Under the pieces are notes generated by a model that did not search any database, was not told the origin of the DNA, and worked only from the letters and a program-made list of their open reading frames with translations. Below, piece by piece: positions 1 to 64,000 of a stretch of DNA of 64,000 nucleotides; position 1 is the stretch's first letter, and each line of letters opens with the position of its first letter. The position numbers and the translations under genes were made by a program. Source of the stretch: Sulfurimonas sp. (lineage in GTDB: Bacteria > Campylobacterota > Campylobacteria > Campylobacterales > Sulfurimonadaceae); contig NZ_JAHYJB010000006.1 of the NCBI RefSeq assembly GCF_019429335.1, positions 1-64,000 on the forward strand. The letters run 5' to 3'.

Positions 1-1
1 C

Positions 2-97
2 GTTACAAAATCAAGCCTAAACCATAAAGCACGCAGTTATAAATGGCAAATTAAAGTAAATCAGCCAAAAAACTGTAAAATTACAGGCAATGGCTAA
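2..97 (+). CDS. possible C-terminal end of an unidentified gene (partial)
   Basis: An open frame enters from the left edge and runs 31 codons to a TAA at 95-97. It reads as a plausible basic C-terminal tail (ends KITGNG) but matches no family I recognise. It lies just upstream of the truncated histidine kinase and may be the real end of a neighbouring gene or chance. Only sequence left of the window can decide. Confidence 0.25.
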   Translation, partial: VTKSSLNHKARSYKWQIKVNQPKNCKITGNG

Positions 98-152
98 AAT
101 CAGTTTTTTAAAAAGTTAGAAAATTGAGGTTAGAAGGTGTTGGCTTGGTTGC

Positions 153-1028
153 TTGATTGAATTTGCAAGTGGCTCTCTTGATAAAGATTTCTTTTTTAAA
201 GGTTCAAACTCCTACTATATCTCGTCGGTGAAACCGCACCATCTCGGAGCTGCTTACAGCGTTATTGAAAAGAAGAGAAAACCCATAGACATTTTAAACG
301 ATCTAATTATTACGGCCTTAATTATCATTACCATTACAATCATAACCTCATTTTTTCTGGTAAAACTTGTTCTAAGACCACTAAGGGACAACCTGCGCCT
401 TCTTGACAACTTTATAAAAGAGACAACGCATGAGCTAAACACTCCAATTACAACCATTCTTGCAAATATTGAGACGCTTGACTCAAAAAGCTGTGATGAA
501 AAATCTATGAGAAAACTCCAAAGAATCAAAACGGCTTCTACCACCATCTCCAATCTCTATCAGGATTTGGTATATCTGCTATTAAACCACCAAATCTCAT
601 CGCAAAACGAAGAGCTGAATATATCTGAAATATTAAACCAGAGACTGCACTACTTCTCACAGGCGGCAAATGTTAAAAAATTAAATCTGCATGTAGATAT
701 CAAAGAGGGTGTCTGCTTTAATGCAGATAGGCAAAAAATAGAGCGTTTAATAGACAACATTCTCTCAAATGCCATAAAATATACAAACATATCAACGACT
801 ATAAAAGTTGTTTTGACACAGCACGCTTTTAGCGTTTCAGATGAAGGCAAAGGTATGAGCCAAGATGAGATAAGCACTATTTTTCAAAGATATCGCCGTT
901 TTGATAAAACACAGGGCGGCTTTGGAATCGGATACAGCATCATAAAGTCAATCATTAATGAGTACAACATAAAAATCAACATAGAATCAGAACCTAGCAA
1001 AGGAACAAAGGTAACATTAACATGGTAA
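153..1028 (+). CDS. sensor histidine kinase lacking its N-terminal sensor region
   Basis: The C-terminal part of a membrane histidine kinase is clear. One membrane segment lies near residues 50-72. The H-box (THELNTP) has its phospho-acceptor His near residue 93. The N-box is around 206-218 (DNILSNAIKYT), and the G-boxes DEGKGM and GGFGIGYS follow. Kinases of this type in Campylobacterota normally have about 100-150 more N-terminal residues, with a first membrane helix and a periplasmic sensor. Here the only start is TTG at 153, without a well-placed Shine-Dalgarno, and the frame is closed by TAG at 117-119. I see no response regulator in the 152 bases upstream. The kinase core looks intact, but the gene is probably a 5'-deleted remnant. 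It overlaps the next gene by 7 nt, so the two were one operon. Family is certain; start and functionality are doubtful. Confidence 0.75.
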   Translation: MIEFASGSLDKDFFFKGSNSYYISSVKPHHLGAAYSVIEKKRKPIDILNDLIITALIIITITIITSFFLVKLVLRPLRDNLRLLDNFIKETTHELNTPITTILANIETLDSKSCDEKSMRKLQRIKTASTTISNLYQDLVYLLLNHQISSQNEELNISEILNQRLHYFSQAANVKKLNLHVDIKEGVCFNADRQKIERLIDNILSNAIKYTNISTTIKVVLTQHAFSVSDEGKGMSQDEISTIFQRYRRFDKTQGGFGIGYSIIKSIINEYNIKINIESEPSKGTKVTLTW

Positions 1029-1348
1029 AAATCATACTCTTAGCGGTAATCTCTTTAACTTTTTTAAATGCCTCTTCGTTTGAGGAGAACTGTTTAAACT
1101 GCCATGGAAACGATTTTAAGTTTAATATGATGATGAAGAAATATACTCAAAAATATAGCAGCGAAAAAAGAATAAAAGAGGCTATTTTTAATTACCTCAA
1201 AGAGCCCACTTCTGAAAAGTCAGTTCTTCCGTATGAGTATATAAACAGATTCGGCACAAAAGAAAAAACTACGCTAGATGATGAAACATTAAGAGAGATG
1301 ATTAATGTCTATTACGATAGATTCAACCTCCGCTCTAAAATCTACTAG
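1022..1348 (+). CDS. small periplasmic c-type cytochrome-like protein
   Basis: The product is 108 aa with a signal peptide (hydrophobic residues 4-17) and one haem-attachment motif, CLNCH, at residues 24-28, just after the cleavage region. The rest is helical and charged. Covalent haem binding in the periplasm is expected, but no redox partner is identifiable. The start ATG lies inside the end of the histidine kinase gene, which implies translational coupling. It may be a haem-containing accessory of that two-component system; this is inferred from position only. Confidence 0.75.
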   Translation: MVKIILLAVISLTFLNASSFEENCLNCHGNDFKFNMMMKKYTQKYSSEKRIKEAIFNYLKEPTSEKSVLPYEYINRFGTKEKTTLDDETLREMINVYYDRFNLRSKIY

Positions 1349-1366
1349 TTATCTCCTAGTGTTACG

Positions 1367-1450
1367 CATTAAAACGAACTCGTCCGTTTTAATGGCAGGG
1401 ACAGATGTCCCCTGCAACCCGCTAAAGCTACGAAAAACTTTGTTTTTCGA
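1367..1450. repeat. composite hairpin intergenic repeat, copy A
   Basis: Three consecutive inverted repeats: ATTAAAACG/CGTTTTAAT (about 1368-1392), GCAGGGACA/TGTCCC-C-TGC (about 1395-1415), and CGAAAAAC/GTTTTTCG (about 1431-1449). The same three, in the same order and with similar linkers, recur at 62889-63006. The first stem differs between copies by a compensating T-A to C-G change. This is therefore a dispersed structured repeat, not two unrelated terminators. Confidence 0.75.
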
Positions 1451-1498
1451 GAACTACAAGGCATTTTACGCACTTTTATGAAAAGTGAGTAAGGTCAG

Positions 1499-1703
1499 TT
1501 ATCTCTTAAATATCTTTATAACAAGCAACACAACAGCGCCTATAACCAAACCTATGACTAAATCATTGATTATTGCAGGAACTCCCTCTATAAAATTGTG
1601 GTGAAAAAAGGCTGTTTTTTTGCGTGGCAACTTTGCTTGCAACTGCTACATCATCTGAGAGCATTGCTATATCGTCAAGCAGTAAAAAAATTCCTGATGT
1701 CAT
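1499..1703 (-). pseudogene. decayed DUF808 family membrane protein gene
   Basis: Read on the minus strand from ATG at 1703, the first 30 or so codons give the typical DUF808 N-terminus (LLLDDIAMLSDDVAVASKVA). The frame then jumps, and from about 1615 a different frame gives a C-terminal membrane tail (NDLVIGLVIGAVVLLVIKI) ending in TAA at 1499-1501. DUF808 proteins are about 300 aa; here roughly 30 N-terminal and 37 C-terminal codons remain, so most of the gene has been deleted. The remnant explains most of the gap between the cytochrome gene and the MFS gene. Confidence 0.7.
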
Positions 1704-1718
1704 ATATTTTTTCTTTAT

Positions 1719-2927
1719 TTAAATTTTTACATCTTTTAAATTTTGTGTTTTAACTATCCATGCAAAGTAAAACGCGCCTATAAAAAATCCCGCTCCTATT
1801 AAAGAAGTTATAAACTCCGGCGAGTAGTCGTTTGTTGCCAAAAAACCAATCATAAATGAGGTAAACGCTGCCGAACTCAAAAACAACATGTCATTATATG
1901 CGACTATCCTGCCGTAATATTTCTGTTCAATGTTTTTTTGAAGAAGCGTATATGTGTATGACCATAATGTAGTAGTAAAAAGCCCCACAATAACGCTTGC
2001 AATTAGTGACATGTAGAAATCTTTCATAAGCACTGCCCAGAGCCAAATCGCCATAGCCTGAAACACGAAGATATAACTTACTCTTTCGTTACTTATCCAT
2101 CTGCTTAAAATCATCGGTCCGATTACCAAACCGACAGCTCTTGAGGCATGCAGAAGTCCGAGTGCCAAAGAAGTAGCAATTATGGAAGCATAATATTTAT
2201 CAACCATTAGAGCAACCAGGGCATCAAAAGCCGTAAGTCCTACAAATGCGTGGATAAGCATTAGATGAAGCGCATGTGGAAACTTCTTCAGATACCTGAA
2301 AGTATCACCCATCATCTCAAGCAAACTCTCTTTGCTTTTAAGAAAATCAACCTTTATCTCCAAGCTGTTTAGTAGCCAAAAACCGATGACAAACATAAAC
2401 GCATCGAGAACAAACGCAACCTTTATGCCAAACCAAAAGACTATAAATCCGCTAAGCGCCATTCCCAAAGTGTATGAAAATGACCAGATAATAGAGTGAA
2501 GCTCATTGGCACGCTGAAGTTTCTCTCCCTTTAGCAGTTTGGGCAGAAGCGACATCTCTGCAGTAAAGTAAAAATTTGCCGCCGCCATTTTTATAAAAAT
2601 CAACATGTACAAAAGCCACAAATCTGAAATCTCATTCACAAAGACTAAGAAGAGTGTTGCAAATATTTCAAATAAAATCAAAATCAGCATAAGTTTTTTT
2701 GGCTTCATTTTATCAATTATAGAGCCTGAAAAAGGAGCTTGGATAATGCCTGATAAAAAATGAAGCATTGCGGTAAAAGCCACAATCTCGGCGCCTACTT
2801 TCATATCTAAAAGAAGTGTATAAATAGCGACGTTGCTAAACCAAGCGCCAAAATATGCAATCAATTGCACGGCAGAGAGCCGTCTTAACACAGGCTCTGA
2901 CTTCAATAATTTTATATACTCATTCAT
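1719..2927 (-). CDS. MFS transporter
   Basis: A 402-aa protein with about 12 predicted membrane helices and a short loop after helix 2 reading SGSIIDKMKPKK, the usual major facilitator position between helices 2 and 3 (D and K/R-rich). The length fits the family. It resembles the Bcr/EntS-like drug or metabolite exporters, but nothing in the sequence fixes the substrate. It is transcribed divergently from flaG, and the DUF808 remnant lies just downstream. Confidence 0.85.
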   Translation of the reverse strand: MNEYIKLLKSEPVLRRLSAVQLIAYFGAWFSNVAIYTLLLDMKVGAEIVAFTAMLHFLSGIIQAPFSGSIIDKMKPKKLMLILILFEIFATLFLVFVNEISDLWLLYMLIFIKMAAANFYFTAEMSLLPKLLKGEKLQRANELHSIIWSFSYTLGMALSGFIVFWFGIKVAFVLDAFMFVIGFWLLNSLEIKVDFLKSKESLLEMMGDTFRYLKKFPHALHLMLIHAFVGLTAFDALVALMVDKYYASIIATSLALGLLHASRAVGLVIGPMILSRWISNERVSYIFVFQAMAIWLWAVLMKDFYMSLIASVIVGLFTTTLWSYTYTLLQKNIEQKYYGRIVAYNDMLFLSSAAFTSFMIGFLATNDYSPEFITSLIGAGFFIGAFYFAWIVKTQNLKDVKI

Positions 2928-2984
2928 AAATGCAAGATTATCATAAATATAAAATAAAAAAAGTTATTTTTTTTCTAAATTTAC

Positions 2985-3011
2985 TAAAGTTATTTTTTTT
3001 TGTGTCGATTT
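2985..3011 (+). promoter_or_regulatory. sigma-28 (FliA)-type promoter for flaG
   Basis: TAAAGTTA (2985-2992), 11 nt, then GTCGATTT (3004-3011). This matches the FliA pattern TAAAGTTT-N11-GCCGATAA at most positions with exact spacing, and the CGATTT core fits the flagellar sigma-28 motif of Campylobacterota. Transcription would start near 3018, about 30 nt before the flaG start. Confidence 0.7.
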
Positions 3012-3047
3012 GGTCTCTAATAATATTGTTTAAAAGAGGAGAAGGTC

Positions 3048-3431
3048 ATGGATGGCATAGCAAATGTTGCAAGGCAACAGCAGTCACAAATGAGCACAAA
3101 AGAGTCTCAAGAAAGAGCGCCTGAGGCACAGCAGATTCAACAGCCTAAACAGGCTGATGTAGTAAGGGAGATTCAAAAAGATAATTCAAGCACATCTGAG
3201 AAGATTAATTCAAAAGAGCAAGTAGAGGATTTAGTAGAGCAGCTAAACAGAGCTCTCGCTCCCATGACGACAAATATAAAGTTTGGCGTTGACTCACAAG
3301 ATATCTTTTATGTATCAGTTATAGAATCTGAAACAAGCAAAATGATAAGAAGATTTCCGGCTGAAGAAGCATTTGGTTTTCTTCCAAAAATGAGAGAAGT
3401 GTCTGGTATCTTATTTGATTCAAAAGGGTAA
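3048..3431 (+). CDS. flaG: FlaG family flagellar protein
   Basis: A 127-aa protein with a Gln/Lys-rich disordered N-terminal half (about 1-60) and a compact C-terminal FlaG domain (about 62-125: LNFKFGVD-type strand, then DIFYVSVIES and MIRRFPAEEAF). FlaG proteins affect flagellar filament length and filament assembly. The start ATG is preceded by GAGGAGAAGG at good distance. A sigma-28-type promoter sits upstream and a terminator follows, so it is probably transcribed alone as a late flagellar gene. An overlapping frame starting at 2930 is not a gene. Confidence 0.85.
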   Translation: MDGIANVARQQQSQMSTKESQERAPEAQQIQQPKQADVVREIQKDNSSTSEKINSKEQVEDLVEQLNRALAPMTTNIKFGVDSQDIFYVSVIESETSKMIRRFPAEEAFGFLPKMREVSGILFDSKG

Positions 3432-3460
3432 TAAAACACCCCTTTGAATCTCTTTCTACA
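3417..3460 (+). terminator. intrinsic terminator after flaG
   Basis: GATTCAAA(A)GGG at 3417-3428 pairs with CCCTTTGAATC at 3440-3450, followed by a T-rich stretch. The 5' arm lies within the end of the flaG coding sequence. Confidence 0.65.
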
Positions 3461-3569
3461 ATTTTTATTCTCCTAATAGCTTTTATATCTAATTCCTTTT
3501 ATGCTAACCATTATTTAATACTTTTTGTAGTAAAATCGCGACAATTATTTTGCTCATAAAGGTTTTATC

Positions 3570-4805
3570 ATGAAAAAAGAAGTTAAAAAAGTAGTTCTTG
3601 CGTACTCTGGCGGACTTGACACAAGTATTATATTAAGATGGCTACAAGATGTTTATAACGCAGAAGTTGTGACTTTTACAGCCGATCTCGGTCAAGGCGA
3701 AGAGGTAGAACCGGCACGTGTAAAAGCTTTGGCTATGGGAATTAAACCTGAAAATATTTTCATCTTAGACATAAAAGAAGAGTTTGTTAGAGATTACGTA
3801 TTTCCCATGTTTAGAGCAAACGCTATTTATGAGGGCGAATACCTGCTTGGAACTTCGATAGCTAGACCGCTTATCGCAAAAAAGCAGATAGAAATAGCAA
3901 AAAAAGTCGGTGCTGATTCTGTAAGTCACGGAGCGACTGGAAAGGGAAACGATCAGGTGCGTTTTGAACTTGGATATTTGGCGCTTAGCCCTGATATCAC
4001 CGTTATCGCTCCTTGGAGAGAGTGGGATTTAAACTCAAGGGAATCACTTCTTGCATATGCAAAAGAGCACGGCATAGAAATCTCTCAAAAACATATTGAT
4101 GAAAACGGCAACCCAAAAGTTTCTCCATACTCTATGGATGCAAATCTTCTTCATATCTCTTACGAAGGTCTGCACCTGGAAAATCCAAACGCTGAGCCGG
4201 AAGAGTCTATGTGGCTTTGGACAACTTCACCTGAGAATGCACCTGATGTTCCGGAGTACATTACAATTCAGTACAAAAACGGCGACCCGATTGCAGTTAA
4301 TGGCAAAGAGATGAGTCCCGCAACACTTCTTGAAACACTCAACAGATATGGCAACAAGCATGGTATTGGAAGAGCTGACATCGTTGAAAACAGATATGTC
4401 GGTATGAAAAGCCGTGGATGTTATGAAACACCGGGTGGAACTATTATGCTTAAAGCTCACCGTGCAATCGAGTCTATCACGCTTGACAGAGAAGCGGCAC
4501 ATGCAAAAGACGAGCTTATGCCAAAATATGCAAAACTCATCTATCAAGGATACTGGTTTAGCCCTGAGAGAGAGATGCTTCAAGCAGCTATCGATAAAAC
4601 ACAAGAGCATGTAGAGGGGAGCGTAAGACTCAAACTCTACAAGGGAAATGTAAGCGTAGTCGGAAGAGAATCTATAAAATCACTCTTCAATCCTGAATAC
4701 TGCACATTTGAAAAAGATGAAGTATATGACCAAAAAGATGCTCAAGGTTTTATCAAACTAAACGCTCTTAGATTTATAATTGCGGGCAAAGCTAGAAAAA
4801 AATAA
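3570..4805 (+). CDS. argG: argininosuccinate synthase
   Basis: A 411-aa enzyme that ligates citrulline and aspartate with ATP to argininosuccinate in arginine synthesis. The PP-loop AYSGGLDTS is at residues 11-19, and the conserved [15 protein letters not shown] stretch is near residue 117. The length is normal for the family (about 400 aa). It begins a long co-directional block, but the following gene is not an arginine gene. A TAGTAAAAT -10-like element lies about 30 nt upstream of the start. Confidence 0.97.
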
Positions 4806-4823
4806 ACGCTTAGGGAAAATAGC

Positions 4824-5561
4824 ATGAGTATAATCAAAATAGATATGAATTCACCTGAGTTTCAGGCGGAGATGAAAAAAACTATAGAGTTTACAGATAA
4901 AGTAAATAAGCAGTTTGGCTGGGTTTACAATCCACAAGCAGAGGTTAACGAAGGCGTGCAGATGGGTCTTGCGAGAAATAAGATTATGTACGGCAAACGC
5001 TTCTGCCCTTGTTTTATGGTTGAAGTTGTTGATGAAAAACCAAGAAGTGTAGAAAATCGTATTTGCCCATGCAAGCCGGCAATCGAAAAAGAGATTCCAG
5101 AAGATGGAACATGCCACTGCGGAATCTACTGCACACCTGAGTTTGCTGCAAACAAAAAAGCGGAGATGGGCATTGAAGATGTTGTTCATACTCATTCTCG
5201 CGGCTTAACAAAAGATGAAGCGGCGATTTTGCTAAATCAGAGTGAACTAGACGGTGATGAGCTCACATCTCTGCTTGAAGCAAGAAATCTAGGTATGGTA
5301 GAGTTTAAATTAGTTGACGTAAGAGAGCACATGGAGTGGCAGATGGGTCACATAAAAGGTGCTGACAAACTTGTTCCGACAAGCAGTTTTTTTGCTGCAC
5401 TTGATGACGCAAAACTAAATAAAGACGAAAACATAATTGTATATTGTCACGTCGGAAGCAGAAGCGCACACTGTGCTAGAATTCTCTCAGACATGGGATA
5501 TACGAAAATAGGAAATTTATCATATGGAATAGTTTCATATGGCGGCGAAATAGAGAGATAA
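4824..5561 (+). CDS. ferredoxin:thioredoxin reductase catalytic-type domain fused to rhodanese
   Basis: Residues about 1-115 resemble the catalytic beta subunit of ferredoxin:thioredoxin reductase. They carry CPC, a second CPC 17 residues later and CHC 13 residues after that, the motifs that hold a [4Fe-4S] cluster and the redox-active disulfide. Residues about 120-245 form a rhodanese domain with the active-site loop YCHVGSRS, whose Cys could carry a persulfide. The fusion suggests electrons passing between an iron-sulfur disulfide reductase and a sulfane-sulfur carrier. It sits between argG and rplI with short spacers (18 and 9 nt). The domains are clear; the substrate is unknown. Confidence 0.85.
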   Translation: MSIIKIDMNSPEFQAEMKKTIEFTDKVNKQFGWVYNPQAEVNEGVQMGLARNKIMYGKRFCPCFMVEVVDEKPRSVENRICPCKPAIEKEIPEDGTCHCGIYCTPEFAANKKAEMGIEDVVHTHSRGLTKDEAAILLNQSELDGDELTSLLEARNLGMVEFKLVDVREHMEWQMGHIKGADKLVPTSSFFAALDDAKLNKDENIIVYCHVGSRSAHCARILSDMGYTKIGNLSYGIVSYGGEIER

Positions 5562-5570
5562 GGAAAAACG

Positions 5571-6017
5571 ATGAAAATACTACTGATTAAAGATGTAAAA
5601 ACTCTCGGCAAAGCAGGCGAAGTCAAAGAGGTAAAAGATGGCTACGGCCAAAACTTTTTAATAGCAAAAGGTTTTGCAAAACATGCAACTACCGAAATTT
5701 TGGCTAAGCATAAAGAGGATGAGAGATTGGCAGCAGAAGAGCTTGAAAAAGAGATAGCATCTCTAAAAGAGCTGGCTACAAAACTGGATAAAGCTGAAGT
5801 AATAATTACAAAAAAAATTGGCAAAAACGGTCACCTTTTCGGCTCGATTACAAAAGATGAAGTTGCCCTTGCTCTTCAAGAGCAGCACAATATCGAAATT
5901 GACAAAAAACATATAACAGATAAAGTTTCAATCAAAACAGTCGGCGAGCATGACCTTGACCTTAAACTAGGTCATGGAATCCACGCAACTCTGCATGTGG
6001 ATGTTCAGGGTGAGTAA
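5571..6017 (+). CDS. rplI: 50S ribosomal protein L9
   Basis: 148 aa, the usual length. The N-terminal RNA-binding domain (MKILLIKDVKTLGKAGEVKE) and the glycine-rich segment DGYGQNFLI are followed by a long charged connecting helix (about 45-75) and the C-terminal domain. L9 binds 23S rRNA at the base of the L1 stalk region. It is followed by a hairpin-rich 90-nt spacer before hslV. Confidence 0.97.
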   Translation: MKILLIKDVKTLGKAGEVKEVKDGYGQNFLIAKGFAKHATTEILAKHKEDERLAAEELEKEIASLKELATKLDKAEVIITKKIGKNGHLFGSITKDEVALALQEQHNIEIDKKHITDKVSIKTVGEHDLDLKLGHGIHATLHVDVQGE

Positions 6018-6039
6018 ATAAGCCATGTGTTATTTCGTC

Positions 6040-6053
6040 TCGCCATTAGGCGA
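6040..6053 (+). repeat. small hairpin in the rplI-hslV spacer
   Basis: TCGCC-ATTA-GGCGA is a perfect 5-bp stem with a 4-nt loop shortly after the rplI stop codon. No T-run follows, so it is a weak terminator candidate. It may be a processing signal or part of an inserted repeat together with the larger hairpin at 6071-6099. Confidence 0.45.
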
Positions 6054-6070
6054 AGCTTTAGAGAGGGGAA

Positions 6071-6103
6071 TTTTGCAAAGAATTCACTTCTTTGCAAAAG
6101 GAG
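6071..6103 (+). promoter_or_regulatory. long hairpin abutting the hslV ribosome binding site
   Basis: TTTTGCAAAGAA (6071-6082) and TTCTTTGCAAAA (6088-6099) form a perfect 12-bp stem with a 5-nt loop. The 3' arm overlaps by two bases the Shine-Dalgarno AAGGAG at 6098-6103, which serves the TTG start of hslV at 6110. Folding of the mRNA could limit ribosome access. The hairpin is seen directly; a regulatory role is inferred. Confidence 0.55.
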
Positions 6104-6109
6104 ACAAAC

Positions 6110-6655
6110 TTGTTTGATGCAACTACAATACTTGCATATAAGGGCAAGAACAAAGCAGTAATCGGTGGAGACGGTCAGGTTACTTTTGGAAACAGTGTTC
6201 TAAAAGGCAATGCTACTAAAATCAGAACTCTTCATAACGGCAAAATTTTAGCCGGCTTTGCAGGTAGCACGGCTGACGCTTTTAATCTTTTTGACATGTT
6301 CGAAGATTTTCTAGAAACTAAAAAAGGCGATATTTTAAAATCTGTCGTCGAGTTTTCAAAAGCTTGGCGCAAAGACAAAGTACTTCGCCGTCTTGAGGCT
6401 ATGATGATAGTACTCAATAATGAACATATTTTTATCCTTACCGGCAACGGGGATGTAGTCGAGCCAGAGGATGGAGAGATTGCTTCAATTGGAAGCGGCG
6501 GAAACTTCGCTATATCTGCTGCACGCGCTCTAAAGCAACATGCCAATCTTGATGAAGAGGAGCTTGTACGCGAGAGCCTTAAAATTGCAGCAGATTTGTG
6601 CATCTACACAAACCACAACATTAAAACTCTCACGCTCATCGGAGAAGATAAGTGA
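6110..6655 (+). CDS. hslV: ATP-dependent protease subunit HslV
   Basis: The proteolytic subunit of the HslUV (ClpQY) protease, about 181 aa. After initiator removal the N-terminus would be a short leader before TTILAYKG. The family hallmarks GGDGQVTFG and [10 protein letters not shown] are present, as is a conserved C-terminal half with SGGNFA. An upstream TTG at 6092 also keeps the frame open, but it lies inside the hairpin and ahead of the AAGGAG site. I therefore chose TTG 6110, which also gives the typical campylobacterial N-terminus MFDATT. The stop overlaps the hslU GTG start, so the two are translationally coupled. Confidence 0.95.
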
Positions 6656-7980
6656 ATTTAACACCAAAAGAGATTGTTGAATATTTAGACAAGTATGTCA
6701 TTTCACAAAACAACGCTAAAAAAACTATCGCACTTGCCCTTAGAACTAGATACAGAAGAATGCAGCTCGCTCCCGAGATTCAAGACGAAATAATGCCAAA
6801 AAATATATTGATGATAGGCTCAACAGGTGTAGGAAAAACAGAAATCTCAAGACGCTTGGCAAAGATGATGAAAGTCCCTTTTATCAAAGTTGAAACCAGC
6901 AAATATACCGAAGTCGGATTTGTCGGACGAGATGTCGAGTCTATGATTAGAGATTTGGTTGTTGCGTCTATTGCTATTGTAAAAGCAGAAAAAGAGGAGC
7001 AGAGTAAAGAGAAGATAGAGAACTACGTCTTAAACAAGATAGTAGAGAAGCTTCTTCCCCCTCTTCCGCTTGGTGCGAGCGAGAGCAAAAAAGATGACTA
7101 CCAGAGACTTTTAAGCGTTATGGAAGAGAGAGTTCTCTCAGGCGAGATGGATGATAAAATCATACTGCTTGAGATTGAAAAGATACATGTAGAATTTAAC
7201 GATACAAATCTTCCTCCTGAAATGGCAAAAGTTCAAGAGTCTTTCTCTAGGGTGTTCTCTCAAATGAATAAAGAGGATAATAAAAAAGAGGTAACTGTAA
7301 AGGACGCAAAAACTATTTTAAAAAATGAGGCTAGCTCGAAACTTCTTGATTCTACACATATACAATCCGAAGCGCTGAGGCGCGCCGAGAGCGGCGGAAT
7401 AATCTTTTTGGATGAAATTGACAAAATCGCTATAAGCGAAAAGTCACAGGGAAGAAATGACCCAAGTAAAGAGGGAGTTCAAAGAGATTTGCTCCCTATA
7501 GTCGAGGGAAGCAGCGTGAGCACAAAATATGGAACGATAAATACAGATCATATACTTTTTATTGCCGCAGGCGCATTTCATCTCTGCAAACCGAGTGATT
7601 TGATTCCAGAACTTCAAGGCAGATTTCCGCTAAGAGTTGAACTTGAATCTCTTACAGAAGATACTCTATATAAGATACTCACCCAGACAAAAAACTCTCT
7701 CCTTAGACAATACGAAGCCCTGCTGGGTGCTGAAGGAATGAAGCTTATTTTTGAAGATGAGGCGATTAGAGCCATTGCAAAACTGGCTCACAGAGCAAAT
7801 GAAGTAGCAGAAGATATTGGAGCCAGAAGGCTCCACACCGTGCTAGAGAGAGTTTTGGAAGATGTAAGTTTTGATGCAGATGAGTACAAAGAGAAAGAAT
7901 TTATAGTAACTGCAAAACTTGTACATGAAAAATTGGATGATGTCGTAGAAAACGATGACTTATCTAGATATATCTTATAG
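6652..7980 (+). CDS. hslU: ATP-dependent protease ATPase subunit HslU
   Basis: 442-aa AAA+ unfoldase partner of HslV. Walker A is GSTGVGKTE near residue 57, with Walker [12 protein letters not shown] near 248-258. The inserted I-domain lies between about 105 and 230, sensor and arginine-finger regions follow ([14 protein letters not shown]), and the C-terminal tail ends in LSRYIL, which docks into HslV. It starts at GTG overlapping the hslV stop. Length and motifs are fully typical. Confidence 0.97.
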
Positions 7981-7988
7981 GAAAAAAT

Positions 7989-8891
7989 ATGACTAAAGCC
8001 GATGTTACTAAAAAAACCCATGCGGGTTTTGTCTCTCTAATAGGTCGTCCAAACGCTGGAAAGAGTACTCTTATGAACTCTCTTTTAGGCGAAAACATCG
8101 CGATGGTTAGCCAAAAAGCCAATGCAACTAGAAAAAGATCAAATGCGATTGTTATGCATGAAAACACACAAATTATCTTTGTTGACACTCCAGGATTACA
8201 TGAGAGAGAAAAAGTTTTAAATCAGTTTATGCTTGATGAAGCCCTAAAGGCTATGGGTGACTGCGATTTGATTGTTTATCTGGCTCCCGTAACAGACAGT
8301 GTTGAGTATTATGAAAAATTTTTAAAACTAAACAACTCTAAAATTAAACATATAATAGTATTAAGCAAAATAGATCAGATTACTCAAGAAAAGCTCTTCA
8401 AAAAGATAGCTCAATATAGTCAATTTGCAGATTATTTCGAAGCACTTATTCCTATGGCTGTACCTAAGAAAGTCGGCCATAAAGACTTGCTTGAGACTAT
8501 TTCAAAACTACTGCCTGAGTCACCGTTTCTTTTTGACCCAGAGGATTTGACAAGCGAGCTTGTTCGCGACATATATGCAGGATTTATCAGAGAGGGTATA
8601 TTTCAAAATGTAAGTGATGAAATTCCGTACGAATCTGATGTTTTAATAGACAAAATAGATGAAGAGAAGAATATAGACAGAATTATTGCCACCATTATTG
8701 TTGAAAAAGAGTCCCAAAAAGGGATTATTATCGGCAAAGGCGGAGAAGGCATAAAGAGAATCGGAAAATATTCAAGAGAGAAGATAGAGATGCTTAGCGG
8801 GAAAAAAGTTTATCTTGATTTACAAGTCGTTGTAAAAAAGGGATGGACAAAAGATAAATCATATTTACAAGAGATAGGTTACACGTCATGA
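7989..8891 (+). CDS. era: GTPase Era
   Basis: 300-aa GTPase that binds the 3' end of 16S rRNA during 30S assembly. G1 is GRPNAGKST near residue 18, G3 DTPG near 63 and G4 SKID near 124. A C-terminal KH domain contains GIIIGKGGEGIKRIG. It starts 8 nt after hslU and overlaps the next gene by 4 nt. Confidence 0.97.
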   Translation: MTKADVTKKTHAGFVSLIGRPNAGKSTLMNSLLGENIAMVSQKANATRKRSNAIVMHENTQIIFVDTPGLHEREKVLNQFMLDEALKAMGDCDLIVYLAPVTDSVEYYEKFLKLNNSKIKHIIVLSKIDQITQEKLFKKIAQYSQFADYFEALIPMAVPKKVGHKDLLETISKLLPESPFLFDPEDLTSELVRDIYAGFIREGIFQNVSDEIPYESDVLIDKIDEEKNIDRIIATIIVEKESQKGIIIGKGGEGIKRIGKYSREKIEMLSGKKVYLDLQVVVKKGWTKDKSYLQEIGYTS

Positions 8892-9853
8892 GATTACTAC
8901 TACTTATTTTTATAAGCTTAAATTTGTTTGCCGGCGATATATTGACCAGCTATAGAGTTAATGGTACTGTAGATATTGAGAAACAGCTCGATATGGAACT
9001 CTCCAAAGAGGAGTATTGGAAAAAGTATTTGGCTGACAAAGATACAAAATTTGGTTATATAGAATCTTACAGCAATGTTTTGACATGTGACAAATCGAAG
9101 TCTGCTCTGGATTTCTACTCAGTTGATCAAAATAAAAGTTTTAAATTCAAAAAAACATATAGCGCTTTTACAGGTAAGTTAAAAGGCGATAAAATAAAAG
9201 AGGGTGATTTAAGAACTCCGATTGGAATATATCAAATTGTTAAAAAACTCTCGAAAGAGACAAAGCTGGATCCATTTTACGGTCCTTTGGCTTTTGTTAC
9301 TTCATACCCTAACGTATATGATACCTACAGAGGAAAAAATGGCTCAGGAATATGGATTCATGGTCTCCCTGCAGAGGACAGAGATGAGTTTACCAGAGGC
9401 TGCATTGCAATTAGCAACTCAAGTATTGAATGTTTAGACAACGATATCGATATCTCTAAAACTCTTCTTATAATTAATGATTCAAGTATCAAGACGGACA
9501 TATCTAAAGAGATTCTAACATCCGTACTTGCCCAGTTGTACGCTTGGAGATACGCTTGGATCTATGATGACATAGATAGTTATTTAGGCTTCTACTCGCC
9601 TAATTTTGTTAGATTTGACGGAATGGATATTAAAAAGTTCACAAGCTACAAAAGTAGGATTTTTAAAAAAGCAGAGAAAAAGAGCATTATCTTTAATGAC
9701 ATAAATATACTGCCTTATCCAAACAGCGCTAACATTTACCAAATAACATTTAAAGAGTATTATAAATCAGACAGTTTTCAATTCAGTGGCGAAAAAACAT
9801 TACTTGTAGAGTTTGATAAAAACAGAAAAATTCGCATACTTACTGAAAAGTAA
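8888..9853 (+). CDS. csd6: Csd6/Pgp2-type L,D-peptidase acting on peptidoglycan (YkuD fold)
   Basis: 321 aa with a signal peptide (about 1-16). The central YkuD domain carries the catalytic signature HGLPAEDRDEF...RGCIAIS (His near 154, Cys near 172). The C-terminal part (about 210-320) looks like an NTF2-like domain, as in H. pylori Csd6 and C. jejuni Pgp2. Those enzymes trim tetrapeptides to tripeptides (L,D-carboxypeptidase) and are needed for helical shape. The next gene encodes the partner DL-carboxypeptidase. Ordinary L,D-transpeptidase activity cannot be excluded, but the NTF2-like extension and neighbour favour the shape enzyme. Confidence 0.85.
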   Translation: MRLLLLIFISLNLFAGDILTSYRVNGTVDIEKQLDMELSKEEYWKKYLADKDTKFGYIESYSNVLTCDKSKSALDFYSVDQNKSFKFKKTYSAFTGKLKGDKIKEGDLRTPIGIYQIVKKLSKETKLDPFYGPLAFVTSYPNVYDTYRGKNGSGIWIHGLPAEDRDEFTRGCIAISNSSIECLDNDIDISKTLLIINDSSIKTDISKEILTSVLAQLYAWRYAWIYDDIDSYLGFYSPNFVRFDGMDIKKFTSYKSRIFKKAEKKSIIFNDINILPYPNSANIYQITFKEYYKSDSFQFSGEKTLLVEFDKNRKIRILTEK

Positions 9854-9866
9854 AAAGAAGCACTAG

Positions 9867-11180
9867 ATGAAATATGTTTTTGCAAAACTCCTTTTTATAT
9901 TATTTCTAGCGCCTCTTTTTTTACATGCAGATGTTCAGCTTATTAAAAAAGAGAACAATGATTCGAATGTTACCCTGCTTGTAATAGGGGGCATACACGG
10001 CGATGAGCCTGGTGGATATTTTTCAGCATCAATTTTAGCAACTCACTATAAAATAGACTCAAAAAACCTCTGGATAGTCCCAAACCTAAATCAAGAAAGC
10101 ATTCAAAAAGATAGCAGAGGTATCAACGGAGATATGAATAGAAAATTTGCCATTGTAAAGAATGGTGATAGAGACAAAAAAACCGTTGATGAGATAAAAA
10201 ATATTATTACTCAAGAAAACGTCTCATTAGTTTTAAATCTGCATGACGGCAACGGGTTTTACAGAAAGACAGACAAGGGAAATATTTTTAATCCAAATGC
10301 CTGGGGACAGACATGCGTAATTGATCAATGCGAGCTAAACATAAATCAGCCATTTGGGAATTTAAATACAATCGCTCTTGAGATTAAAGATAGAATAAAC
10401 AGAAGGCTTATCGAAGAGCATCATACTTTTGACGTAAAAAATACAAACACAAAGTTTTATGATGAAGCTATGCAGCTATCTCTTACATACTTTGCCGTCA
10501 CACACAATAAACCTGCTTTTGCAATAGAGAGCAGCAAGAACCTCCCTTCATTGTCACAAAAAGTTTTTTATCATCTTCTTTCAATAGAAGAGTTTATGAA
10601 TATCATGGGTATCTCCTTTAAAAGAGAGTTTGAGCTAAACGAGCTTGAAATAGATAAAATTTTAAAAAATTACGGAAATTTAACTATAAACAACAATATT
10701 TCTATTAATTTAAATGATATAAAAAAATCTTTAAGCTTTATTCCGATAAAATCAGAGAGTAACGTGTTTAAGTTCTCCAGCCCGCTAGGTAGTGTTGCTA
10801 GGGAGGGTAGAAGTTTTGTTGTTTACATAGGCAATCAAAAAGTCGCAACTCTTAATCCGCAATATTTCAAAATGGGTGAGTCTTGCTCGGAAGAGTTTGA
10901 AGCAGTTGTTGATGGAAAAAAAGTTTCATTGAATAGAGCTTCAGATTTTTTTGTAAATGACGATTTCAGTATCGTCAAAAAAGATAGTTATCGTGTAAAT
11001 ATTATTGGTTACAGAGCGGTGGGTCGTCTTGATGAAAGTGATATCAACGTTAAACTTCAAGATTTTGACAAAAAATTCTCTATTGACGTAAACGAAAAGG
11101 TTTACAGGGTAGAGTTTTATAAAAATAATGAATTTTGTTCTATGTCCAAAGTTCATTTTAGACAGGATAATGCAAAATGA
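9867..11180 (+). CDS. csd4: Csd4/Pgp1-type peptidoglycan D,L-carboxypeptidase (M14-like)
   Basis: 437 aa, matching H. pylori Csd4 and C. jejuni Pgp1 in length. A signal peptide (about 1-21) is followed by an M14-type zinc site GGIHGDEPGG (His and Glu ligands) and a second ligand region LNLHDGNGF near residue 125. Further conserved blocks are NGDMNRKF and AIESSKNL, the latter containing the catalytic Glu. Two beta-rich domains follow. The family cleaves the tripeptide of muropeptides to dipeptide and controls cell curvature. The first ligand is His as in C. jejuni, rather than the Gln known from H. pylori Csd4. It ends overlapping the pilus operon start by 4 nt. Confidence 0.85.
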   Translation: MKYVFAKLLFILFLAPLFLHADVQLIKKENNDSNVTLLVIGGIHGDEPGGYFSASILATHYKIDSKNLWIVPNLNQESIQKDSRGINGDMNRKFAIVKNGDRDKKTVDEIKNIITQENVSLVLNLHDGNGFYRKTDKGNIFNPNAWGQTCVIDQCELNINQPFGNLNTIALEIKDRINRRLIEEHHTFDVKNTNTKFYDEAMQLSLTYFAVTHNKPAFAIESSKNLPSLSQKVFYHLLSIEEFMNIMGISFKREFELNELEIDKILKNYGNLTINNNISINLNDIKKSLSFIPIKSESNVFKFSSPLGSVAREGRSFVVYIGNQKVATLNPQYFKMGESCSEEFEAVVDGKKVSLNRASDFFVNDDFSIVKKDSYRVNIIGYRAVGRLDESDINVKLQDFDKKFSIDVNEKVYRVEFYKNNEFCSMSKVHFRQDNAK

Positions 11181-12730
11181 GTAAAAAAGAACAGCACTCT
11201 TTCTCTAGTGTACTTTCTATCAATCCATACAAAGGCGGATATTTCAGCGCAGTTGCCAGCTCCCTAAAGATTGTTGCGACTCCTATTTATAGCAAAGAGC
11301 AGTATGTAATCTCTTACCTTAATACAAAAAGTTTTATTAATAGCAATATTTCTGTTAGTAAAAATATTCCCCAAGATGATTTATACGATGCAATTTACAA
11401 TAAAGCGTATGATGAGCTTGGACTCGACCAAGCGATTATGTACCAGATTGAGTATATAGAAACTTTTGGCAACCTAGAAGAAGGCAACAGAAGCTTTCAT
11501 GTATTTATTATTGATCCATTGGCAGTCAACGACATATTTAGAAATGCCGTTGAAAAAGTTAAATATATAGACTATATTATTCCTGCGCCTCTTCTGCTAA
11601 AGTCACTCTACTCCAGAGAGATTATACAAGACAGCGGTGTGCACTGTTTCATATATTTTCAGGAGAACGATACGGCTATTACTATATATAGTGAAAAAGA
11701 GTTCCTATATACAAAGTCAATAAACTATTCTTTCTTGCAGATGCATGAGAGATTTTGTGAGATACATGGAGAGATGGTTGAGTATGACGATTTTATCAAT
11801 TTCTTGTCACGTGAAAATCTTAAAAATACTAACAATAGCTACAAAACCTCTGTTATCAAGCTTTATAAAGAGATATTTTCAAATATAAACGATATATTAA
11901 CTTACGTAAAAAGAGCATTGGACATTGACAAGATTGACTCAGTATACATAGATACAGAGCTCTCCACTCTCACTAAAATAGATGAGATGGCAGAGGTAGA
12001 GCTTGGCATAAGAAGTAGCAGTTATAACTTTAACTATGGACTTCTCAGTGAAGAGAGTCATATTGACCATCTTCACTCTCTTATGTATATCTACACTACT
12101 CTTCCTGAAAAAGAGAGATATGAGTGTAACTTCACCACATATCACCGCCCTCCAAAATTCACACAAAGAGATAGCGGACGTGCTATCTTATTGGCTGTTG
12201 CCGCATTGCTGCTTGCTTTCTTGTATCCAGCAACATATTGGACACTGACATATGCTCAATCACTGCAATATGAGCTTCTAGTAGATGAATACAAAACTGT
12301 TCACAATATTAAAGTTACAAGAGAAGCAACTATAAAAAATAAAGAAGCAGAAAAAGACAAAGTCTCAAAACTGCTAGCCCATGAACAGCAAGAGTATGTT
12401 GAGAAGAAAAACACGCTTGTAAAAATTCATGAGGTTAAAGTCAATTATCCGATGAAAGCAAATCTGATACAGGTGCTGACTAAGGATTTAAACAGACATG
12501 ATGTGAGATTAGAGGTCGCTATTTACGCTGAAACTGAAAAAAGCGATAAAGTTGAGGCTTCTAAAGGGTTCAAGCTTGGTCTTGTTGCATCTAATGATAA
12601 AAAGATTACTGATTTAGTCAAATATCTAACTAAAACCTATGAAGGAAAGTTTCACTTCTCTATTAATGAGATATCATATAAAGTTGAAGAGAAATTATAC
12701 TTTGGTGAATTGAGGGTGAATCTATTATGA
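11177..12730 (+). CDS. PilM-PilN-like fusion protein of a type IV pilus/competence system
   Basis: 517 aa. Residues about 1-325 have the look of an actin-like PilM/MshI domain. A single membrane helix (AILLAVAALLLAFLYP) lies near 340-360, followed by a coiled coil (about 375-415) and a PilN-like ferredoxin-type periplasmic domain. In most systems PilM and PilN are separate cytoplasmic and membrane proteins forming the assembly platform with PilO and PilP; here one chain covers both. It begins the operon (4-nt overlap with csd4) and overlaps the PilO-like gene by 4 nt. Assignment rests on architecture and context, as primary sequence similarity is weak. Confidence 0.7.
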   Translation: MSKKEQHSFSSVLSINPYKGGYFSAVASSLKIVATPIYSKEQYVISYLNTKSFINSNISVSKNIPQDDLYDAIYNKAYDELGLDQAIMYQIEYIETFGNLEEGNRSFHVFIIDPLAVNDIFRNAVEKVKYIDYIIPAPLLLKSLYSREIIQDSGVHCFIYFQENDTAITIYSEKEFLYTKSINYSFLQMHERFCEIHGEMVEYDDFINFLSRENLKNTNNSYKTSVIKLYKEIFSNINDILTYVKRALDIDKIDSVYIDTELSTLTKIDEMAEVELGIRSSSYNFNYGLLSEESHIDHLHSLMYIYTTLPEKERYECNFTTYHRPPKFTQRDSGRAILLAVAALLLAFLYPATYWTLTYAQSLQYELLVDEYKTVHNIKVTREATIKNKEAEKDKVSKLLAHEQQEYVEKKNTLVKIHEVKVNYPMKANLIQVLTKDLNRHDVRLEVAIYAETEKSDKVEASKGFKLGLVASNDKKITDLVKYLTKTYEGKFHFSINEISYKVEEKLYFGELRVNLL

Positions 12731-13368
12731 ATTTCAAATTAATGATTGAAGATACCTTACAAAAAATTGACAATTTTTTTAAGGAAAAATCTCAAAAAGA
12801 TGTCTATATAATTTACATAATGATTGTTGCCGTGTTAGGCGCATTAGCTTATCCATTTTATGAACCATCTGAAAACGAGTTTAATACGGTAAAAGAGAAA
12901 GTAACTCAAATTACGGCTAAAATTGATGCTGATAAAATCTACCTAAAAATAAATACCGAAGCTACTATAGCCAAACTTGAGCAAGCTATAAAAGCTTTAG
13001 AGGGTGAGTTGGTTGCTCAGGAAGAGACCAATAAATATATTAAAGAGAAGATTGAGACGATATCGTCTTTAATATATGATGAAATTGCATGGGGTAAATA
13101 TCTTAACTCAATATCTATACGTGCTAAAGAGCATAATATAAAGATTATTAACTTTACAAATACATATTCGCTAAATAATGACTCATCATTTGGTCATGTC
13201 TTGGATATCGCACTTGATGTCAAGGGTAGTTATTTGGGCACAATCAAATTTATCAACTCTTTAGAGCAAAGCGATCTTGTTGTTGATGTCAACAACATAG
13301 ATATCAAAGCGCAAGATACTTTAAATACAAAACTTGCTATTTCAGTTTGGGGGATTACTTACAAATGA
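12727..13368 (+). CDS. PilO-like inner-membrane alignment protein
   Basis: 213 aa with one N-terminal membrane helix (about 25-43, IIYIMIVAVLGALAYPFY). A long coiled coil (about 50-115) and a small periplasmic alpha/beta domain follow (SISIRAKEHNIKIINF, then GSYLGTIKFINSLEQSD, the usual PilO pattern). PilO and PilN partners link the cytoplasmic ring to the secretin through PilP. ATGA-type overlaps on both sides indicate tight co-translation. Confidence 0.75.
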   Translation: MNFKLMIEDTLQKIDNFFKEKSQKDVYIIYIMIVAVLGALAYPFYEPSENEFNTVKEKVTQITAKIDADKIYLKINTEATIAKLEQAIKALEGELVAQEETNKYIKEKIETISSLIYDEIAWGKYLNSISIRAKEHNIKIINFTNTYSLNNDSSFGHVLDIALDVKGSYLGTIKFINSLEQSDLVVDVNNIDIKAQDTLNTKLAISVWGITYK

Positions 13369-13829
13369 AAACAATATCAATAGGACTGTTCGCAGTTATT
13401 TTAAGTACTTCTCTTTTCGCTGGTGAGCTTGAGTGGGTAGATGAGCAGATAGAGGCGATAAAACCGCCAAGGAAAGGATATTCTATTTCAGGAATCAATG
13501 ATCCCTTTGTTTTCTTAGAGAAAAATAAACCTAAATCCAAAGACAAAGGCGCTTCTTCTTCAGCGCCTCGCGCAAAAGTTGCAACAGCAAAGTCTGCTTC
13601 TGGCGTGAAAAAAGATGAAGGTGTGAAAAAAAGCGGCAGCTTTGAGTTAAGTACGATTATCAACTCATCGGCTTTAATTAACGGAAGCTGGTACAAAAAG
13701 AGTGACGTTATAAACAGCTACACTATCTCTGATATTAGCAAAAATAGCGTAACCCTGAAAAAAGGTGATAAGTTACTTATCTTATCAACTGTTACCAAAA
13801 AACAAACTCTAAAATTCAAAAATAAGTAG
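13365..13829 (+). CDS. PilP-like periplasmic protein
   Basis: About 154 aa from ATG at 13365, which overlaps the preceding stop as ATGA and directly begins a signal peptide (MKTISIGLFAVILSTSLFAG). An in-frame TTG at 13347 would spoil the signal peptide. A Ser/Ala/Lys-rich linker (about 55-90) leads to a C-terminal beta domain (VINSYTISDISKNSVTLKKGDK), the inner-membrane complex/secretin connector fold seen in PilP and GspC. C. jejuni has a comparable small competence protein before the secretin gene. Confidence 0.7.
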   Translation: MKTISIGLFAVILSTSLFAGELEWVDEQIEAIKPPRKGYSISGINDPFVFLEKNKPKSKDKGASSSAPRAKVATAKSASGVKKDEGVKKSGSFELSTIINSSALINGSWYKKSDVINSYTISDISKNSVTLKKGDKLLILSTVTKKQTLKFKNK

Positions 13830-13838
13830 GGCAGATTT

Positions 13839-15431
13839 ATGAAACTTATAAAAACAACAATGTGTACAACGCTTTTAACACTTCTTTTATCAAGCAGTGC
13901 TTTGGCTGACTGTTCTTATGAACTTTTTAGTATTAGTTCTACTAAAGAGACCAAAATAATAGATTTCATAGAGCAACTTAGTGATGAGTGTGAATTTAGT
14001 ATTATAGTTACCGATCCAAATGCGCAGAAATTTTTGGAGAGCAACTTAAACAAGACCAATCTAAACAACCTGACGATAGATGAGGTTTTTAATATTATAT
14101 TAAAAGAGAACAATCTTACATATACTCTTGAAAACAATATATTAAAAATTGCATACCTTCAGACAAAGATGTTTAATATTGACTACATTCTTTCTCAAAG
14201 AAAGAGCGAATCCAAAACAAACATTACGCTATCATCAGAAGGTGCTGGCACATCCTCTCAAACAGGAGCAACTGTTGCCACAAATGAAGAAGTTGGTGGC
14301 GGTTCTGCAGGCAAATCAGGCATGAATGTAAATAGCTCTGACGAAGTGCAGTTTTGGCATCAGCTGGATTTAGAGCTGCAAGAAATTCTAAATAGACCGC
14401 AAGATGTTTACGTAGCTCAAGCTCCTATAATAAATAAAAATGCAGGAATTATTACAGTTACTTCAACAGTCAAGCAGATGGAGAGACTAGAAGAGTATCT
14501 TAAAAAATTACAAGACAAAGTTCAACTCCAAGTTCTAATCGATGTTCAGTTGTTGTCCGTCACACTAAGCAAAGGTAAAACTACCGGAGTTGACTGGGCT
14601 CAGCTCTATAAACTTCAGGATATTGATTTAGCATTTGACTATATAAGTAAAAACAATGTAATTAAACTAACTAATGAGGGCGGTATTTTAGGAACCACGT
14701 CATTTGACACAATGGGACCACAGGCCGTTAATAATGCTCATGCGTTCCAGTTGTCTGCAAAGGGAAGCCTAAATGAGGTAATAAAATTTCTTAAAACCCA
14801 AGGTGATGTTACTTCAATCTCCAACCCTAAAGTTTTAACACTCAATAATCAAGCTGCTCTTATAACGGCTGGTACTGAGTATTTTTATAAAATTATAAGT
14901 ACAGAGACTCTGTCTGGCACAACAAGTGGCACACAGAGCACTAGTGAAGACCTTCAGTCAGTATTTGCAGGGGTTCTATTGGACATTACTCCTGAGATTT
15001 CAGATGACGATATGATAACGCTAAAAATAAATCCATCTCTTTCTGAGACTGCAACTGATATGTCTCTTGTTGAACCAGGAGACAGAACGATGCCGCCGGA
15101 CCTTCGCCGTCGCCAACTCTCATCAGTTGTAACAGTAAAAGATGGCAATCGTATCATACTAGGCGGTTTAATTAATACAAGCAACTCTATTAATGTAAAT
15201 AAAGTTCCTATACTAGGTGACATTCCTATACTAAACTATCTATTTAAGTATGAAGATAAATTAAAAATAACACAGGAACTTGTTATTGTTATTGAGCCGC
15301 GCATTGTCAGAAAAGGCAAAAGCGATCTCTCTCTTTCGGATTTAGGCTATCAGGGTCTCTCTGAAAAAGTTTTACTAGGCTCTAAAGATGCAATTGATGC
15401 TACTGTAGATTTATCAAAAGAGGAAAATTGA
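13839..15431 (+). CDS. mshL: MshL/CtsD-type secretin
   Basis: 530 aa with a signal peptide (about 1-23), an N-terminal STN-like domain (about 28-110), a Gly/Ser/Thr linker (about 128-165) and N1-type repeats. The C-terminal secretin domain has VFAGVLLDITPEI, SSVVTVKDGNRIILGGL and VPILGDIPILNYLFK. It forms the outer-membrane pore for a pilus, pseudopilus or DNA uptake machine. Gene order matches the competence cluster of C. jejuni (secretin, ExeA-like ATPase, small proteins, GspE, GspF). The last codons overlap the next gene (TTGA). Confidence 0.9.
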   Translation: MKLIKTTMCTTLLTLLLSSSALADCSYELFSISSTKETKIIDFIEQLSDECEFSIIVTDPNAQKFLESNLNKTNLNNLTIDEVFNIILKENNLTYTLENNILKIAYLQTKMFNIDYILSQRKSESKTNITLSSEGAGTSSQTGATVATNEEVGGGSAGKSGMNVNSSDEVQFWHQLDLELQEILNRPQDVYVAQAPIINKNAGIITVTSTVKQMERLEEYLKKLQDKVQLQVLIDVQLLSVTLSKGKTTGVDWAQLYKLQDIDLAFDYISKNNVIKLTNEGGILGTTSFDTMGPQAVNNAHAFQLSAKGSLNEVIKFLKTQGDVTSISNPKVLTLNNQAALITAGTEYFYKIISTETLSGTTSGTQSTSEDLQSVFAGVLLDITPEISDDDMITLKINPSLSETATDMSLVEPGDRTMPPDLRRRQLSSVVTVKDGNRIILGGLINTSNSINVNKVPILGDIPILNYLFKYEDKLKITQELVIVIEPRIVRKGKSDLSLSDLGYQGLSEKVLLGSKDAIDATVDLSKEEN

Positions 15432-16243
15432 AACCAAGTATCTATGAAAACTCTAGGGATGTTTTTTTAGATACGGTCAATGCTGAAGATTACATCCAGC
15501 TAGAGAGAGTCTCCATCTTTTACCAATCTCTTAGGGATTCCATAGAAAAGCCGCTAAAGATGGTTCTTTTATACGGTAAGCCGGGAACAGGCAAGAGCAT
15601 GCTCCTATCAAAACTTCACCAGAATCTCTCATCATCTCAAAAAGTTTGCCTCTATAAAACACCGATTTTGGACGAGAGCGAATTTTTTAAAACGTTAGCT
15701 CAGGATCTCTATGCAATGACTTATGATGGTGAATTGAATTTTACACAATTTGTAAAAGTTGTTGAAAAAAGAGAGTTAGTCGGAGCAACTGTTCCGCTGA
15801 TACTATTAGACGAAGCTCAACTATACTCAACGCCGATGATGGAAAAAATAAGACTTCTCTCTGATACTAGAAAAGTTAAATTTGTTATAGCGCTTCACAA
15901 AACCGAAAAAGAGGACATTATTGCGAAGGAGCACTTTCAAACAAGAATTTGGGAGAGCATAAAACTTGAAAATGCCTCAACTTCAGAGTTGAAAATCTAT
16001 ATTCAAAAGAAACTTATGAAAGCAAATTCAATAGACACTGCTAGTATGTTTACACAAAAATCTATTGATTTAGTCCATAAATTGACTGATGGAAATTACA
16101 GAGACGTAAACAAACTTGTATACACGCTATTTGATATATATGTATACTATGCAAATAACAATCCAAACAAAATAAATACGAGCGAAATTTCAACCAAGTT
16201 TATAGAGATGGCTGCAATTCACACAGGGTTAATAGATGCTTAA
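15428..16243 (+). CDS. ExeA/MshM-like AAA ATPase
   Basis: 271 aa. Walker A is GKPGTGKSM near residue 50 and Walker B is PLILLDEAQ near 125. The ExeA/MshM family couples ATP to secretin or pilus assembly, and the C. jejuni counterpart by position is CtsP. The TTG start overlaps the secretin stop and is preceded by AGAGGA. There is no C-terminal peptidoglycan-binding domain, unlike ExeA, so it fits the shorter MshM/CtsP form. Confidence 0.85.
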   Translation: MKPSIYENSRDVFLDTVNAEDYIQLERVSIFYQSLRDSIEKPLKMVLLYGKPGTGKSMLLSKLHQNLSSSQKVCLYKTPILDESEFFKTLAQDLYAMTYDGELNFTQFVKVVEKRELVGATVPLILLDEAQLYSTPMMEKIRLLSDTRKVKFVIALHKTEKEDIIAKEHFQTRIWESIKLENASTSELKIYIQKKLMKANSIDTASMFTQKSIDLVHKLTDGNYRDVNKLVYTLFDIYVYYANNNPNKINTSEISTKFIEMAAIHTGLIDA

Positions 16244-17093
16244 TATTAATGATTTAGAACTTAGACACAAAAAATATAAACGAAAGTACTATGCACCGCT
16301 ATTTACCATGATTGTTTCTACGGCAATAATCGCAGCATCTATTACTTGGTTTTTTGTATACAACCAAAAAAATACATTTATAGTTGAAAACAAAATCGTT
16401 AAAGAGCCTATTGTTGCACAAAAAATTGAAACTGAACCTGTTGTTGAAGAAAAAAATGAATCAACGCTAGAATTGGCAACTAAAGAAAAACTACATGTAA
16501 TATCTGAAAACGCTGTAAGAGAAGAAACAGCCGAAGAAAAGCAAGAGAAACTTGTGCTCTCACCATCCTTAGGATTTATGAGCAAATTAGAATCAAAGAG
16601 CCAAATCTATAAAGAGCCAGCCAAGGAGTTAAACAGCACTCCAAAACCAAAAGAGACGCCAGAACAAAAACGAGCAGAAACAGTATCGCCAAAAATAGAA
16701 AATAAACAAATAGCACCTAAAAAAGAGGAAATCGAAGAGATTACAATAAATACAGATAAAAAGAGCTCTATCAATATAGCAAGAAAAGACGAGATAGAAG
16801 ATATCGCGCACGTACTCAAAAGATTTAATGTAAACCACAATCCTGCACTAAGCCTGTTTGTGGCAAAAAAATATTATCAACTAGGTGATTATGAGCAAGC
16901 ATATAACTATGCACTTATTACAAATGATATTAATAACAACATAGAGGATAGTTGGCTTATATTTTCAAAGTCTCTAGTTAAACTAAATAAAAAAGAGCTG
17001 GCCTTGGAGACTCTTAAAAAATATATTTCACACTCGCACTCTTCACAGGCAAGACAGCTTTTAGAGGAGATACAAACAGGAAAATTCAAATGA
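16236..17093 (+). CDS. MshN-like membrane-anchored TPR protein
   Basis: 285 aa. A single membrane helix lies near residues 20-42, followed by a long Lys/Glu/Pro-rich disordered periplasmic linker (about 45-175) and a C-terminal TPR segment (about 190-280: YYQLGDYEQAYNYALITNDI). This architecture and position match MshN. It overlaps both neighbours. The role is probably periplasmic scaffolding; no enzymatic motif is visible. Confidence 0.7.
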   Translation: MLNINDLELRHKKYKRKYYAPLFTMIVSTAIIAASITWFFVYNQKNTFIVENKIVKEPIVAQKIETEPVVEEKNESTLELATKEKLHVISENAVREETAEEKQEKLVLSPSLGFMSKLESKSQIYKEPAKELNSTPKPKETPEQKRAETVSPKIENKQIAPKKEEIEEITINTDKKSSINIARKDEIEDIAHVLKRFNVNHNPALSLFVAKKYYQLGDYEQAYNYALITNDINNNIEDSWLIFSKSLVKLNKKELALETLKKYISHSHSSQARQLLEEIQTGKFK

Positions 17094-17632
17094 AAATATT
17101 ACTATCAATACTAATTTCAATAACTATGTACGCTGACGTAAAACAGGATATGTTTGCGCTTTATCAAGATAAAAAATATGCGGACGTTTGTAATCTTGGT
17201 TTTAAAAACTTTGGAGACCACTCAAGAGATGAGGAGTATGTCTCTTTGTACTCATTTTCCTGCTTAAAAATTGACTATGTTGACCGTTTGGCAGTACCTA
17301 TTGCAACGCTTAAATTTTCAAAAGAGGCACGTGCAAATGCTGCATATTTTTCGACTATTCTTATGCAAAAAAAGCTTCTATATCATGCACTTCTTGATAA
17401 CCATGATATATCTTCATTGAATTTACCAACTACAGATTATGTTCTATCAAAAGTTTTTGACTTATTTACAAAAATAAAAAAAGATGGGCAAAGAGAGTTT
17501 TATATTCTTGAAGATGAAAACGATAAAGAGTTAAAATATAAACTTTATATTTTAAAAGATGGTAAAATAGATAAAATGGTTATTGAAGAGTTCTACAATT
17601 CAATAAGCACTAAAAAACATATCTACTGGTAG
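17090..17632 (+). CDS. secreted protein of unknown function in the pilus/competence operon
   Basis: 180 aa with a short signal peptide (about 1-14, cut before ADVKQ). It is helical, with a TPR-like start (MFALYQDKKYADVCNLGF) and two Cys residues. I do not recognise a family. C. jejuni also has a small unnamed gene between its ExeA-like ATPase and GspE-like ATPase genes, so it may be a conserved system component. Confidence 0.7.
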   Translation: MKILLSILISITMYADVKQDMFALYQDKKYADVCNLGFKNFGDHSRDEEYVSLYSFSCLKIDYVDRLAVPIATLKFSKEARANAAYFSTILMQKKLLYHALLDNHDISSLNLPTTDYVLSKVFDLFTKIKKDGQREFYILEDENDKELKYKLYILKDGKIDKMVIEEFYNSISTKKHIYW

Positions 17633-17640
17633 AGGGCATT

Positions 17641-19374
17641 ATGGATAGGATTACATCTGATTTACTAGCTAACGGCTCCATAATGAAGAGCCAGGTTGAC
17701 AGACTTATTGCCAAAGGTCTTGACAGCAACCTTATTCTTAGAGACATTACTATATCTGGATTTATGACTATGGATAGGCTTGTACGCTTCATTGTTGATA
17801 AGATTCAAAGCGGCGAGTATGACCTCTCAATCATTGATGACTACGATTATATCCAAGAAAAAGATGTTCTAATCAAACTAGCCCAAAAACAAAATGCTCA
17901 ATTTCTTGATTTAGATTCTATAGATATGGATTATAGACTAACAGAAAAAGTCTCCCTTGCACAGTTAAAAAAATATAATGCTTTTCCTGTCTCAGAAGAT
18001 GATTTAAGTATTACTGTTGCCTTTTGCGATCCACTTGATATGGAAGCACACGAATCGATTCAGAGACTTTTTCCAAAAAAACCACTTAAAATAGCAGTAG
18101 CTACGAAAAAACAGATTGAATCATACCTTTTTAAAATAGAGCTTAAAGACAGCATAAAGGGTCTAGTAAAAAAAATCAGGGATGAGTTAAATTCTATAAA
18201 CTCCATAGAGGAGCAACAAGAAGCATCCTCTATTCTTCTTTTGATTGATGTTATTTTAAATGCATGTATTAAAAACCGCGCAAGTGACGTTCATATTGAG
18301 CCGACAGAAAAAAATTGTGTTGTCAGAACAAGAATTGACGGAAAACTTATTGAGATATTTTTATTTGAAAAAGATATCTACCCTCCTCTTGCCTCTAGAC
18401 TTAAGCTGCTAGCCAACCTTGATATAGCAGAAAAAAGAAAACCGCAGGATGGCCGTTTTTCAACTATGGTTAGCTCCAAGGAGTATGATTTCCGTATATC
18501 TACACTCCCGATTTTATACGGCGAATCTATTGTTATGAGGGTTCTTGATAAACAAAAAGCACTCGTGAGACTTGAAGATGCCGGAATGGATTCTATCAGC
18601 TACCAAAAATTTTTAAAAGCGCTAAAAACACCATATGGCATTATATTGGTTACGGGTCCGACAGGAAGCGGTAAAACAACAACCCTTTATGGTGCTCTGA
18701 ATGAACTCAGAAATGTTGAAGACAAAGTTATTACCGTTGAAGATCCGGTTGAGTACAGAATGAATCTTATTCAGCAGGTACAGGTCAATCCAAAAGTCGG
18801 TCTTAGTTTTGCAGATGCTCTTCGCTCAATCTTAAGACAAGACCCCGATAAAATCATGATTGGTGAGATTCGCGACTCTGAAACGCTAGAAATAGCAGTT
18901 AAAGCTGCACTAACAGGCCACTTAGTAATCTCTACGCTGCACACAAATGACTCAATAAGCGCTGTAACTCGCATGGTTGACATGGGCATTGCTCCGTATC
19001 TTATAAGTGGCTCCTTGGTTGCAATTCAGGCGCAAAGACTTGTTAGAAAAATTTGCCAAAACTGTAAAACTGAGGAGAAAGTGCCTCTTTCAGCACTTGA
19101 TGATTTAAAAAATTTGATTCCGCCGGAGAGTAAATTTTATATTGGCAAAGGATGTAAAGAGTGTAATGAGAGTGGTTATTTTGGCAGGGAAATGATTTGT
19201 GAAGTTTTAGTTGTAAACGAAAAAATATCATCTCTTATTGCGAAGAATGCGCCAGTAGAATTAATACATGCTCAAGCGTTAGAAGATGGATTTATTGGAT
19301 TATTTGAAAACGGCATCAACAAGGCTCTTGCTGGTGTTACAAGTTTAGAAGAAATTTTAAGGGTGGCAAAATAA
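17641..19374 (+). CDS. GspE/PulE-type assembly ATPase (MshE/CtsE-like)
   Basis: 577 aa. An N-terminal MshEN-type domain (about 1-150) precedes the motor. The motor has Walker A GPTGSGKTTT near 340, an Asp box with DPDKIMIGEIRD and a His box LVISTLHTND. A zinc site is formed by CQNC and CKEC near 470-520. It powers pilus or pseudopilus assembly at the inner membrane. MshEN domains can bind c-di-GMP, but I could not confirm the two RLGxx-type motifs here. It overlaps the GspF gene by one base. Confidence 0.92.
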   Translation: MDRITSDLLANGSIMKSQVDRLIAKGLDSNLILRDITISGFMTMDRLVRFIVDKIQSGEYDLSIIDDYDYIQEKDVLIKLAQKQNAQFLDLDSIDMDYRLTEKVSLAQLKKYNAFPVSEDDLSITVAFCDPLDMEAHESIQRLFPKKPLKIAVATKKQIESYLFKIELKDSIKGLVKKIRDELNSINSIEEQQEASSILLLIDVILNACIKNRASDVHIEPTEKNCVVRTRIDGKLIEIFLFEKDIYPPLASRLKLLANLDIAEKRKPQDGRFSTMVSSKEYDFRISTLPILYGESIVMRVLDKQKALVRLEDAGMDSISYQKFLKALKTPYGIILVTGPTGSGKTTTLYGALNELRNVEDKVITVEDPVEYRMNLIQQVQVNPKVGLSFADALRSILRQDPDKIMIGEIRDSETLEIAVKAALTGHLVISTLHTNDSISAVTRMVDMGIAPYLISGSLVAIQAQRLVRKICQNCKTEEKVPLSALDDLKNLIPPESKFYIGKGCKECNESGYFGREMICEVLVVNEKISSLIAKNAPVELIHAQALEDGFIGLFENGINKALAGVTSLEEILRVAK

Positions 19375-20621
19375 TGAAATACTTTGTAGCAACTATACTT
19401 ACAAAAGGCAAAAAAGAACAGATTGGCATGTATGCAAAAGATAGGAAACAGGCGAACGAGCTTACAAAACTAAAACATGTTGGGATTATTCTTAAAATTA
19501 CGGAAGAGCAGGAGCCGTTAGAGGCTCAGCTTAAAAGATTTAAGACAACTCTATTAAGTAATGTTAAAAAAAGAAAAATAAAGCCGGATGCATTAATTGC
19601 ATCAATTAGGCAGTTAGCGGTTATGACTAATGCCGGTATTTCTATTTATGACTCACTTAGCGAAATTTCAAAATCTACAACTGACGAAAATCTAAAACTT
19701 GTTTTTGGCAAACTCGCAGAAGATATAAACTCTGGACATTCACTCTCAAAATCTATGAATAACTTCCGCTTTGAACTTGGCAACTTGGCTATAGCCATGG
19801 TTCAACTAGGTGAAAAAACAGGTAACCTAGATGATGCACTCTACTCTCTTGCTAACATGCTTGAAGAGATTCGCTCAAATGTTGTTAAATTTAAAAAAGC
19901 CATGGCATATCCTAGAAATGTTATGATTGCGATGGCGGTTGCATTTACTGTTCTAATCTCTTATGTTGTTCCAAACTTTAAGACCATGTTTGAGAAATTA
20001 AATGCCGAACTGCCACTTCCTACTCTTATATTATTAAAACTTGAGTATCTTTTTAACAATTACGGACTCTATGTATTAGCCTCCTTAGTTATATCATTTG
20101 CAATTTTTAAATATCTGATAAATAACAACAAAGAAATCAGATATGGCTGGCATGAGGTTTTATTAAGAACATATTTGATAAAAAATATCATTATGTTTGC
20201 AACACTTAGCCGTTTTACTCTCGTGTTTTCAGAGCTTATTCGGGCCGGTATACCTATAGCAGAAGCGCTTGACACTTCAATATCAATGATTGACAACCTT
20301 CCATTAAAAGCCAAACTCTCATCTGTTAGATTTGCTGTTGAAAAAGGCTCATCTTTGCATGAAGGATTAGATGATACAAAACTATTTGAAAATATGATTA
20401 TTCAAATGGTTAGTGCCGGCGAAGACAGCGGTACCTTAGACACCATGATTGGAAAAGTTGCAGAGTACTACAAAATGAGGTTTGATGCTATCATTGATGG
20501 TCTTTCGGAAGCAATTGAGCCAATTATGTTGCTAATACTGGCAAGCATGGTTCTTCTTCTTGCTCTTGGCATATTCTTACCTATGTGGGATATGGGTAAC
20601 GCAGTTACAGGTGGTAAATAG
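19374..20621 (+). CDS. GspF/PilC-type inner-membrane platform protein (MshG/CtsF-like)
   Basis: 415 aa with two repeated T2SSF domains (about 75-195 and 280-400). Three to four membrane helices are visible, including NVMIAMAVAFTVLISYVVP and MLLILASMVLLLALGIFLP. It anchors the assembly ATPase and is a core part of type II secretion and type IV pilus machines. It is the last gene of the operon, and the terminator overlaps its stop codon. Confidence 0.92.
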   Translation: MKYFVATILTKGKKEQIGMYAKDRKQANELTKLKHVGIILKITEEQEPLEAQLKRFKTTLLSNVKKRKIKPDALIASIRQLAVMTNAGISIYDSLSEISKSTTDENLKLVFGKLAEDINSGHSLSKSMNNFRFELGNLAIAMVQLGEKTGNLDDALYSLANMLEEIRSNVVKFKKAMAYPRNVMIAMAVAFTVLISYVVPNFKTMFEKLNAELPLPTLILLKLEYLFNNYGLYVLASLVISFAIFKYLINNNKEIRYGWHEVLLRTYLIKNIIMFATLSRFTLVFSELIRAGIPIAEALDTSISMIDNLPLKAKLSSVRFAVEKGSSLHEGLDDTKLFENMIIQMVSAGEDSGTLDTMIGKVAEYYKMRFDAIIDGLSEAIEPIMLLILASMVLLLALGIFLPMWDMGNAVTGGK

Positions 20622-20645
20622 AATAAATTCTATTTACTCTTTTTT
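20614..20645 (+). terminator. strong intrinsic terminator of the pilus/competence operon
   Basis: GTAAATAGAA (20614-20623), a 4-nt loop and TTCTATTTAC (20629-20638) form a 10-bp stem followed by TCTTTTTT. The 5' arm includes the stop codon of the GspF-like gene. yebC ends just beyond on the other strand. Confidence 0.8.
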
Positions 20646-20655
20646 GTGACACTCC

Positions 20656-21366
20656 TTATGCAATATTTGTAAATATTTTTTGCACATCCTCGTCATCTTC
20701 AAGCTTGTCTATAATTTTATCTATATCGGCTTGCTCCTCAGGTGTAAGAGTTATAGGAGATGTTGCCATTCTCTCTAAATTTGCTTTTGTAATCTCGATA
20801 CCCATACCCTCCAACGCACTGTTTATAGCACCAAAACTCTTATAATCGGCCGTAACTATAACGATGCCCTCATCAGCCTCTATCTCTTCTAGTCCGGCAT
20901 CTATTAACTCTAATTCCAACTCTTCTAAATCCATACTATCTTTTTGTGAAAATTCAAACATAGCTTTTCTGTCAAACATAAACTCCAAAGAGCCCTTGAT
21001 GAGCATCTCTCCTCCATGCTTGGTAAGTATATTTTTAACATTTGCAACGCTTCTCGTATTGTTATCAGTCATACACTCTATAAAAAGTTGTACACCATGT
21101 GGTGCTTTACCCTCAAAAGTAACTTCTAGCATGTTTGCCGTATCTTTTAAAGTTGCTCTTTTAATGGCTGCTTCTATATTGTCTTTTGGCATATTCTCAG
21201 CTTTAGCATTTATTATTGCCGTGCGAAGCCTTGCATTCATATCGGGATCAGCTCCACCCTCTTTAGCAGCCATAGTAATAATTTTTCCCAATTTTGGAAA
21301 CAATTTTGACATGGCCCCCCATCTTTTTAACTTTGATGCTTTTCTGTATTCAAAAGCTCTTCCCAT
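20656..21366 (-). CDS. YebC/PmpR family protein
   Basis: 236 aa, normal for the family. The N-terminus has the typical MGRAFEYRKASKLKRWGAM, and NARLRTAIINAKAENMPKDNIE follows. YebC-type proteins were described as transcription regulators, and more recent work links them to translation of proline-rich stretches. The start ATG is preceded by GAGGT. The gene is alone between the pilus operon terminator and the divergent 21464 gene. Confidence 0.93.
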   Translation of the reverse strand: MGRAFEYRKASKLKRWGAMSKLFPKLGKIITMAAKEGGADPDMNARLRTAIINAKAENMPKDNIEAAIKRATLKDTANMLEVTFEGKAPHGVQLFIECMTDNNTRSVANVKNILTKHGGEMLIKGSLEFMFDRKAMFEFSQKDSMDLEELELELIDAGLEEIEADEGIVIVTADYKSFGAINSALEGMGIEITKANLERMATSPITLTPEEQADIDKIIDKLEDDEDVQKIFTNIA

Positions 21367-21463
21367 AAACTTTACCTCACCTATTTTATATACTAATCTC
21401 TATTTACACTCATTTTAAAATCAAAAATGTATAATAGCATATTAGAATACAGTAGGAATTTAA

Positions 21464-21955
21464 ATGGTGTCAAATTTTAAAATTAAAAGTCATTTTTTTA
21501 GCGCTTTTCGCGAGCTATTTGTTCATCATCACGGTTCGCTAGAGTTTCGTGCAAAAATTTTTGCACTTGTTATCTCTGCGAATGATGAGATTAAAGCAGA
21601 AAACTATGATATTGTTAGAAAAATTGGTATGGAAATTTATAAAAATGATGAGGATAGAGCAAGCTTGCTGATGTTATCGACAAAAGAGCTTGTTAAAAAG
21701 GTAAAAGAGAACAATGGGTTTAGTATAGATGCTCTAATTGCCGGAATTCAAAAAGAGTTAAAACAGGTGCCAAGATACGCTAAAAAAATAGAAATCAAAC
21801 AGCTTAAAGAGTTGATTAATCTCTCGCATGATAGCGATACAATCTCATATCAAGAAAATATTCTAGAGTTTTTAAAAGCTATAAAAGATGAGACTCTTCA
21901 TGATAAAAAATCACAAATTGCCAAAGATGAAGAGAGGATAGAGTCTAAGTATTAA
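21464..21955 (+). CDS. hypothetical protein, possibly TerB-like helical
   Basis: 163 aa, wholly helical by appearance, with no signal peptide. The early segment (GSLEFRAKIFALVISANDE) and an internal repeat-like helical layout recall TerB-type folds, but the metal-binding acidic residues are not clear. A TATAAT (21430-21435) and an AGGAAT ribosome site precede the ATG. The 3' end overlaps the convergent ttcA-like gene by 11 nt. Confidence 0.7.
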   Translation: MVSNFKIKSHFFSAFRELFVHHHGSLEFRAKIFALVISANDEIKAENYDIVRKIGMEIYKNDEDRASLLMLSTKELVKKVKENNGFSIDALIAGIQKELKQVPRYAKKIEIKQLKELINLSHDSDTISYQENILEFLKAIKDETLHDKKSQIAKDEERIESKY

Positions 21956-22712
21956 ACTTATCCTTATCAAAAAAGCTCTCTACGGATATATTTTTAAAAG
22001 CTGCATTTAGGCTTGTAAAAAGAGTCGGAAACTCTTTTTCCATATTTCTTAACATCTTTTTTGCATTGGCTCTAGCATGAGGCATTTTTACATCAAATCT
22101 CATTGATGGACATGCCTCATCGCCGATTGTTGGCATCTCATTGTCAAACGCACAAGCAGCCAGTTGTCTCTCTCTCATCTGAATAAGCGGGCGAATTACA
22201 ATCAAACCATTCTCGGCTCTATACTTTGGCGCAAGTGAGCGAAGCTGTCCATTGTAGATAAAGTTCATAAAAAAACTCTCCGCAGCATCATCCATATGAT
22301 GACCAAGTGCAAGCTTGTTGCAACCATGTTTTTCAGCAGCGCCGTAGAGAGAACCTCTTCTCATGCGAGAAAAAAAGCTACAAAACGATGAGTTTTTTCT
22401 TATTTTTTCACCTGCCAAATCATAAATTTGCGTATTATGAATAGCATGAGGAATCTCATGCTCTTTGCAGTGTGCAATAAGTTTATCAAAATTTTCACCC
22501 ATGCCGTATGAAACCGTTACTGCAATAAACTCAAATTTAAAAGGAGCACGACGCTGCTGCTCTTTAAGCGCATGAACCATTGTAAGTGAGTCTTTACCAC
22601 CGCTTAAACCCACTAGGATTTTATCGCCCTCTTCTATTAAGTTAAACTCAGCGTTTGTTTTACCAAGCTTGCTCATGATTTTTTTTGAAAGTTTAATCTG
22701 CAAGCTTGTCAA
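21945..22712 (-). CDS. ttcA: TtcA-like tRNA 2-thiocytidine synthetase with one of the usual cysteines missing
   Basis: 255 aa. The PP-loop SGGKDS is near residue 36, and LGHHMDDAAESFFMNFIYNG is strongly TtcA-like. TtcA puts sulfur on C32 of some tRNAs and uses a [4Fe-4S] cluster held by a CxxC pair and a third Cys. Here the expected CxxCSRxRRG reads CSFFSRMRRG, so the second Cys is Phe (TTT); the third is present in EACPSM. The loss may mark an altered cluster site or a family variant. It overlaps mtnN by 20 nt. Confidence 0.85.
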   Translation of the reverse strand: MTSLQIKLSKKIMSKLGKTNAEFNLIEEGDKILVGLSGGKDSLTMVHALKEQQRRAPFKFEFIAVTVSYGMGENFDKLIAHCKEHEIPHAIHNTQIYDLAGEKIRKNSSFCSFFSRMRRGSLYGAAEKHGCNKLALGHHMDDAAESFFMNFIYNGQLRSLAPKYRAENGLIVIRPLIQMRERQLAACAFDNEMPTIGDEACPSMRFDVKMPHARANAKKMLRNMEKEFPTLFTSLNAAFKNISVESFFDKDKFNT

Positions 22713-23385
22713 CCATTTTCATAACAAACTCTGCACTCTCTTTGGCGCTTGTGTGTAAAAACTCATCAAAACTAAAACTTGCATCCATATCGGCCGCATC
22801 GCTTATTGCACGAAGAATAAAAAATGGCACATTTAGCGCGCTACATACAACAGCAACGCTTCCGCCTTCCATCTCCAGCGCATCTGCACCAAAGGTAGTT
22901 CCTATCCAGTTTTTTCTCTCTTCGTTAGCCACAAACTGATCTCCTGTGGCAATTATCCCCTCTTGTATGCTTTTACCCATACTCTTAGCCACTTCCTTGC
23001 TCATCTCAATCATCTGCTTGTCAGCTTCAATAAATACAGCTCCCTCCGGAACGTAGCCAAACGGATGTCCAAATGCGGTAATATCCAAATCGTGTTGAGC
23101 CAACTTTGTAGCAACTATCAAATCTCCCACCTTTAAGGTCGGCGATATAGCTCCTGCAACACCCGAGAAGAGCAGTTTTTCAGCTCCGAAGTGTTCAATC
23201 ATAGTAGCCGCGCTAAGAGTTGAAAATACTTTTCCGATTTTTGAATAAGCTATAACAAGTTCAACACCCTTATATGATGCTTCATAATATCTGTTTCCTG
23301 CATAATCTGTGGTTTTATATGAACCAATTTTTTCAAGTATCGGAGAGATCTCTTCTGGCATAGCTCCCATTATTGCTATTTTCAT
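22693..23385 (-). CDS. mtnN: 5'-methylthioadenosine/S-adenosylhomocysteine nucleosidase
   Basis: 230 aa. The family start is IAIMGAMPEE, with FSGVAGAI and the C-terminal catalytic stretch RAISDAAD, whose Asp is the general acid. It cleaves adenine from MTA, SAH and 5'-deoxyadenosine. In Campylobacterota the same enzyme can act on aminodeoxyfutalosine in menaquinone synthesis. It lies in a minus-strand run with fabD and a nitrilase-type gene. Confidence 0.95.
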   Translation of the reverse strand: MKIAIMGAMPEEISPILEKIGSYKTTDYAGNRYYEASYKGVELVIAYSKIGKVFSTLSAATMIEHFGAEKLLFSGVAGAISPTLKVGDLIVATKLAQHDLDITAFGHPFGYVPEGAVFIEADKQMIEMSKEVAKSMGKSIQEGIIATGDQFVANEERKNWIGTTFGADALEMEGGSVAVVCSALNVPFFILRAISDAADMDASFSFDEFLHTSAKESAEFVMKMVDKLAD

Positions 23386-23394
23386 CTATTTTCC

Positions 23395-24111
23395 TTATAT
23401 CTCAAATGTTTTTATTACTTTTTCATAACGCGGCAGCTTATAAACTATACTTGCTTCTTCATTGACTATGCAGCTTCCGCCCCAAAAGCCAAGCCCGTCT
23501 TCAAAACCGACCCTGTTTACAAATATAAGCTTTGCGTTGCACTCTAGTGCTAGCGTTTTTATAATCTCATACCATTTATCTTCTATCTCAAGTCCGGCAT
23601 CGCTAAAACCGCGCGCAGGAGAAGCGGCCAGCGCAATTATATAATCTGGATTCTCAGATATTAAGCTTTTATGAACGCTGACATGCCACAAATCTTCACA
23701 TACAACCATTGATACTTTTCCATGGCTGCTAGAAAAACTCTCAAAAACATTACCTGCCTTAAAGTATCTAGCCTCTTCAAACATACCGTAATTAGGAAGA
23801 TAGACCTTATCGTGTTTTGATAAAAGCGTGCCATTAGAAAAGTAGAGTGCAGAGTTTGTAAAATCAGTTCCCTCTTTAATAGCCGCACCTACGACGATAT
23901 CAACATCTCTACTTAAATCTTTTAAAATATCTAACTCGGCTATATCCCAAGCATCCTCGTAGAGTTTATCCTGAAGCATGTAGCCGTTTAGAGAGAGCTC
24001 AGAAAAAACTATTAAATCAGTTTCATTCCTGCATGTAGCAATTATTGAGACTAAATCCTCTAAATTTGAGCGATTTAATTTCGGTGATGTCTGAGCTAGC
24101 GTAATTCTCAT
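23395..24111 (-). CDS. carbon-nitrogen hydrolase (nitrilase superfamily)
   Basis: 238 aa. The Glu-Lys-Cys triad regions are visible: FSELSLNGY (Glu near 40), HDKVYLPNYG (Lys near 103) and VVCEDLWH (Cys near 139). The enzyme hydrolyses an amide or related C-N bond; the substrate cannot be told. It starts 1 nt after fabD ends, so they are co-transcribed. Confidence 0.88.
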   Translation of the reverse strand: MRITLAQTSPKLNRSNLEDLVSIIATCRNETDLIVFSELSLNGYMLQDKLYEDAWDIAELDILKDLSRDVDIVVGAAIKEGTDFTNSALYFSNGTLLSKHDKVYLPNYGMFEEARYFKAGNVFESFSSSHGKVSMVVCEDLWHVSVHKSLISENPDYIIALAASPARGFSDAGLEIEDKWYEIIKTLALECNAKLIFVNRVGFEDGLGFWGGSCIVNEEASIVYKLPRYEKVIKTFEI

Positions 24112-24112
24112 C

Positions 24113-25051
24113 TTATTTGCAGAGTTGTTCTACAACTTCGAGCAGAGATTTCATATCTGAAACAGTGTATGTCTCTAAATTTGGCGCAATTCTCTTATTT
24201 AAGCCCTTAAGAGTAGCTCCGTTTCCAAACTCTATTGCAATATCAACGCGATTAGCTATCGCAAGTATAGAGTGCTTATATTTAACAGGTTTTACCAACT
24301 GCTCAGTTAAAAGCTCAACAGCCTCTTTTTTAGTCGCATATGGAGTGGTTGTTACGTTAGAGATAACAGGAGCCTCAAAATTATCCTCAATCATCCCCTC
24401 CATTAAACTCTTAAGCGGAATCTGTGCGGGAGAGAGTAGTTCACAATGACTTGCAACCGACATATTAAGAAGAAGTGCTCTTTTAGCACCCGCATCTTTA
24501 AATGTCTGCTCTAACGATGCCAAATCAGCTCTCATTCCCGCAACAACAAGCTGTCCATCTTGATTATAATTTGCAGGCCAAACTTTTTTTCCGTCTTTTT
24601 GCGCATCTGCACAAATCTTCTCAACACTCTCATCTTCAAGACCCATAACAACCATCATTCCTGCTTCAATATCGCTGCACGCATCTTGCATCAACTGTCC
24701 ACGTCTATGAACAAGCTCAACTGCGTCAACATAATCAATAGCACCGCTTGCGCAAAGAGCAGAAAATTCACCCAAAGAGTGTCCTAGAAAAAGTTCTGCT
24801 TTTAAATCTGGGCACTTCTCTTTAAAGAGGCGATAAGCGACCATTTGAACCAACAATATTGCAGGCTGAGTATATGCTGTTTGATTTAACAGGTCGTGCT
24901 CACCAAAAATCAACTCATCAAATTTTAATCCGACTCTTTTGCCAGCCTCTTCGAACATCTCTTTTGCCAACTCCGAGTTGTCATAAAAATCCTTACCCAT
25001 GCCTGTTGCTTGAGAGCCCTGTCCTGCAAAAATCATCGCTATTTTTTTCAT
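24113..25051 (-). CDS. fabD: malonyl-CoA:ACP transacylase
   Basis: About 312 aa. It has FAGQGSQ at the N-terminus, the active-site GHSLGEFSA (Ser near 93), QDACSDIEAGMMVVMG, and a second catalytic His in SVASHCELLSP. It loads malonyl groups onto acyl carrier protein for fatty acid synthesis. Of two in-frame ATGs (25057 and 25051) the second has GAAGG at proper distance, so I chose 25051. Confidence 0.95.
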   Translation of the reverse strand: MKKIAMIFAGQGSQATGMGKDFYDNSELAKEMFEEAGKRVGLKFDELIFGEHDLLNQTAYTQPAILLVQMVAYRLFKEKCPDLKAELFLGHSLGEFSALCASGAIDYVDAVELVHRRGQLMQDACSDIEAGMMVVMGLEDESVEKICADAQKDGKKVWPANYNQDGQLVVAGMRADLASLEQTFKDAGAKRALLLNMSVASHCELLSPAQIPLKSLMEGMIEDNFEAPVISNVTTTPYATKKEAVELLTEQLVKPVKYKHSILAIANRVDIAIEFGNGATLKGLNKRIAPNLETYTVSDMKSLLEVVEQLCK

Positions 25052-25061
25052 CTTCATCCTT

Positions 25062-25847
25062 CTATAAATATCTGCTGTTGTCAGCTATCTTTTTTCTAAG
25101 TGTGTTCCTATTTAATCCAAGTTTATCCGCCAGCTTCAATTGCGACCTAAATCTTTGAAGTCCTGCTTTAATTATCGGTATCTCGTATAGATGTAAAAAG
25201 TTTTTATAATCACTATTTGAACCCAATTTATCAACAAGATAATTTTGCATAATACCCATTAACTCATTTTCATTGATGTTTTGCACCAGATAATTAATCA
25301 TTACCTGTTTTCTCAAAGAGAGAGCATTTTGACTCAAGTCGGGCTTAAATTTTTTTAGACTAAACTCCTCTTTTGAGTCAAAAAGCAAAGAGGCCTCTTT
25401 ACTAAATTTTTGTACCAGATGCTCTACATCTTCAGGCCTCTCCTGCAAAGACGGGATATCAAGTTTTATACTAAAAAGTCTCTCTGCAAATTCATTGTAG
25501 TATGAACTCTTCGCTGTTGCCACTACTCTTATGTTGGCTCTGTTTATAATGTCTAAAATTTTATTGATATTTGGTGAATTTTCCAAATTACTGATTACAA
25601 TCTCATTAACACTCTCAAGAGCCGACAACAATTCATCATAATTTGATGCGTCAAGCAGTGGGGCATCTGGGAGAATATAACGAGCTAGAGTTCTTTTTCC
25701 GACACCAATATCCCCTCTTATAAGGGCATTTACGCTTAGTGTCTTTAAAAGAGCTGCTGTTTTAAATGCCTGCGCCGAAGAGGCAGAGGCAGCTATGGAA
25801 TTAGCATCCACAACCCGTGCCGCCGCCAGTTCCACAACAATCATCAT
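25062..25847 (-). CDS. degenerate NtrC-like ATPase domain with Fis-type HTH
   Basis: Up to 261 aa. The C-terminus is a Fis-like helix-turn-helix (LADKLGLNRNTLRKKI). The central part resembles the AAA+ domain of sigma-54 activators: GDIGVGKRT as Walker A near 48 and LQERPEDVEHLV as the arm before sensor II. The GAFTGA loop that contacts sigma-54 is absent, and Walker B is poor (NEIVISNLE). It may therefore act without sigma-54, or be a regulator relic. The longest frame overlaps slyD by 47 nt. A GTG at 25811 overlapping the slyD stop is an equally plausible start, and I am not sure which is used. Confidence 0.75.
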   Translation of the reverse strand: MMIVVELAAARVVDANSIAASASSAQAFKTAALLKTLSVNALIRGDIGVGKRTLARYILPDAPLLDASNYDELLSALESVNEIVISNLENSPNINKILDIINRANIRVVATAKSSYYNEFAERLFSIKLDIPSLQERPEDVEHLVQKFSKEASLLFDSKEEFSLKKFKPDLSQNALSLRKQVMINYLVQNINENELMGIMQNYLVDKLGSNSDYKNFLHLYEIPIIKAGLQRFRSQLKLADKLGLNRNTLRKKIADNSRYL

Positions 25848-26313
25848 GCTGGTTCTCTACCGGTATACCGCTCATTGCTTCTTCTGCAGAAGCCTCTCTA
25901 ATATTGTTTATAGATACCACAAAAGATAAATCTTTTCCAGCCAATGGGTGGTTAAAATCTATAATTACGTTCTCCTCACCAATTTCCTTAACTACTACTT
26001 GAACAGTGCCGCCATCTTCGCCTTGACCATAAAGAGCCATTCCAACTTCCAAATCAATTCCTGAAAACTGATCCTTTGGAACCTCTTGCTTAGCTTCTGC
26101 ATTATACTCGCCATACGCATCTTCTGCTTTTACTAGAACTTCTGCTTTTTCACCTATTGACATGTTAGAGATTGCATTCTCAAGTCCAGGAATAATCTGG
26201 CCTTTTCCAAACATAAACACTAAAGGCATTCCGCCAACATTACTATCTACTACTTTTTCTCCGTCACTTACTTCGTACTCTATCGATACAATTTGATTTT
26301 TTTCTATTGCCAT
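25801..26313 (-). CDS. slyD: FKBP-type peptidyl-prolyl isomerase SlyD
   Basis: 170 aa. The FKBP core is interrupted by an insert-in-flap domain (about 65-120: AYGEYNAEAKQEVPKDQF, the SlyD hallmark). The tail ends in Cys, Gly and His (DDCCGTGGGTGCGC), a short version of the metal-binding tail that lets SlyD deliver nickel to hydrogenase or urease. It has a -10-like TATGATAAAAT upstream and is likely first in a transcript that continues to fabD. Confidence 0.92.
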   Translation of the reverse strand: MAIEKNQIVSIEYEVSDGEKVVDSNVGGMPLVFMFGKGQIIPGLENAISNMSIGEKAEVLVKAEDAYGEYNAEAKQEVPKDQFSGIDLEVGMALYGQGEDGGTVQVVVKEIGEENVIIDFNHPLAGKDLSFVVSINNIREASAEEAMSGIPVENQHDDCCGTGGGTGCGC

Positions 26314-26380
26314 AATGGGTGCCTTTATTTTTTTGTGATTTTATCATAATAACAGTAGTAACTACAAATAAGTTGCTATA

Positions 26381-27292
26381 TTATTGTTTTATTGAACTTA
26401 ATTTCTTTTTTGCGCTCTGAGCCTGTTTGCTATCAGGAAATTGAGAGACAACTGCATCGTAAAAAACTTCTGCATTTTTTTTATCTCCAGTTTTTTCCAT
26501 AGATACAGCAGTATGAAGCAACAGTGTAGGCATATAGCTAGCTTTATTATAGAGCGTAGCGCTCTTTTTAAAGTAAGCAATCGCCTCTGCGTAATTATTT
26601 CTATAGTACTCTATCTCTCCAACCATATAGTGAGATTGAGCCGGCTTATAATTCATTGCAATAAGTTGCTTGTAATGCTCAATAGATTCGCCGTAAGACT
26701 TTTTATTATAAAAATCTTTGGCTTTTTTCTCTATATCTGCACCGGACATAGCTGTGGTTTTGGATTTTTTTGGACCCAGTCCTGCTTTAAGCTCTTTTGC
26801 TACAAGATCTTTAAACTTATTTACATCATTAACCAATGAATTGAACTCATCTTTTGTAATATATGAGCTATTTATTGCATCAATAAGCTTAGAGATTTCG
26901 GCAAGGCTTAGTTTTATTGTTTCAATATCTTTGCTGTTTATCTGAATTGACTCGGCAACTCTTTTATTATACTCGGAACTATCTGTTTTTTCATCTTCCA
27001 AAGATTTTATTTTCATCTTGTTTTCGCGAGAAGATGAACTAATTGACTCTATTATTGTTTGAAGCCCATCAACTCTCTCTCTTAAAGAGTCAACTTCGTT
27101 CGCTTGGTTGTTGCTTTTTACAACAACTTTTTGAAGATTTTTTTTAGTTTCAAGCAGAGTGGCCTCAGTGGAAGTTAAACCATAAGGATTTGGATTATTT
27201 AAATCACCTGCACCGAATGCAGAAGGTTCGGCGCAGATTAAATATGAAGGTATAAGTATTGCCGATATGACAACTATTTTACTGATATTCAT
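26381..27292 (-). CDS. cpoB: CpoB/YbgF-like TPR protein of the Tol-Pal system
   Basis: 303 aa with a signal peptide (about 1-21) and a coiled coil (about 50-160, heptads of I/L). The C-terminal TPR region (about 175-300) has YNKKSYGESIEHYKQLI and YYRNNYAEAIAYFKKSA. CpoB coordinates outer-membrane constriction with peptidoglycan synthesis. It directly follows pal (3-nt spacer), as in Tol-Pal operons. Confidence 0.88.
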   Translation of the reverse strand: MNISKIVVISAILIPSYLICAEPSAFGAGDLNNPNPYGLTSTEATLLETKKNLQKVVVKSNNQANEVDSLRERVDGLQTIIESISSSSRENKMKIKSLEDEKTDSSEYNKRVAESIQINSKDIETIKLSLAEISKLIDAINSSYITKDEFNSLVNDVNKFKDLVAKELKAGLGPKKSKTTAMSGADIEKKAKDFYNKKSYGESIEHYKQLIAMNYKPAQSHYMVGEIEYYRNNYAEAIAYFKKSATLYNKASYMPTLLLHTAVSMEKTGDKKNAEVFYDAVVSQFPDSKQAQSAKKKLSSIKQ

Positions 27293-27295
27293 TAA

Positions 27296-27835
27296 TTATG
27301 GTAGAAGCTTGAACTCAACTCTACGATTTTTAGACCAGCACTCTTTAGTTTTATCTGTACATACCGGGTTGCTCTCGCCAAAGCTTACCATTGAGATACG
27401 GCTAGCGTCAACACCTTCAGCAGCTAGAGCTTTTTTAACAGTTTCAGCTCTCTTAAGACCGAGTGCGAAGTTATACTCATCACTTCCCCACTCATCACAA
27501 TTTCCTTCAAGTTTTACGAAAAAGTTTTTTGCTTGAGTGTTCACAACAGAAGCACCGGCAGATAGGTTAGCTTGCATATCAGCTCTTATATTGAACTTAT
27601 CAAAATCAAAGTAAATTGTCTTAAGCTCACTTTCTAATCTAGTGATAACTTGACTTGTAGACTCTGTAGCGCTCTCAGTAACAACAGGAGCCTCTACGGA
27701 GGAGACACTCTCCGTTTCTACTTGTTGAACTTCTTGAGTAGCACTGTCTGTTGCTTCAACCTGAGGCTCTTTATCACCACATCCACTTAACACCAAGAGC
27801 GCCATTAACACGCTTGAAATCACTACTTTTTTCAT
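27296..27835 (-). CDS. pal: peptidoglycan-associated lipoprotein Pal
   Basis: 179 aa. The lipoprotein signal has the lipobox LSGC (Cys near 19). A Glu/Val/Thr-rich linker (about 25-65) precedes an OmpA-type domain with TIYFDFDKFNIR, GNCDEWGSDEYNFALGLKRA and the C-terminal NRRVEFKL. It anchors the outer membrane to peptidoglycan and pairs with TolB. A 78-nt AT-rich gap with an inverted repeat (near 27897-27917) separates it from tolB, so it may have its own promoter. Confidence 0.95.
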   Translation of the reverse strand: MKKVVISSVLMALLVLSGCGDKEPQVEATDSATQEVQQVETESVSSVEAPVVTESATESTSQVITRLESELKTIYFDFDKFNIRADMQANLSAGASVVNTQAKNFFVKLEGNCDEWGSDEYNFALGLKRAETVKKALAAEGVDASRISMVSFGESNPVCTDKTKECWSKNRRVEFKLLP

Positions 27836-27913
27836 CTTCTTCTACCTTATATTTTAGTTTACAGGAATTGTATCAGAATTATATTAAAATTTATTTATAA
27901 AATAAATTAAATA

Positions 27914-29164
27914 TTACCAATCCATTGATTGAACTTTCCCATACTGAAGTGGGAAAAGATAGTTTTTGTTATGGTTTAATCTGATTACGCCTATTGAACT
28001 TTGACCCTCATAATTTTTTATGAAAATTATTGCATCGCCATCTACAGAAAACCTTGGAAACTCATTTACACCAACTGCGGTAAGTCTTCTTATAAAATCT
28101 GTCTCCGTTGATACTAGATGCAAATTGAACGTATTGCTGCCAAACGCATCAGAACTCTCCCTTGCTTTATAGACTATATATTTACCAAAAACGCTGCATG
28201 CTGCATTACTTTTTCCATAATAAACTACCTGCTCAACAGCGCCCGTATTCATATTTAAAGAGAATATATTTGGATAGCCCAAACGGTCAGATACAAATAC
28301 GACTTTATCGCTCTCCAAAAACTGTCCGCTTACATCTATGCCGCCATAGTTTGTCAATGCTTTAGTAGCCTTTGTATTTACATCATACAGATAGATGTCT
28401 GGTTGTCCTTTTGGGGCCATAGTCAGCAAAAGCTTACTTCCGTCATTATTGACATCTGAACATATCATCATTCCATCGGATGATTTTATAACTTTACTTT
28501 TCCCGGTTTTAATATCCACATGTTTAAGTGTAGGTTTATTTTCATCCAAAGAGCTGTAGTAAAAAGCGCTTTGTTCCTTGTTGGCCCACTTTGGAAAAAC
28601 ATTAAAACCTCCCTTGACAACAATATGTTGATAAGTTAAAGTGTAATCAGAAATTACCAATTCACTTTTTTGAGGAGAAACCATTCTGGCAAATATTACT
28701 TTTCTTTTCATCCACTCAACAGGAGGCTCTCCCATAAATTTATTTATGTCGTATGCTATTGTATGAGAAACAAACATGTACGTATTTGTGTTATTAACTT
28801 TATAGTTTTTATTATAAACAACACCATTGTTGCTTATAAGCTTAAGCTCCACATTCAAAGAACGTCCATCACCCTCAAATAATTTATATCTGAGGACATA
28901 GTTCATATTTTTATTTTCAACAAGTACGCTGGTTGCATCAAAATTAACATTTCTATGATTTCTATCTACATTAAATATAGACAGAACATTCAAGTCGGCT
29001 ATTACTGACTTAAAAAATTTGCTTTTAAAAGTTTGGTCATAGCTAACTGACGAATCCTCAACTGCGATGGTCGGAAGGCTATCTGCTTTTTTTACAACAT
29101 CTATGGTTGCGTCACTGGCAAACAAAGACGCCATAACCAATAAAATTGAAACAAAAATTTTCAA
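27914..29164 (-). CDS. tolB: Tol-Pal system translocation protein TolB
   Basis: 416 aa. A signal peptide (about 1-17), an N-terminal D1 domain and a six-bladed beta-propeller are present, with recurring blade motifs (AFYYSSLD, KLLLTMAPKGQPDIYLYD, VVFVSDRLGYPNIFSLNM). It is a periplasmic partner of Pal and TolA. It follows tolA with 3 nt between. Confidence 0.93.
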   Translation of the reverse strand: MKIFVSILLVMASLFASDATIDVVKKADSLPTIAVEDSSVSYDQTFKSKFFKSVIADLNVLSIFNVDRNHRNVNFDATSVLVENKNMNYVLRYKLFEGDGRSLNVELKLISNNGVVYNKNYKVNNTNTYMFVSHTIAYDINKFMGEPPVEWMKRKVIFARMVSPQKSELVISDYTLTYQHIVVKGGFNVFPKWANKEQSAFYYSSLDENKPTLKHVDIKTGKSKVIKSSDGMMICSDVNNDGSKLLLTMAPKGQPDIYLYDVNTKATKALTNYGGIDVSGQFLESDKVVFVSDRLGYPNIFSLNMNTGAVEQVVYYGKSNAACSVFGKYIVYKARESSDAFGSNTFNLHLVSTETDFIRRLTAVGVNEFPRFSVDGDAIIFIKNYEGQSSIGVIRLNHNKNYLFPLQYGKVQSMDW

Positions 29165-29167
29165 AGT

Positions 29168-29935
29168 CTACTCCTGCGATATTAAATTTATTAAATATTT
29201 ACCTGATTTGTTATCAGGATTTTTGGGAAAGAGGACATTTGTCAATCTCCCCTTTATTTTATCACACTCACTATTAAGAGCATCGCTGTCTGAATAGGTG
29301 AGAATTCTAAAATCAATAACCTTTCCAAAAGAGTCAAGCTCTATAACTGCTTTTACAACCTTGCCCTCAGTATTGTCAGGCGGCATGAAATATTGATACA
29401 CTATGCCTTGAATTTTAGCCAAATATTCATTTACTTCCGTTCCCGTAGAGCTTTTAGAATCCTTTTCGGATTTACTTTCTGAGTTGACTTTTTGAATTTT
29501 ACTGCTAGCTGATTCAACCTTGCTTACTTCAGATTTTGCACTTTTCTTGGAAAGCTCTTGAGCGACTCTTTTATCTAGCTCTTTTTGGATTTTTTTATCT
29601 TCTTTTTTTATATCTTTTGTCCAAACTTGACTAAATAGGTTATCTATATTAACCTCTTTTTTCTCTGTTTGCGCAACTTTTTCCTCTTCGGGCTCTTGTT
29701 TTACAACAGGTTCTTTCTCTTCTTTTTCTATGGGTCTCTCAACTGGTTTTTGAACATTAGTTGATTGGACATTTGCCATATCTACAGATATAGAAATAAA
29801 ATCATCTTTTTGCAATGCATATATTTTAACATCCTTTGATGCCACTATAGCAATAAAAAAAAGTGCTGTGAAAAATACGAAGAGAGACAGCGATATAAAA
29901 CCGCTGAAATAAAAATAGTAGTCTTTCTTATCCAT
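29168..29935 (-). CDS. tolA: TolA/TonB-like energy-transducing protein
   Basis: 255 aa. An N-terminal membrane anchor (about 11-34) is followed by a long Lys/Glu-rich helical rod (about 55-165). A C-terminal TonB-like domain (about 165-250: VVKAVIELDSFGKVIDFRIL) completes it. It spans the periplasm between TolQR and Pal/TolB. It overlaps tolR by 8 nt. Confidence 0.88.
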   Translation of the reverse strand: MDKKDYYFYFSGFISLSLFVFFTALFFIAIVASKDVKIYALQKDDFISISVDMANVQSTNVQKPVERPIEKEEKEPVVKQEPEEEKVAQTEKKEVNIDNLFSQVWTKDIKKEDKKIQKELDKRVAQELSKKSAKSEVSKVESASSKIQKVNSESKSEKDSKSSTGTEVNEYLAKIQGIVYQYFMPPDNTEGKVVKAVIELDSFGKVIDFRILTYSDSDALNSECDKIKGRLTNVLFPKNPDNKSGKYLINLISQE

Positions 29936-30320
29936 TAGTAGCTAACGAAACCTCTATAAAGCCTGCCTGCTTTACGGCAGCAAGAACAGACATAACTACA
30001 CCATAGTCTAAACTTTTATCTGCACTAATCAATACGGTCGCCTTTAAATCCAACTGTTTTGAATAGAGAAAAAAATTATCTAAAAACGAATTAAGCTGAA
30101 AATTGTCTTTGTTGACTTTTAAATTTTTATCTTTATCAATAGTTATATGTACAGGAGGTATTTTTGATAATGATTTTGTTTTTGAGCTTTGAGGAAGATT
30201 TATCTTCTCTTCATATATCATATTAGGTGCTATAACCATCATTATAGCCAATAGAACCAGCATTACATCCACTAGTGGAGTAATGTTTAGTTCAGGTTTT
30301 TCATCCCAGTTATAAGCCAT
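29928..30320 (-). CDS. tolR: TolR/ExbD-type proton-channel protein
   Basis: 130 aa. One N-terminal membrane helix carries the conserved Asp (NITPLVDVMLVLLAIMM; Asp near 18), which takes part in proton flow. A small periplasmic domain follows, with a TVLISADKSLDYG pattern. It forms the TolQR motor with the next gene. Confidence 0.93.
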   Translation of the reverse strand: MAYNWDEKPELNITPLVDVMLVLLAIMMVIAPNMIYEEKINLPQSSKTKSLSKIPPVHITIDKDKNLKVNKDNFQLNSFLDNFFLYSKQLDLKATVLISADKSLDYGVVMSVLAAVKQAGFIEVSLATNG

Positions 30321-30323
30321 TAG

Positions 30324-30890
30324 CTACACTTTTCTAGCTATTATTGCATCGCTTTGCATCTCAATAAAGCTAATAAGCTCAAATGATTTTCTCTTTAGTA
30401 TCTGATGATACGTATATGCAAATATCGCAACAAAAATACCCGCAGCAGTTGCGACCAAAGCATCAGAAACTCCAGCAGCAATAACAGACATGCCGCCGCT
30501 GCTTTGTCCAATATGCGTAAATGTGTCTAAAATTGAAACAACTGTTCCAAATAGACCTATAAACGGTGTCGTTGAAGCAAATACAGATAATATCGAGAGA
30601 CCCTTTGTGGCATCTTTTGTAGCCGCTAAGAGGCATAGAGATAATATATCTTTAGTAATATTTGAACTTGATTTTAAAAAATTGCTTAAAAAAGATTGAG
30701 GATGAACGCTTGAAGCCCCCATCAAAAGAGTCTCAAGCGATCTGCTCTCAATTTCAAGCCAATTTGTTATTGAGAGGTATCTGTAGAAAAAAACCCAATT
30801 TAGCACTATAAAATATACCGCTAAAAGAGCCAAAACACCCAGCGTAACTGGATGACTTTTTATATAAAAATCAATTATATCGTTAATCAT
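30324..30890 (-). CDS. tolQ: TolQ/ExbB-type proton-channel protein
   Basis: 188 aa with three membrane helices. The conserved stretch TPFIGLFGTVVSILDTF near 105-121 is followed by SDALVATAAGIFVAI near 140-154, the MotA/TolQ/ExbB signature. It is slightly shorter than E. coli TolQ, as is usual in this phylum. It is separated by 3 nt from atpC, so the Tol genes run on from the ATP synthase operon. Confidence 0.93.
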   Translation of the reverse strand: MINDIIDFYIKSHPVTLGVLALLAVYFIVLNWVFFYRYLSITNWLEIESRSLETLLMGASSVHPQSFLSNFLKSSSNITKDILSLCLLAATKDATKGLSILSVFASTTPFIGLFGTVVSILDTFTHIGQSSGGMSVIAAGVSDALVATAAGIFVAIFAYTYHQILKRKSFELISFIEMQSDAIIARKV

Positions 30891-30893
30891 AAT

Positions 30894-31286
30894 CTATAGT
30901 AAATTCTGAGCTGCTGATTCAAGTCTTGCAGTAACAGTAGCGATTGCAGGGTTATTGTCTTTAATAGATTCAATAAGTTCTTTTGCGCTCTCGAGTGCTT
31001 TAGCCACTTCACCTTCTGTTGCACCGCGGATTGCCACAGCACCCTCAACTAATACAATTACCTTTTTCTCATCAACTTGAACAACGCCCCAGTTGATTAG
31101 AATTGATTCGACTGATTTATCCTCTTTCTCTATGTCGATTACGCCAGTTTCAAGAAGCGTAGTCAAACAAGAGTGTTCTGCTAGAACCCCAAACTCACCC
31201 TCTTCACCAGGAAGAGTTACACTAACGGCTTCACCATCATAGATTACACCGTTAGGAGTCAGGATTTCAAGTTTTAACTTATCCAT
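30894..31286 (-). CDS. atpC: ATP synthase epsilon subunit
   Basis: 130 aa. The N-terminal beta-sandwich starts MDKLKLEILTPNGVIYDGEAVSVTLPG-type, and the C-terminal helical hairpin follows (about 90-130). It sits in the F1 central stalk, where it couples and inhibits rotation. It follows atpD by 16 nt. Confidence 0.95.
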   Translation of the reverse strand: MDKLKLEILTPNGVIYDGEAVSVTLPGEEGEFGVLAEHSCLTTLLETGVIDIEKEDKSVESILINWGVVQVDEKKVIVLVEGAVAIRGATEGEVAKALESAKELIESIKDNNPAIATVTARLESAAQNLL

Positions 31287-31302
31287 GTCAGTCCTTTATG
31301 AA

Positions 31303-33596
<2,294 letters not shown>

Positions 33597-33605
33597 AAAT
33601 TATCC

Positions 33606-35123
33606 TTACGCCACTATAAAGCTAGATTTAAACTCTTCAAGTGCTTTTTTTATCAATGCGCTAGTAGTATCATCTACCTTAGAAGTACTTCTAATGCTCT
33701 CAAAAATTTGAGGGTAAGATGCTTCAATAAATGGATATAACTCAGCTTCAAAACGAACCACATTTGATGGATTCATATCATCAAAAAAGCCTTCATTTCC
33801 TGCAAATATAATTAAAACTTGCTTCTCAACGGATAGTGGAGAGAAAGGAGGCTGCTTAAGAACTTCAACCATTCTCTGTCCGCGCTCTAACTGCTTGCGA
33901 GATGTCTCATCAAGGTCTGAAGCAAACTGTGCGAATGCCTGTAGCTCACGATATTGTGCAAGGTCAAGTCTTAGCGTACCTGCAACTTGTTTAGTAGCCT
34001 TAATCTGAGCAGCACCACCAACACGAGAAACAGAAAGACCAACATTAATTGCAGGACGAACGCCCGAATTGAATAGTTCAGTCTCAAGGAAAATCTGACC
34101 ATCGGTAATAGAGATAACGTTTGTTGGAATATATGCAGAAACGTCACCAGCCTGTGTTTCAATGATTGGAAGAGCAGTCAGGGAACCTGCACCTTTTTCA
34201 TCAGAAAGCTTTGCAGCTCTTTCTAAAAGACGAGAGTGGATATAAAAAACGTCACCAGGATATGCTTCACGACCCGGAGGACGGCGAAGAATAAGCGACA
34301 TTTCACGATAAGCAACTGCATGTTTACTTAAATCATCATATACAATTAAACCATGTCTAGCATTATCACGGAAATACTCACCCATAGTAACACCGGTATA
34401 CGGAGCCAAGAATTGTAGTGCAGCAGCTTCAGCAGCTGTAGAAGAAACAATAATAGTGTACTCAAGTGCACCATGATCTTCTAAACGACGGATGATTTGT
34501 GCAACAGTCGACTCTTTTTGACCAACAGCAACATAAATACAAACAACACCGTTGCCTTTTTGATTGATAATAGCATCTAATGCGATTGTCGTTTTACCTG
34601 TTTGACGGTCACCGATAATAAGCTCTCTTTGACCTCTACCGATTGGAACAAGAGCATCAATAGCTTTGATACCTGTAGCAAGCGGCTCATGAACAGATTT
34701 ACGAGCCATAATGCCAGGTGCTTTTTCCTCAACGAAACGAGTTTCAGTTGTCTCAATAGGACCCTTTCCGTCTATCGGCTCACCTAGTGCATTTACGACA
34801 CGACCAAGAAGTGCGTCACCAACTGGAACACGAAGTAGACGACCTAATCTTTTTACAGACTTGCCCTCTTTTAACATGGCTCCTGCTCCAAGAATAACAA
34901 CGCCTACCGTGCTCTCCTCAAGGTTCATAACCAGACCTCTCGTTCCCTCTTCGAACTCTACCATCTCACCAGCCATAACATTGCTAAGTCCATAAACTCT
35001 CGCAACACCGTCAGCATATGAAACAATTTTACCTGTCTCATTGATATCAACACTTAGTTCAAAGTTATCGATACGCTCTTTAATTATTGAGCTGATTTCA
35101 TCAGCTTGAATTTTTGCTACCAC
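33606..35123 (-). CDS. atpA: ATP synthase alpha subunit
   Basis: 505 aa. Walker A is GDRQTGKTT near 170. The conserved blocks [17 protein letters not shown] and [28 protein letters not shown]-type are also present. It forms the non-catalytic nucleotide sites of F1. The GTG start has GAGGAG 7 nt upstream. Confidence 0.97.
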
Positions 35124-35144
35124 TACACATCTCCTCTCATGAAG

Positions 35145-35678
35145 TTAAATTGCTTTTATAATATGTTCTATCATTTGACTGTTGATTCTTGTTTTAGAGA
35201 AACTTATCTCTACTCCAAGATCTTCAACATCTACTTTTATACCTTTAAAGTTCTCTTTAACAAACTTTAATGATATTTTAGAATCAAATTTCCTGCCTAA
35301 TCCGTTACTTAAACCTTCTATAACCTTTGCATCAATATCGCTGTCACTATATACAATTCCATTATAGATCTTATTAGTTTTAGCGATATCTTTTCTCATT
35401 ACTTCCGCTATTAGAGGAATAATATTGATACGATTATGTTCAGCAAGTAATTTAATTAAATTTTCAACATCCTTATTGCCGGCAGATTTTACTGCAGCCA
35501 GCAAGATATCAGACTTTTGATTTTTACTAACATCTGGATTACTGATAATTCTTTTAAATTTCTCGTTCTCAAACGCCCCAGCTAAAGCAGAAAATATCAG
35601 AAATATATCTTGCATAGACTCTGTAGTAGAACCCTGTTTAATAGCTTTGAGGTATCTCTTTGCAATCAACTCTTCCAT
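35145..35678 (-). CDS. atpH: ATP synthase delta subunit
   Basis: 177 aa. The helical N-terminal domain begins IAKRYLKAIKQ, and a C-terminal alpha/beta part contains VDVEDLGVEISFSKTRIN, near the family ending. It joins the peripheral stalk to F1. It is directly adjacent to atpF with no gap. Confidence 0.92.
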   Translation of the reverse strand: MEELIAKRYLKAIKQGSTTESMQDIFLIFSALAGAFENEKFKRIISNPDVSKNQKSDILLAAVKSAGNKDVENLIKLLAEHNRINIIPLIAEVMRKDIAKTNKIYNGIVYSDSDIDAKVIEGLSNGLGRKFDSKISLKFVKENFKGIKVDVEDLGVEISFSKTRINSQMIEHIIKAI

Positions 35679-36188
35679 TTATGCCACCTTCTTTAAGATA
35701 ACATTAGCCATAGCCTCTTTGTCAAAAGAGTCATCACTTTGACTCAATACTTCAGAGAATATATTTTCAACAACATTACGAACCATTTTTCTCTGTTCAA
35801 AATCCATAAGTACCGCTTGCTGCTTTACTAATATCTCTATATCTGATTCACATTGAGTCATAATAGCGTCATTAATGACCTTATTCTCTTTTTTAGAATT
35901 AGTTACTAAATCTGTTGCGAACTTCTCAGCCGCAGCAACCTTAGCAAGTGCTTCTTTTTTTAAAGAGACAGACTCTTTTAGCTTATCTTGCACTTTTTTC
36001 ATTTCATCAGCGATTCCATGACTTCTTGACGCAAAGTAGCTCTTTACCGGTTCAGCAACAAGATACCAGATTAGTCCTGCAAACAGTAAAAAATTGACTG
36101 TTCTTTGGACTATATCCGTCTCTGTATTGCCACTAGATGCCAATGCATATGTTGATATCATTAGCATAAATACTAAAATTCTACTCAC
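35679..36188 (-). CDS. atpF: ATP synthase b subunit
   Basis: 169 aa. The N-terminus looks like a signal peptide plus a membrane helix (about 1-17 and 30-46), as in other Campylobacterota b subunits. A long amphipathic stalk helix (about 50-165) follows. Together with the b'-type subunit next door it forms a heterodimeric peripheral stalk. Confidence 0.92.
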   Translation of the reverse strand: MSRILVFMLMISTYALASSGNTETDIVQRTVNFLLFAGLIWYLVAEPVKSYFASRSHGIADEMKKVQDKLKESVSLKKEALAKVAAAEKFATDLVTNSKKENKVINDAIMTQCESDIEILVKQQAVLMDFEQRKMVRNVVENIFSEVLSQSDDSFDKEAMANVILKKVA

Positions 36189-36197
36189 ATCACATCC

Positions 36198-36620
36198 TTA
36201 TATTTGACTAAATTTAGCTTTTACAGCTTCTTTAAACAGCGGCATTTGTGATCTTAAATCACCGCTTAACTGCTCACGAGAACGAGCAAGTAATTGCTCA
36301 AACTCTAAATACTGACTAGCTAATTCAGCACGTTTTGCTTCTAATTTACTCTCTGCTAACTCTCTAGCATCCGTAATAACTTTATCTCTCAGGGCCGAAG
36401 CTTCCAATTTAGCATTTGCAATTATTGACTGCGCTTTTAACTTAAGTTCATTGATTTCCTCATCATTAGAGCCTACTTTTTCTAGGTCTTTTTTGATGTC
36501 TTCATCTCTTTTACTCATATAAGCGAATAATGGATTGTAAAGCCAACTGTTTAGAACGGCAATAAGAGTAAGAAACACGATTAATGTAGCTACAAGTAGT
36601 ATCGGATTTATATCTAACAT
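36198..36620 (-). CDS. atpF': ATP synthase b'-type subunit
   Basis: 140 aa. One N-terminal membrane helix (about 5-25: PILLVATLIVFLTLIAVL), then a charged coiled coil to the end. Having two different b subunits is usual in this phylum and in phototrophs. AGGAGGT precedes the start, and it is first in the ATP synthase transcript. The a and c subunit genes are not in the window. Confidence 0.9.
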   Translation of the reverse strand: MLDINPILLVATLIVFLTLIAVLNSWLYNPLFAYMSKRDEDIKKDLEKVGSNDEEINELKLKAQSIIANAKLEASALRDKVITDARELAESKLEAKRAELASQYLEFEQLLARSREQLSGDLRSQMPLFKEAVKAKFSQI

Positions 36621-36642
36621 AGCACCTCCTAAAAGTTGCGTG

Positions 36643-36648
36643 ATTATA
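36643..36648 (-). promoter_or_regulatory. -10 element for the ATP synthase operon
   Basis: On the minus strand TATAAT (in TAGTATAATCACG) lies 23 nt before the start of the b'-type gene, within an AT-rich upstream stretch. There is no clear -35, as is common in Campylobacterota. Confidence 0.5.
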
Positions 36649-36746
36649 CTACTTTAAAATTAAAAGAATTGTTAAACTGATAAAAATTTTAAATATTTTT
36701 TATATTTTTTATGAATAATATTCAAACGGAAGAAGCCTATAACGCT

Positions 36747-37589
36747 TTATTTTTGAAGAAGTGTTAAAAAGTAGTTTGTCTGATTTTCATTATCAAATTC
36801 AATTGTTAAACCTTTATTTGAACTCTTTGTTTTAAATCCAAGTAAAGATAGTTTTTCTTTTATTAGTTTGAAATCAAACGAGATGCTCTCATGTTTGCTT
36901 TGTGATTCAACAGTACTATTTTTTATGCTCTTTATAGTAGCTTCGACTTCTCTTACGCTTAATTTTTGGCCGATAATTGAGTTAACAATAAGCTGTTGCT
37001 GCTTCTCATCAAGCCCTACTAAAACTTTTGCATGTCCCGTGCTGATCTTTTTCTCTATCAATGCTCTTTGTGTTTTTTGCGATAGCTGAAGAAGTCTTAT
37101 AGTATTTGTAATATGAGTTCTGCTTTTATGGATTCTAGTTGAGAGCTCATCCTGAGTAATACTGTGAAGCTTGATAAGTTCACCGTAAGCATGCGCAAGC
37201 TCAATTGAGTTAAGTTCGTCTCTTTGAATATTTTCAATCAGCGCGAACTGTCTCATCTTCTGCTCGTCGCTATTTAAGACGATTGCACGGATTGTTTTTA
37301 GCTTTGCCAGTTTTGAGGCGCGAAGTCTTCTCTCTCCTGCAATTAAAATATACCCGTCAACATCTTCAGTCACAATAATGGGCTGAATAAGACCATCATT
37401 TTTAATTGATTCGCCTAGTTCGTAAAGAGAACTCTCTTCAAAATGTTTTCTTGGCTGAAAAGGATTCGGTCTTATATCTTTTAATGCAATCTCTATAATT
37501 GAATCTTTTTGAGAAACTTCATTGTCGTAAGCCTCTTCAATCTCGCCTAAAAGTGCGCCTAATCCTCTGCCTAACTTCTGTGACTTCAT
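36747..37589 (-). CDS. parB: chromosome-partitioning protein ParB
   Basis: 280 aa. The N-terminal ParB/Spo0J nuclease-like CTP-binding domain has IRPNPFQPRKHFEE, LIAGERRLRASKLA and QFALIENIQRDELN. A central HTH follows (TQDELSTRIHKSRTHITNTIRLLQLS), then a C-terminal dimerisation part. It loads on parS sites; I found no parS consensus in the window. It overlaps parA by 4 nt. Confidence 0.96.
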   Translation of the reverse strand: MKSQKLGRGLGALLGEIEEAYDNEVSQKDSIIEIALKDIRPNPFQPRKHFEESSLYELGESIKNDGLIQPIIVTEDVDGYILIAGERRLRASKLAKLKTIRAIVLNSDEQKMRQFALIENIQRDELNSIELAHAYGELIKLHSITQDELSTRIHKSRTHITNTIRLLQLSQKTQRALIEKKISTGHAKVLVGLDEKQQQLIVNSIIGQKLSVREVEATIKSIKNSTVESQSKHESISFDFKLIKEKLSLLGFKTKSSNKGLTIEFDNENQTNYFLTLLQK

Positions 37590-38371
37590 GCTTGCATAAT
37601 CGCTTGTGCTAAATTTTGATACGCTATTGAACCTATTGATTTTACATCATATAATATCGCAGGCTTACCAAATGAAGGAGACTCGGCAAGCTTTACATTT
37701 CTAGGAACAACAATAATCTCGCCCTCCATATCTTTAAAAAGTTTGCTGCTGAAATGTTGTTTCAAATCTGCAAAAACTTGCTTAGATAGGTTGTTTTGAG
37801 CGCTAAACATTGTAGGTAAAAACCCTTTTATTATCAATTTCTGATTGATTGATTTTCTAACAAGCTTAACAGTATTTAAAAGCTGTGCAAGACCCTCAAG
37901 CGCAAAAAATTCGCACTGGATTGGAATAATTACCGAGTTAGAAGCCGAGAGCGCGTTTATCGTCATTGGCCCAAGTGCCGGAGGAGAGTCGATAATGATA
38001 TAGTCATAATCTTTTAAAACATTAGCAATTGCTTTTTTCAAAACAAGCTCGCGCCCCTTTGAATTCTCAGCATCGTAATACTCTTTTTCTATACCTACAA
38101 GCCCGATGTTTGACGGTGCAAGATGAAGAGTAGGCAGTTCTGATTTTAAAATAATGTCTTTTAATTTTTTGGTTCCAATTAAAACATGATAGATATTAAA
38201 CTCATAATCATTTCTATGAAAGCCGAGCGACGTAGTGGCATTTGCCTGTGGGTCTGAGTCTATAAGAAGCACTTTTTTTTCTGCAACTGCAAGTGAAGCA
38301 GCTAGGTTTACGGCAGTAGTTGTTTTACCGACCCCACCCTTTTGATTTGCAATTACAATAACTTCGCTCAT
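37586..38371 (-). CDS. parA: chromosome-partitioning ATPase ParA (Soj)
   Basis: 261 aa. The deviant Walker A is KGGVGKTTTA near 11, with IIDSPPALGPMTINAL and the dimer contact region. It moves ParB-bound origins. The ATG overlaps the birA end by 4 nt. Confidence 0.96.
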   Translation of the reverse strand: MSEVIVIANQKGGVGKTTTAVNLAASLAVAEKKVLLIDSDPQANATTSLGFHRNDYEFNIYHVLIGTKKLKDIILKSELPTLHLAPSNIGLVGIEKEYYDAENSKGRELVLKKAIANVLKDYDYIIIDSPPALGPMTINALSASNSVIIPIQCEFFALEGLAQLLNTVKLVRKSINQKLIIKGFLPTMFSAQNNLSKQVFADLKQHFSSKLFKDMEGEIIVVPRNVKLAESPSFGKPAILYDVKSIGSIAYQNLAQAIMQA

Positions 38372-39003
38372 CTCAGACTATATATCCTCTCGCCGTTTAT
38401 TACAATAGAGCCGTCACTATGAAGTGAAGCGTCCCCTAAAGAAATTATTAAATTTTTATTGTGTGTATAAAAGTTTTGATTCTTGTAAAATTCTATCTTA
38501 TATTTACTAAAAACTTGCTTCCATAAATTCATTTTCTTTATATTATTAAAATATCTCTCTGTCAACTCGTCTCTGTCTACGACGACATCAAGCTTGCCAA
38601 AACCGGGAGGCGCCTCTGCTATATTTAATCCGACTCCGCATACAAGGCTATCTTTGACCAAGTTGGTAATCATGCCGCCTATTTTCTTATCGCCTATGTA
38701 AAAATCATTCGGCCACTTTAGCCAGAGTACAGAACCAAATTCGCAGAGCATCTCTTTTAAAATATAAGAAAAATATATAGAGGCTGATTCAAGTTTAAGG
38801 TCTTTTGGAAGTTCATTTAAAGGAATTGCAAAAGATAAAAAAAGATTTCCCCTTACTCCGCTCCATAATTTTCCTCTGCTTCCAACACCATCCGTTTGAA
38901 AATCTGCAACAACGGCACATGGCAGAGATACCTTCTCCTCCCGTATCAGCTCTTTTAGATATTTTTGAGTAGAGTCAACGCTATCAAGATAGATAATCTG
39001 CAT
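38368..39003 (-). CDS. birA: biotin-[acetyl-CoA-carboxylase] ligase
   Basis: 211 aa. The catalytic domain only: VDSTQKYLKEL, the biotin-binding DGVGSRGKLWSG and WPNDFYIGDKKIGGM with its catalytic Lys. There is no N-terminal DNA-binding HTH, so this is a class I ligase without repressor role. It overlaps fmt by 20 nt. Confidence 0.93.
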   Translation of the reverse strand: MQIIYLDSVDSTQKYLKELIREEKVSLPCAVVADFQTDGVGSRGKLWSGVRGNLFLSFAIPLNELPKDLKLESASIYFSYILKEMLCEFGSVLWLKWPNDFYIGDKKIGGMITNLVKDSLVCGVGLNIAEAPPGFGKLDVVVDRDELTERYFNNIKKMNLWKQVFSKYKIEFYKNQNFYTHNKNLIISLGDASLHSDGSIVINGERIYSLR

Positions 39004-39892
39004 TGGCTAATCTTTTTCCGTTTATATAAGATAGAACATCCATCTCGTTTTTTGATTCAGGCTGAACTCTGTAAACTTTTATGCTTCCTTTGTTGCATCC
39101 CACTACAATAAAATCTTTTTCTACATGTAGAATTTTTCCGCCATCGTTTTGGCTCTCATTTTCCAGCAGTTCTATCTTTTTTAGCTTCAGTCCTGAACTT
39201 AGATAAATTCCAGGCCAAGGTGTAAATGCACGGTATTTATTAAAGAGACTCTGCGCATCTTCAAATACAACTTCGCCATCTTGTTTGGTTATCTTTGTGC
39301 AGTGCGAAGATGCAGAGTCATCCTGCTTGATGGGAGTATATGTGTTGAAATTCTCAAGCACATCTATAGTCAGTTCGCACGCCGCTTCAGTCAGCCTCTC
39401 AAAGAGAGATTCAGCCATCTCGCTAGCATCCACATCAATCTCTTTGATTTTTATAATATCTCCGGTGTCAAGTCCCTCATCCATAAGCATAGCAGTTACG
39501 CCTGTTTTAGTGTCTCCGCTTAAGAGAGTCTGCTGAATCGGGCTAGCCCCTCTGTAGTGTGGCAATATTGAAGCGTGAAGATTTATACATGGAGCGTGGT
39601 TTAATATCTCTTTTGGCAATATCTGACCATACGCTGCTACAACGATATAGTCGTACTCGATTTTTTTAAGCTCTGTAACAACGTCCGCTTCTCTAAGTCT
39701 GCTTGGCTGATAAATGGCAATGTTATTTTTAAGCGCGATTGTTTTTACGATTGGAGGAGTCAAAACTTTTTTTCGCCCTACAGGCTTGTCTGGCTGCGTA
39801 TAAACCGCTGCAACTTCAATATTTTTTTTATTAATAATTTTTTCTAAAATGTGTCCTGCATAATCAGGCGTTCCCATAAAAATAACCTTCAT
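38984..39892 (-). CDS. fmt: methionyl-tRNA formyltransferase
   Basis: 302 aa. The N-terminus is MGTPDYAGHIL, the folate-site signature NLHASILPHYRGASPIQ is near 105-121, and the catalytic Asp lies in DEGLDTGDI. It formylates initiator Met-tRNA. The start overlaps the proB end by one base. Confidence 0.95.
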   Translation of the reverse strand: MKVIFMGTPDYAGHILEKIINKKNIEVAAVYTQPDKPVGRKKVLTPPIVKTIALKNNIAIYQPSRLREADVVTELKKIEYDYIVVAAYGQILPKEILNHAPCINLHASILPHYRGASPIQQTLLSGDTKTGVTAMLMDEGLDTGDIIKIKEIDVDASEMAESLFERLTEAACELTIDVLENFNTYTPIKQDDSASSHCTKITKQDGEVVFEDAQSLFNKYRAFTPWPGIYLSSGLKLKKIELLENESQNDGGKILHVEKDFIVVGCNKGSIKVYRVQPESKNEMDVLSYINGKRLANADYLS

Positions 39893-40656
39893 TAAGCACC
39901 TCTTGTAAAAAGAGTTCCGCCGACATGTTTGCCCTCAAGCATTAAACTTTTTATATCGCTTAAATCATATCCGCTTGTCAGCACCATGTCAATTTTGTGC
40001 GACAAAAGATAGCTCGCCGCTTTTAGTTTTGTCAAAATTCCGCCTGTTGCGAAAGCACCGTGAGGAGTCGCCTCTTTCTCAAGCTCATCCGCATCTATAG
40101 AATTTACAATTTTTAATATTTTTGCATCGCTGAATTTTCTCGGGTCTTTGTCATAGTAAGCATCTATGTCTGATAAGATGATAAGCAAATCTGAGTCGGT
40201 ATGTTTTGCGACATAAGCTGAGAGCTGGTCGTTATCTCCAACAACAAGCTCTTTTGTGGTAGTCGCATCATTTTCATTGATAATCGGAACAACTCCGTTT
40301 GAGAGAAGCGTATTGATAGTATCTTTTATCTTTCTACTCTCATCTTCTATCTTGAAATTTGCAGCCGTTACCAATATCTGAGCCGTCAAAATATTGTATT
40401 CAGCAAATTTTTTTGCATACTTATTCATCAAAATCGGCTGACCTATGGAAGCAAGTGCCTGCTTGTTTTGCAGCACGCATCTATCAAGTTTAAGCTCAGT
40501 ATATCCAGCCGCAACTGCGCCAGATGAGACTAAAACAACTTCATTTGTTTTTCTAAGCTCACATAAAAAATCAACTAAATTTCTTACTCTTTGAAGTGCT
40601 ATTGCGTCGTTTTGTGTAAGTACTGCACTTCCAACTTTTACAACTACTCTTCTCAT
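39892..40656 (-). CDS. proB: glutamate 5-kinase (short form)
   Basis: 254 aa. An amino acid kinase fold: VVKVGSAVL, VSSGAVAAGY, and NENDATTTKELVVGDNDQLSA. It makes gamma-glutamyl phosphate for proline synthesis. The C-terminal PUA domain of the E. coli enzyme (367 aa) is missing, as is common in this phylum. Confidence 0.94.
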   Translation of the reverse strand: MRRVVVKVGSAVLTQNDAIALQRVRNLVDFLCELRKTNEVVLVSSGAVAAGYTELKLDRCVLQNKQALASIGQPILMNKYAKKFAEYNILTAQILVTAANFKIEDESRKIKDTINTLLSNGVVPIINENDATTTKELVVGDNDQLSAYVAKHTDSDLLIILSDIDAYYDKDPRKFSDAKILKIVNSIDADELEKEATPHGAFATGGILTKLKAASYLLSHKIDMVLTSGYDLSDIKSLMLEGKHVGGTLFTRGA

Positions 40657-40666
40657 TTTTATTTCT

Positions 40667-41773
40667 CTATTTGCTATATCTATTTACTTGCACAAGATTA
40701 AAGAGCGCATATTTGAGCGGCTCTATGTTTTTGTTTATCGCTGATGATATGGGTGCGACAAAATATGGAAGAGTTTTGTCATATCCGAGCGTCTCATCTG
40801 GGCTTTTTTGAATATAGTACGGCATTGAATCATCAAAACCTGCTTCATCGTTTTTAGTCGCTTTTACTCCGATAGTCTCCAAAAAGCCATTTACAAGCTT
40901 ATTAACCTGCTCTGGAGGAACTATGTCTGCTCTCGTCAGAGCAATAGCATAACCACTCTGAGCCAACGTATCTGAGAATGCAGCAACTTCTGCTTTAAGA
41001 GTCTCTATCTGCTCTTTTAAATCTCTGTACGATGCCAAGTCAACCATAAACAGAAGAATTTTTGTTCTCTCGATATGTTTTAAAAACTGAATACCAAGAC
41101 CTTTTCCTTCATGTGCTCCACCGATAATTCCGGGGATATCAGCCATAATAAACGATTCAAAATCGCCTATATTAACCTGTCCGAGCTTAGGAGTAAGCGT
41201 TGTAAACTCATAGTTTGCAATTTCTGGACGTGCATTTGAAACAGTTGAAATCAGTGTTGATTTTCCTACATTTGGAAACCCAACCAAACCAACATCTGCA
41301 ATAAGTTTCATCTCAAGCTTGATGACTCTAGTCTCGCCCTTCTCTCCCGGTTGCGCATAAGTAGGTCTCTGTTTTGTAGAAGATTTAAAGTGCGTGTTGC
41401 CAAGTCCGCCTCTTCCTCCTGTTATAAACAGCTCTTCTTGTCCATCTTTTAACATGTCAAAAATAACTTCACCGCTCTCCATGTCGACAATCTGTGTCCC
41501 GGGAGGAACAATAATAACCTTTTTTTCACCTGATTTTCCGGTCATATTCGAGCTTTCGCCCTGTGCACCGTTATCAGCTTTTATGTGCATTTTCTTTTGA
41601 AAGTGTGAGAGCGTGTGCGTGTTATTGTCGCATTTAAACCAGATATCTCCGCCTTTTCCACCGTCACCGCCGTTTGGACCACCGTTAACAACAAATTTTT
41701 CACGACGAAATGAAACACACCCTTGACCGCCTTTTCCTGAAGAAACCGTTAGTTCTACGCTATCTGTAAACAA
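40667..41773 (-). CDS. obgE: Obg family GTPase
   Basis: 368 aa. The glycine-rich Obg fold covers about 1-157 ([18 protein letters not shown]). The G domain has GFPNVGKST near 166, DIPG near 214 and a TRAD specificity loop. It helps 50S assembly and stress control. It is downstream of rpmA and rplU on the same strand, the classic order. Confidence 0.96.
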
Positions 41774-41924
41774 GTGCTTTCCTTTTAATTACTCTTTAGC
41801 TAAAATTTAGCTATTATCGACAGTAAATTCGACATTTAAATACTCAAAAATCAACTATAATAAAAAAGTAAACTGTTGAATATTTTAACTGTTGTAGATA
41901 CAAAACCCAACGGTTGAAGTAGAA

Positions 41925-41947
41925 ATATTTGGGCAGTGCCCAAATAT
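41925..41947 (-). terminator. hairpin after rpmA
   Basis: ATATTTGGG / CCCAAATAT with a 5-nt loop forms a 9-bp stem 8 nt past the rpmA stop. On the minus strand it is followed by a pyrimidine-rich run (TTCTACTTC). It is probably a partial or complete terminator before obgE. Confidence 0.55.
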
Positions 41948-41954
41948 AGTAGAA

Positions 41955-42212
41955 TTACGCAGCAGGAATGATTGAAACTTGTTGACGTTTTTTATCTTTT
42001 CTATGAAATAAAACAGTACCTTCAACAAGAGCAAAAATTGTATGGTCTTTTCCCATACCAACATTTTTACCAGGGTGAACTTTTGTTCCACGTTGACGAA
42101 CAATGATGTTGCCAGCTATTACTGCCTCTCCGCCATATTTCTTCACACCAAGTCTTCTACCAGCCGAGTCACGATTATTCTGTGTACTACCTTGACCTTT
42201 CTTATGTGCCAT
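41955..42212 (-). CDS. rpmA: 50S ribosomal protein L27
   Basis: 85 aa. It begins [20 protein letters not shown] and contains [22 protein letters not shown], the standard L27 pattern. It has no extra N-terminal cleavage peptide such as Firmicutes carry. It is located at the peptidyl transferase centre. Confidence 0.97.
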
Positions 42213-42246
42213 CTTAAATCTCCTTTGTTAATTTTACAGCTTGATA

Positions 42247-42555
42247 TTATGCTGCGATTTTTATAATACGAACGCGTGTATAATCTCTTCTAAAGCCTCT
42301 TTTAACTTTAGAGTCTTTACGACGACGCTTTTTAAAAGTCACAACTTTTTTATCACGACCTTCATTAATAACTTCAGCAGTTACAACAGCACCCTCAACA
42401 AAAGGCGCTCCCATTTTAAGTTCCCCTGCGTTAACAGCTAAAACTTCTTTAATCTCGATTGAAGCTTTAGGCTCTAGAGACATTTTATCCAATAATAGGA
42501 TATCGCCCTCTTGAACTTTATACTGCTTGCCACCGTTTTTGATAATTGCGTACAT
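42247..42555 (-). CDS. rplU: 50S ribosomal protein L21
   Basis: 102 aa. It starts [18 protein letters not shown] and ends with a basic [15 protein letters not shown] region that binds 23S rRNA. It leads the rplU-rpmA-obgE transcript. Confidence 0.97.
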
Positions 42556-42647
42556 AATACAATTCCTTAAATCTTTAAATACTTACTAGCCTTTGGAACA
42601 TATATTTTATGTCTCCAGAAGTCTTTCATTTCTACAAAAAGTTCGGA

Positions 42648-42653
42648 ATTATA
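42648..42653 (-). promoter_or_regulatory. -10 element for rplU
   Basis: On the minus strand GAGTATAATTCC has a consensus TATAAT about 93 nt before the rplU start. The implied leader is about 85 nt, long enough to hold a ribosomal-protein control element, but I could not define one. Confidence 0.5.
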
Positions 42654-42688
42654 CTCTCACAAGCTTTAAGTATTGTTTAATCATATGA

Positions 42689-45600
42689 TTATATTTTAAT
42701 GTTTTTACTTTCATAGAACTTTTTTAGCCACAAATCAAGTGGACTTATCAATCTGTAGATAACAGGAACCACTAAAAGTGTCAGTACCATAGAGCTTAAA
42801 AGCCCGCCTATTATTGATATCGCCATTGGAGCTTTTGTCTCACTTCCAAGCCCGCCACCAAGGGCAAGAGGAAGCATTGCAAAGACCATTGCGACAGTGG
42901 TCATTAGTATCGGGCGAAGCCTCTTTTCTCCAGCCTCAATAAGCGCATCTTCAGCTCTCTTTCCATTATTAACCGCGTGGTTTGCAAAATCTACAAGCAA
43001 AACCGCATTTTTACCGACCATTCCCATTAAGAGCATAAATCCAATCATAACAAAAAGGCTAAATTGCAATCCTGACATGTAAAGGGATAGCATCACCCCG
43101 ATTATGCTCAGAGGAAGGGCTACCATGATGATAATGGGCTGAATTAGCGATTCATAAAGAACAGCCAAGATAATAAACATCAAAATAACGCTAAGCCCGA
43201 TTGCCACTCCAAACGCCTCTCCTGTTTTTACCATCTCTTCGGCAAAACCTGTAAATCTATACTCAACACCCTTTGGCAAAAGATTCTCAATCTCCGCTCT
43301 TGTGTAGTTTACCGCTCCGCCCAAATCAAGCCCGAAAAGGTCGGCAAATATTGTAACCTCGCGCTGTCTGTCAAAGTGATTTATTGCTCCGAGTGTTTTT
43401 GAATCGCTAAATTTCACTAAACCGTCAAGATAAACAAGCCTGCCATCTTTTGTTCTTACCTGTAACTTCTTGATGTCTTCTAAACTAACTCTATTTTCGT
43501 CGCCAAATCTAAGCGTTATGTTGTACTGTTTTCCGCTCTCTTCAAAGTATGATATCTCTAAATCGCTTGAAAAGGCGATAGATATTGCAAAGGCGATATC
43601 TGAAGCTGATACGCCAAAGAGTGAGGCATTTTCTCTTAGTATGTTTATATCTATCTGTGGTTTTTGCTCATCTAGATCTGTGTCTATGTCAACAAATCCC
43701 TCTTTTTTTGAGAGATACTCAACCAGATTTTTCTTTGCACTCTCTAAGTCATCAAACGAGTCCGATTTTAAAACTATCTGATAAGGAACCGATACACCTG
43801 CACCTTTTATGTTTGGAATAGCAGAAGCGGTGATGAACATATCTTTTTTATACGGTTCAAAAGCCTCTCTAAAGCCTTGGATAATCTCCTCTTGATTTAG
43901 CTCTCTTTTGTTTTTATCGACAAGCTTCACATAGATAAGCGCTTTATGTTTCTCTTGCGTAGCGTTATATCCGACGCTGAGAGTTGTATACTCTACATGT
44001 TGATTTTTTCTTACAAGATCTTCGACTATTTTTGACTTTCTCACCATCTCTTCAAGCGATATTCCGGCATCGGCTTTGATTTTTATCTCAAACTCTGCTT
44101 TGTCCTCTTTTGGTATAAAATCCATGCCGATTTTTGGAAAGAGACTAAGCGAAGCAAAAAATATTGCAAACACCAAAACAATAGTAGTTATCTTAAACCT
44201 CAGCACACCTCTTAACATCACCTCATACATGCGCTCTAAAAACTTAAAGATCGGCTCTGTTAAATTATAAAATCTGCTCTCGCCTTTATGCAGTACCCTA
44301 GCACTCAAACTTGGAATAAAACTCAGAGCTATCGTGTAGGAGATAATAATGGCAAAGCCTACCGTCATGGCAAAACTCTCAAAAAACTTGCCAACAATTC
44401 CGCTCATAAACGAAACTGGGATAAAAACGGCCAGAAGCATTGCAGAGATAGCCAAAATTGTAAAAGCCATCTCTTTTGTGCCCTCATACGCCGCCTCATA
44501 CTTATCCATCCCCTCTTCCATTTTCTTATAGATATTCTCAATTACTACGATGGCATCATCGATGATAATACCGATAGCCAAAGTAAGCCCGATAAGCGTC
44601 ATCTTGTTTAACTCAAACCCCATATAGTCCATCAGCGCAAACGTACCCATAATAGAAGCCGGAATAGAGAGAGCCGAAACAAAAGTGATAGTCAGGTTTC
44701 TTAAAAAAACAAAAACTATAATCGTGGCAAGAATGGCGCCGTAAATAAGATCAAACTCCACATCTTTTAAAGAGTTGATTATAAAAGGAGAGGTGTCGTT
44801 TAAAACCTTTACCTCAAATCTCTCTCCCGCCATAACTTCAAGCTTTGGAACTACTTTTTTAACGCGCTCTATAATGTCTATGGTGTTAGTTCCTGAAATC
44901 TTCTGAACCTCAAGCATAACACCTTCTACGCCGTTGTAAGAAGCATAGCTTTTAGCATCACTCAGAGAGTCTTCAACAGTTGCTATATCTCTTAGCCTTA
45001 TATTATCTCTTATCTTTATATTTTTTAGCTCTTCGACACTTAGTGCATCAGCTTTTGTCTTAAGAGTAAGCTCTTTGGTTTTGGTTATTAGTTTTCCGCC
45101 ACCGATTTTTACATTCTCTTTTGCAACAGCCGCATTTAGCTCCGCAATAGTAATTGCATATTTGCCAAGTGAATGAGCATCTGGAAATATTTTTATCTCT
45201 CTATCTTTATAGCCCACGATGTTAATAGCCCCGACATCGTTTATCTTTTGGATTGTCGGCTTTACCTTCTCGTCTGCAAAAAGCATAAGATTTTTAAGAC
45301 TATCCCCTTTTGCGGTCAAAAATATATTTACAATGGGTGCAGCGCCGATGTCCAGCTTGCTTACAAGCGGAACTTCAGCATCATTTGGAAGCTTAATTGC
45401 AGAGACTTTATCTCGCACATCATTAGTTGCCTCATCAATATCCCGCTCTAAAAAAAACTTAACTGTTACTACGCTCACACCCTCGCTGCTGCTTGAGGTT
45501 ATGCTGTCTATTCCGCCGATTCTCGATATCGCCTCTTCTACCTTGTCGGTAATCTGAGACTCAATCGTGCCCGCTTCTGCACCCGGATAGTTTGTCTGAA

Positions 45601-45733
45601 TGGTAACTATGGGAAAATCAACATTTGGAAAAAGAGCCGATGGCATAGATTTGTAGCTCATATAGCCGAATATTACGAGCGTTGCTACGTACATCAGAGT
45701 GGCAATAGGTCTCTTGATTGAAATTTTGTACAT
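42689..45733 (-). CDS. RND-family efflux permease (HAE1-like)
   Basis: 1014 aa, about 12 membrane helices and two large periplasmic loops. The conserved helix-4 region GLTLAIGIIIDDAIVVIENIY carries the acidic proton-relay residues; the protein begins ISIKRPIATLM and ends with the GGLLSSMVLTLLVVPVIYRL block. It would export drugs or lipophilic compounds with the adaptor and TolC-like genes upstream in the same operon. The substrate is not inferable. Confidence 0.93.
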   Translation of the reverse strand: MYKISIKRPIATLMYVATLVIFGYMSYKSMPSALFPNVDFPIVTIQTNYPGAEAGTIESQITDKVEEAISRIGGIDSITSSSSEGVSVVTVKFFLERDIDEATNDVRDKVSAIKLPNDAEVPLVSKLDIGAAPIVNIFLTAKGDSLKNLMLFADEKVKPTIQKINDVGAINIVGYKDREIKIFPDAHSLGKYAITIAELNAAVAKENVKIGGGKLITKTKELTLKTKADALSVEELKNIKIRDNIRLRDIATVEDSLSDAKSYASYNGVEGVMLEVQKISGTNTIDIIERVKKVVPKLEVMAGERFEVKVLNDTSPFIINSLKDVEFDLIYGAILATIIVFVFLRNLTITFVSALSIPASIMGTFALMDYMGFELNKMTLIGLTLAIGIIIDDAIVVIENIYKKMEEGMDKYEAAYEGTKEMAFTILAISAMLLAVFIPVSFMSGIVGKFFESFAMTVGFAIIISYTIALSFIPSLSARVLHKGESRFYNLTEPIFKFLERMYEVMLRGVLRFKITTIVLVFAIFFASLSLFPKIGMDFIPKEDKAEFEIKIKADAGISLEEMVRKSKIVEDLVRKNQHVEYTTLSVGYNATQEKHKALIYVKLVDKNKRELNQEEIIQGFREAFEPYKKDMFITASAIPNIKGAGVSVPYQIVLKSDSFDDLESAKKNLVEYLSKKEGFVDIDTDLDEQKPQIDINILRENASLFGVSASDIAFAISIAFSSDLEISYFEESGKQYNITLRFGDENRVSLEDIKKLQVRTKDGRLVYLDGLVKFSDSKTLGAINHFDRQREVTIFADLFGLDLGGAVNYTRAEIENLLPKGVEYRFTGFAEEMVKTGEAFGVAIGLSVILMFIILAVLYESLIQPIIIMVALPLSIIGVMLSLYMSGLQFSLFVMIGFMLLMGMVGKNAVLLVDFANHAVNNGKRAEDALIEAGEKRLRPILMTTVAMVFAMLPLALGGGLGSETKAPMAISIIGGLLSSMVLTLLVVPVIYRLISPLDLWLKKFYESKNIKI

Positions 45734-45737
45734 GTAG

Positions 45738-46490
45738 TTACTTTTTTCTGTTTGTATCTATATAGCCATCACCAAAAAGCCCGACTACAAAATCTTTTGC
45801 AAACACCTCTGCGTTTAGCTTTCTGCTCTTTAAATCTACATGCGGATACACTTTTGCTATAACGCCTACATGCTCATCCTCGTCACCGTCAATCTTATAC
45901 TTAAAGCTCTGCCCTGCTTTTACTTTTTTCCAATACTTTTGGTCAAACTCTAAAACAAGTTTTCTCTCGTTTACGCTTTGAAGCTTCAAGATTGTTTTTG
46001 GCGACATCTCTGTCACTACGTCTCCAATCTCTATATTTTTTTCAAATATCACTCCATCAAAGGGAGCATAAAGCACTGTTTTGTCATAAAGTGTTTGCTG
46101 ATGTGAAAGAGCTGCGGATGACAAAGCAACAGCTGTTTTTGCCCTCTCGTAAGCAAGTGCATAAACGTCAAAACGTGCCTCGTCTACGAGATGCTTAACT
46201 TTTTCTTGTCTCTCATAATCTTTTTTTGCATATTTAAGCGCAACCTCGGCATTTGCCAACTCAGCCTTTGTGATATCCAAAGATGCTTTTATATCCTCAT
46301 TTGCAAGCTCACAGAGCTTTTCACCCTTTTTTACACTGCTGGAAATATCTACATGTACTTTTTTTACAATGCCGCCTGCGTCAAATGCCAAACTTGCGCT
46401 TTTTGAAGCCTCTACGAAAAAATTGGCATAAACATCTTCTGCATTTAGAGTAATGATTGAAAAAATCAATCCTAAAAATATTTTTCTCAT
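45738..46490 (-). CDS. RND efflux periplasmic adaptor (short)
   Basis: 250 aa, shorter than the usual 350-400. It has a signal peptide (about 1-17), a lipoyl-type half motif (GGIVKKVHVDISSSVKKGEKL), a helical hairpin (about 75-130), the second half (APFDGVIFEKNIEIGDVV) and a beta-barrel part. The membrane-proximal domain seems reduced. It lies 4 nt from the permease gene and overlaps the TolC-like gene by 4 nt. Confidence 0.85.
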   Translation of the reverse strand: MRKIFLGLIFSIITLNAEDVYANFFVEASKSASLAFDAGGIVKKVHVDISSSVKKGEKLCELANEDIKASLDITKAELANAEVALKYAKKDYERQEKVKHLVDEARFDVYALAYERAKTAVALSSAALSHQQTLYDKTVLYAPFDGVIFEKNIEIGDVVTEMSPKTILKLQSVNERKLVLEFDQKYWKKVKAGQSFKYKIDGDEDEHVGVIAKVYPHVDLKSRKLNAEVFAKDFVVGLFGDGYIDTNRKK

Positions 46491-47713
46491 TTTATAAAAT
46501 CCTTTAATTTTTTTCCGCCGTAGTAGTAGAACATTGCATAGGCAACTTCCAAATCATTCAGCGACTTCTCATAAAGTGCGGACGCGTCTGTTTTTGCACT
46601 TAGTGCATCGAGATAAATTACATAATCAACTATGCCCGCGTTGTACTTCTCGTTTATAATAGCAAAGGCACTAAAAGCTGCATTCAAGGCACTTTTTGCA
46701 CTTCTGATTTTTAGTTTTGAACTCTTTACTCTTGCAACAGAAATCTCATGACGCATCTTCTGCTCTTTTGACATGTAGCTTATCTCTTGGCTCAGAGCTT
46801 TTGAGTTTAACATAAGAGCCTGCTTTGATTCGCTTGTGCTTGAGTAATCAAAAATCCTCATATTGAGACTTAGCATCAAGACGTTTTGTCTATCTATTTT
46901 TGCAGGATGATTTGGCGCGATGTCATCATAGCCGTAGATTGTATATTTGTCTTCGAGTTTCACATTTGGATAGTATGCGCCCTCAAGCGCTTCGGCACTG
47001 TTTTTCATAGCACTCACTTTATAGGTAAGTGATTTTATCTCATCACTTGGCTCTAAGTCAAAAAGCTCCGCCTCTTTAAAGCCTGAAGCATCGAAACTCT
47101 CTATCTCTTTGCCGACTTTTAGCTCCAAAGATTTTTTAACGCTCAGCATCTCAAAGCTTAGCGCCTCAATCTCATAAAGATTGTTATCATATGAGGCTTG
47201 AAGTCTTTCTATATCATCCTGTGTGGCAAGTTTCGCATCATAAAACTGTTTAATTCTCCCTAGCTGCTCTTGGAGAGATTTTCCTGCATCCTCTTTTGCT
47301 CTTAGGCTTGATTCCAAACTCTTGATGTTATAAAAATCTTGGACTATCTGCAATGAGAGGCTTTTTTTCATCTGCTCTTCGTCGTGGACAGCTCCTCTGA
47401 ACTCATCTTTGGTCTTACTAAGAAGTGATGACTTGATTCCGCCATCATAAATATCCATCTCAATTTTGCCGTATCCAGCGTAGATGTCTCTGATTTGAAA
47501 AAGTGTAGTATCGCTTGTGTTTTGGTAGGATGCGCCGATATCAACCGTTGGAAAGAAGTCGCTCTTCTTTGATTCGACTTCTCTCTCTTTTGCCTCTTTT
47601 TTAAATTTTGATGAGAGCAGCAGGTCGTTATTTTGGTGCGCTGCATCCAAAATTGACCTTAAATCATCCGCAAATATGAGTACGGGCAGCAATAAGAGGA
47701 AAAATGTTCTCAT
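46487..47713 (-). CDS. TolC-like outer-membrane efflux protein of the RND operon
   Basis: 408 aa with a signal peptide (about 1-15). Two OEP repeats of long helices are visible (IVQDFYNIKSLESSLRAKEDA and the closing SLNDLEVAYAMFYYYGG). It completes the tripartite pump with the adaptor and permease. It overlaps ridA by 4 nt. Confidence 0.88.
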   Translation of the reverse strand: MRTFFLLLLPVLIFADDLRSILDAAHQNNDLLLSSKFKKEAKEREVESKKSDFFPTVDIGASYQNTSDTTLFQIRDIYAGYGKIEMDIYDGGIKSSLLSKTKDEFRGAVHDEEQMKKSLSLQIVQDFYNIKSLESSLRAKEDAGKSLQEQLGRIKQFYDAKLATQDDIERLQASYDNNLYEIEALSFEMLSVKKSLELKVGKEIESFDASGFKEAELFDLEPSDEIKSLTYKVSAMKNSAEALEGAYYPNVKLEDKYTIYGYDDIAPNHPAKIDRQNVLMLSLNMRIFDYSSTSESKQALMLNSKALSQEISYMSKEQKMRHEISVARVKSSKLKIRSAKSALNAAFSAFAIINEKYNAGIVDYVIYLDALSAKTDASALYEKSLNDLEVAYAMFYYYGGKKLKDFIK

Positions 47714-48084
47714 TTTACTAGTGCGATTGCATCAATCTCTACTAACGCATTTTTTGGCAACGTCTTTACCGCCACTGTTGAGCGCGCTGGTTTATGAGAG
47801 CCGAAAGCTGTCGCATATATCTCGTTGACTGTCACAAAATCATCCATTGAAGCCAAAAAGATAGTAGTTTTTACCACGCTGCCCATTGAGCTTCCAGCCT
47901 CTTCTAAAACCGCTTGAAGATTTTTTAGCACCTGTTTTGTCTGCACAACCACATCACTATCAAGCATAACGCCCTCAGGTGTAAGAGCAATCTGCCCAGA
48001 TGTAAAAACCATTCCGTTTGCAACTACTGCTTGTGAATATGGACCTATTGCCGATGGCGCTCTGTTTGTTTGTACGAATTTCAT
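47710..48084 (-). CDS. ridA: RidA family enamine/imine deaminase
   Basis: 124 aa. PSAIGPYSQAV at the N-terminus and a C-terminal catalytic Arg region (ARSTVAVKTLPKNALVEIDAIA) define the RidA/YjgF family. It hydrolyses reactive 2-aminoacrylate-type imines. It is co-directional with the RND operon but metabolically unrelated. Confidence 0.93.
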   Translation of the reverse strand: MKFVQTNRAPSAIGPYSQAVVANGMVFTSGQIALTPEGVMLDSDVVVQTKQVLKNLQAVLEEAGSSMGSVVKTTIFLASMDDFVTVNEIYATAFGSHKPARSTVAVKTLPKNALVEIDAIALVK

Positions 48085-48095
48085 ATCAATTTCCT

Positions 48096-48488
48096 TTAAT
48101 CTTTTTTTGCCTCTTTTACTTCATCCAAAAGCTCGTAAAAAGCTTCAACGCTTCTGTAGCCGATTGTAGTATAAATTATCTCGCCATCGGTAGTTAAAAA
48201 GTAGTGTCTTGGAACGGGCTTTGTCTCAAATTTCTCTGGGATATCATCTATATCTCTTGAGAGATAGATAAGCACATAATCCTTTTTCAATCTTTTTATA
48301 ACATCTTCTTTTGAAAAAACTTCAGCTTCAAGCTTGTCGCAATATTTGCAATACTCCGAACCTATAAAAAGATAGATATCTTTTTTCTCTTGTTTAGCCT
48401 CTACCAATGCTTTTTCATAGTCATTTGGCCAATCAGGACCGGCACTGAGCAGCGATATTAAAGCCGTTATCAATATAAAAAATCTCAT
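48096..48488 (-). CDS. periplasmic thioredoxin-fold protein
   Basis: 130 aa. A signal peptide (about 1-17) is followed by the active-site motif EYCKYCDKLE and a cis-Pro region (KPVPRHYFL). It resembles the SoxW/thioredoxin_7-like reductants. A disulfide-handling role in the periplasm is likely; the partner is unknown. Confidence 0.85.
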   Translation of the reverse strand: MRFFILITALISLLSAGPDWPNDYEKALVEAKQEKKDIYLFIGSEYCKYCDKLEAEVFSKEDVIKRLKKDYVLIYLSRDIDDIPEKFETKPVPRHYFLTTDGEIIYTTIGYRSVEAFYELLDEVKEAKKD

Positions 48489-48497
48489 AACCCTCTC

Positions 48498-49595
48498 CTA
48501 TTTCCACATCTTAATTAAATTTTTAAACACTTCATAGAGTTCTTCAACCTCTTTTATTGACGTTCTCTCATTTGTTGAGTGAATTGTATCGTTTTTCACT
48601 CCAAATTCAATAACAGGTATCCCAAGAGGAGCTATAAACCTAGCATCGGAAGTGCCGCCTGCAGTTGAGTGTTTTGGTCTTACTCCGGTCACTTTTTCTA
48701 TGGAAGCATCAATATTTTTTACAAGTTTTGTATCCGTATCTGTTCTAAAAGGGTATGAACCCTGAGTCAGACGAAGTTCATACTCTAACCCCTCTAAATT
48801 TTTTTCAACAAACTCTCTAACCTCTTTTTGTGTTGTAAGAGTCGTATTTCTTACGTTAAACATCATACTTAACTCATCTGGAGTTACATTTGTCACCTGC
48901 ATTCCTGCTCTGATGTCGGTTATGACAAACTTGCTCGGAGAGAAAAATTCATCTCCGTTATCCAAATCTACGCCCACCATATTTAAGAGCCTTGGCGCAA
49001 TAAGGCTTATAGGATTTATAGATTTTTCGGGATAAGCAGCATGTCCCTGCTTTCCTTTAAGAGTTATGTAGCCGTTAATTGAGCCGCGTCTGCCGACCTT
49101 TATGGCATCTCCAAAAATCTCTTCGCATGTTGGCTCTGCAACAACTACCGCATCAGGAAGAAGCGAGTTATTTTGCAGATATTTTAAAACCTCAACAGTT
49201 CCATACGTTGCCTCGCCCTCCTCATCAGAGGTAAGTAAAATTGAGAGTGTTCCATCAAATAAGTCCGTCTCTTTTACAGCCTGCACAAACGCAGCCACTC
49301 CGCTCTTCATATCCTGCGCTCCGCGTCCGTAGATAAAACCGTCTTTCTCTACGGCCTTATAAGGGTCGCTCTCCCAATTTTTTCCGGCAGGAACAACATC
49401 GACATGTCCTGCAAAACATAGGTGTTCTCCATCACCGAATTTTTTATAGATAAAGATATTTTTTACACCCTCTACATCAACACGCACTACTTTATAGCCG
49501 TCCAAGTAGCTCTCTATAAAATCAAGAAGTCCGCCGTCATCGGGCGTTTCGCTTTTAGCCTCTATCATAAATTTAAAAAGTTCAATTATTTTCAT
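48498..49595 (-). CDS. dapE: succinyl-diaminopimelate desuccinylase
   Basis: 365 aa, M20 metallopeptidase family. Metal ligands lie in FAGHVDVVPAG, GRGAQDMKSG, DEEGEATYGT and near the C-terminus (EFGVKNDTIHSTNE). It works in lysine and meso-diaminopimelate synthesis and so supplies peptidoglycan. The start is preceded by a 330-nt gap that holds the divergent type I secretion promoter. Confidence 0.95.
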   Translation of the reverse strand: MKIIELFKFMIEAKSETPDDGGLLDFIESYLDGYKVVRVDVEGVKNIFIYKKFGDGEHLCFAGHVDVVPAGKNWESDPYKAVEKDGFIYGRGAQDMKSGVAAFVQAVKETDLFDGTLSILLTSDEEGEATYGTVEVLKYLQNNSLLPDAVVVAEPTCEEIFGDAIKVGRRGSINGYITLKGKQGHAAYPEKSINPISLIAPRLLNMVGVDLDNGDEFFSPSKFVITDIRAGMQVTNVTPDELSMMFNVRNTTLTTQKEVREFVEKNLEGLEYELRLTQGSYPFRTDTDTKLVKNIDASIEKVTGVRPKHSTAGGTSDARFIAPLGIPVIEFGVKNDTIHSTNERTSIKEVEELYEVFKNLIKMWK

Positions 49596-49857
49596 TCAAT
49601 ACCTAAATCAATTTTCTATGCTTACTTGAAAGTGAATTATACTATTTTTTAATCACATCTCTATTGTTATTAATTTTCACATTTTTTAATATTCATTAAG
49701 TCACAATCTATCTTCGTTATTTAAAATTGAGTCTATATCAGATGCAAACATGAATTACTTTTTTCTTATTTTTTTAAAGCCTAAGATTATATCACAAAGA
49801 ATATCTAACAAAATGTTACAGTTTCAATATAAAATAATAAAACAATGTGACATTATA

Positions 49858-49886
49858 TTGACAACAGATAAATCTCCCACTATAAT
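49858..49886 (+). promoter_or_regulatory. perfect sigma-70 consensus promoter for the type I secretion operon
   Basis: TTGACA (49858-49863), 17 nt, TATAAT (49881-49886), an exact consensus with ideal spacing. The TolC-like start is 39 nt past the -10. Direct repeats AATGTTACA (49812-49820) and AATGTGACA (49844-49852) sit upstream, 32 nt apart (about three helical turns), the second just before the -35. They may be regulator sites. The rest of the 49596-49924 gap is AT-rich with no gene seen. Confidence 0.75.
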
Positions 49887-49924
49887 CACAAAATAACAAA
49901 ATCTAATACTTGGGAGTTTACTTT

Positions 49925-51268
49925 ATGAAATTCAAAATTGCGTTAGCACTCTCAGTTACCACTGCCCTTTTCTCTCAAGATATCAAGACAACAATAAGCG
50001 AAGTTTTATCGACAAATCCTGTTGTTTTGGAGAGACTCAAAAACTACAATGTTACAAAAGAGGACATTACAACCGCGCAGGCAGGTTATTATCCAAAACT
50101 TGACTTATCAATCGGTGTCGGCAAAGAAGATGGCGAAAGAGCCCTAAATCAAAAGTTTGACTATAGCGTATACCAAAATTCTCTTACCTACACTCATAAT
50201 CTATTTAATGGTTTTAAAACAACCCACAGAGTAGGACAGCAAGAGAACAGAACAATTGCCGCAGCATACAGCTATATTGAAAAAGTAAACGACACCTCTT
50301 TTGAGACATTAAACTTTTACCTGCAAGTTATGAAAAACAGAGAGCTACTTAATATAGAAAATGAGAATGTAGAGATAAACTCTGAAATATTTAAAAAAGT
50401 ACAAAAGCTATATGATGCAGGGCTTACTACTCTCTCTGAAGTAAATAAAATTGAATCGGCTCTCTCTCTTGCAAAAGCCAACTATGTAGTTCAAGAAAAC
50501 ACGCTTCTAAACTCAACTTATAACATGCAAAAAGTTCTTGGGCGCTTTATTGAACCAGAGAAGATGCTAAGACCTGAACTCAACGTTGCTCTTCCTGCAA
50601 ATATTGATGAAGCGACGCAGTTTGCGATACAAAACAATCCATCTCTTTTGGTTGGAAAATATAACGTTAAGCTGGCACAAGAGACACATAAAGAGAAAGA
50701 AGCGCCTTTTTACCCCTCACTTGATATCGAAATATCTCAAAGTATGAACAAAAACCTAAGCGGCATCGAGGGCAAGTATGACAATCTAAGAGCTATGGCA
50801 TATCTTAGATACAACTTCTTTAACGGATTCGCAGACAAAGCTGAACTCCAAAAAAGCGTAAGCGCAATTCATCAAGAGATTGAGACAAAAAACCAATTAA
50901 GACGCGAGGTTATGGAGGGATTAAATCTAGCTTGGTCCGCACATGAAAAGCTTGCAAATCAGCTTGAGCACCTAAACGAATACAAAAGATTCTCTCTTCA
51001 AACTCTAACGCTCTACTCTAAAGAGTATGATTTAGGTCGCCGCTCGCTTCTTGACCTTCTCTCTGCTCAAAATGATTTTATAGCGGCAAAAGCGCAGATT
51101 ATAAATACAGAATACAGCATGCTTTTTGCAAAATACAGAATTTTAGATGCAATGGGGACACTTGTTTCAACAGTTCTGGGTGAGACTGATATTTTATACT
51201 CAAATGTCGGTTTGAATGGAAAAGCTCCGCAAAATAATGATAAACTACCAACTTCTTATGATGAATAG
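49925..51268 (+). CDS. TolC-like outer-membrane channel of the type I secretion system
   Basis: About 447 aa. ATG 49925 has GGGAG at 8 nt and directly begins the signal peptide (MKFKIALALSVTTALFSQ). An upstream TTG at 49910 lies on that ribosome site and is not used. Two OEP helical repeats are present, with LTYTHNLFNGFKT and MAYLRYNFFNGFADKAE marking equivalent strands. It is LapE/AggA-like by position ahead of an ABC exporter and HlyD adaptor. Confidence 0.9.
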   Translation: MKFKIALALSVTTALFSQDIKTTISEVLSTNPVVLERLKNYNVTKEDITTAQAGYYPKLDLSIGVGKEDGERALNQKFDYSVYQNSLTYTHNLFNGFKTTHRVGQQENRTIAAAYSYIEKVNDTSFETLNFYLQVMKNRELLNIENENVEINSEIFKKVQKLYDAGLTTLSEVNKIESALSLAKANYVVQENTLLNSTYNMQKVLGRFIEPEKMLRPELNVALPANIDEATQFAIQNNPSLLVGKYNVKLAQETHKEKEAPFYPSLDIEISQSMNKNLSGIEGKYDNLRAMAYLRYNFFNGFADKAELQKSVSAIHQEIETKNQLRREVMEGLNLAWSAHEKLANQLEHLNEYKRFSLQTLTLYSKEYDLGRRSLLDLLSAQNDFIAAKAQIINTEYSMLFAKYRILDAMGTLVSTVLGETDILYSNVGLNGKAPQNNDKLPTSYDE

Positions 51269-51294
51269 ATAAAATAGTACTCTAAAGGTGTTAA

Positions 51295-51789
51295 ATGCTT
51301 TTAACAAGCACAGAAAATTTAAAAATGGATGCCTTGCTTGAGTGCTTGGTGCTGTTTACAAAACTATATCACAAACCTTTCTCTGCAGAGGCTCTAACTG
51401 CTGGATTGCCTATTGAACCAGGGTCTGATGCACCTGAACTCTTCTCTATAAACAACGCAAAAGGTCTCTTCTCCCGTGCTGCGGAGAAGGCCGGACTTAA
51501 ATCTTCGCTTATCAAAAGACCTCTCTCTCAAATTTCGCCTCTACAGCTGCCTATGATTCTTTTGCTCTCAAATCAGGGAGCTTGTATCTTAGACAGCTTC
51601 AACAAAGAGGGCACAATGGCAAAAATCATTATGCCTGCAGAAGAAGCGATTGAACAGTGGGTTGAAGTTGATGTTTTAAGAGATGAGTATATCGGTTTTG
51701 GCTTTATGATAAAAAAGCTTTTGAGTACAACGACAAAAACTCAAGAACGCTTCATCTTAACCAAAAACACTGGTTTTGGAGCACCATAA
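51295..51789 (+). CDS. C39-like N-terminal domain of a LapB-type ABC exporter (5' fragment of a frameshifted gene)
   Basis: 164 aa. It resembles the C39-like domain at the N-terminus of LapB/RTX exporters (HKPFSAEALTAGLP, GLFSRAAEKAGLKSSLIKRPL) without the catalytic Cys, so it would bind substrate rather than cut it. The frame ends in GFGAP and TAA. In the frame of the next gene the sequence reads on as KHWFWSTIKLSLPMYKDVLY, the normal exporter junction. The shift lies in an A5 run at 51763-51767; one extra A would join both parts into a protein of about 728 aa, the usual LapB length. Confidence 0.8.
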   Translation: MLLTSTENLKMDALLECLVLFTKLYHKPFSAEALTAGLPIEPGSDAPELFSINNAKGLFSRAAEKAGLKSSLIKRPLSQISPLQLPMILLLSNQGACILDSFNKEGTMAKIIMPAEEAIEQWVEVDVLRDEYIGFGFMIKKLLSTTTKTQERFILTKNTGFGAP

Positions 51790-51803
51790 AATTATCATTA
51801 CCT

Positions 51804-53477
51804 ATGTATAAAGATGTTTTATACGCCTCTTTGCTTATAAATCTTTTTGTTCTTGCCTCTCCTCTCTTTACTATGAACGTTTATGACAGAGTCGTTCCGA
51901 ATAACGCGATTGAAACACTTTGGGTATTTGCAATAGGTGTAACAATTGTTTATCTTATAGACACATTTTTAAAATTTACAAGAACTTACCTGCTTGAGAG
52001 TGCTGCAAAAAAAAGCGATGTAATTATGTCGTCAATCATTTTTGAAAAGGTACTAGACCTTAAAATGGCTCATCATCCCGCTTCTGTTGGCTCATTCGCA
52101 AGCAATATAAGAGATTTTGACAGTATCAGAAGTTTTTTAACAAATGCCACTATGGCGGCCGTGATTGACCTTCCTTTTACTATAATCTTTCTGCTTGTGA
52201 TATCGTATATCGGCGGAGTTATTGTTTTAATTCCGATAATTACAATGCTTTTTATAGTAACTTACGCATTTTTGATAAAAAAACCGCTGCAAGAGAGCAT
52301 AGAGAGCACTCACGAGGCAAGTGCTAAAAAAAGCTCAATACTTATTGAATCTCTTAATAATATCGAAACATTAAAGACGTTAGGTGCGGTAAATCAGGCT
52401 CAATGGAACTGGGAAGAGTCGACTGGAGAGATAGCTTCAAGAAGTTTAAAATCAAGACTTTTATCCGCTTCCATTCCGACAGTAACACAGTTTCTTATCC
52501 AGCTAAATACGGTTATGATAATTGTCGCAGGTGTCTACCTGATTCAGGAGTTTGAGCTCTCTATGGGCGGGCTAATAGCTATTGTAATTTTGACATCAAG
52601 AACACTTGCTCCGATGGGTCAAGTTGCAGCACTTTTAACAAACTACGAGGATACAAAAACCTCATACGAAACATTAAATGAGATAATCTCTCAGCCAAGC
52701 GAGCGTCCTGTTGGCAAAAAGTTCCTGCAAAAACCTGATTTTAGCGGAAATATAGAGTTTGTCGATGTTACATTTTCTTACCCTAACAGCGATATTCCTG
52801 CACTTAAAAATGTCTCTTTTACAATAAAACCGGGGGAACATGTAGCAATTATCGGTCGAATAGGTTCCGGAAAAAGTACGATACAAAAACTTATTTTAGG
52901 TCTTTATGAGCCTAATTCTGGGCAAATACTAATTGATGGCATAGATATTAAGCAAATAGACCCTTCTGATTTGAGAAAAAATATAGGCTATGTTTCTCAG
53001 GATATAATGCTATTTCGAGGAACGGTAAAAGAGAACATAACATTCTGTGCATCGCATGCAAGTGACTCTTCCATGATTCGAGCCGCACAAATCAGCACAA
53101 CTTCAGACTTTATAAAAAAACACCCAAAAGGGTATGAGATGCCAATAGGAGAGCGGGGGCAAGGTTTATCTGGGGGTCAGCGACAAAGCATAGGCATTGC
53201 CCGCGCCTTTTTGCTTGAATCAAAGATTATGCTCCTTGATGAGCCTAGTAATGCAATGGACCAGATGACAGAAGCAAAACTTTTGGGCAATATGCAAACA
53301 GCTCTAAAAGGGAAAAGCTCTCTTATAGTTACACAAAAGATAAACCTTTTAAAAATAGTAGAGAGGGTAATAGTTATGAACGAGGGGAGGATTTTCATAG
53401 ATGCTCCTAAAGAAGAAGCGCTTAAAAAACTTCAAAACAAGCAAGATAGTGAAGGAGATGGTATTGAAAAAAAATAA
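51804..53477 (+). CDS. type I secretion ABC exporter, membrane and ATPase domains (3' part of the frameshifted LapB-like gene)
   Basis: 557 aa as read from ATG 51804, but the frame is open from the A-run at 51763. The membrane domain (about 1-280) begins with the family hallmark LFVLASPLFTMNVYDRVVPN. The ATPase has Walker A GRIGSGKST, signature LSGGQRQ and Walker B IMLLDEPSNAMD. It energises export through the HlyD and TolC partners. Whether a functional protein is made depends on the frameshift being a sequencing error, a reversible length change or a true mutation. No good ribosome site precedes ATG 51804. Confidence 0.85.
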   Translation: MYKDVLYASLLINLFVLASPLFTMNVYDRVVPNNAIETLWVFAIGVTIVYLIDTFLKFTRTYLLESAAKKSDVIMSSIIFEKVLDLKMAHHPASVGSFASNIRDFDSIRSFLTNATMAAVIDLPFTIIFLLVISYIGGVIVLIPIITMLFIVTYAFLIKKPLQESIESTHEASAKKSSILIESLNNIETLKTLGAVNQAQWNWEESTGEIASRSLKSRLLSASIPTVTQFLIQLNTVMIIVAGVYLIQEFELSMGGLIAIVILTSRTLAPMGQVAALLTNYEDTKTSYETLNEIISQPSERPVGKKFLQKPDFSGNIEFVDVTFSYPNSDIPALKNVSFTIKPGEHVAIIGRIGSGKSTIQKLILGLYEPNSGQILIDGIDIKQIDPSDLRKNIGYVSQDIMLFRGTVKENITFCASHASDSSMIRAAQISTTSDFIKKHPKGYEMPIGERGQGLSGGQRQSIGIARAFLLESKIMLLDEPSNAMDQMTEAKLLGNMQTALKGKSSLIVTQKINLLKIVERVIVMNEGRIFIDAPKEEALKKLQNKQDSEGDGIEKK

Positions 53478-54804
53478 CAAACCCTTTGAGTATACAAAAA
53501 ACGACTACAACTTTATGAACAGCCTCAGTGCTGCAGTTTTAGAACAAACACCATTCAAGATGAGCAGAGTCATAAAAATATGGCTCTTTACGATAGCGGC
53601 ATTTTTAATCTGGGCTTCTTTAGCGGAAGTTGATGAGATAACAAGAGGTGATGGCGATATCATCCCATACGGTCAAAATAAAATCATTCAAAATCTAGAA
53701 GGCGGGATTGTAGAATCTATCCTAGTTGAAGAGGGACAGATTGTTAAAGAGGGAGAGGTTATTTTAAAAATAAATAATGCAAAATCCGTCTCTACCTCTC
53801 GAACAAATGAGATGACATATTATGAGCTTGAAGCAAAAAGGCTTAGACTTTACGCAGAGGCGAATCTAGCTCCTTTTACAGTGCCCGAAGTTGATGACGA
53901 AGAGTTTAGAAGCCAGATAAAACTGGCACAAAATCTATACAACTCTAACAGGACGGAGTTTTACGCAAAAGATAGCTCTTTTATTAATCAAATTGAGCAA
54001 AAAAAACAGGCATACAAAGAGGCAAGAGCAAGAGTTTCTTCTTTGCAAAAATCTTTAGAATTTGTAACTCAAGAGATAGAGATGACTGAGCCAATGGTTA
54101 AAGAGGGTGTAAAATCAAGGGTTGATTTTCTAAAGCTAAAAAGAGAAGCAAGTGCTATTGAAAACGATATAGAAGCGGCAAAACTATCTCTGCCTAGACT
54201 AACCTCTGTAATAGAAGAGTTTAGAAATAAAAGGGAGGAATCCAAACAGCTTTTTATAAATACTGCTAAAAAAGAGTTAAACGAAGTAATTGCAGAAATC
54301 TCCAGACTAAAAACCCAACAAATTGCATACAGCGATCAGGTTGATAGGACTATGGTAAAGTCTCCGGTTGAGGGAATTGTTCAAAAACTATTTGTAAATA
54401 CTATAGGCGGTGTAATTAAACCAGGGGCCGACTTGATAGAGATTGTTCCGACAAATCAAAAGCTCTATCTAGAAGTTAAAATAAAACCGAGCGATATCGC
54501 TTTTATTCACCCGGGAGCAGAGGCAAAAGTAAAGGTTTCTGCATATGATTTTACAATCCATGGCGGACTTATAGGCAAAGTTGTAAATATATCGCCTGAT
54601 ACGATAACGGACAGCAAAGACAACACATTTTATATTATACATGTAGTAACTGATAAAAATTACTTAGGGCCAAAAACAAGCCCTCTAAAAATAATACCCG
54701 GCATGACCGCCAACGTAGATATAATTACTGGTAAAAAGAGTGTTATGGGATATATATTAAAGCCTATCCTCAAATCCAAACAGTACGTATTTTCGGAAAA
54801 ATAG
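53464..54804 (+). CDS. HlyD-family type I secretion adaptor
   Basis: About 446 aa from TTG 53464, which has AAGGAG 6 nt upstream; an ATG at 53458 would touch that site. A short cytoplasmic N-terminus is followed by one membrane helix (IWLFTIAAFLIWASLAEV), then the lipoyl half motifs (GDIIPYGQNKIIQNLEGGIVE), a long coiled coil (about 100-280) and the HlyD C-terminal beta barrel. It overlaps the exporter gene by 14 nt and bridges ABC and TolC components. Confidence 0.92.
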   Translation: MKKNNKPFEYTKNDYNFMNSLSAAVLEQTPFKMSRVIKIWLFTIAAFLIWASLAEVDEITRGDGDIIPYGQNKIIQNLEGGIVESILVEEGQIVKEGEVILKINNAKSVSTSRTNEMTYYELEAKRLRLYAEANLAPFTVPEVDDEEFRSQIKLAQNLYNSNRTEFYAKDSSFINQIEQKKQAYKEARARVSSLQKSLEFVTQEIEMTEPMVKEGVKSRVDFLKLKREASAIENDIEAAKLSLPRLTSVIEEFRNKREESKQLFINTAKKELNEVIAEISRLKTQQIAYSDQVDRTMVKSPVEGIVQKLFVNTIGGVIKPGADLIEIVPTNQKLYLEVKIKPSDIAFIHPGAEAKVKVSAYDFTIHGGLIGKVVNISPDTITDSKDNTFYIIHVVTDKNYLGPKTSPLKIIPGMTANVDIITGKKSVMGYILKPILKSKQYVFSEK

Positions 54805-55410
54805 ATGAAAATTATTTTTTTTAGCTCAAGCATAAATATTATAGATGAATTCAAAACGAGAGATGCTATCAAAGAAAACACAATCTGTTATGACGCCGAG
54901 GGGCTAAAGAGTGAACTAAAAAAAAGCCCGCAGTCAATAGTAATAGCAGATTATGACAGTATTGCCTCTGATATAAACGGCATGATATCTTCGGGCTTTA
55001 TTCCAAAGAGGCTGGTAGTTCTTGAAAAAGAGCCATCGGTAGTAACCGGTAGGAGATTAATTTTGCTTGGGGCAAAGGCTTATGGAAACTCGAGAATGCT
55101 TAATAATCACTTCACACAGATGCTAAATACGGTTACTGATGGAGATATCTGGACATATCCGGAATTAACCGCTCAGCTTGTTAAAAAAAGCAAAAAACCA
55201 TCTATTGATGATGAGTCAAAAAAGCTTATTGAGGACAGATTGTCAGATAAAGAGCAGGATGTGGTTTATCTTATGCTTGAGGGACTGACAAACGATGCTA
55301 TAGCATCCTCGCTAAATATTACTACAAGAACAGTAAAAGCGCATGTAAGTTCGATTTTTAACAAACTGCATGTGAATGACAGAGTATCTTTAATACTGCT
55401 TCTTAGATAG
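54805..55410 (+). CDS. LuxR-type regulator with receiver-like N-terminus
   Basis: 201 aa. The C-terminal LuxR HTH (LSDKEQDVVYLMLEGLTNDAIASSLNITTRTVKAHVSSIFNKL) is clear. The N-terminal 120 residues look like a reduced receiver: Asp is present in IVIADYDSI, but the acidic pair at the start is missing, as in CsgD/VpsT-like regulators. The VpsT c-di-GMP motif W[FLM][TS]R is not present (the region reads GDIWTYPE). The ATG follows the adaptor stop directly. It probably controls this secretion operon and its substrate; that is inferred. Confidence 0.88.
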   Translation: MKIIFFSSSINIIDEFKTRDAIKENTICYDAEGLKSELKKSPQSIVIADYDSIASDINGMISSGFIPKRLVVLEKEPSVVTGRRLILLGAKAYGNSRMLNNHFTQMLNTVTDGDIWTYPELTAQLVKKSKKPSIDDESKKLIEDRLSDKEQDVVYLMLEGLTNDAIASSLNITTRTVKAHVSSIFNKLHVNDRVSLILLLR

Positions 55411-55411
55411 A

Positions 55412-55442
55412 TTTACATGTAGAAAATATATCTACATGTAAA
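55412..55442. terminator. perfect palindromic hairpin between convergent genes
   Basis: TTTACATGTAGA (55412-55423), a 7-nt loop and TCTACATGTAAA (55431-55442) form a 12-bp perfect stem. It begins two bases after the LuxR gene stop and lies 16 nt from the stop of the convergent adhesin-like gene. It is a likely bidirectional terminator, though the T-runs are weak. Confidence 0.6.
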
Positions 55443-55457
55443 TAGCCGACATTCTTA

Positions 55458-56753
55458 TTAACTCTCGTCAACCTGAATGTTTGTGTTTACTTCTAAAGCA
55501 ACATCAGAGCCGTCACTGTCGTGTCCATTGTATACATTGTATGACTGGTTTGTCTCAGAATCGATAACTACACTCTCGCCTAAACTCCACTCGCCGCTAT
55601 TTCCTTTAGCACTCAACTCTATAGTGTCACCATTGTCACCGTCAATTCTCAATATATTCTCATTGCCTGTTATATCTAAAACATCTTCAATGGTAATATT
55701 TGTTAAAGTTTGACTTCCTTCACCAAGATTTATAGAGTTAACATCTGAACTCTCTTTTGTTAATTTGCCAAAATCTATCTCTATCTCTTCAGAGATTAAA
55801 AGCGCATTTTCATTATTATTTTCGCCATTTTGGTACTGATGTTCATCTCCATTATCTTCTTGATCTTTTTTATCTTCTGCTTTTTCTTGAGCGTCACTCT
55901 CTTTATCGTCTCTATCGTGCTTATTACCGCCCTTGTCGTTTGCATCAGATTTATCTTCTTTATCTTCTTTATCTTCTTTGTCAGATTTGTCAGATTTGTC
56001 TTCTTTGTCAGATTTGTCAGATTTGTCTTCTTTGTCAGATTTATCTTCTTTGTCAGATTTGTCAGATTTGTCTTCTTTGTCAGATTTATCTTCTTTGTCA
56101 GATTTATCTTCTTTGTCAGATTTGTCTTCTTTGTCAGATTTGTCTTTTTTATCTTCTTTGTCAGATTTATCAGATTTATCTTCTTTGTCAGATTTATCTT
56201 CTTTGTCTGTTTCAGTTGCAGGTACTTCAGGTTCTGTTTCAGTTGCAGGTACTTCAGGTTCTGTTTCAACAATTAGTTCGCCATCAATGCTATTATTAAA
56301 CGGCTCATCAACAAAACTTCTATCGCGAAGCTCGGCGTTAACATCTGCTGCATCATCGCTTATTTGTGAAAAAACAGCATCTGCACCCTCTGTGGACTCA
56401 GCAGATGCGCCCTCTCCTGCAGCGGTCTCTAAATCTTCTATATTTTCAATATCACCGCTCTCTTCTAGCAGAGTTATGATAGTATCTTTTTGTGTAACGC
56501 TCTCCTCTTTTGTAAACTCTTCCTCTAAAATAGAAGAGTCAAAAAGCTGTTTATCCTGCCCAATAACTATAATGTCTGAACCATCCATAACAGAGACTAC
56601 CAGATTGTTTGCAGAGTTATTACCTCTATCACCAATAACCACCTCACCCACGTAAATCGTCTCACCATCAGAAACTTTACGAAGTGAACCATCAACCCCT
56701 TTTATATGAAAAACACCATCCACGCTTGCGATTTTTCCAACAACTGCTGCCAT
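55458..56753 (-). CDS. small LapA-like retention-module protein, probable type I secretion substrate
   Basis: 431 aa from ATG 56753 (GGAG at 6 nt; the upstream ATG at 56765 lies on the ribosome site). Residues about 1-80 form a LapA-type retention module (AAVVGKIASVDGVFHIKG, DGETIYVGEVV). At 110-113 is TAAG, the motif cut by LapG proteases, within the family-like context DIENIEDLETAAGEG. A short duplicated ETEPEVPAT (about 163-181) and a highly charged (S)DKED repeat (about 183-270) follow. The C-terminal domain (about 320-431) resembles the end of large type I adhesins (TITIEDVLDI-type, LRIDGDNGDTIEL). There are no RTX nonapeptides or long Ig-like repeats. Known LapA proteins are thousands of residues, so this is a miniature form. 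It converges on the exporter operon. Confidence 0.85.
   Translation of the reverse strand: MAAVVGKIASVDGVFHIKGVDGSLRKVSDGETIYVGEVVIGDRGNNSANNLVVSVMDGSDIIVIGQDKQLFDSSILEEEFTKEESVTQKDTIITLLEESGDIENIEDLETAAGEGASAESTEGADAVFSQISDDAADVNAELRDRSFVDEPFNNSIDGELIVETEPEVPATETEPEVPATETDKEDKSDKEDKSDKSDKEDKKDKSDKEDKSDKEDKSDKEDKSDKEDKSDKSDKEDKSDKEDKSDKSDKEDKSDKSDKEDKEDKEDKSDANDKGGNKHDRDDKESDAQEKAEDKKDQEDNGDEHQYQNGENNNENALLISEEIEIDFGKLTKESSDVNSINLGEGSQTLTNITIEDVLDITGNENILRIDGDNGDTIELSAKGNSGEWSLGESVVIDSETNQSYNVYNGHDSDGSDVALEVNTNIQVDES
55945..56210. repeat. short tandem repeat coding for (S)DKED units
   Basis: On the + strand units of TTCTTTGTCAGATTT alternate with GTCAGATTT-type half units, in steps of 9, 15 or 6 nt. 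They encode Lys-Ser-Asp and Lys-Glu-Asp blocks on the minus strand. Near-identical units suggest recent slippage, so length probably varies between strains. Open frames on the other strand here are shadows. Confidence 0.9.
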
Positions 56754-56814
56754 CTGTAACTCCAAAATATAGTCTATTTTGGCAATAATACGACAAGTTT
56801 AAAAAAAAATATAT

Positions 56815-56828
56815 TGTACCTAAGTACA
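56815..56828. promoter_or_regulatory. palindrome upstream of the retention-module gene
   Basis: TGTAC-CTAA-GTACA is a perfect 5-bp dyad with a 4-nt centre, 62 nt upstream of the start codon of the adhesin-like gene. Its size and symmetry suit a LuxR-type dimer. It is a candidate operator only; no second copy was seen at the 49858 promoter. Confidence 0.4.
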
Positions 56829-56900
56829 GCTACTGAAGATTTGTTAAAAATTTATTGATTTTTGCGTATGTAGAAAAAAGAGATTATTGAAAGATTTTAT

Positions 56901-57149
56901 CTATTTGAAGCTGTAGATATCGGAGCTAAAAACGCAGAACACATCTGTTGTCGCTCTTCCCATGTTATAACTAGTTTTATGCTCAATGTCAGCTTTTTTG
57001 CAAAACTCTTCTATCTTATGTACAGTATCGTCGTCACTCGAACTAAATCGTAAAATTGCATCACCCTTGTAGCCTATTTTACACTCAAGCCCTGATATGT
57101 CCAATTCAACACCGTATTTTATTAACATTTTCATCTCTTTGACAAACAT
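56901..57149 (-). CDS. hypothetical protein
   Basis: 82 aa. It has an alpha/beta look with a glycine loop (LECKIGYKGDAILRFSSSDDDTVHKIEEFC) and three Cys. I do not recognise a family. ATG 57149 has GGGAG at 5 nt; a second in-frame ATG lies six codons later. There is no signal peptide, and the gene lies alone between the adhesin-like gene and tRNA-Ser. Confidence 0.6.
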   Translation of the reverse strand: MFVKEMKMLIKYGVELDISGLECKIGYKGDAILRFSSSDDDTVHKIEEFCKKADIEHKTSYNMGRATTDVFCVFSSDIYSFK

Positions 57150-57279
57150 TACGGCTCCCTAATATTTTTTATTTTATTCAATTTTTAAATTGTAACCAAA
57201 AATATAGCTAAATCAATTAAATAATATTTGAGGTTCTATTGTATGATTGTATTATTGGCGCAGGAAAAGTAAAATTTCG

Positions 57280-57369
57280 TGGTGGACAGAGAGGGATTTG
57301 AACCCTCGGTACAGTTACCCGTACGCATCCTTAGCAGGGATGTGGTTTCAGCCGCTCACCCATCTATCC
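57280..57369 (-). tRNA. tRNA-Ser(GCU)
   Basis: A 90-nt gene on the minus strand. The acceptor stem is GGATAGA/TCTGTCC, and the anticodon loop CTGCTAA gives anticodon GCU (bases 57333-57335). A long variable arm follows (GCGTACGGGTAACTGTACC region), and the T-loop GGGTTCAAATCCC is standard. The CCA end is encoded. The long variable arm and anticodon fix serine. Confidence 0.95.
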
Positions 57370-57432
57370 TTTGAAGATTGCAATTATAGTCATATATAAA
57401 TAATATGTAGCTTAAAACTCTAATTTGCTGAT

Positions 57433-57563
57433 TACTCTCGGAGACTTGAGGAGACTAAAAAACTTTCACAAGATGAACAACTGCTCGGAGTTAATTTCTA
57501 CCCAAATCAGCAACCGTGAAACTCAAAAGAGTTTTTAGCGTCCGGCTATGAGAATTGTGAAGA
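57433..57563 (-). ncRNA. candidate structured small RNA between pyrF and tRNA-Ser
   Basis: On the minus strand a consensus -10 TATAAT lies at 57571-57576. Downstream, the predicted RNA can fold into a rod: TTCTC with GAGAG, GGACG with TCTCC, CTAAAAAC with GTTTTTAG (one bulge), and TTTCAC with GTGAAA, around a bubble and apical loop. Some pairs are G-U only on the minus strand, which favours that direction. No reading frame covers it. A rod with a bubble recalls 6S RNA, but it is short and I see no proof. The rest of the 57370-57602 gap is AT-rich. Confidence 0.35.
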
Positions 57564-57602
57564 TTATGCAATTATAAAATATTTATAAACAAAGAGGGAG
57601 AG

Positions 57603-58286
57603 TCAAATCTCCTCTAAAATCTTTTTAACAACTAAAGCTGGGTTTTGCGCCTTATAAATAGGGCGACCTACTACTATAAAATCTACATGTGCACTCTTTG
57701 CGTAGGCGACATCGGCAACTCTCTGCTGGTCTCCCGCATCTTCTCCAAACGGGCGGATTCCCGGAGTTAGTGTCATAAAATTTTCGTTCGCAATCTTCTT
57801 GATTGATTCGCTCTCATAAGCAGAGCAGACAACCCCGTCAAGTCCGCTCTCATACGCATCCTTTGCAAACTGGTCTGCTTTTTGAGCTATTGAGCCCTCA
57901 TACACCGTGGCAAACTCATCTTCATTAAAAGAGGTAAGCGCGGTAACAGCCAAAACTATAGGACGGTTTTCATACTTTTTCAGCCTATCCATAACCTCTT
58001 GCATAGCTCGTTTTCCTGCACTTGCGTGAACATTGAACATATCAACGCCAAGCCCCATAATAGACTCTGCGGCATCAGCCATAGTGTTTGGAATGTCATA
58101 AAGCTTAAGGTCTAAAAATATCTTGAAATCTGGATTTATCTTTTTAATATCTTTTAAAAACTCTTCACCGTCGCGGATATAACTGCGAAGTCCGACCTTA
58201 AGCCAGACGTCGTACTCTTTTATCTTATGAATAAGTTCTAAATTTTCTTCTTTTGTGGGTAAATCGAGGGCTACACAAAGTTCCAT
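57603..58286 (-). CDS. pyrF: orotidine 5'-phosphate decarboxylase
   Basis: 227 aa. VALDLPT at the N-terminus, the catalytic DxKxxD block FLDLKLYDIPNTM near 58-70, and the C-terminal phosphate site FIVVGRPIYKA. It makes UMP in pyrimidine synthesis. It is isolated here, with an 86-nt gap to acs. Confidence 0.95.
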   Translation of the reverse strand: MELCVALDLPTKEENLELIHKIKEYDVWLKVGLRSYIRDGEEFLKDIKKINPDFKIFLDLKLYDIPNTMADAAESIMGLGVDMFNVHASAGKRAMQEVMDRLKKYENRPIVLAVTALTSFNEDEFATVYEGSIAQKADQFAKDAYESGLDGVVCSAYESESIKKIANENFMTLTPGIRPFGEDAGDQQRVADVAYAKSAHVDFIVVGRPIYKAQNPALVVKKILEEI

Positions 58287-58372
58287 AACTGCTCTTTATT
58301 TTTAATTGATGCAATTATAACATTTTTGACATGCATAACCTGACTTTTAAATTATACATGTCAATTTTAAAA

Positions 58373-60325
58373 CTATTTTACCAAATTCTTAATAGTCGCA
58401 ACAATGCTTGGGTCTTCAAGGGTTGAGATATCCTGCGTAATCTCCTCGCCTTTTGCGATTGAGCGAAGGATTCTTCTCATAATCTTGCCTGAGCGTGTTT
58501 TAGGAAGTCCCGGGACAAAAACAATATCATCACAAAGAGCAATATTTCCAATCTCTTTTTTTATCATCTCGTTTAGCTCTTTTTCTATCGCTTCATAGCT
58601 ATCAAAACGGCTATCTTTAAGTGAATGTTTCATGACAACATACGCGAAAATCCCCTCACCTTTTAGCGGATGGGGTTTTCCTACAACCGCTACTTCTGCT
58701 ACTTCATCCTCTTTAGCAAGTGCGGCTTCAACCTCAGCCGTACCCATTCTGTGTCCTGAGACGTTAATAACGTCATCAGTACGTCCCGTAATCGTTATGT
58801 ATCCGTCCTCATCATAATTGGCACCGTCACCCGTAAAGTAAACTCCTCTGCCGTTTTGTTTAACATCTCCGAAGTAAGATTTTACAAATCTCTCTTTATC
58901 TCCCCAAATTCCTCTTATCATAGAAGGCCAAGGACGTGTAATACACATAAAGCCCGTCTCATGAAGCTCTTTTTTATTGCCGTCTTTATCTACTATCTCC
59001 GCAATAATTCCCGGAAGAGGCAGAGTCGCGCATCCCGGTTTGATAGGTGTAGCTCCAGGAAGAGGAGAGATAACATGACCTCCCGTCTCCGTCTGCCAGT
59101 AAGTATCCACGATAGGACATCTGCCCCCGCCTACCTCTTCATAGTACCATTTCCATGCAGCAGGATCAATTGGCTCCCCAACCGTTCCTAAAACTTTCAG
59201 GCTTGAGAGGTCATATTTTAGAGGCTCATGTTCTCCCATTTTATGAAGCACACGTATAGCAGTCGGAGCCGTGTAGAACTGGTTTATCTTGTAATCTTGA
59301 ACCATTTTCCATGCACGTCCCGCATCAGGATAAGTGGGAACGCCCTCAAACATAACTGTTGTCGCACCCATTGCCAGCGGTCCGTAAACTATGTAAGTAT
59401 GCCCCGTAATCCAGCCGATGTCTGCCGTACACCAGTAAGTGTCATTCTCTTTTACGTCAAACACCCACTCCATCGTCATCTGAGCCCAAAGAATATATCC
59501 AGCCTGATTGTGCTGAACGCCTTTTGGCTTGCCTGTACTTCCTGAAGTGTAGAGCAGGAAAAGAGGGTCTTCTGCATCCATAGGCTCCGCATCACACTGA
59601 TTTGACTGATTTTTTATTAGCGCGTTATAAGAAAAATCTCTTCCCTCATGCCACTCTATCTTCTCGTTGTTTCTCTCAACTACCAAAACTCTCTCTACCG
59701 GCGTCTCGCCTTTTACGGCCTCATCTACTACAGGTTTTAATATGTAAGGCTTGTCTTTTCTGTATGCTCCATCAGCCGTAATAACCACTTTTGCATTAGC
59801 ATCATGGATTCTGTCTCTTAGAGCCTCTGCCGAAAAGCCGCCAAACACGATAGAGTGGATTGCTCCAATACGGGCACATGCAAGCATCGCATAAGCAGCC
59901 TCTGGAATCATCGGCATATAGATTACAACTCTGTCGCCTTTTTTTACACCAAACTCATTTTTAAGCAGGTTTGCAAAGCGGTTTACATTGTTATACAAAT
60001 CAAGATAGGTGATAGTCTGCTTGTCGCCTCTGTCGCCCTCAAATAAAATAGCCGCTTTGTTTTTACGACTATCCAGATGGCGGTCTATACACTGCGTAGA
60101 AACATTCAGTTTTCCGCCCTCAAACCACTTCACAAACGGAAAATCACTCTCATCCAATACCTTTGTAAAAGGCTCTATCCACTCAAGCTTCTCTTTTGCG
60201 TAACTTCCCCAAAACCCCTCATAATCTCTCATCGCAAAATCTTGCAACTCCTGATACTCACACATATTTTTTATTCTTGCGTCTTTTGCAAACTCTGGGT
60301 TTGGCTTAAAAATCTCTTTTATCAT
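58373..60325 (-). CDS. acs: acetyl-CoA synthetase
   Basis: 650 aa, standard length. The AMP-binding motif [11 protein letters not shown] is near 264, with [10 protein letters not shown] and [14 protein letters not shown] further on. The C-terminal [14 protein letters not shown] contains the Lys that is acetylated for control. It activates acetate to acetyl-CoA. With the acetate symporter and the two genes between, it forms an acetate uptake neighbourhood. Confidence 0.97.
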
Positions 60326-60946
60326 CTACTTTCCTTTTGTTAATTTTAAGTATATCATAGCCGTCATGATTGCATCATTGACAGCATTGTGCACTCCCAT
60401 ATTAGGGATAGAGCAGTTTTTCAAGATTGTATCAAATCGTAAATCAATATTTCCTTGCGGAATCAGTGAAATCGTTTTATCAAAGTAAATTTCAGATACT
60501 TCAATCATCCTGTTTGGAAGCGTTATTCCAAGAAGCGGCTTCATGTATTTGTTTATCATACTCACGTCAAACTCCAGATAATAACCTACAAGTGGTCTTG
60601 AACCCACAAAATTTAAAAACTCTACAATTCCCTCCTTTGTTGTTTTTGCATCTCTTAAATCAAACGGGCGAATCCCGTGGATTTTGATGCTTTTAGAATT
60701 TATCTCTTTTGAGTTTTTCAAAAAAACCTCAAATGTCTGCGATGTTAAAATTTTGTTATCTTTTATTTTTACGGCTCCGATAGATAGTATCTCATCCTCT
60801 TTAGGGTTTAAGCCCGTTGTCTCCGTATCAAAAACAACATACTCCCCGCTTAAATCCTCTTCAAAGAGAAACTCAAAATTTCTGTTTTTGAGATTTTTGC
60901 GGTTAGCATTGACCTTTAACTTAGAGAAAAAATCAAACATGTTCAA
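60326..60946 (-). CDS. DnaQ-like 3'-5' exonuclease
   Basis: 206 aa. Exo I is VVFDTETTGLNP near 34, Exo II is YYLEFDVSMIN, and Exo III is HNAVNDAIMTAMIYLKL, the DEDDh arrangement. It may be a stand-alone nuclease rather than polymerase III epsilon. Such a gene commonly accompanies the DUF294 protein in acetate gene clusters; the reason is unknown. It overlaps the DUF294 gene by 4 nt. Confidence 0.9.
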   Translation of the reverse strand: MNMFDFFSKLKVNANRKNLKNRNFEFLFEEDLSGEYVVFDTETTGLNPKEDEILSIGAVKIKDNKILTSQTFEVFLKNSKEINSKSIKIHGIRPFDLRDAKTTKEGIVEFLNFVGSRPLVGYYLEFDVSMINKYMKPLLGITLPNRMIEVSEIYFDKTISLIPQGNIDLRFDTILKNCSIPNMGVHNAVNDAIMTAMIYLKLTKGK

Positions 60947-62757
60947 ACCACCATATTCAGATGAAAATGAAAACTCATAAATTTTTTAAACTTGTTTATG
61001 ACCTTGAAACTGTCTTTTAGCAAATCTCTCTGGTTTTTTTCCAAATTTCTCGGATTTATAGAGTTGCCTTCATCTACACTTTTTGCCTCAAGCGTAGCTT
61101 TTAGTCTGATTGCGTTTAGGGTGTCAAAACTCTCTATAAGCTCAGTTGCAAATGTTTTGTCTATTACTCCGATGTTGTTTAGCTCTTTTATTCTCTCAAT
61201 CGTGTTTGTCGCTTTTATCTCATACTGCAGACTAAGTGTTCTAATGCCGTGAACAAGTGCAAAGATACCCCCTTTTTTCAAATCAAGTTTATCGTTACGC
61301 TCTTTTTCTATAACAAAGCCCGAGAACAAAGAGAGCGGCGTTTCAAAGTTTAAAACCGCTTTTGCAACATGTGCCAAAACATCGTCCCTTGCGTGAAAAA
61401 CGGTATGAAGATAGTTTTTTAGCTCATAAAGAAGAGCACAATCCCCTGCAATACACTTTGCGTCTAAAAATATACTAAGATTTCTCACACTCTCATCGCT
61501 CATGTTGTATGTCCACTTGCCTATAAGCGTCTTATATGAACTTGTGTTTCTGCGCCAAAACTCATTGCTTACCATAACATTGCCTGCGCATTTTGGAAAT
61601 CCAAGCTCAAGAAGATAACCATTAAGCCTCATCATCGGCTCACGAAAAAGCTCTACCTCGACACCATCTTTTATGATAAGCGCATTATCCTGATCGCTTC
61701 TTATCATCTGCTCTTCTCTGCCTTCGCTTCCCATAACGATAAGTGCGCACTTGTCTCTAAGCTCTAAAGGAACACTCATCTCAAAGAGTTTTTTATACAC
61801 CTTCTCATTAAGAGCGGCTATAAGCTTTGTGATATATCTGACCTTGACGCCCTTTGCTCTGAGTGTGATTATAAGGTTTTTAAAATCATGTCCAATAGCC
61901 TTTAAATCATCCATTTTCTGAGCTTTGTCAATCTGAACGGCCACTAGATGAGAGTGGCTTGCAAAGTAGCTAAGCAGGTCGAGCTGTTCCAAAACACCTA
62001 CAATTTCTGTACCGTCCTTTACAACCACCCTCTTGATAGAGTTGTGCGTCATCAGTAAAAGCGCATTAAACAAGAAGTCGTTTATCTCTACCGCTATAAC
62101 TCCCTTTGTGGCGATTGTTGATATATCTTTGCCGAGGTTATTATCTCCAAGAAGAACTTTTTTTCTCAAATCAGTGTCCGTAACTATAGAGTAGCCGTTT
62201 TCCTCTTTTACGATTATGACCTTTGCTCCAAGCTCCTCTTGCCTCTCAAGTGCGCTATGTATGCTCTCGTTCGCTTCTACTACACAAGCTACATGTAAAA
62301 AAATATCTGAGACTTTTGAGATAAGAAAAGGGGAGAGTTCGCTCTGTGCATCGTAATCTTTTAACTGTTTATGTCGTGTTATAAAGTCCTGCAAAAAGTA
62401 GCTTTGAACATGTTTGTCCTGCATTAAGTCAAGAAAATCATCTTTTTTTATCTCATAGCAGATTAAATCCTCTTCGACTATGAACTTAGCTTTTGTGTTT
62501 CCATAGATAAGCGCATCCGCGTCAAAACTGTCGCCCGCACCATAAACATTGTGAACTTCATCATCTATGTACTCCGTAACTGAGCCTTTTATGATGATAT
62601 AAAATGCGATTGAGGAGATTGAGCCAGAGATGAGAAGCGTTTTGCTTGGATAGTAAGCAATATCTATTTTTTGCATAAGAGCATCCATTCTCTGCTTGCT
62701 CAAAAGCCCAAACGGGTGAATGGCTTCGATAAGTTTTCTTTGATCTTGTATGCTCAC
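60943..62757 (-). CDS. cNMP-binding/CBS/DUF294 nucleotidyltransferase-like protein
   Basis: 604 aa. It has a cyclic-nucleotide-type beta barrel (about 20-130), a CBS pair (about 150-265) and a DUF294 nucleotidyltransferase domain. The GlnD-like motif GSEGREEQMIRSDQDNALI is near 340, and a helical DUF294 C-terminal domain follows (about 460-600). The domain set suggests a sensor of nucleotides or energy state that may modify a partner protein. Its constant position beside actP-type symporters suggests control of acetate uptake; that is inference. Confidence 0.9.
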   Translation of the reverse strand: MSIQDQRKLIEAIHPFGLLSKQRMDALMQKIDIAYYPSKTLLISGSISSIAFYIIIKGSVTEYIDDEVHNVYGAGDSFDADALIYGNTKAKFIVEEDLICYEIKKDDFLDLMQDKHVQSYFLQDFITRHKQLKDYDAQSELSPFLISKVSDIFLHVACVVEANESIHSALERQEELGAKVIIVKEENGYSIVTDTDLRKKVLLGDNNLGKDISTIATKGVIAVEINDFLFNALLLMTHNSIKRVVVKDGTEIVGVLEQLDLLSYFASHSHLVAVQIDKAQKMDDLKAIGHDFKNLIITLRAKGVKVRYITKLIAALNEKVYKKLFEMSVPLELRDKCALIVMGSEGREEQMIRSDQDNALIIKDGVEVELFREPMMRLNGYLLELGFPKCAGNVMVSNEFWRRNTSSYKTLIGKWTYNMSDESVRNLSIFLDAKCIAGDCALLYELKNYLHTVFHARDDVLAHVAKAVLNFETPLSLFSGFVIEKERNDKLDLKKGGIFALVHGIRTLSLQYEIKATNTIERIKELNNIGVIDKTFATELIESFDTLNAIRLKATLEAKSVDEGNSINPRNLEKNQRDLLKDSFKVINKFKKFMSFHFHLNMVV

Positions 62758-62810
62758 AAAATATCCTTTACAACACTCTCTACTAAGCTAATGCTAACTC
62801 TCTTAGGCTT

Positions 62811-63010
62811 CACGGTGGGTGCCCCAAATCTTGAGTAGCAAGATTTGGCACTTCCACTGCAAAATCGTTCGTTTCATTTGATGTTAATCACTAAAACGAA
62901 CGTGTCCGTTTTAGTGGCAGGGACAAATTGTCCCTTGCAACCCCCTTATAATGGAGTATGCCATTGGTTAGCATACCTAAAAGCTATGAAAAACAGGTTT
63001 TTCGAGATTT
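62811..63010. repeat. composite hairpin intergenic repeat, copy B
   Basis: The shared block runs about 62889-63006: ACTAAAACG/CGTTTTAGT, GCA-GGGACAA/TTGTCCC-T-TGC, then AAAGCTATGAAAAAC/GTTTTTC, as in copy A at 1367-1450. Copy B has an extra 38-nt piece carrying the hairpin GTATGC/GCATAC. A further 10-bp hairpin CCAAATCTTG/CAAGATTTGG (62824-62848) lies before it. This fills the gap between the DUF294 and symporter genes. Confidence 0.75.
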
Positions 63011-63016
63011 AAGATG

Positions 63017-64000
63017 CTAATGGCTAGATGCGCCCTCTGCGCCAATACCCGTTTGCGCTCTGATAAACTGCGCTTCAAACTTCTCTTTCTCCTCTTTTGC
63101 GCTGTCTGACTTATCAGTAACAGAGAAGAAGTAGGTCGCCAAAAAAGCCACCGTCATAGAGAAGAGTGCCGGATATTTGTATGGGAAAATTGCTTTTGCA
63201 TTTCCAAGTACATCAACCCAAACCGCAGGTCCAAGAATAAGCAGAACAACCGCAGTTGCAAGTCCCATGCTTCCGCCGATAACCGCACCGCGAGTTGTCA
63301 AGCCTCTCCAGTACATTGAAAGGAAAAGGATTGGGAAGTTTGCGGATGCTGCGATAGCAAACGCAAGACCCACAACAAAGGCGATATTTTGGCTCTCAAA
63401 TGCGATACCTAAAAGGATAGCGATGATACCAAGAGCAACTGTTGCCATTTTTGAGACCTTCATCTCAGTAATTGAGTCAACCTGCCCTTTTTTGATAACA
63501 GAAGAGTAGAGGTCATGGCTAATCGCCGAAGCACCCGCAAGTGTAAGACCTGAAACAACCGCCAAAATCGTAGCAAACGCAACTGCCGAGATAAAGCCCA
63601 AGAAGAAGTCGCCGCCTACCGCGTGGCTTAGGTGAATTGCCGCCATGTTGTTTCCGCCAAGTATCGGCTGTCCGCCGCTGATTGCCTGTTTTGCAAGGTC
63701 TAAATATTCAGGTTTGCCAAGCACCATAACTATAGCACCAAAACCGATGATAAATGTCAAGATGTAGAAATAACCGATAAATCCTGTCGCGTAAAATACA
63801 GATTTTCTCGCCTCTTTTGCATCGCTTACCGTAAAAAATCTCATAAGAATATGAGGCAATCCCGCAACACCAAAGATGAGTGCAACTGCTAGTGAAATAG
63901 CCGAAACAGGGTCGCTTACAAGATTTCCCGGAGCCATAATGGAGACATCTTTAAGCTCAACCGCATGTGCAAAAAGTTTGCCGAAGTTGAAATCATAATG
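63017..64000 (-). CDS. actP: cation/acetate symporter (ActP-like), 5' part outside the window
   Basis: At least 328 aa of the C-terminal part of a sodium:solute symporter. The frame is open to the right edge; the ATG at 63937 is internal, in a family-conserved region ([21 protein letters not shown]). About eight membrane helices, with [12 protein letters not shown] and [16 protein letters not shown], are typical of ActP. It imports acetate with Na+ or H+ and feeds acs. Confidence 0.92.

Follow-up and report, generated by a model that had tools for sequence, protein, structure and literature searches.

A probable MITE of Sulfurimonas with insertion-sequence-type ends and a covarying three-hairpin core

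Close to both ends of a 64,000-nucleotide stretch of Sulfurimonas sp. DNA (the window, i.e. the whole stretch that was analysed), three hairpins follow one another in the same order, which raises the question of what kind of repeat they belong to, by what it is moved and whether its fold is under selection. A first-pass annotation had noticed these two copies, here called A and B, and had proposed a REP- or MITE-type element. Our analysis indicates that the repeat is very probably a MITE, with 14-bp ends that IS4/IS701-type DDE transposases would recognise in trans and a three-hairpin core that would be selected for its fold. It would thus be a short mobile DNA that has no gene of its own and is probably moved by a transposase encoded elsewhere. 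The features in the window are:

1349..1355, no strand: left target-site duplication of copy A, TTATCTC, exact and with the 7 bp that are the rule in the family
1356..1498, plus strand: copy A, complete element of 143 bp
1356..1369, plus strand: left terminal inverted repeat of copy A, CTAGTGTTACGCAT (consensus CTGATGTTACGCAC)
1367..1394, plus strand: stem 1 of copy A, with the conserved A.C mismatch below the apex
1397..1413, plus strand: stem 2 of copy A (CAGGGACAGATGTCCCC...), near-invariant
1414..1430, plus strand: single-stranded linker of copy A (consensus ACAACCCCCTAAAGCTAC, one substitution here)
1431..1453, plus strand: stem 3 of copy A (CGAAAAACTTTGTTTTTCG), then GAGA
1485..1498, minus strand: right terminal inverted repeat of copy A (GTGAGTAAGGTCAG; consensus GTGCGTAAGGTCAG)
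1499..1505, no strand: right target-site duplication of copy A, TTATCTC
6026..6103, minus strand: possible related short form, consisting of a 13-bp hairpin, CTCTCTAAAGCT, a 6-bp hairpin and GA; weak match to the core model (E=0.015)
62878..63007, plus strand: copy B, with a degraded left end (TTGATGTTAATCAC), stems 1-3 and an unrecognisable right end
62942..62974, plus strand: nested hairpin insert in copy B (GGAGTATGCCATTGGTTAGCATACC), between CCCCCT and AAAGC

Both copies were present as first annotated, including the paired change in stem 1 (CATTAAAACGAAC/GTCCGTTTTAATG in copy A, CACTAAAACGAAC/GTCCGTTTTAGTG in copy B; T-A in A, C-G in B), the one-base bulge of stem 2, which occurs in A and B but is absent from the majority of the family, and a third stem that is the same in both. 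The extents had to be widened: positions 1367-1450 are the core of copy A, but the whole element spans 1356-1498, and copy B begins at about 62878. Copy B is longer than copy A owing to the extra hairpin insert of about 33 nt (about 62942-62974). The two copies score 98 and 58 bits, respectively, with a covariance model of the core, and neither contains an ORF of at least 80 aa. Just ahead of copy B (62815-62857) lies an imperfect inverted repeat of 19 bp, distinct from the element, and a sequence similar to it is present in the same gap of genome G151, which has no element there.

The repeat is not confined to the window. When the whole 2.06-Mb draft genome, of which the window is C2:1-64000, was searched by BLASTN with a 113-nt query from copy A, 24 genomic places were detected at E<1e-9, plus weaker partial ones, so that a chance likeness can be dismissed. 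The genome-wide covariance-model search that the first-pass annotation had proposed also returned further copies: with a model built from 72 copies, 28 of 30 own-genome loci scored, which amounts to about 28 three-hairpin cores in this genome rather than a pair, or a set of unrelated terminators. The element is accordingly short, dispersed and multi-copy, with a full length of 115-190 bp and size classes of about 116, 142 and at least 160 bp. Across the order Campylobacterales, the core was found in at least 66 of 299 genomes and at least 23 of the 81 genera sampled, these counts being lower bounds because at most 13 candidates were scored per genome. The 20-nt motif TCCCTACAACCCCCTAAAGC was also run against 84,980 species genomes; the contigs among the matches listed were all Campylobacterota by title, and were assigned to Sulfurimonas, Sulfuricurvum, Sulfurovum, Sulfurospirillum and others named to family or order only. 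Many of the hosts are sulfur-oxidising relatives of Campylobacter. Viral contigs gave no match to the core.

The boundaries of the element are those of a transposable unit. Its consensus starts with CTGATGTTACGCAC and finishes with GTGCGTAAGGTCAG, 14-bp terminal inverted repeats that have CTGAYSTTACGCAC at both ends, and with up to two mismatches this pattern gave 48 matches compared with 11 for the reversed control. Both terminal repeats were found in 11 of 26 own-genome copies and in 23 of 57 other copies obtained by BLAST or with the model, compared with 1 of 1,441 random positions. Among the 44 elements in which both ends were recognised, 13 had identical 7-bp flanks and 24 had flanks that agreed to within one mismatch, whereas swapping partners gave expected numbers of 0.35 and 2.58; lengths of 3-6 bp showed nothing like this excess, and matches at 8-9 bp were few. 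Neither end was recognisable in 19 of the 57 copies from other genomes, in which the core was still kept. This may mean that the core does not depend on transposition, or simply that the ends have decayed.

Empty sites, which the first-pass annotation had suggested looking for in relatives, were found for a copy between two genes named gpmI and mraY from their flanking translations. The occupied site of this genome reads TTATTTA, 143 bp, TTACTTTA, ATTAAGG, and the site is uninterrupted in three relatives (G151, G021 and G076), reading ...TTATTTAATTAAGG... in G151 and G021; the boundary was taken from the sequences, as the MAFFT gap sits slightly off. A second polymorphic site is that of copy B, which lies downstream of an actP-like gene, between it and the next gene. 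Among different species, this gap holds an element in the same orientation in G140 and G154, one in the opposite orientation in G067 and G138, and none in the closest relatives G079 and G004, whose neighbouring protein shows 96-97% identity. For copy A no clean empty site was found in relatives because the neighbouring gene has decayed here and is intact in them; its remnant occupies positions 1500-1718 of the window, 3' of copy A, where G136, G151 and G021 have the intact gene.

That the hairpins are ordinary transcription terminators, alike by chance, is hardly credible given these empty sites and target duplications. They are indeed intergenic and often downstream of genes, but they occur in both orientations, their stems lack a following T-run, and the likeness extends over 100 nt in sequence plus structure.

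The same duplications bear on the REP-type half of the original proposal, in which a RAYT (a Y1 HUH transposase) would move the repeat and the minus strand of stem 2 would form its GTAG-tagged palindrome. Target duplications are not expected from HUH/RAYT movement, and here they measure 7 bp. The tag itself is frequent, as the minus-strand sequence of stem 2 is in many cases GTAG-GGAC...GTCC and GTAG stands at the stem foot in about 74% of copies, but it is absent in about a quarter. A 261-aa RAYT-like protein is encoded in the genome, and GTAG repeats are reported for Sulfurovum NBC37-1 (PMC3733652), whose listed palindromes stem 2 could overlap. However, no core was located with the covariance model around 30 Y1-transposase loci, to a distance of about 1.5 kb, a check with an unvalidated regular expression being negative as well, and a Y1_Tnp match is absent in several genomes with many copies. 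Movement by a RAYT is therefore very unlikely, and the MITE-type half is the one that held, through the inverted repeats, the 7-bp duplications, the empty sites, the lack of an ORF and the existence of insertion sequences (ISs) with the same ends.

The mover of the MITE is likely an IS4/IS701-type DDE transposase. Pairs of terminal repeats within the own genome did not yield an autonomous IS; it was traced via contig breaks in G087 and then by a transposase-fragment search. The recurrent contig breaks in G087 fall at CTGACCTTACGCACCAAGG... and CTGACCTTACGCACCTTTTAATTTC..., which are both ends of one multi-copy IS with the termini CTGACCTTACGCACC. The outer parts of this IS were translated to give the transposase termini, and a query was made by placing X between two terminal fragments that had been observed. 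In G095 and G082 it detected ISs of 1.1-1.2 kb, whose ends include CTGACCTTACGGAC and CTGACCTTACACAC; relatives carry ISs ending CTGACCTTACGCAC. The same query led to an intact IS of 1,203 bp in the own genome (about C33:593-1795), ending CTGATGTTACG and bounded by perfect 22-bp terminal repeats (CTGATGTTACGATAATCTAAAT). Its transposase of about 355 aa has a YREK signature at residue 280 of the open frame, matches Pfam DDE_Tnp_1 and scores 264.8 bits against the NCBIfam IS701_2 cut-off of 250. The own IS matches the MITE over only 11 bp of the left end and, taken together with the IS ends of the relatives, the MITE therefore has one end resembling each IS type. Overall, the terminal 11-14 bp of IS701-type ISs (NCBIfam NF049921; ISAba11-labelled homologues) are identical to the MITE ends, whereas these ISs differ in being 1.1-1.2 kb long and transposase-encoding, and the MITE core was not found in them.

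Copies of the partner IS are flanked by near-7-bp repeats. IS701 elements make 4-bp duplications and ISAba11 5-bp ones; the 4 bp typical of IS701 were not seen for the MITE, whose duplication is 7 bp. Matches to IS701_2 do not follow MITE copy number, and none was obtained in several copy-rich genomes (G004, G005 and G021), so that the partner there has been lost, is missing from the assemblies or is a different one. Other short elements of 248-266 bp, 93 bp and 43 bp have the same IS-type ends, the 248-266 bp one being another MITE with the same CTGACCTTACGCAC ends and an unrelated interior (L237-L240; genomes G118, G007, G091 and G001). A weak match at L268 was dropped, as this locus encodes an apparent tyrosine recombinase.

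In the mechanism that we propose, IS4/IS701-type DDE transposases acting in trans would recognise the 14-bp MITE ends, excise or copy the element, make a staggered cut of 7 bp in A+T-rich intergenic DNA and insert the element there. The interior would consist of three hairpins with conserved single-stranded linkers between them and not of IS remnants, and this module would be selected for its fold, either as RNA in read-through transcripts or as single-stranded or cruciform DNA. Both the present-day movement of the MITE by these transposases and the action of the core fold as RNA or DNA structure are putative.

Selection for structure had initially been deduced from the paired change in stem 1, which is weak by itself; the larger set of copies strongly confirms covariation. 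In a sequence-only alignment, 88.4% of cells pair and two-sided changes occur in 18 of 25 pairs; none of 500 shuffles reached any of the measures (these counts are not probabilities, as the sequences are related), and sliding the partners by one column reduced pairing to 43-50%. A model-fitted alignment, which leans towards structure, comprised 89 matches from own-genome, BLAST and model hits, none of them motif-retrieved, and gave 94.6% pairing cells and two-sided changes in 22 of 25 pairs. A bias towards the linker affects the motif-retrieved loci but not the BLAST loci, in which the same pattern is seen. Hardly any variation occurs in stem 2 or in the linker ACAACCCCCTAAAGCTAC, identity in the linkers is about 90% or higher, and stem 3 is followed by GAGA. 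In stem 1, the A.C mismatch below the apex was kept in 69 of 86 copies while neighbouring pairs switch between C-G, U-A and G-C. The simplest reading of this covariation is selection on the fold.

Template switching inside each hairpin, known as quasipalindrome correction, might also produce paired changes with no selection involved. Such correction yields them automatically in perfect palindromes, and stems 1 and 3 are palindromic; yet it should remove the A.C mismatch, which is retained in 80% of copies while adjacent pairs vary, and it leaves the near-invariant linkers unexplained. We regard this explanation as improbable.

A further reading, compatible with the MITE explanation and not exclusive of it, is that the core is itself a functional structured RNA (or ssDNA) family for which the terminal repeats are only one vehicle of spread. 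Perfect linkers and compensated stems persist in copies without terminal repeats and in tandem arrays, and the breadth across genera and the conserved A.C mismatch point in the same direction. Against this stand the patchy presence of the core, the lack of orientation preference relative to genes and the Rfam search, in which no match exceeded the gathering threshold and nothing credible appeared at E<=10. This reading is possible but remains doubtful. Regarding orientation, with the element taken as plus, the flanking genes were ++ in 54 cases, -- in 48, convergent in 45 and divergent in 20, and only 14 of 181 copies overlapped a predicted ORF (ORFs called greedily by the analyst), the others being intergenic. 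As intergenic copies occur in both orientations to genes, a fixed cis-regulatory role is unlikely, and the absence of a preferred strand argues against a leader-type cis-regulator. The rarer divergent setting suggests that promoters are avoided.

The hairpins also vary as modules. Stem 3 exists in two types, GAAAAAC/GTTTTTC and CCCCTATC/GATAGGGG. Tiny inserts of the form C-X-GTTTCTTTAG, 14 to about 40 nt long with AAAA on both sides, occur in A-tracts or arms of stems 1 and 3 (L019, L023, L024, L027, L029, L163, L194, L200 and L233). In 2.1 Mb that were mostly sequence around elements, and hence a biased sample, 18 of 19 such sites lay inside elements by inspection and 14 by a scripted core test; in the same biased sample, the GGAGTATGCCATTGGTTAGCATACC insert between CCCCCT and AAAGC was seen in six cores and one related element. 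A second repeat type has the stem-1 apex, CTAAAGCT and stem 3 in common with the element and a different middle stem; at L372:2828, L363:1445, L410:1436, L013:2642 and others it appears as stem-1 apex, GCTACGCTAGCCGCTGTGGCACTAAAGCT, stem and AGAA. Tandem arrays of the core with no obvious terminal repeats were seen at L158:4034-4300, L352 and L357, and integron attC sites were dropped as a candidate since the copies stand one by one at scattered places and are flanked by target duplications. It is conceivable, and offered here tentatively, that a wider Campylobacterota superfamily of structured RNA/ssDNA modules is defined by the three-hairpin core, together with the A.C mismatch and the invariant CTAAAGCTAC...GAGA frame. 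Such modules would be under selection for a function, at the level of the host or of the element, that goes beyond transposition, and they would swap hairpins modularly and spread on IS701-type ends.

The closest analogues of the MITE are bcr1 and the ERIC/NEMIS class. bcr1 is about 155 bp long and has a predicted RNA structure. In the Bacillus cereus group it is dispersed, MITE-like and lineage-specific, has mobile-element traits and is often found in transcribed UTRs or operon gaps (PMC3446304). The Sulfurimonas repeat resembles it in being a dispersed MITE-like repeat with mobile-element characteristics, but differs in sequence and host, in its ends of known ISs and 7-bp duplication, and in a core that extends across many genera. 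ERIC, YPAL, NEMIS and RUP are described in PMC3733652 as non-coding MITEs of 70-300 bp with 15-30 bp terminal repeats that adjoin genes; no sequence in common with them was noted, and the Sulfurimonas repeat adds the covarying three-hairpin module with its fixed mismatch. With GTAG-type REPs it shares intergenic palindromes and a stem 2 that often begins GTAG on the minus strand, and it differs in having terminal repeats and target duplications and no RAYT linkage. The kind of element, a structured bacterial MITE, is thus already known, while the family itself is apparently undescribed: the literature searched yielded neither a MITE from Campylobacterota nor a description of this repeat.

Taken together, a mobile repeat with a defined terminal repeat, a target duplication and a candidate transposase occurs across genera of this group, and its internal structure is kept far more strictly than end-dependent transposition seems to demand. 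With this many copies, empty sites and shared insertion sites, one can test whether selection acts on the interior of MITEs as RNA or DNA structure, a question that applies equally to bcr1, ERIC and NEMIS.
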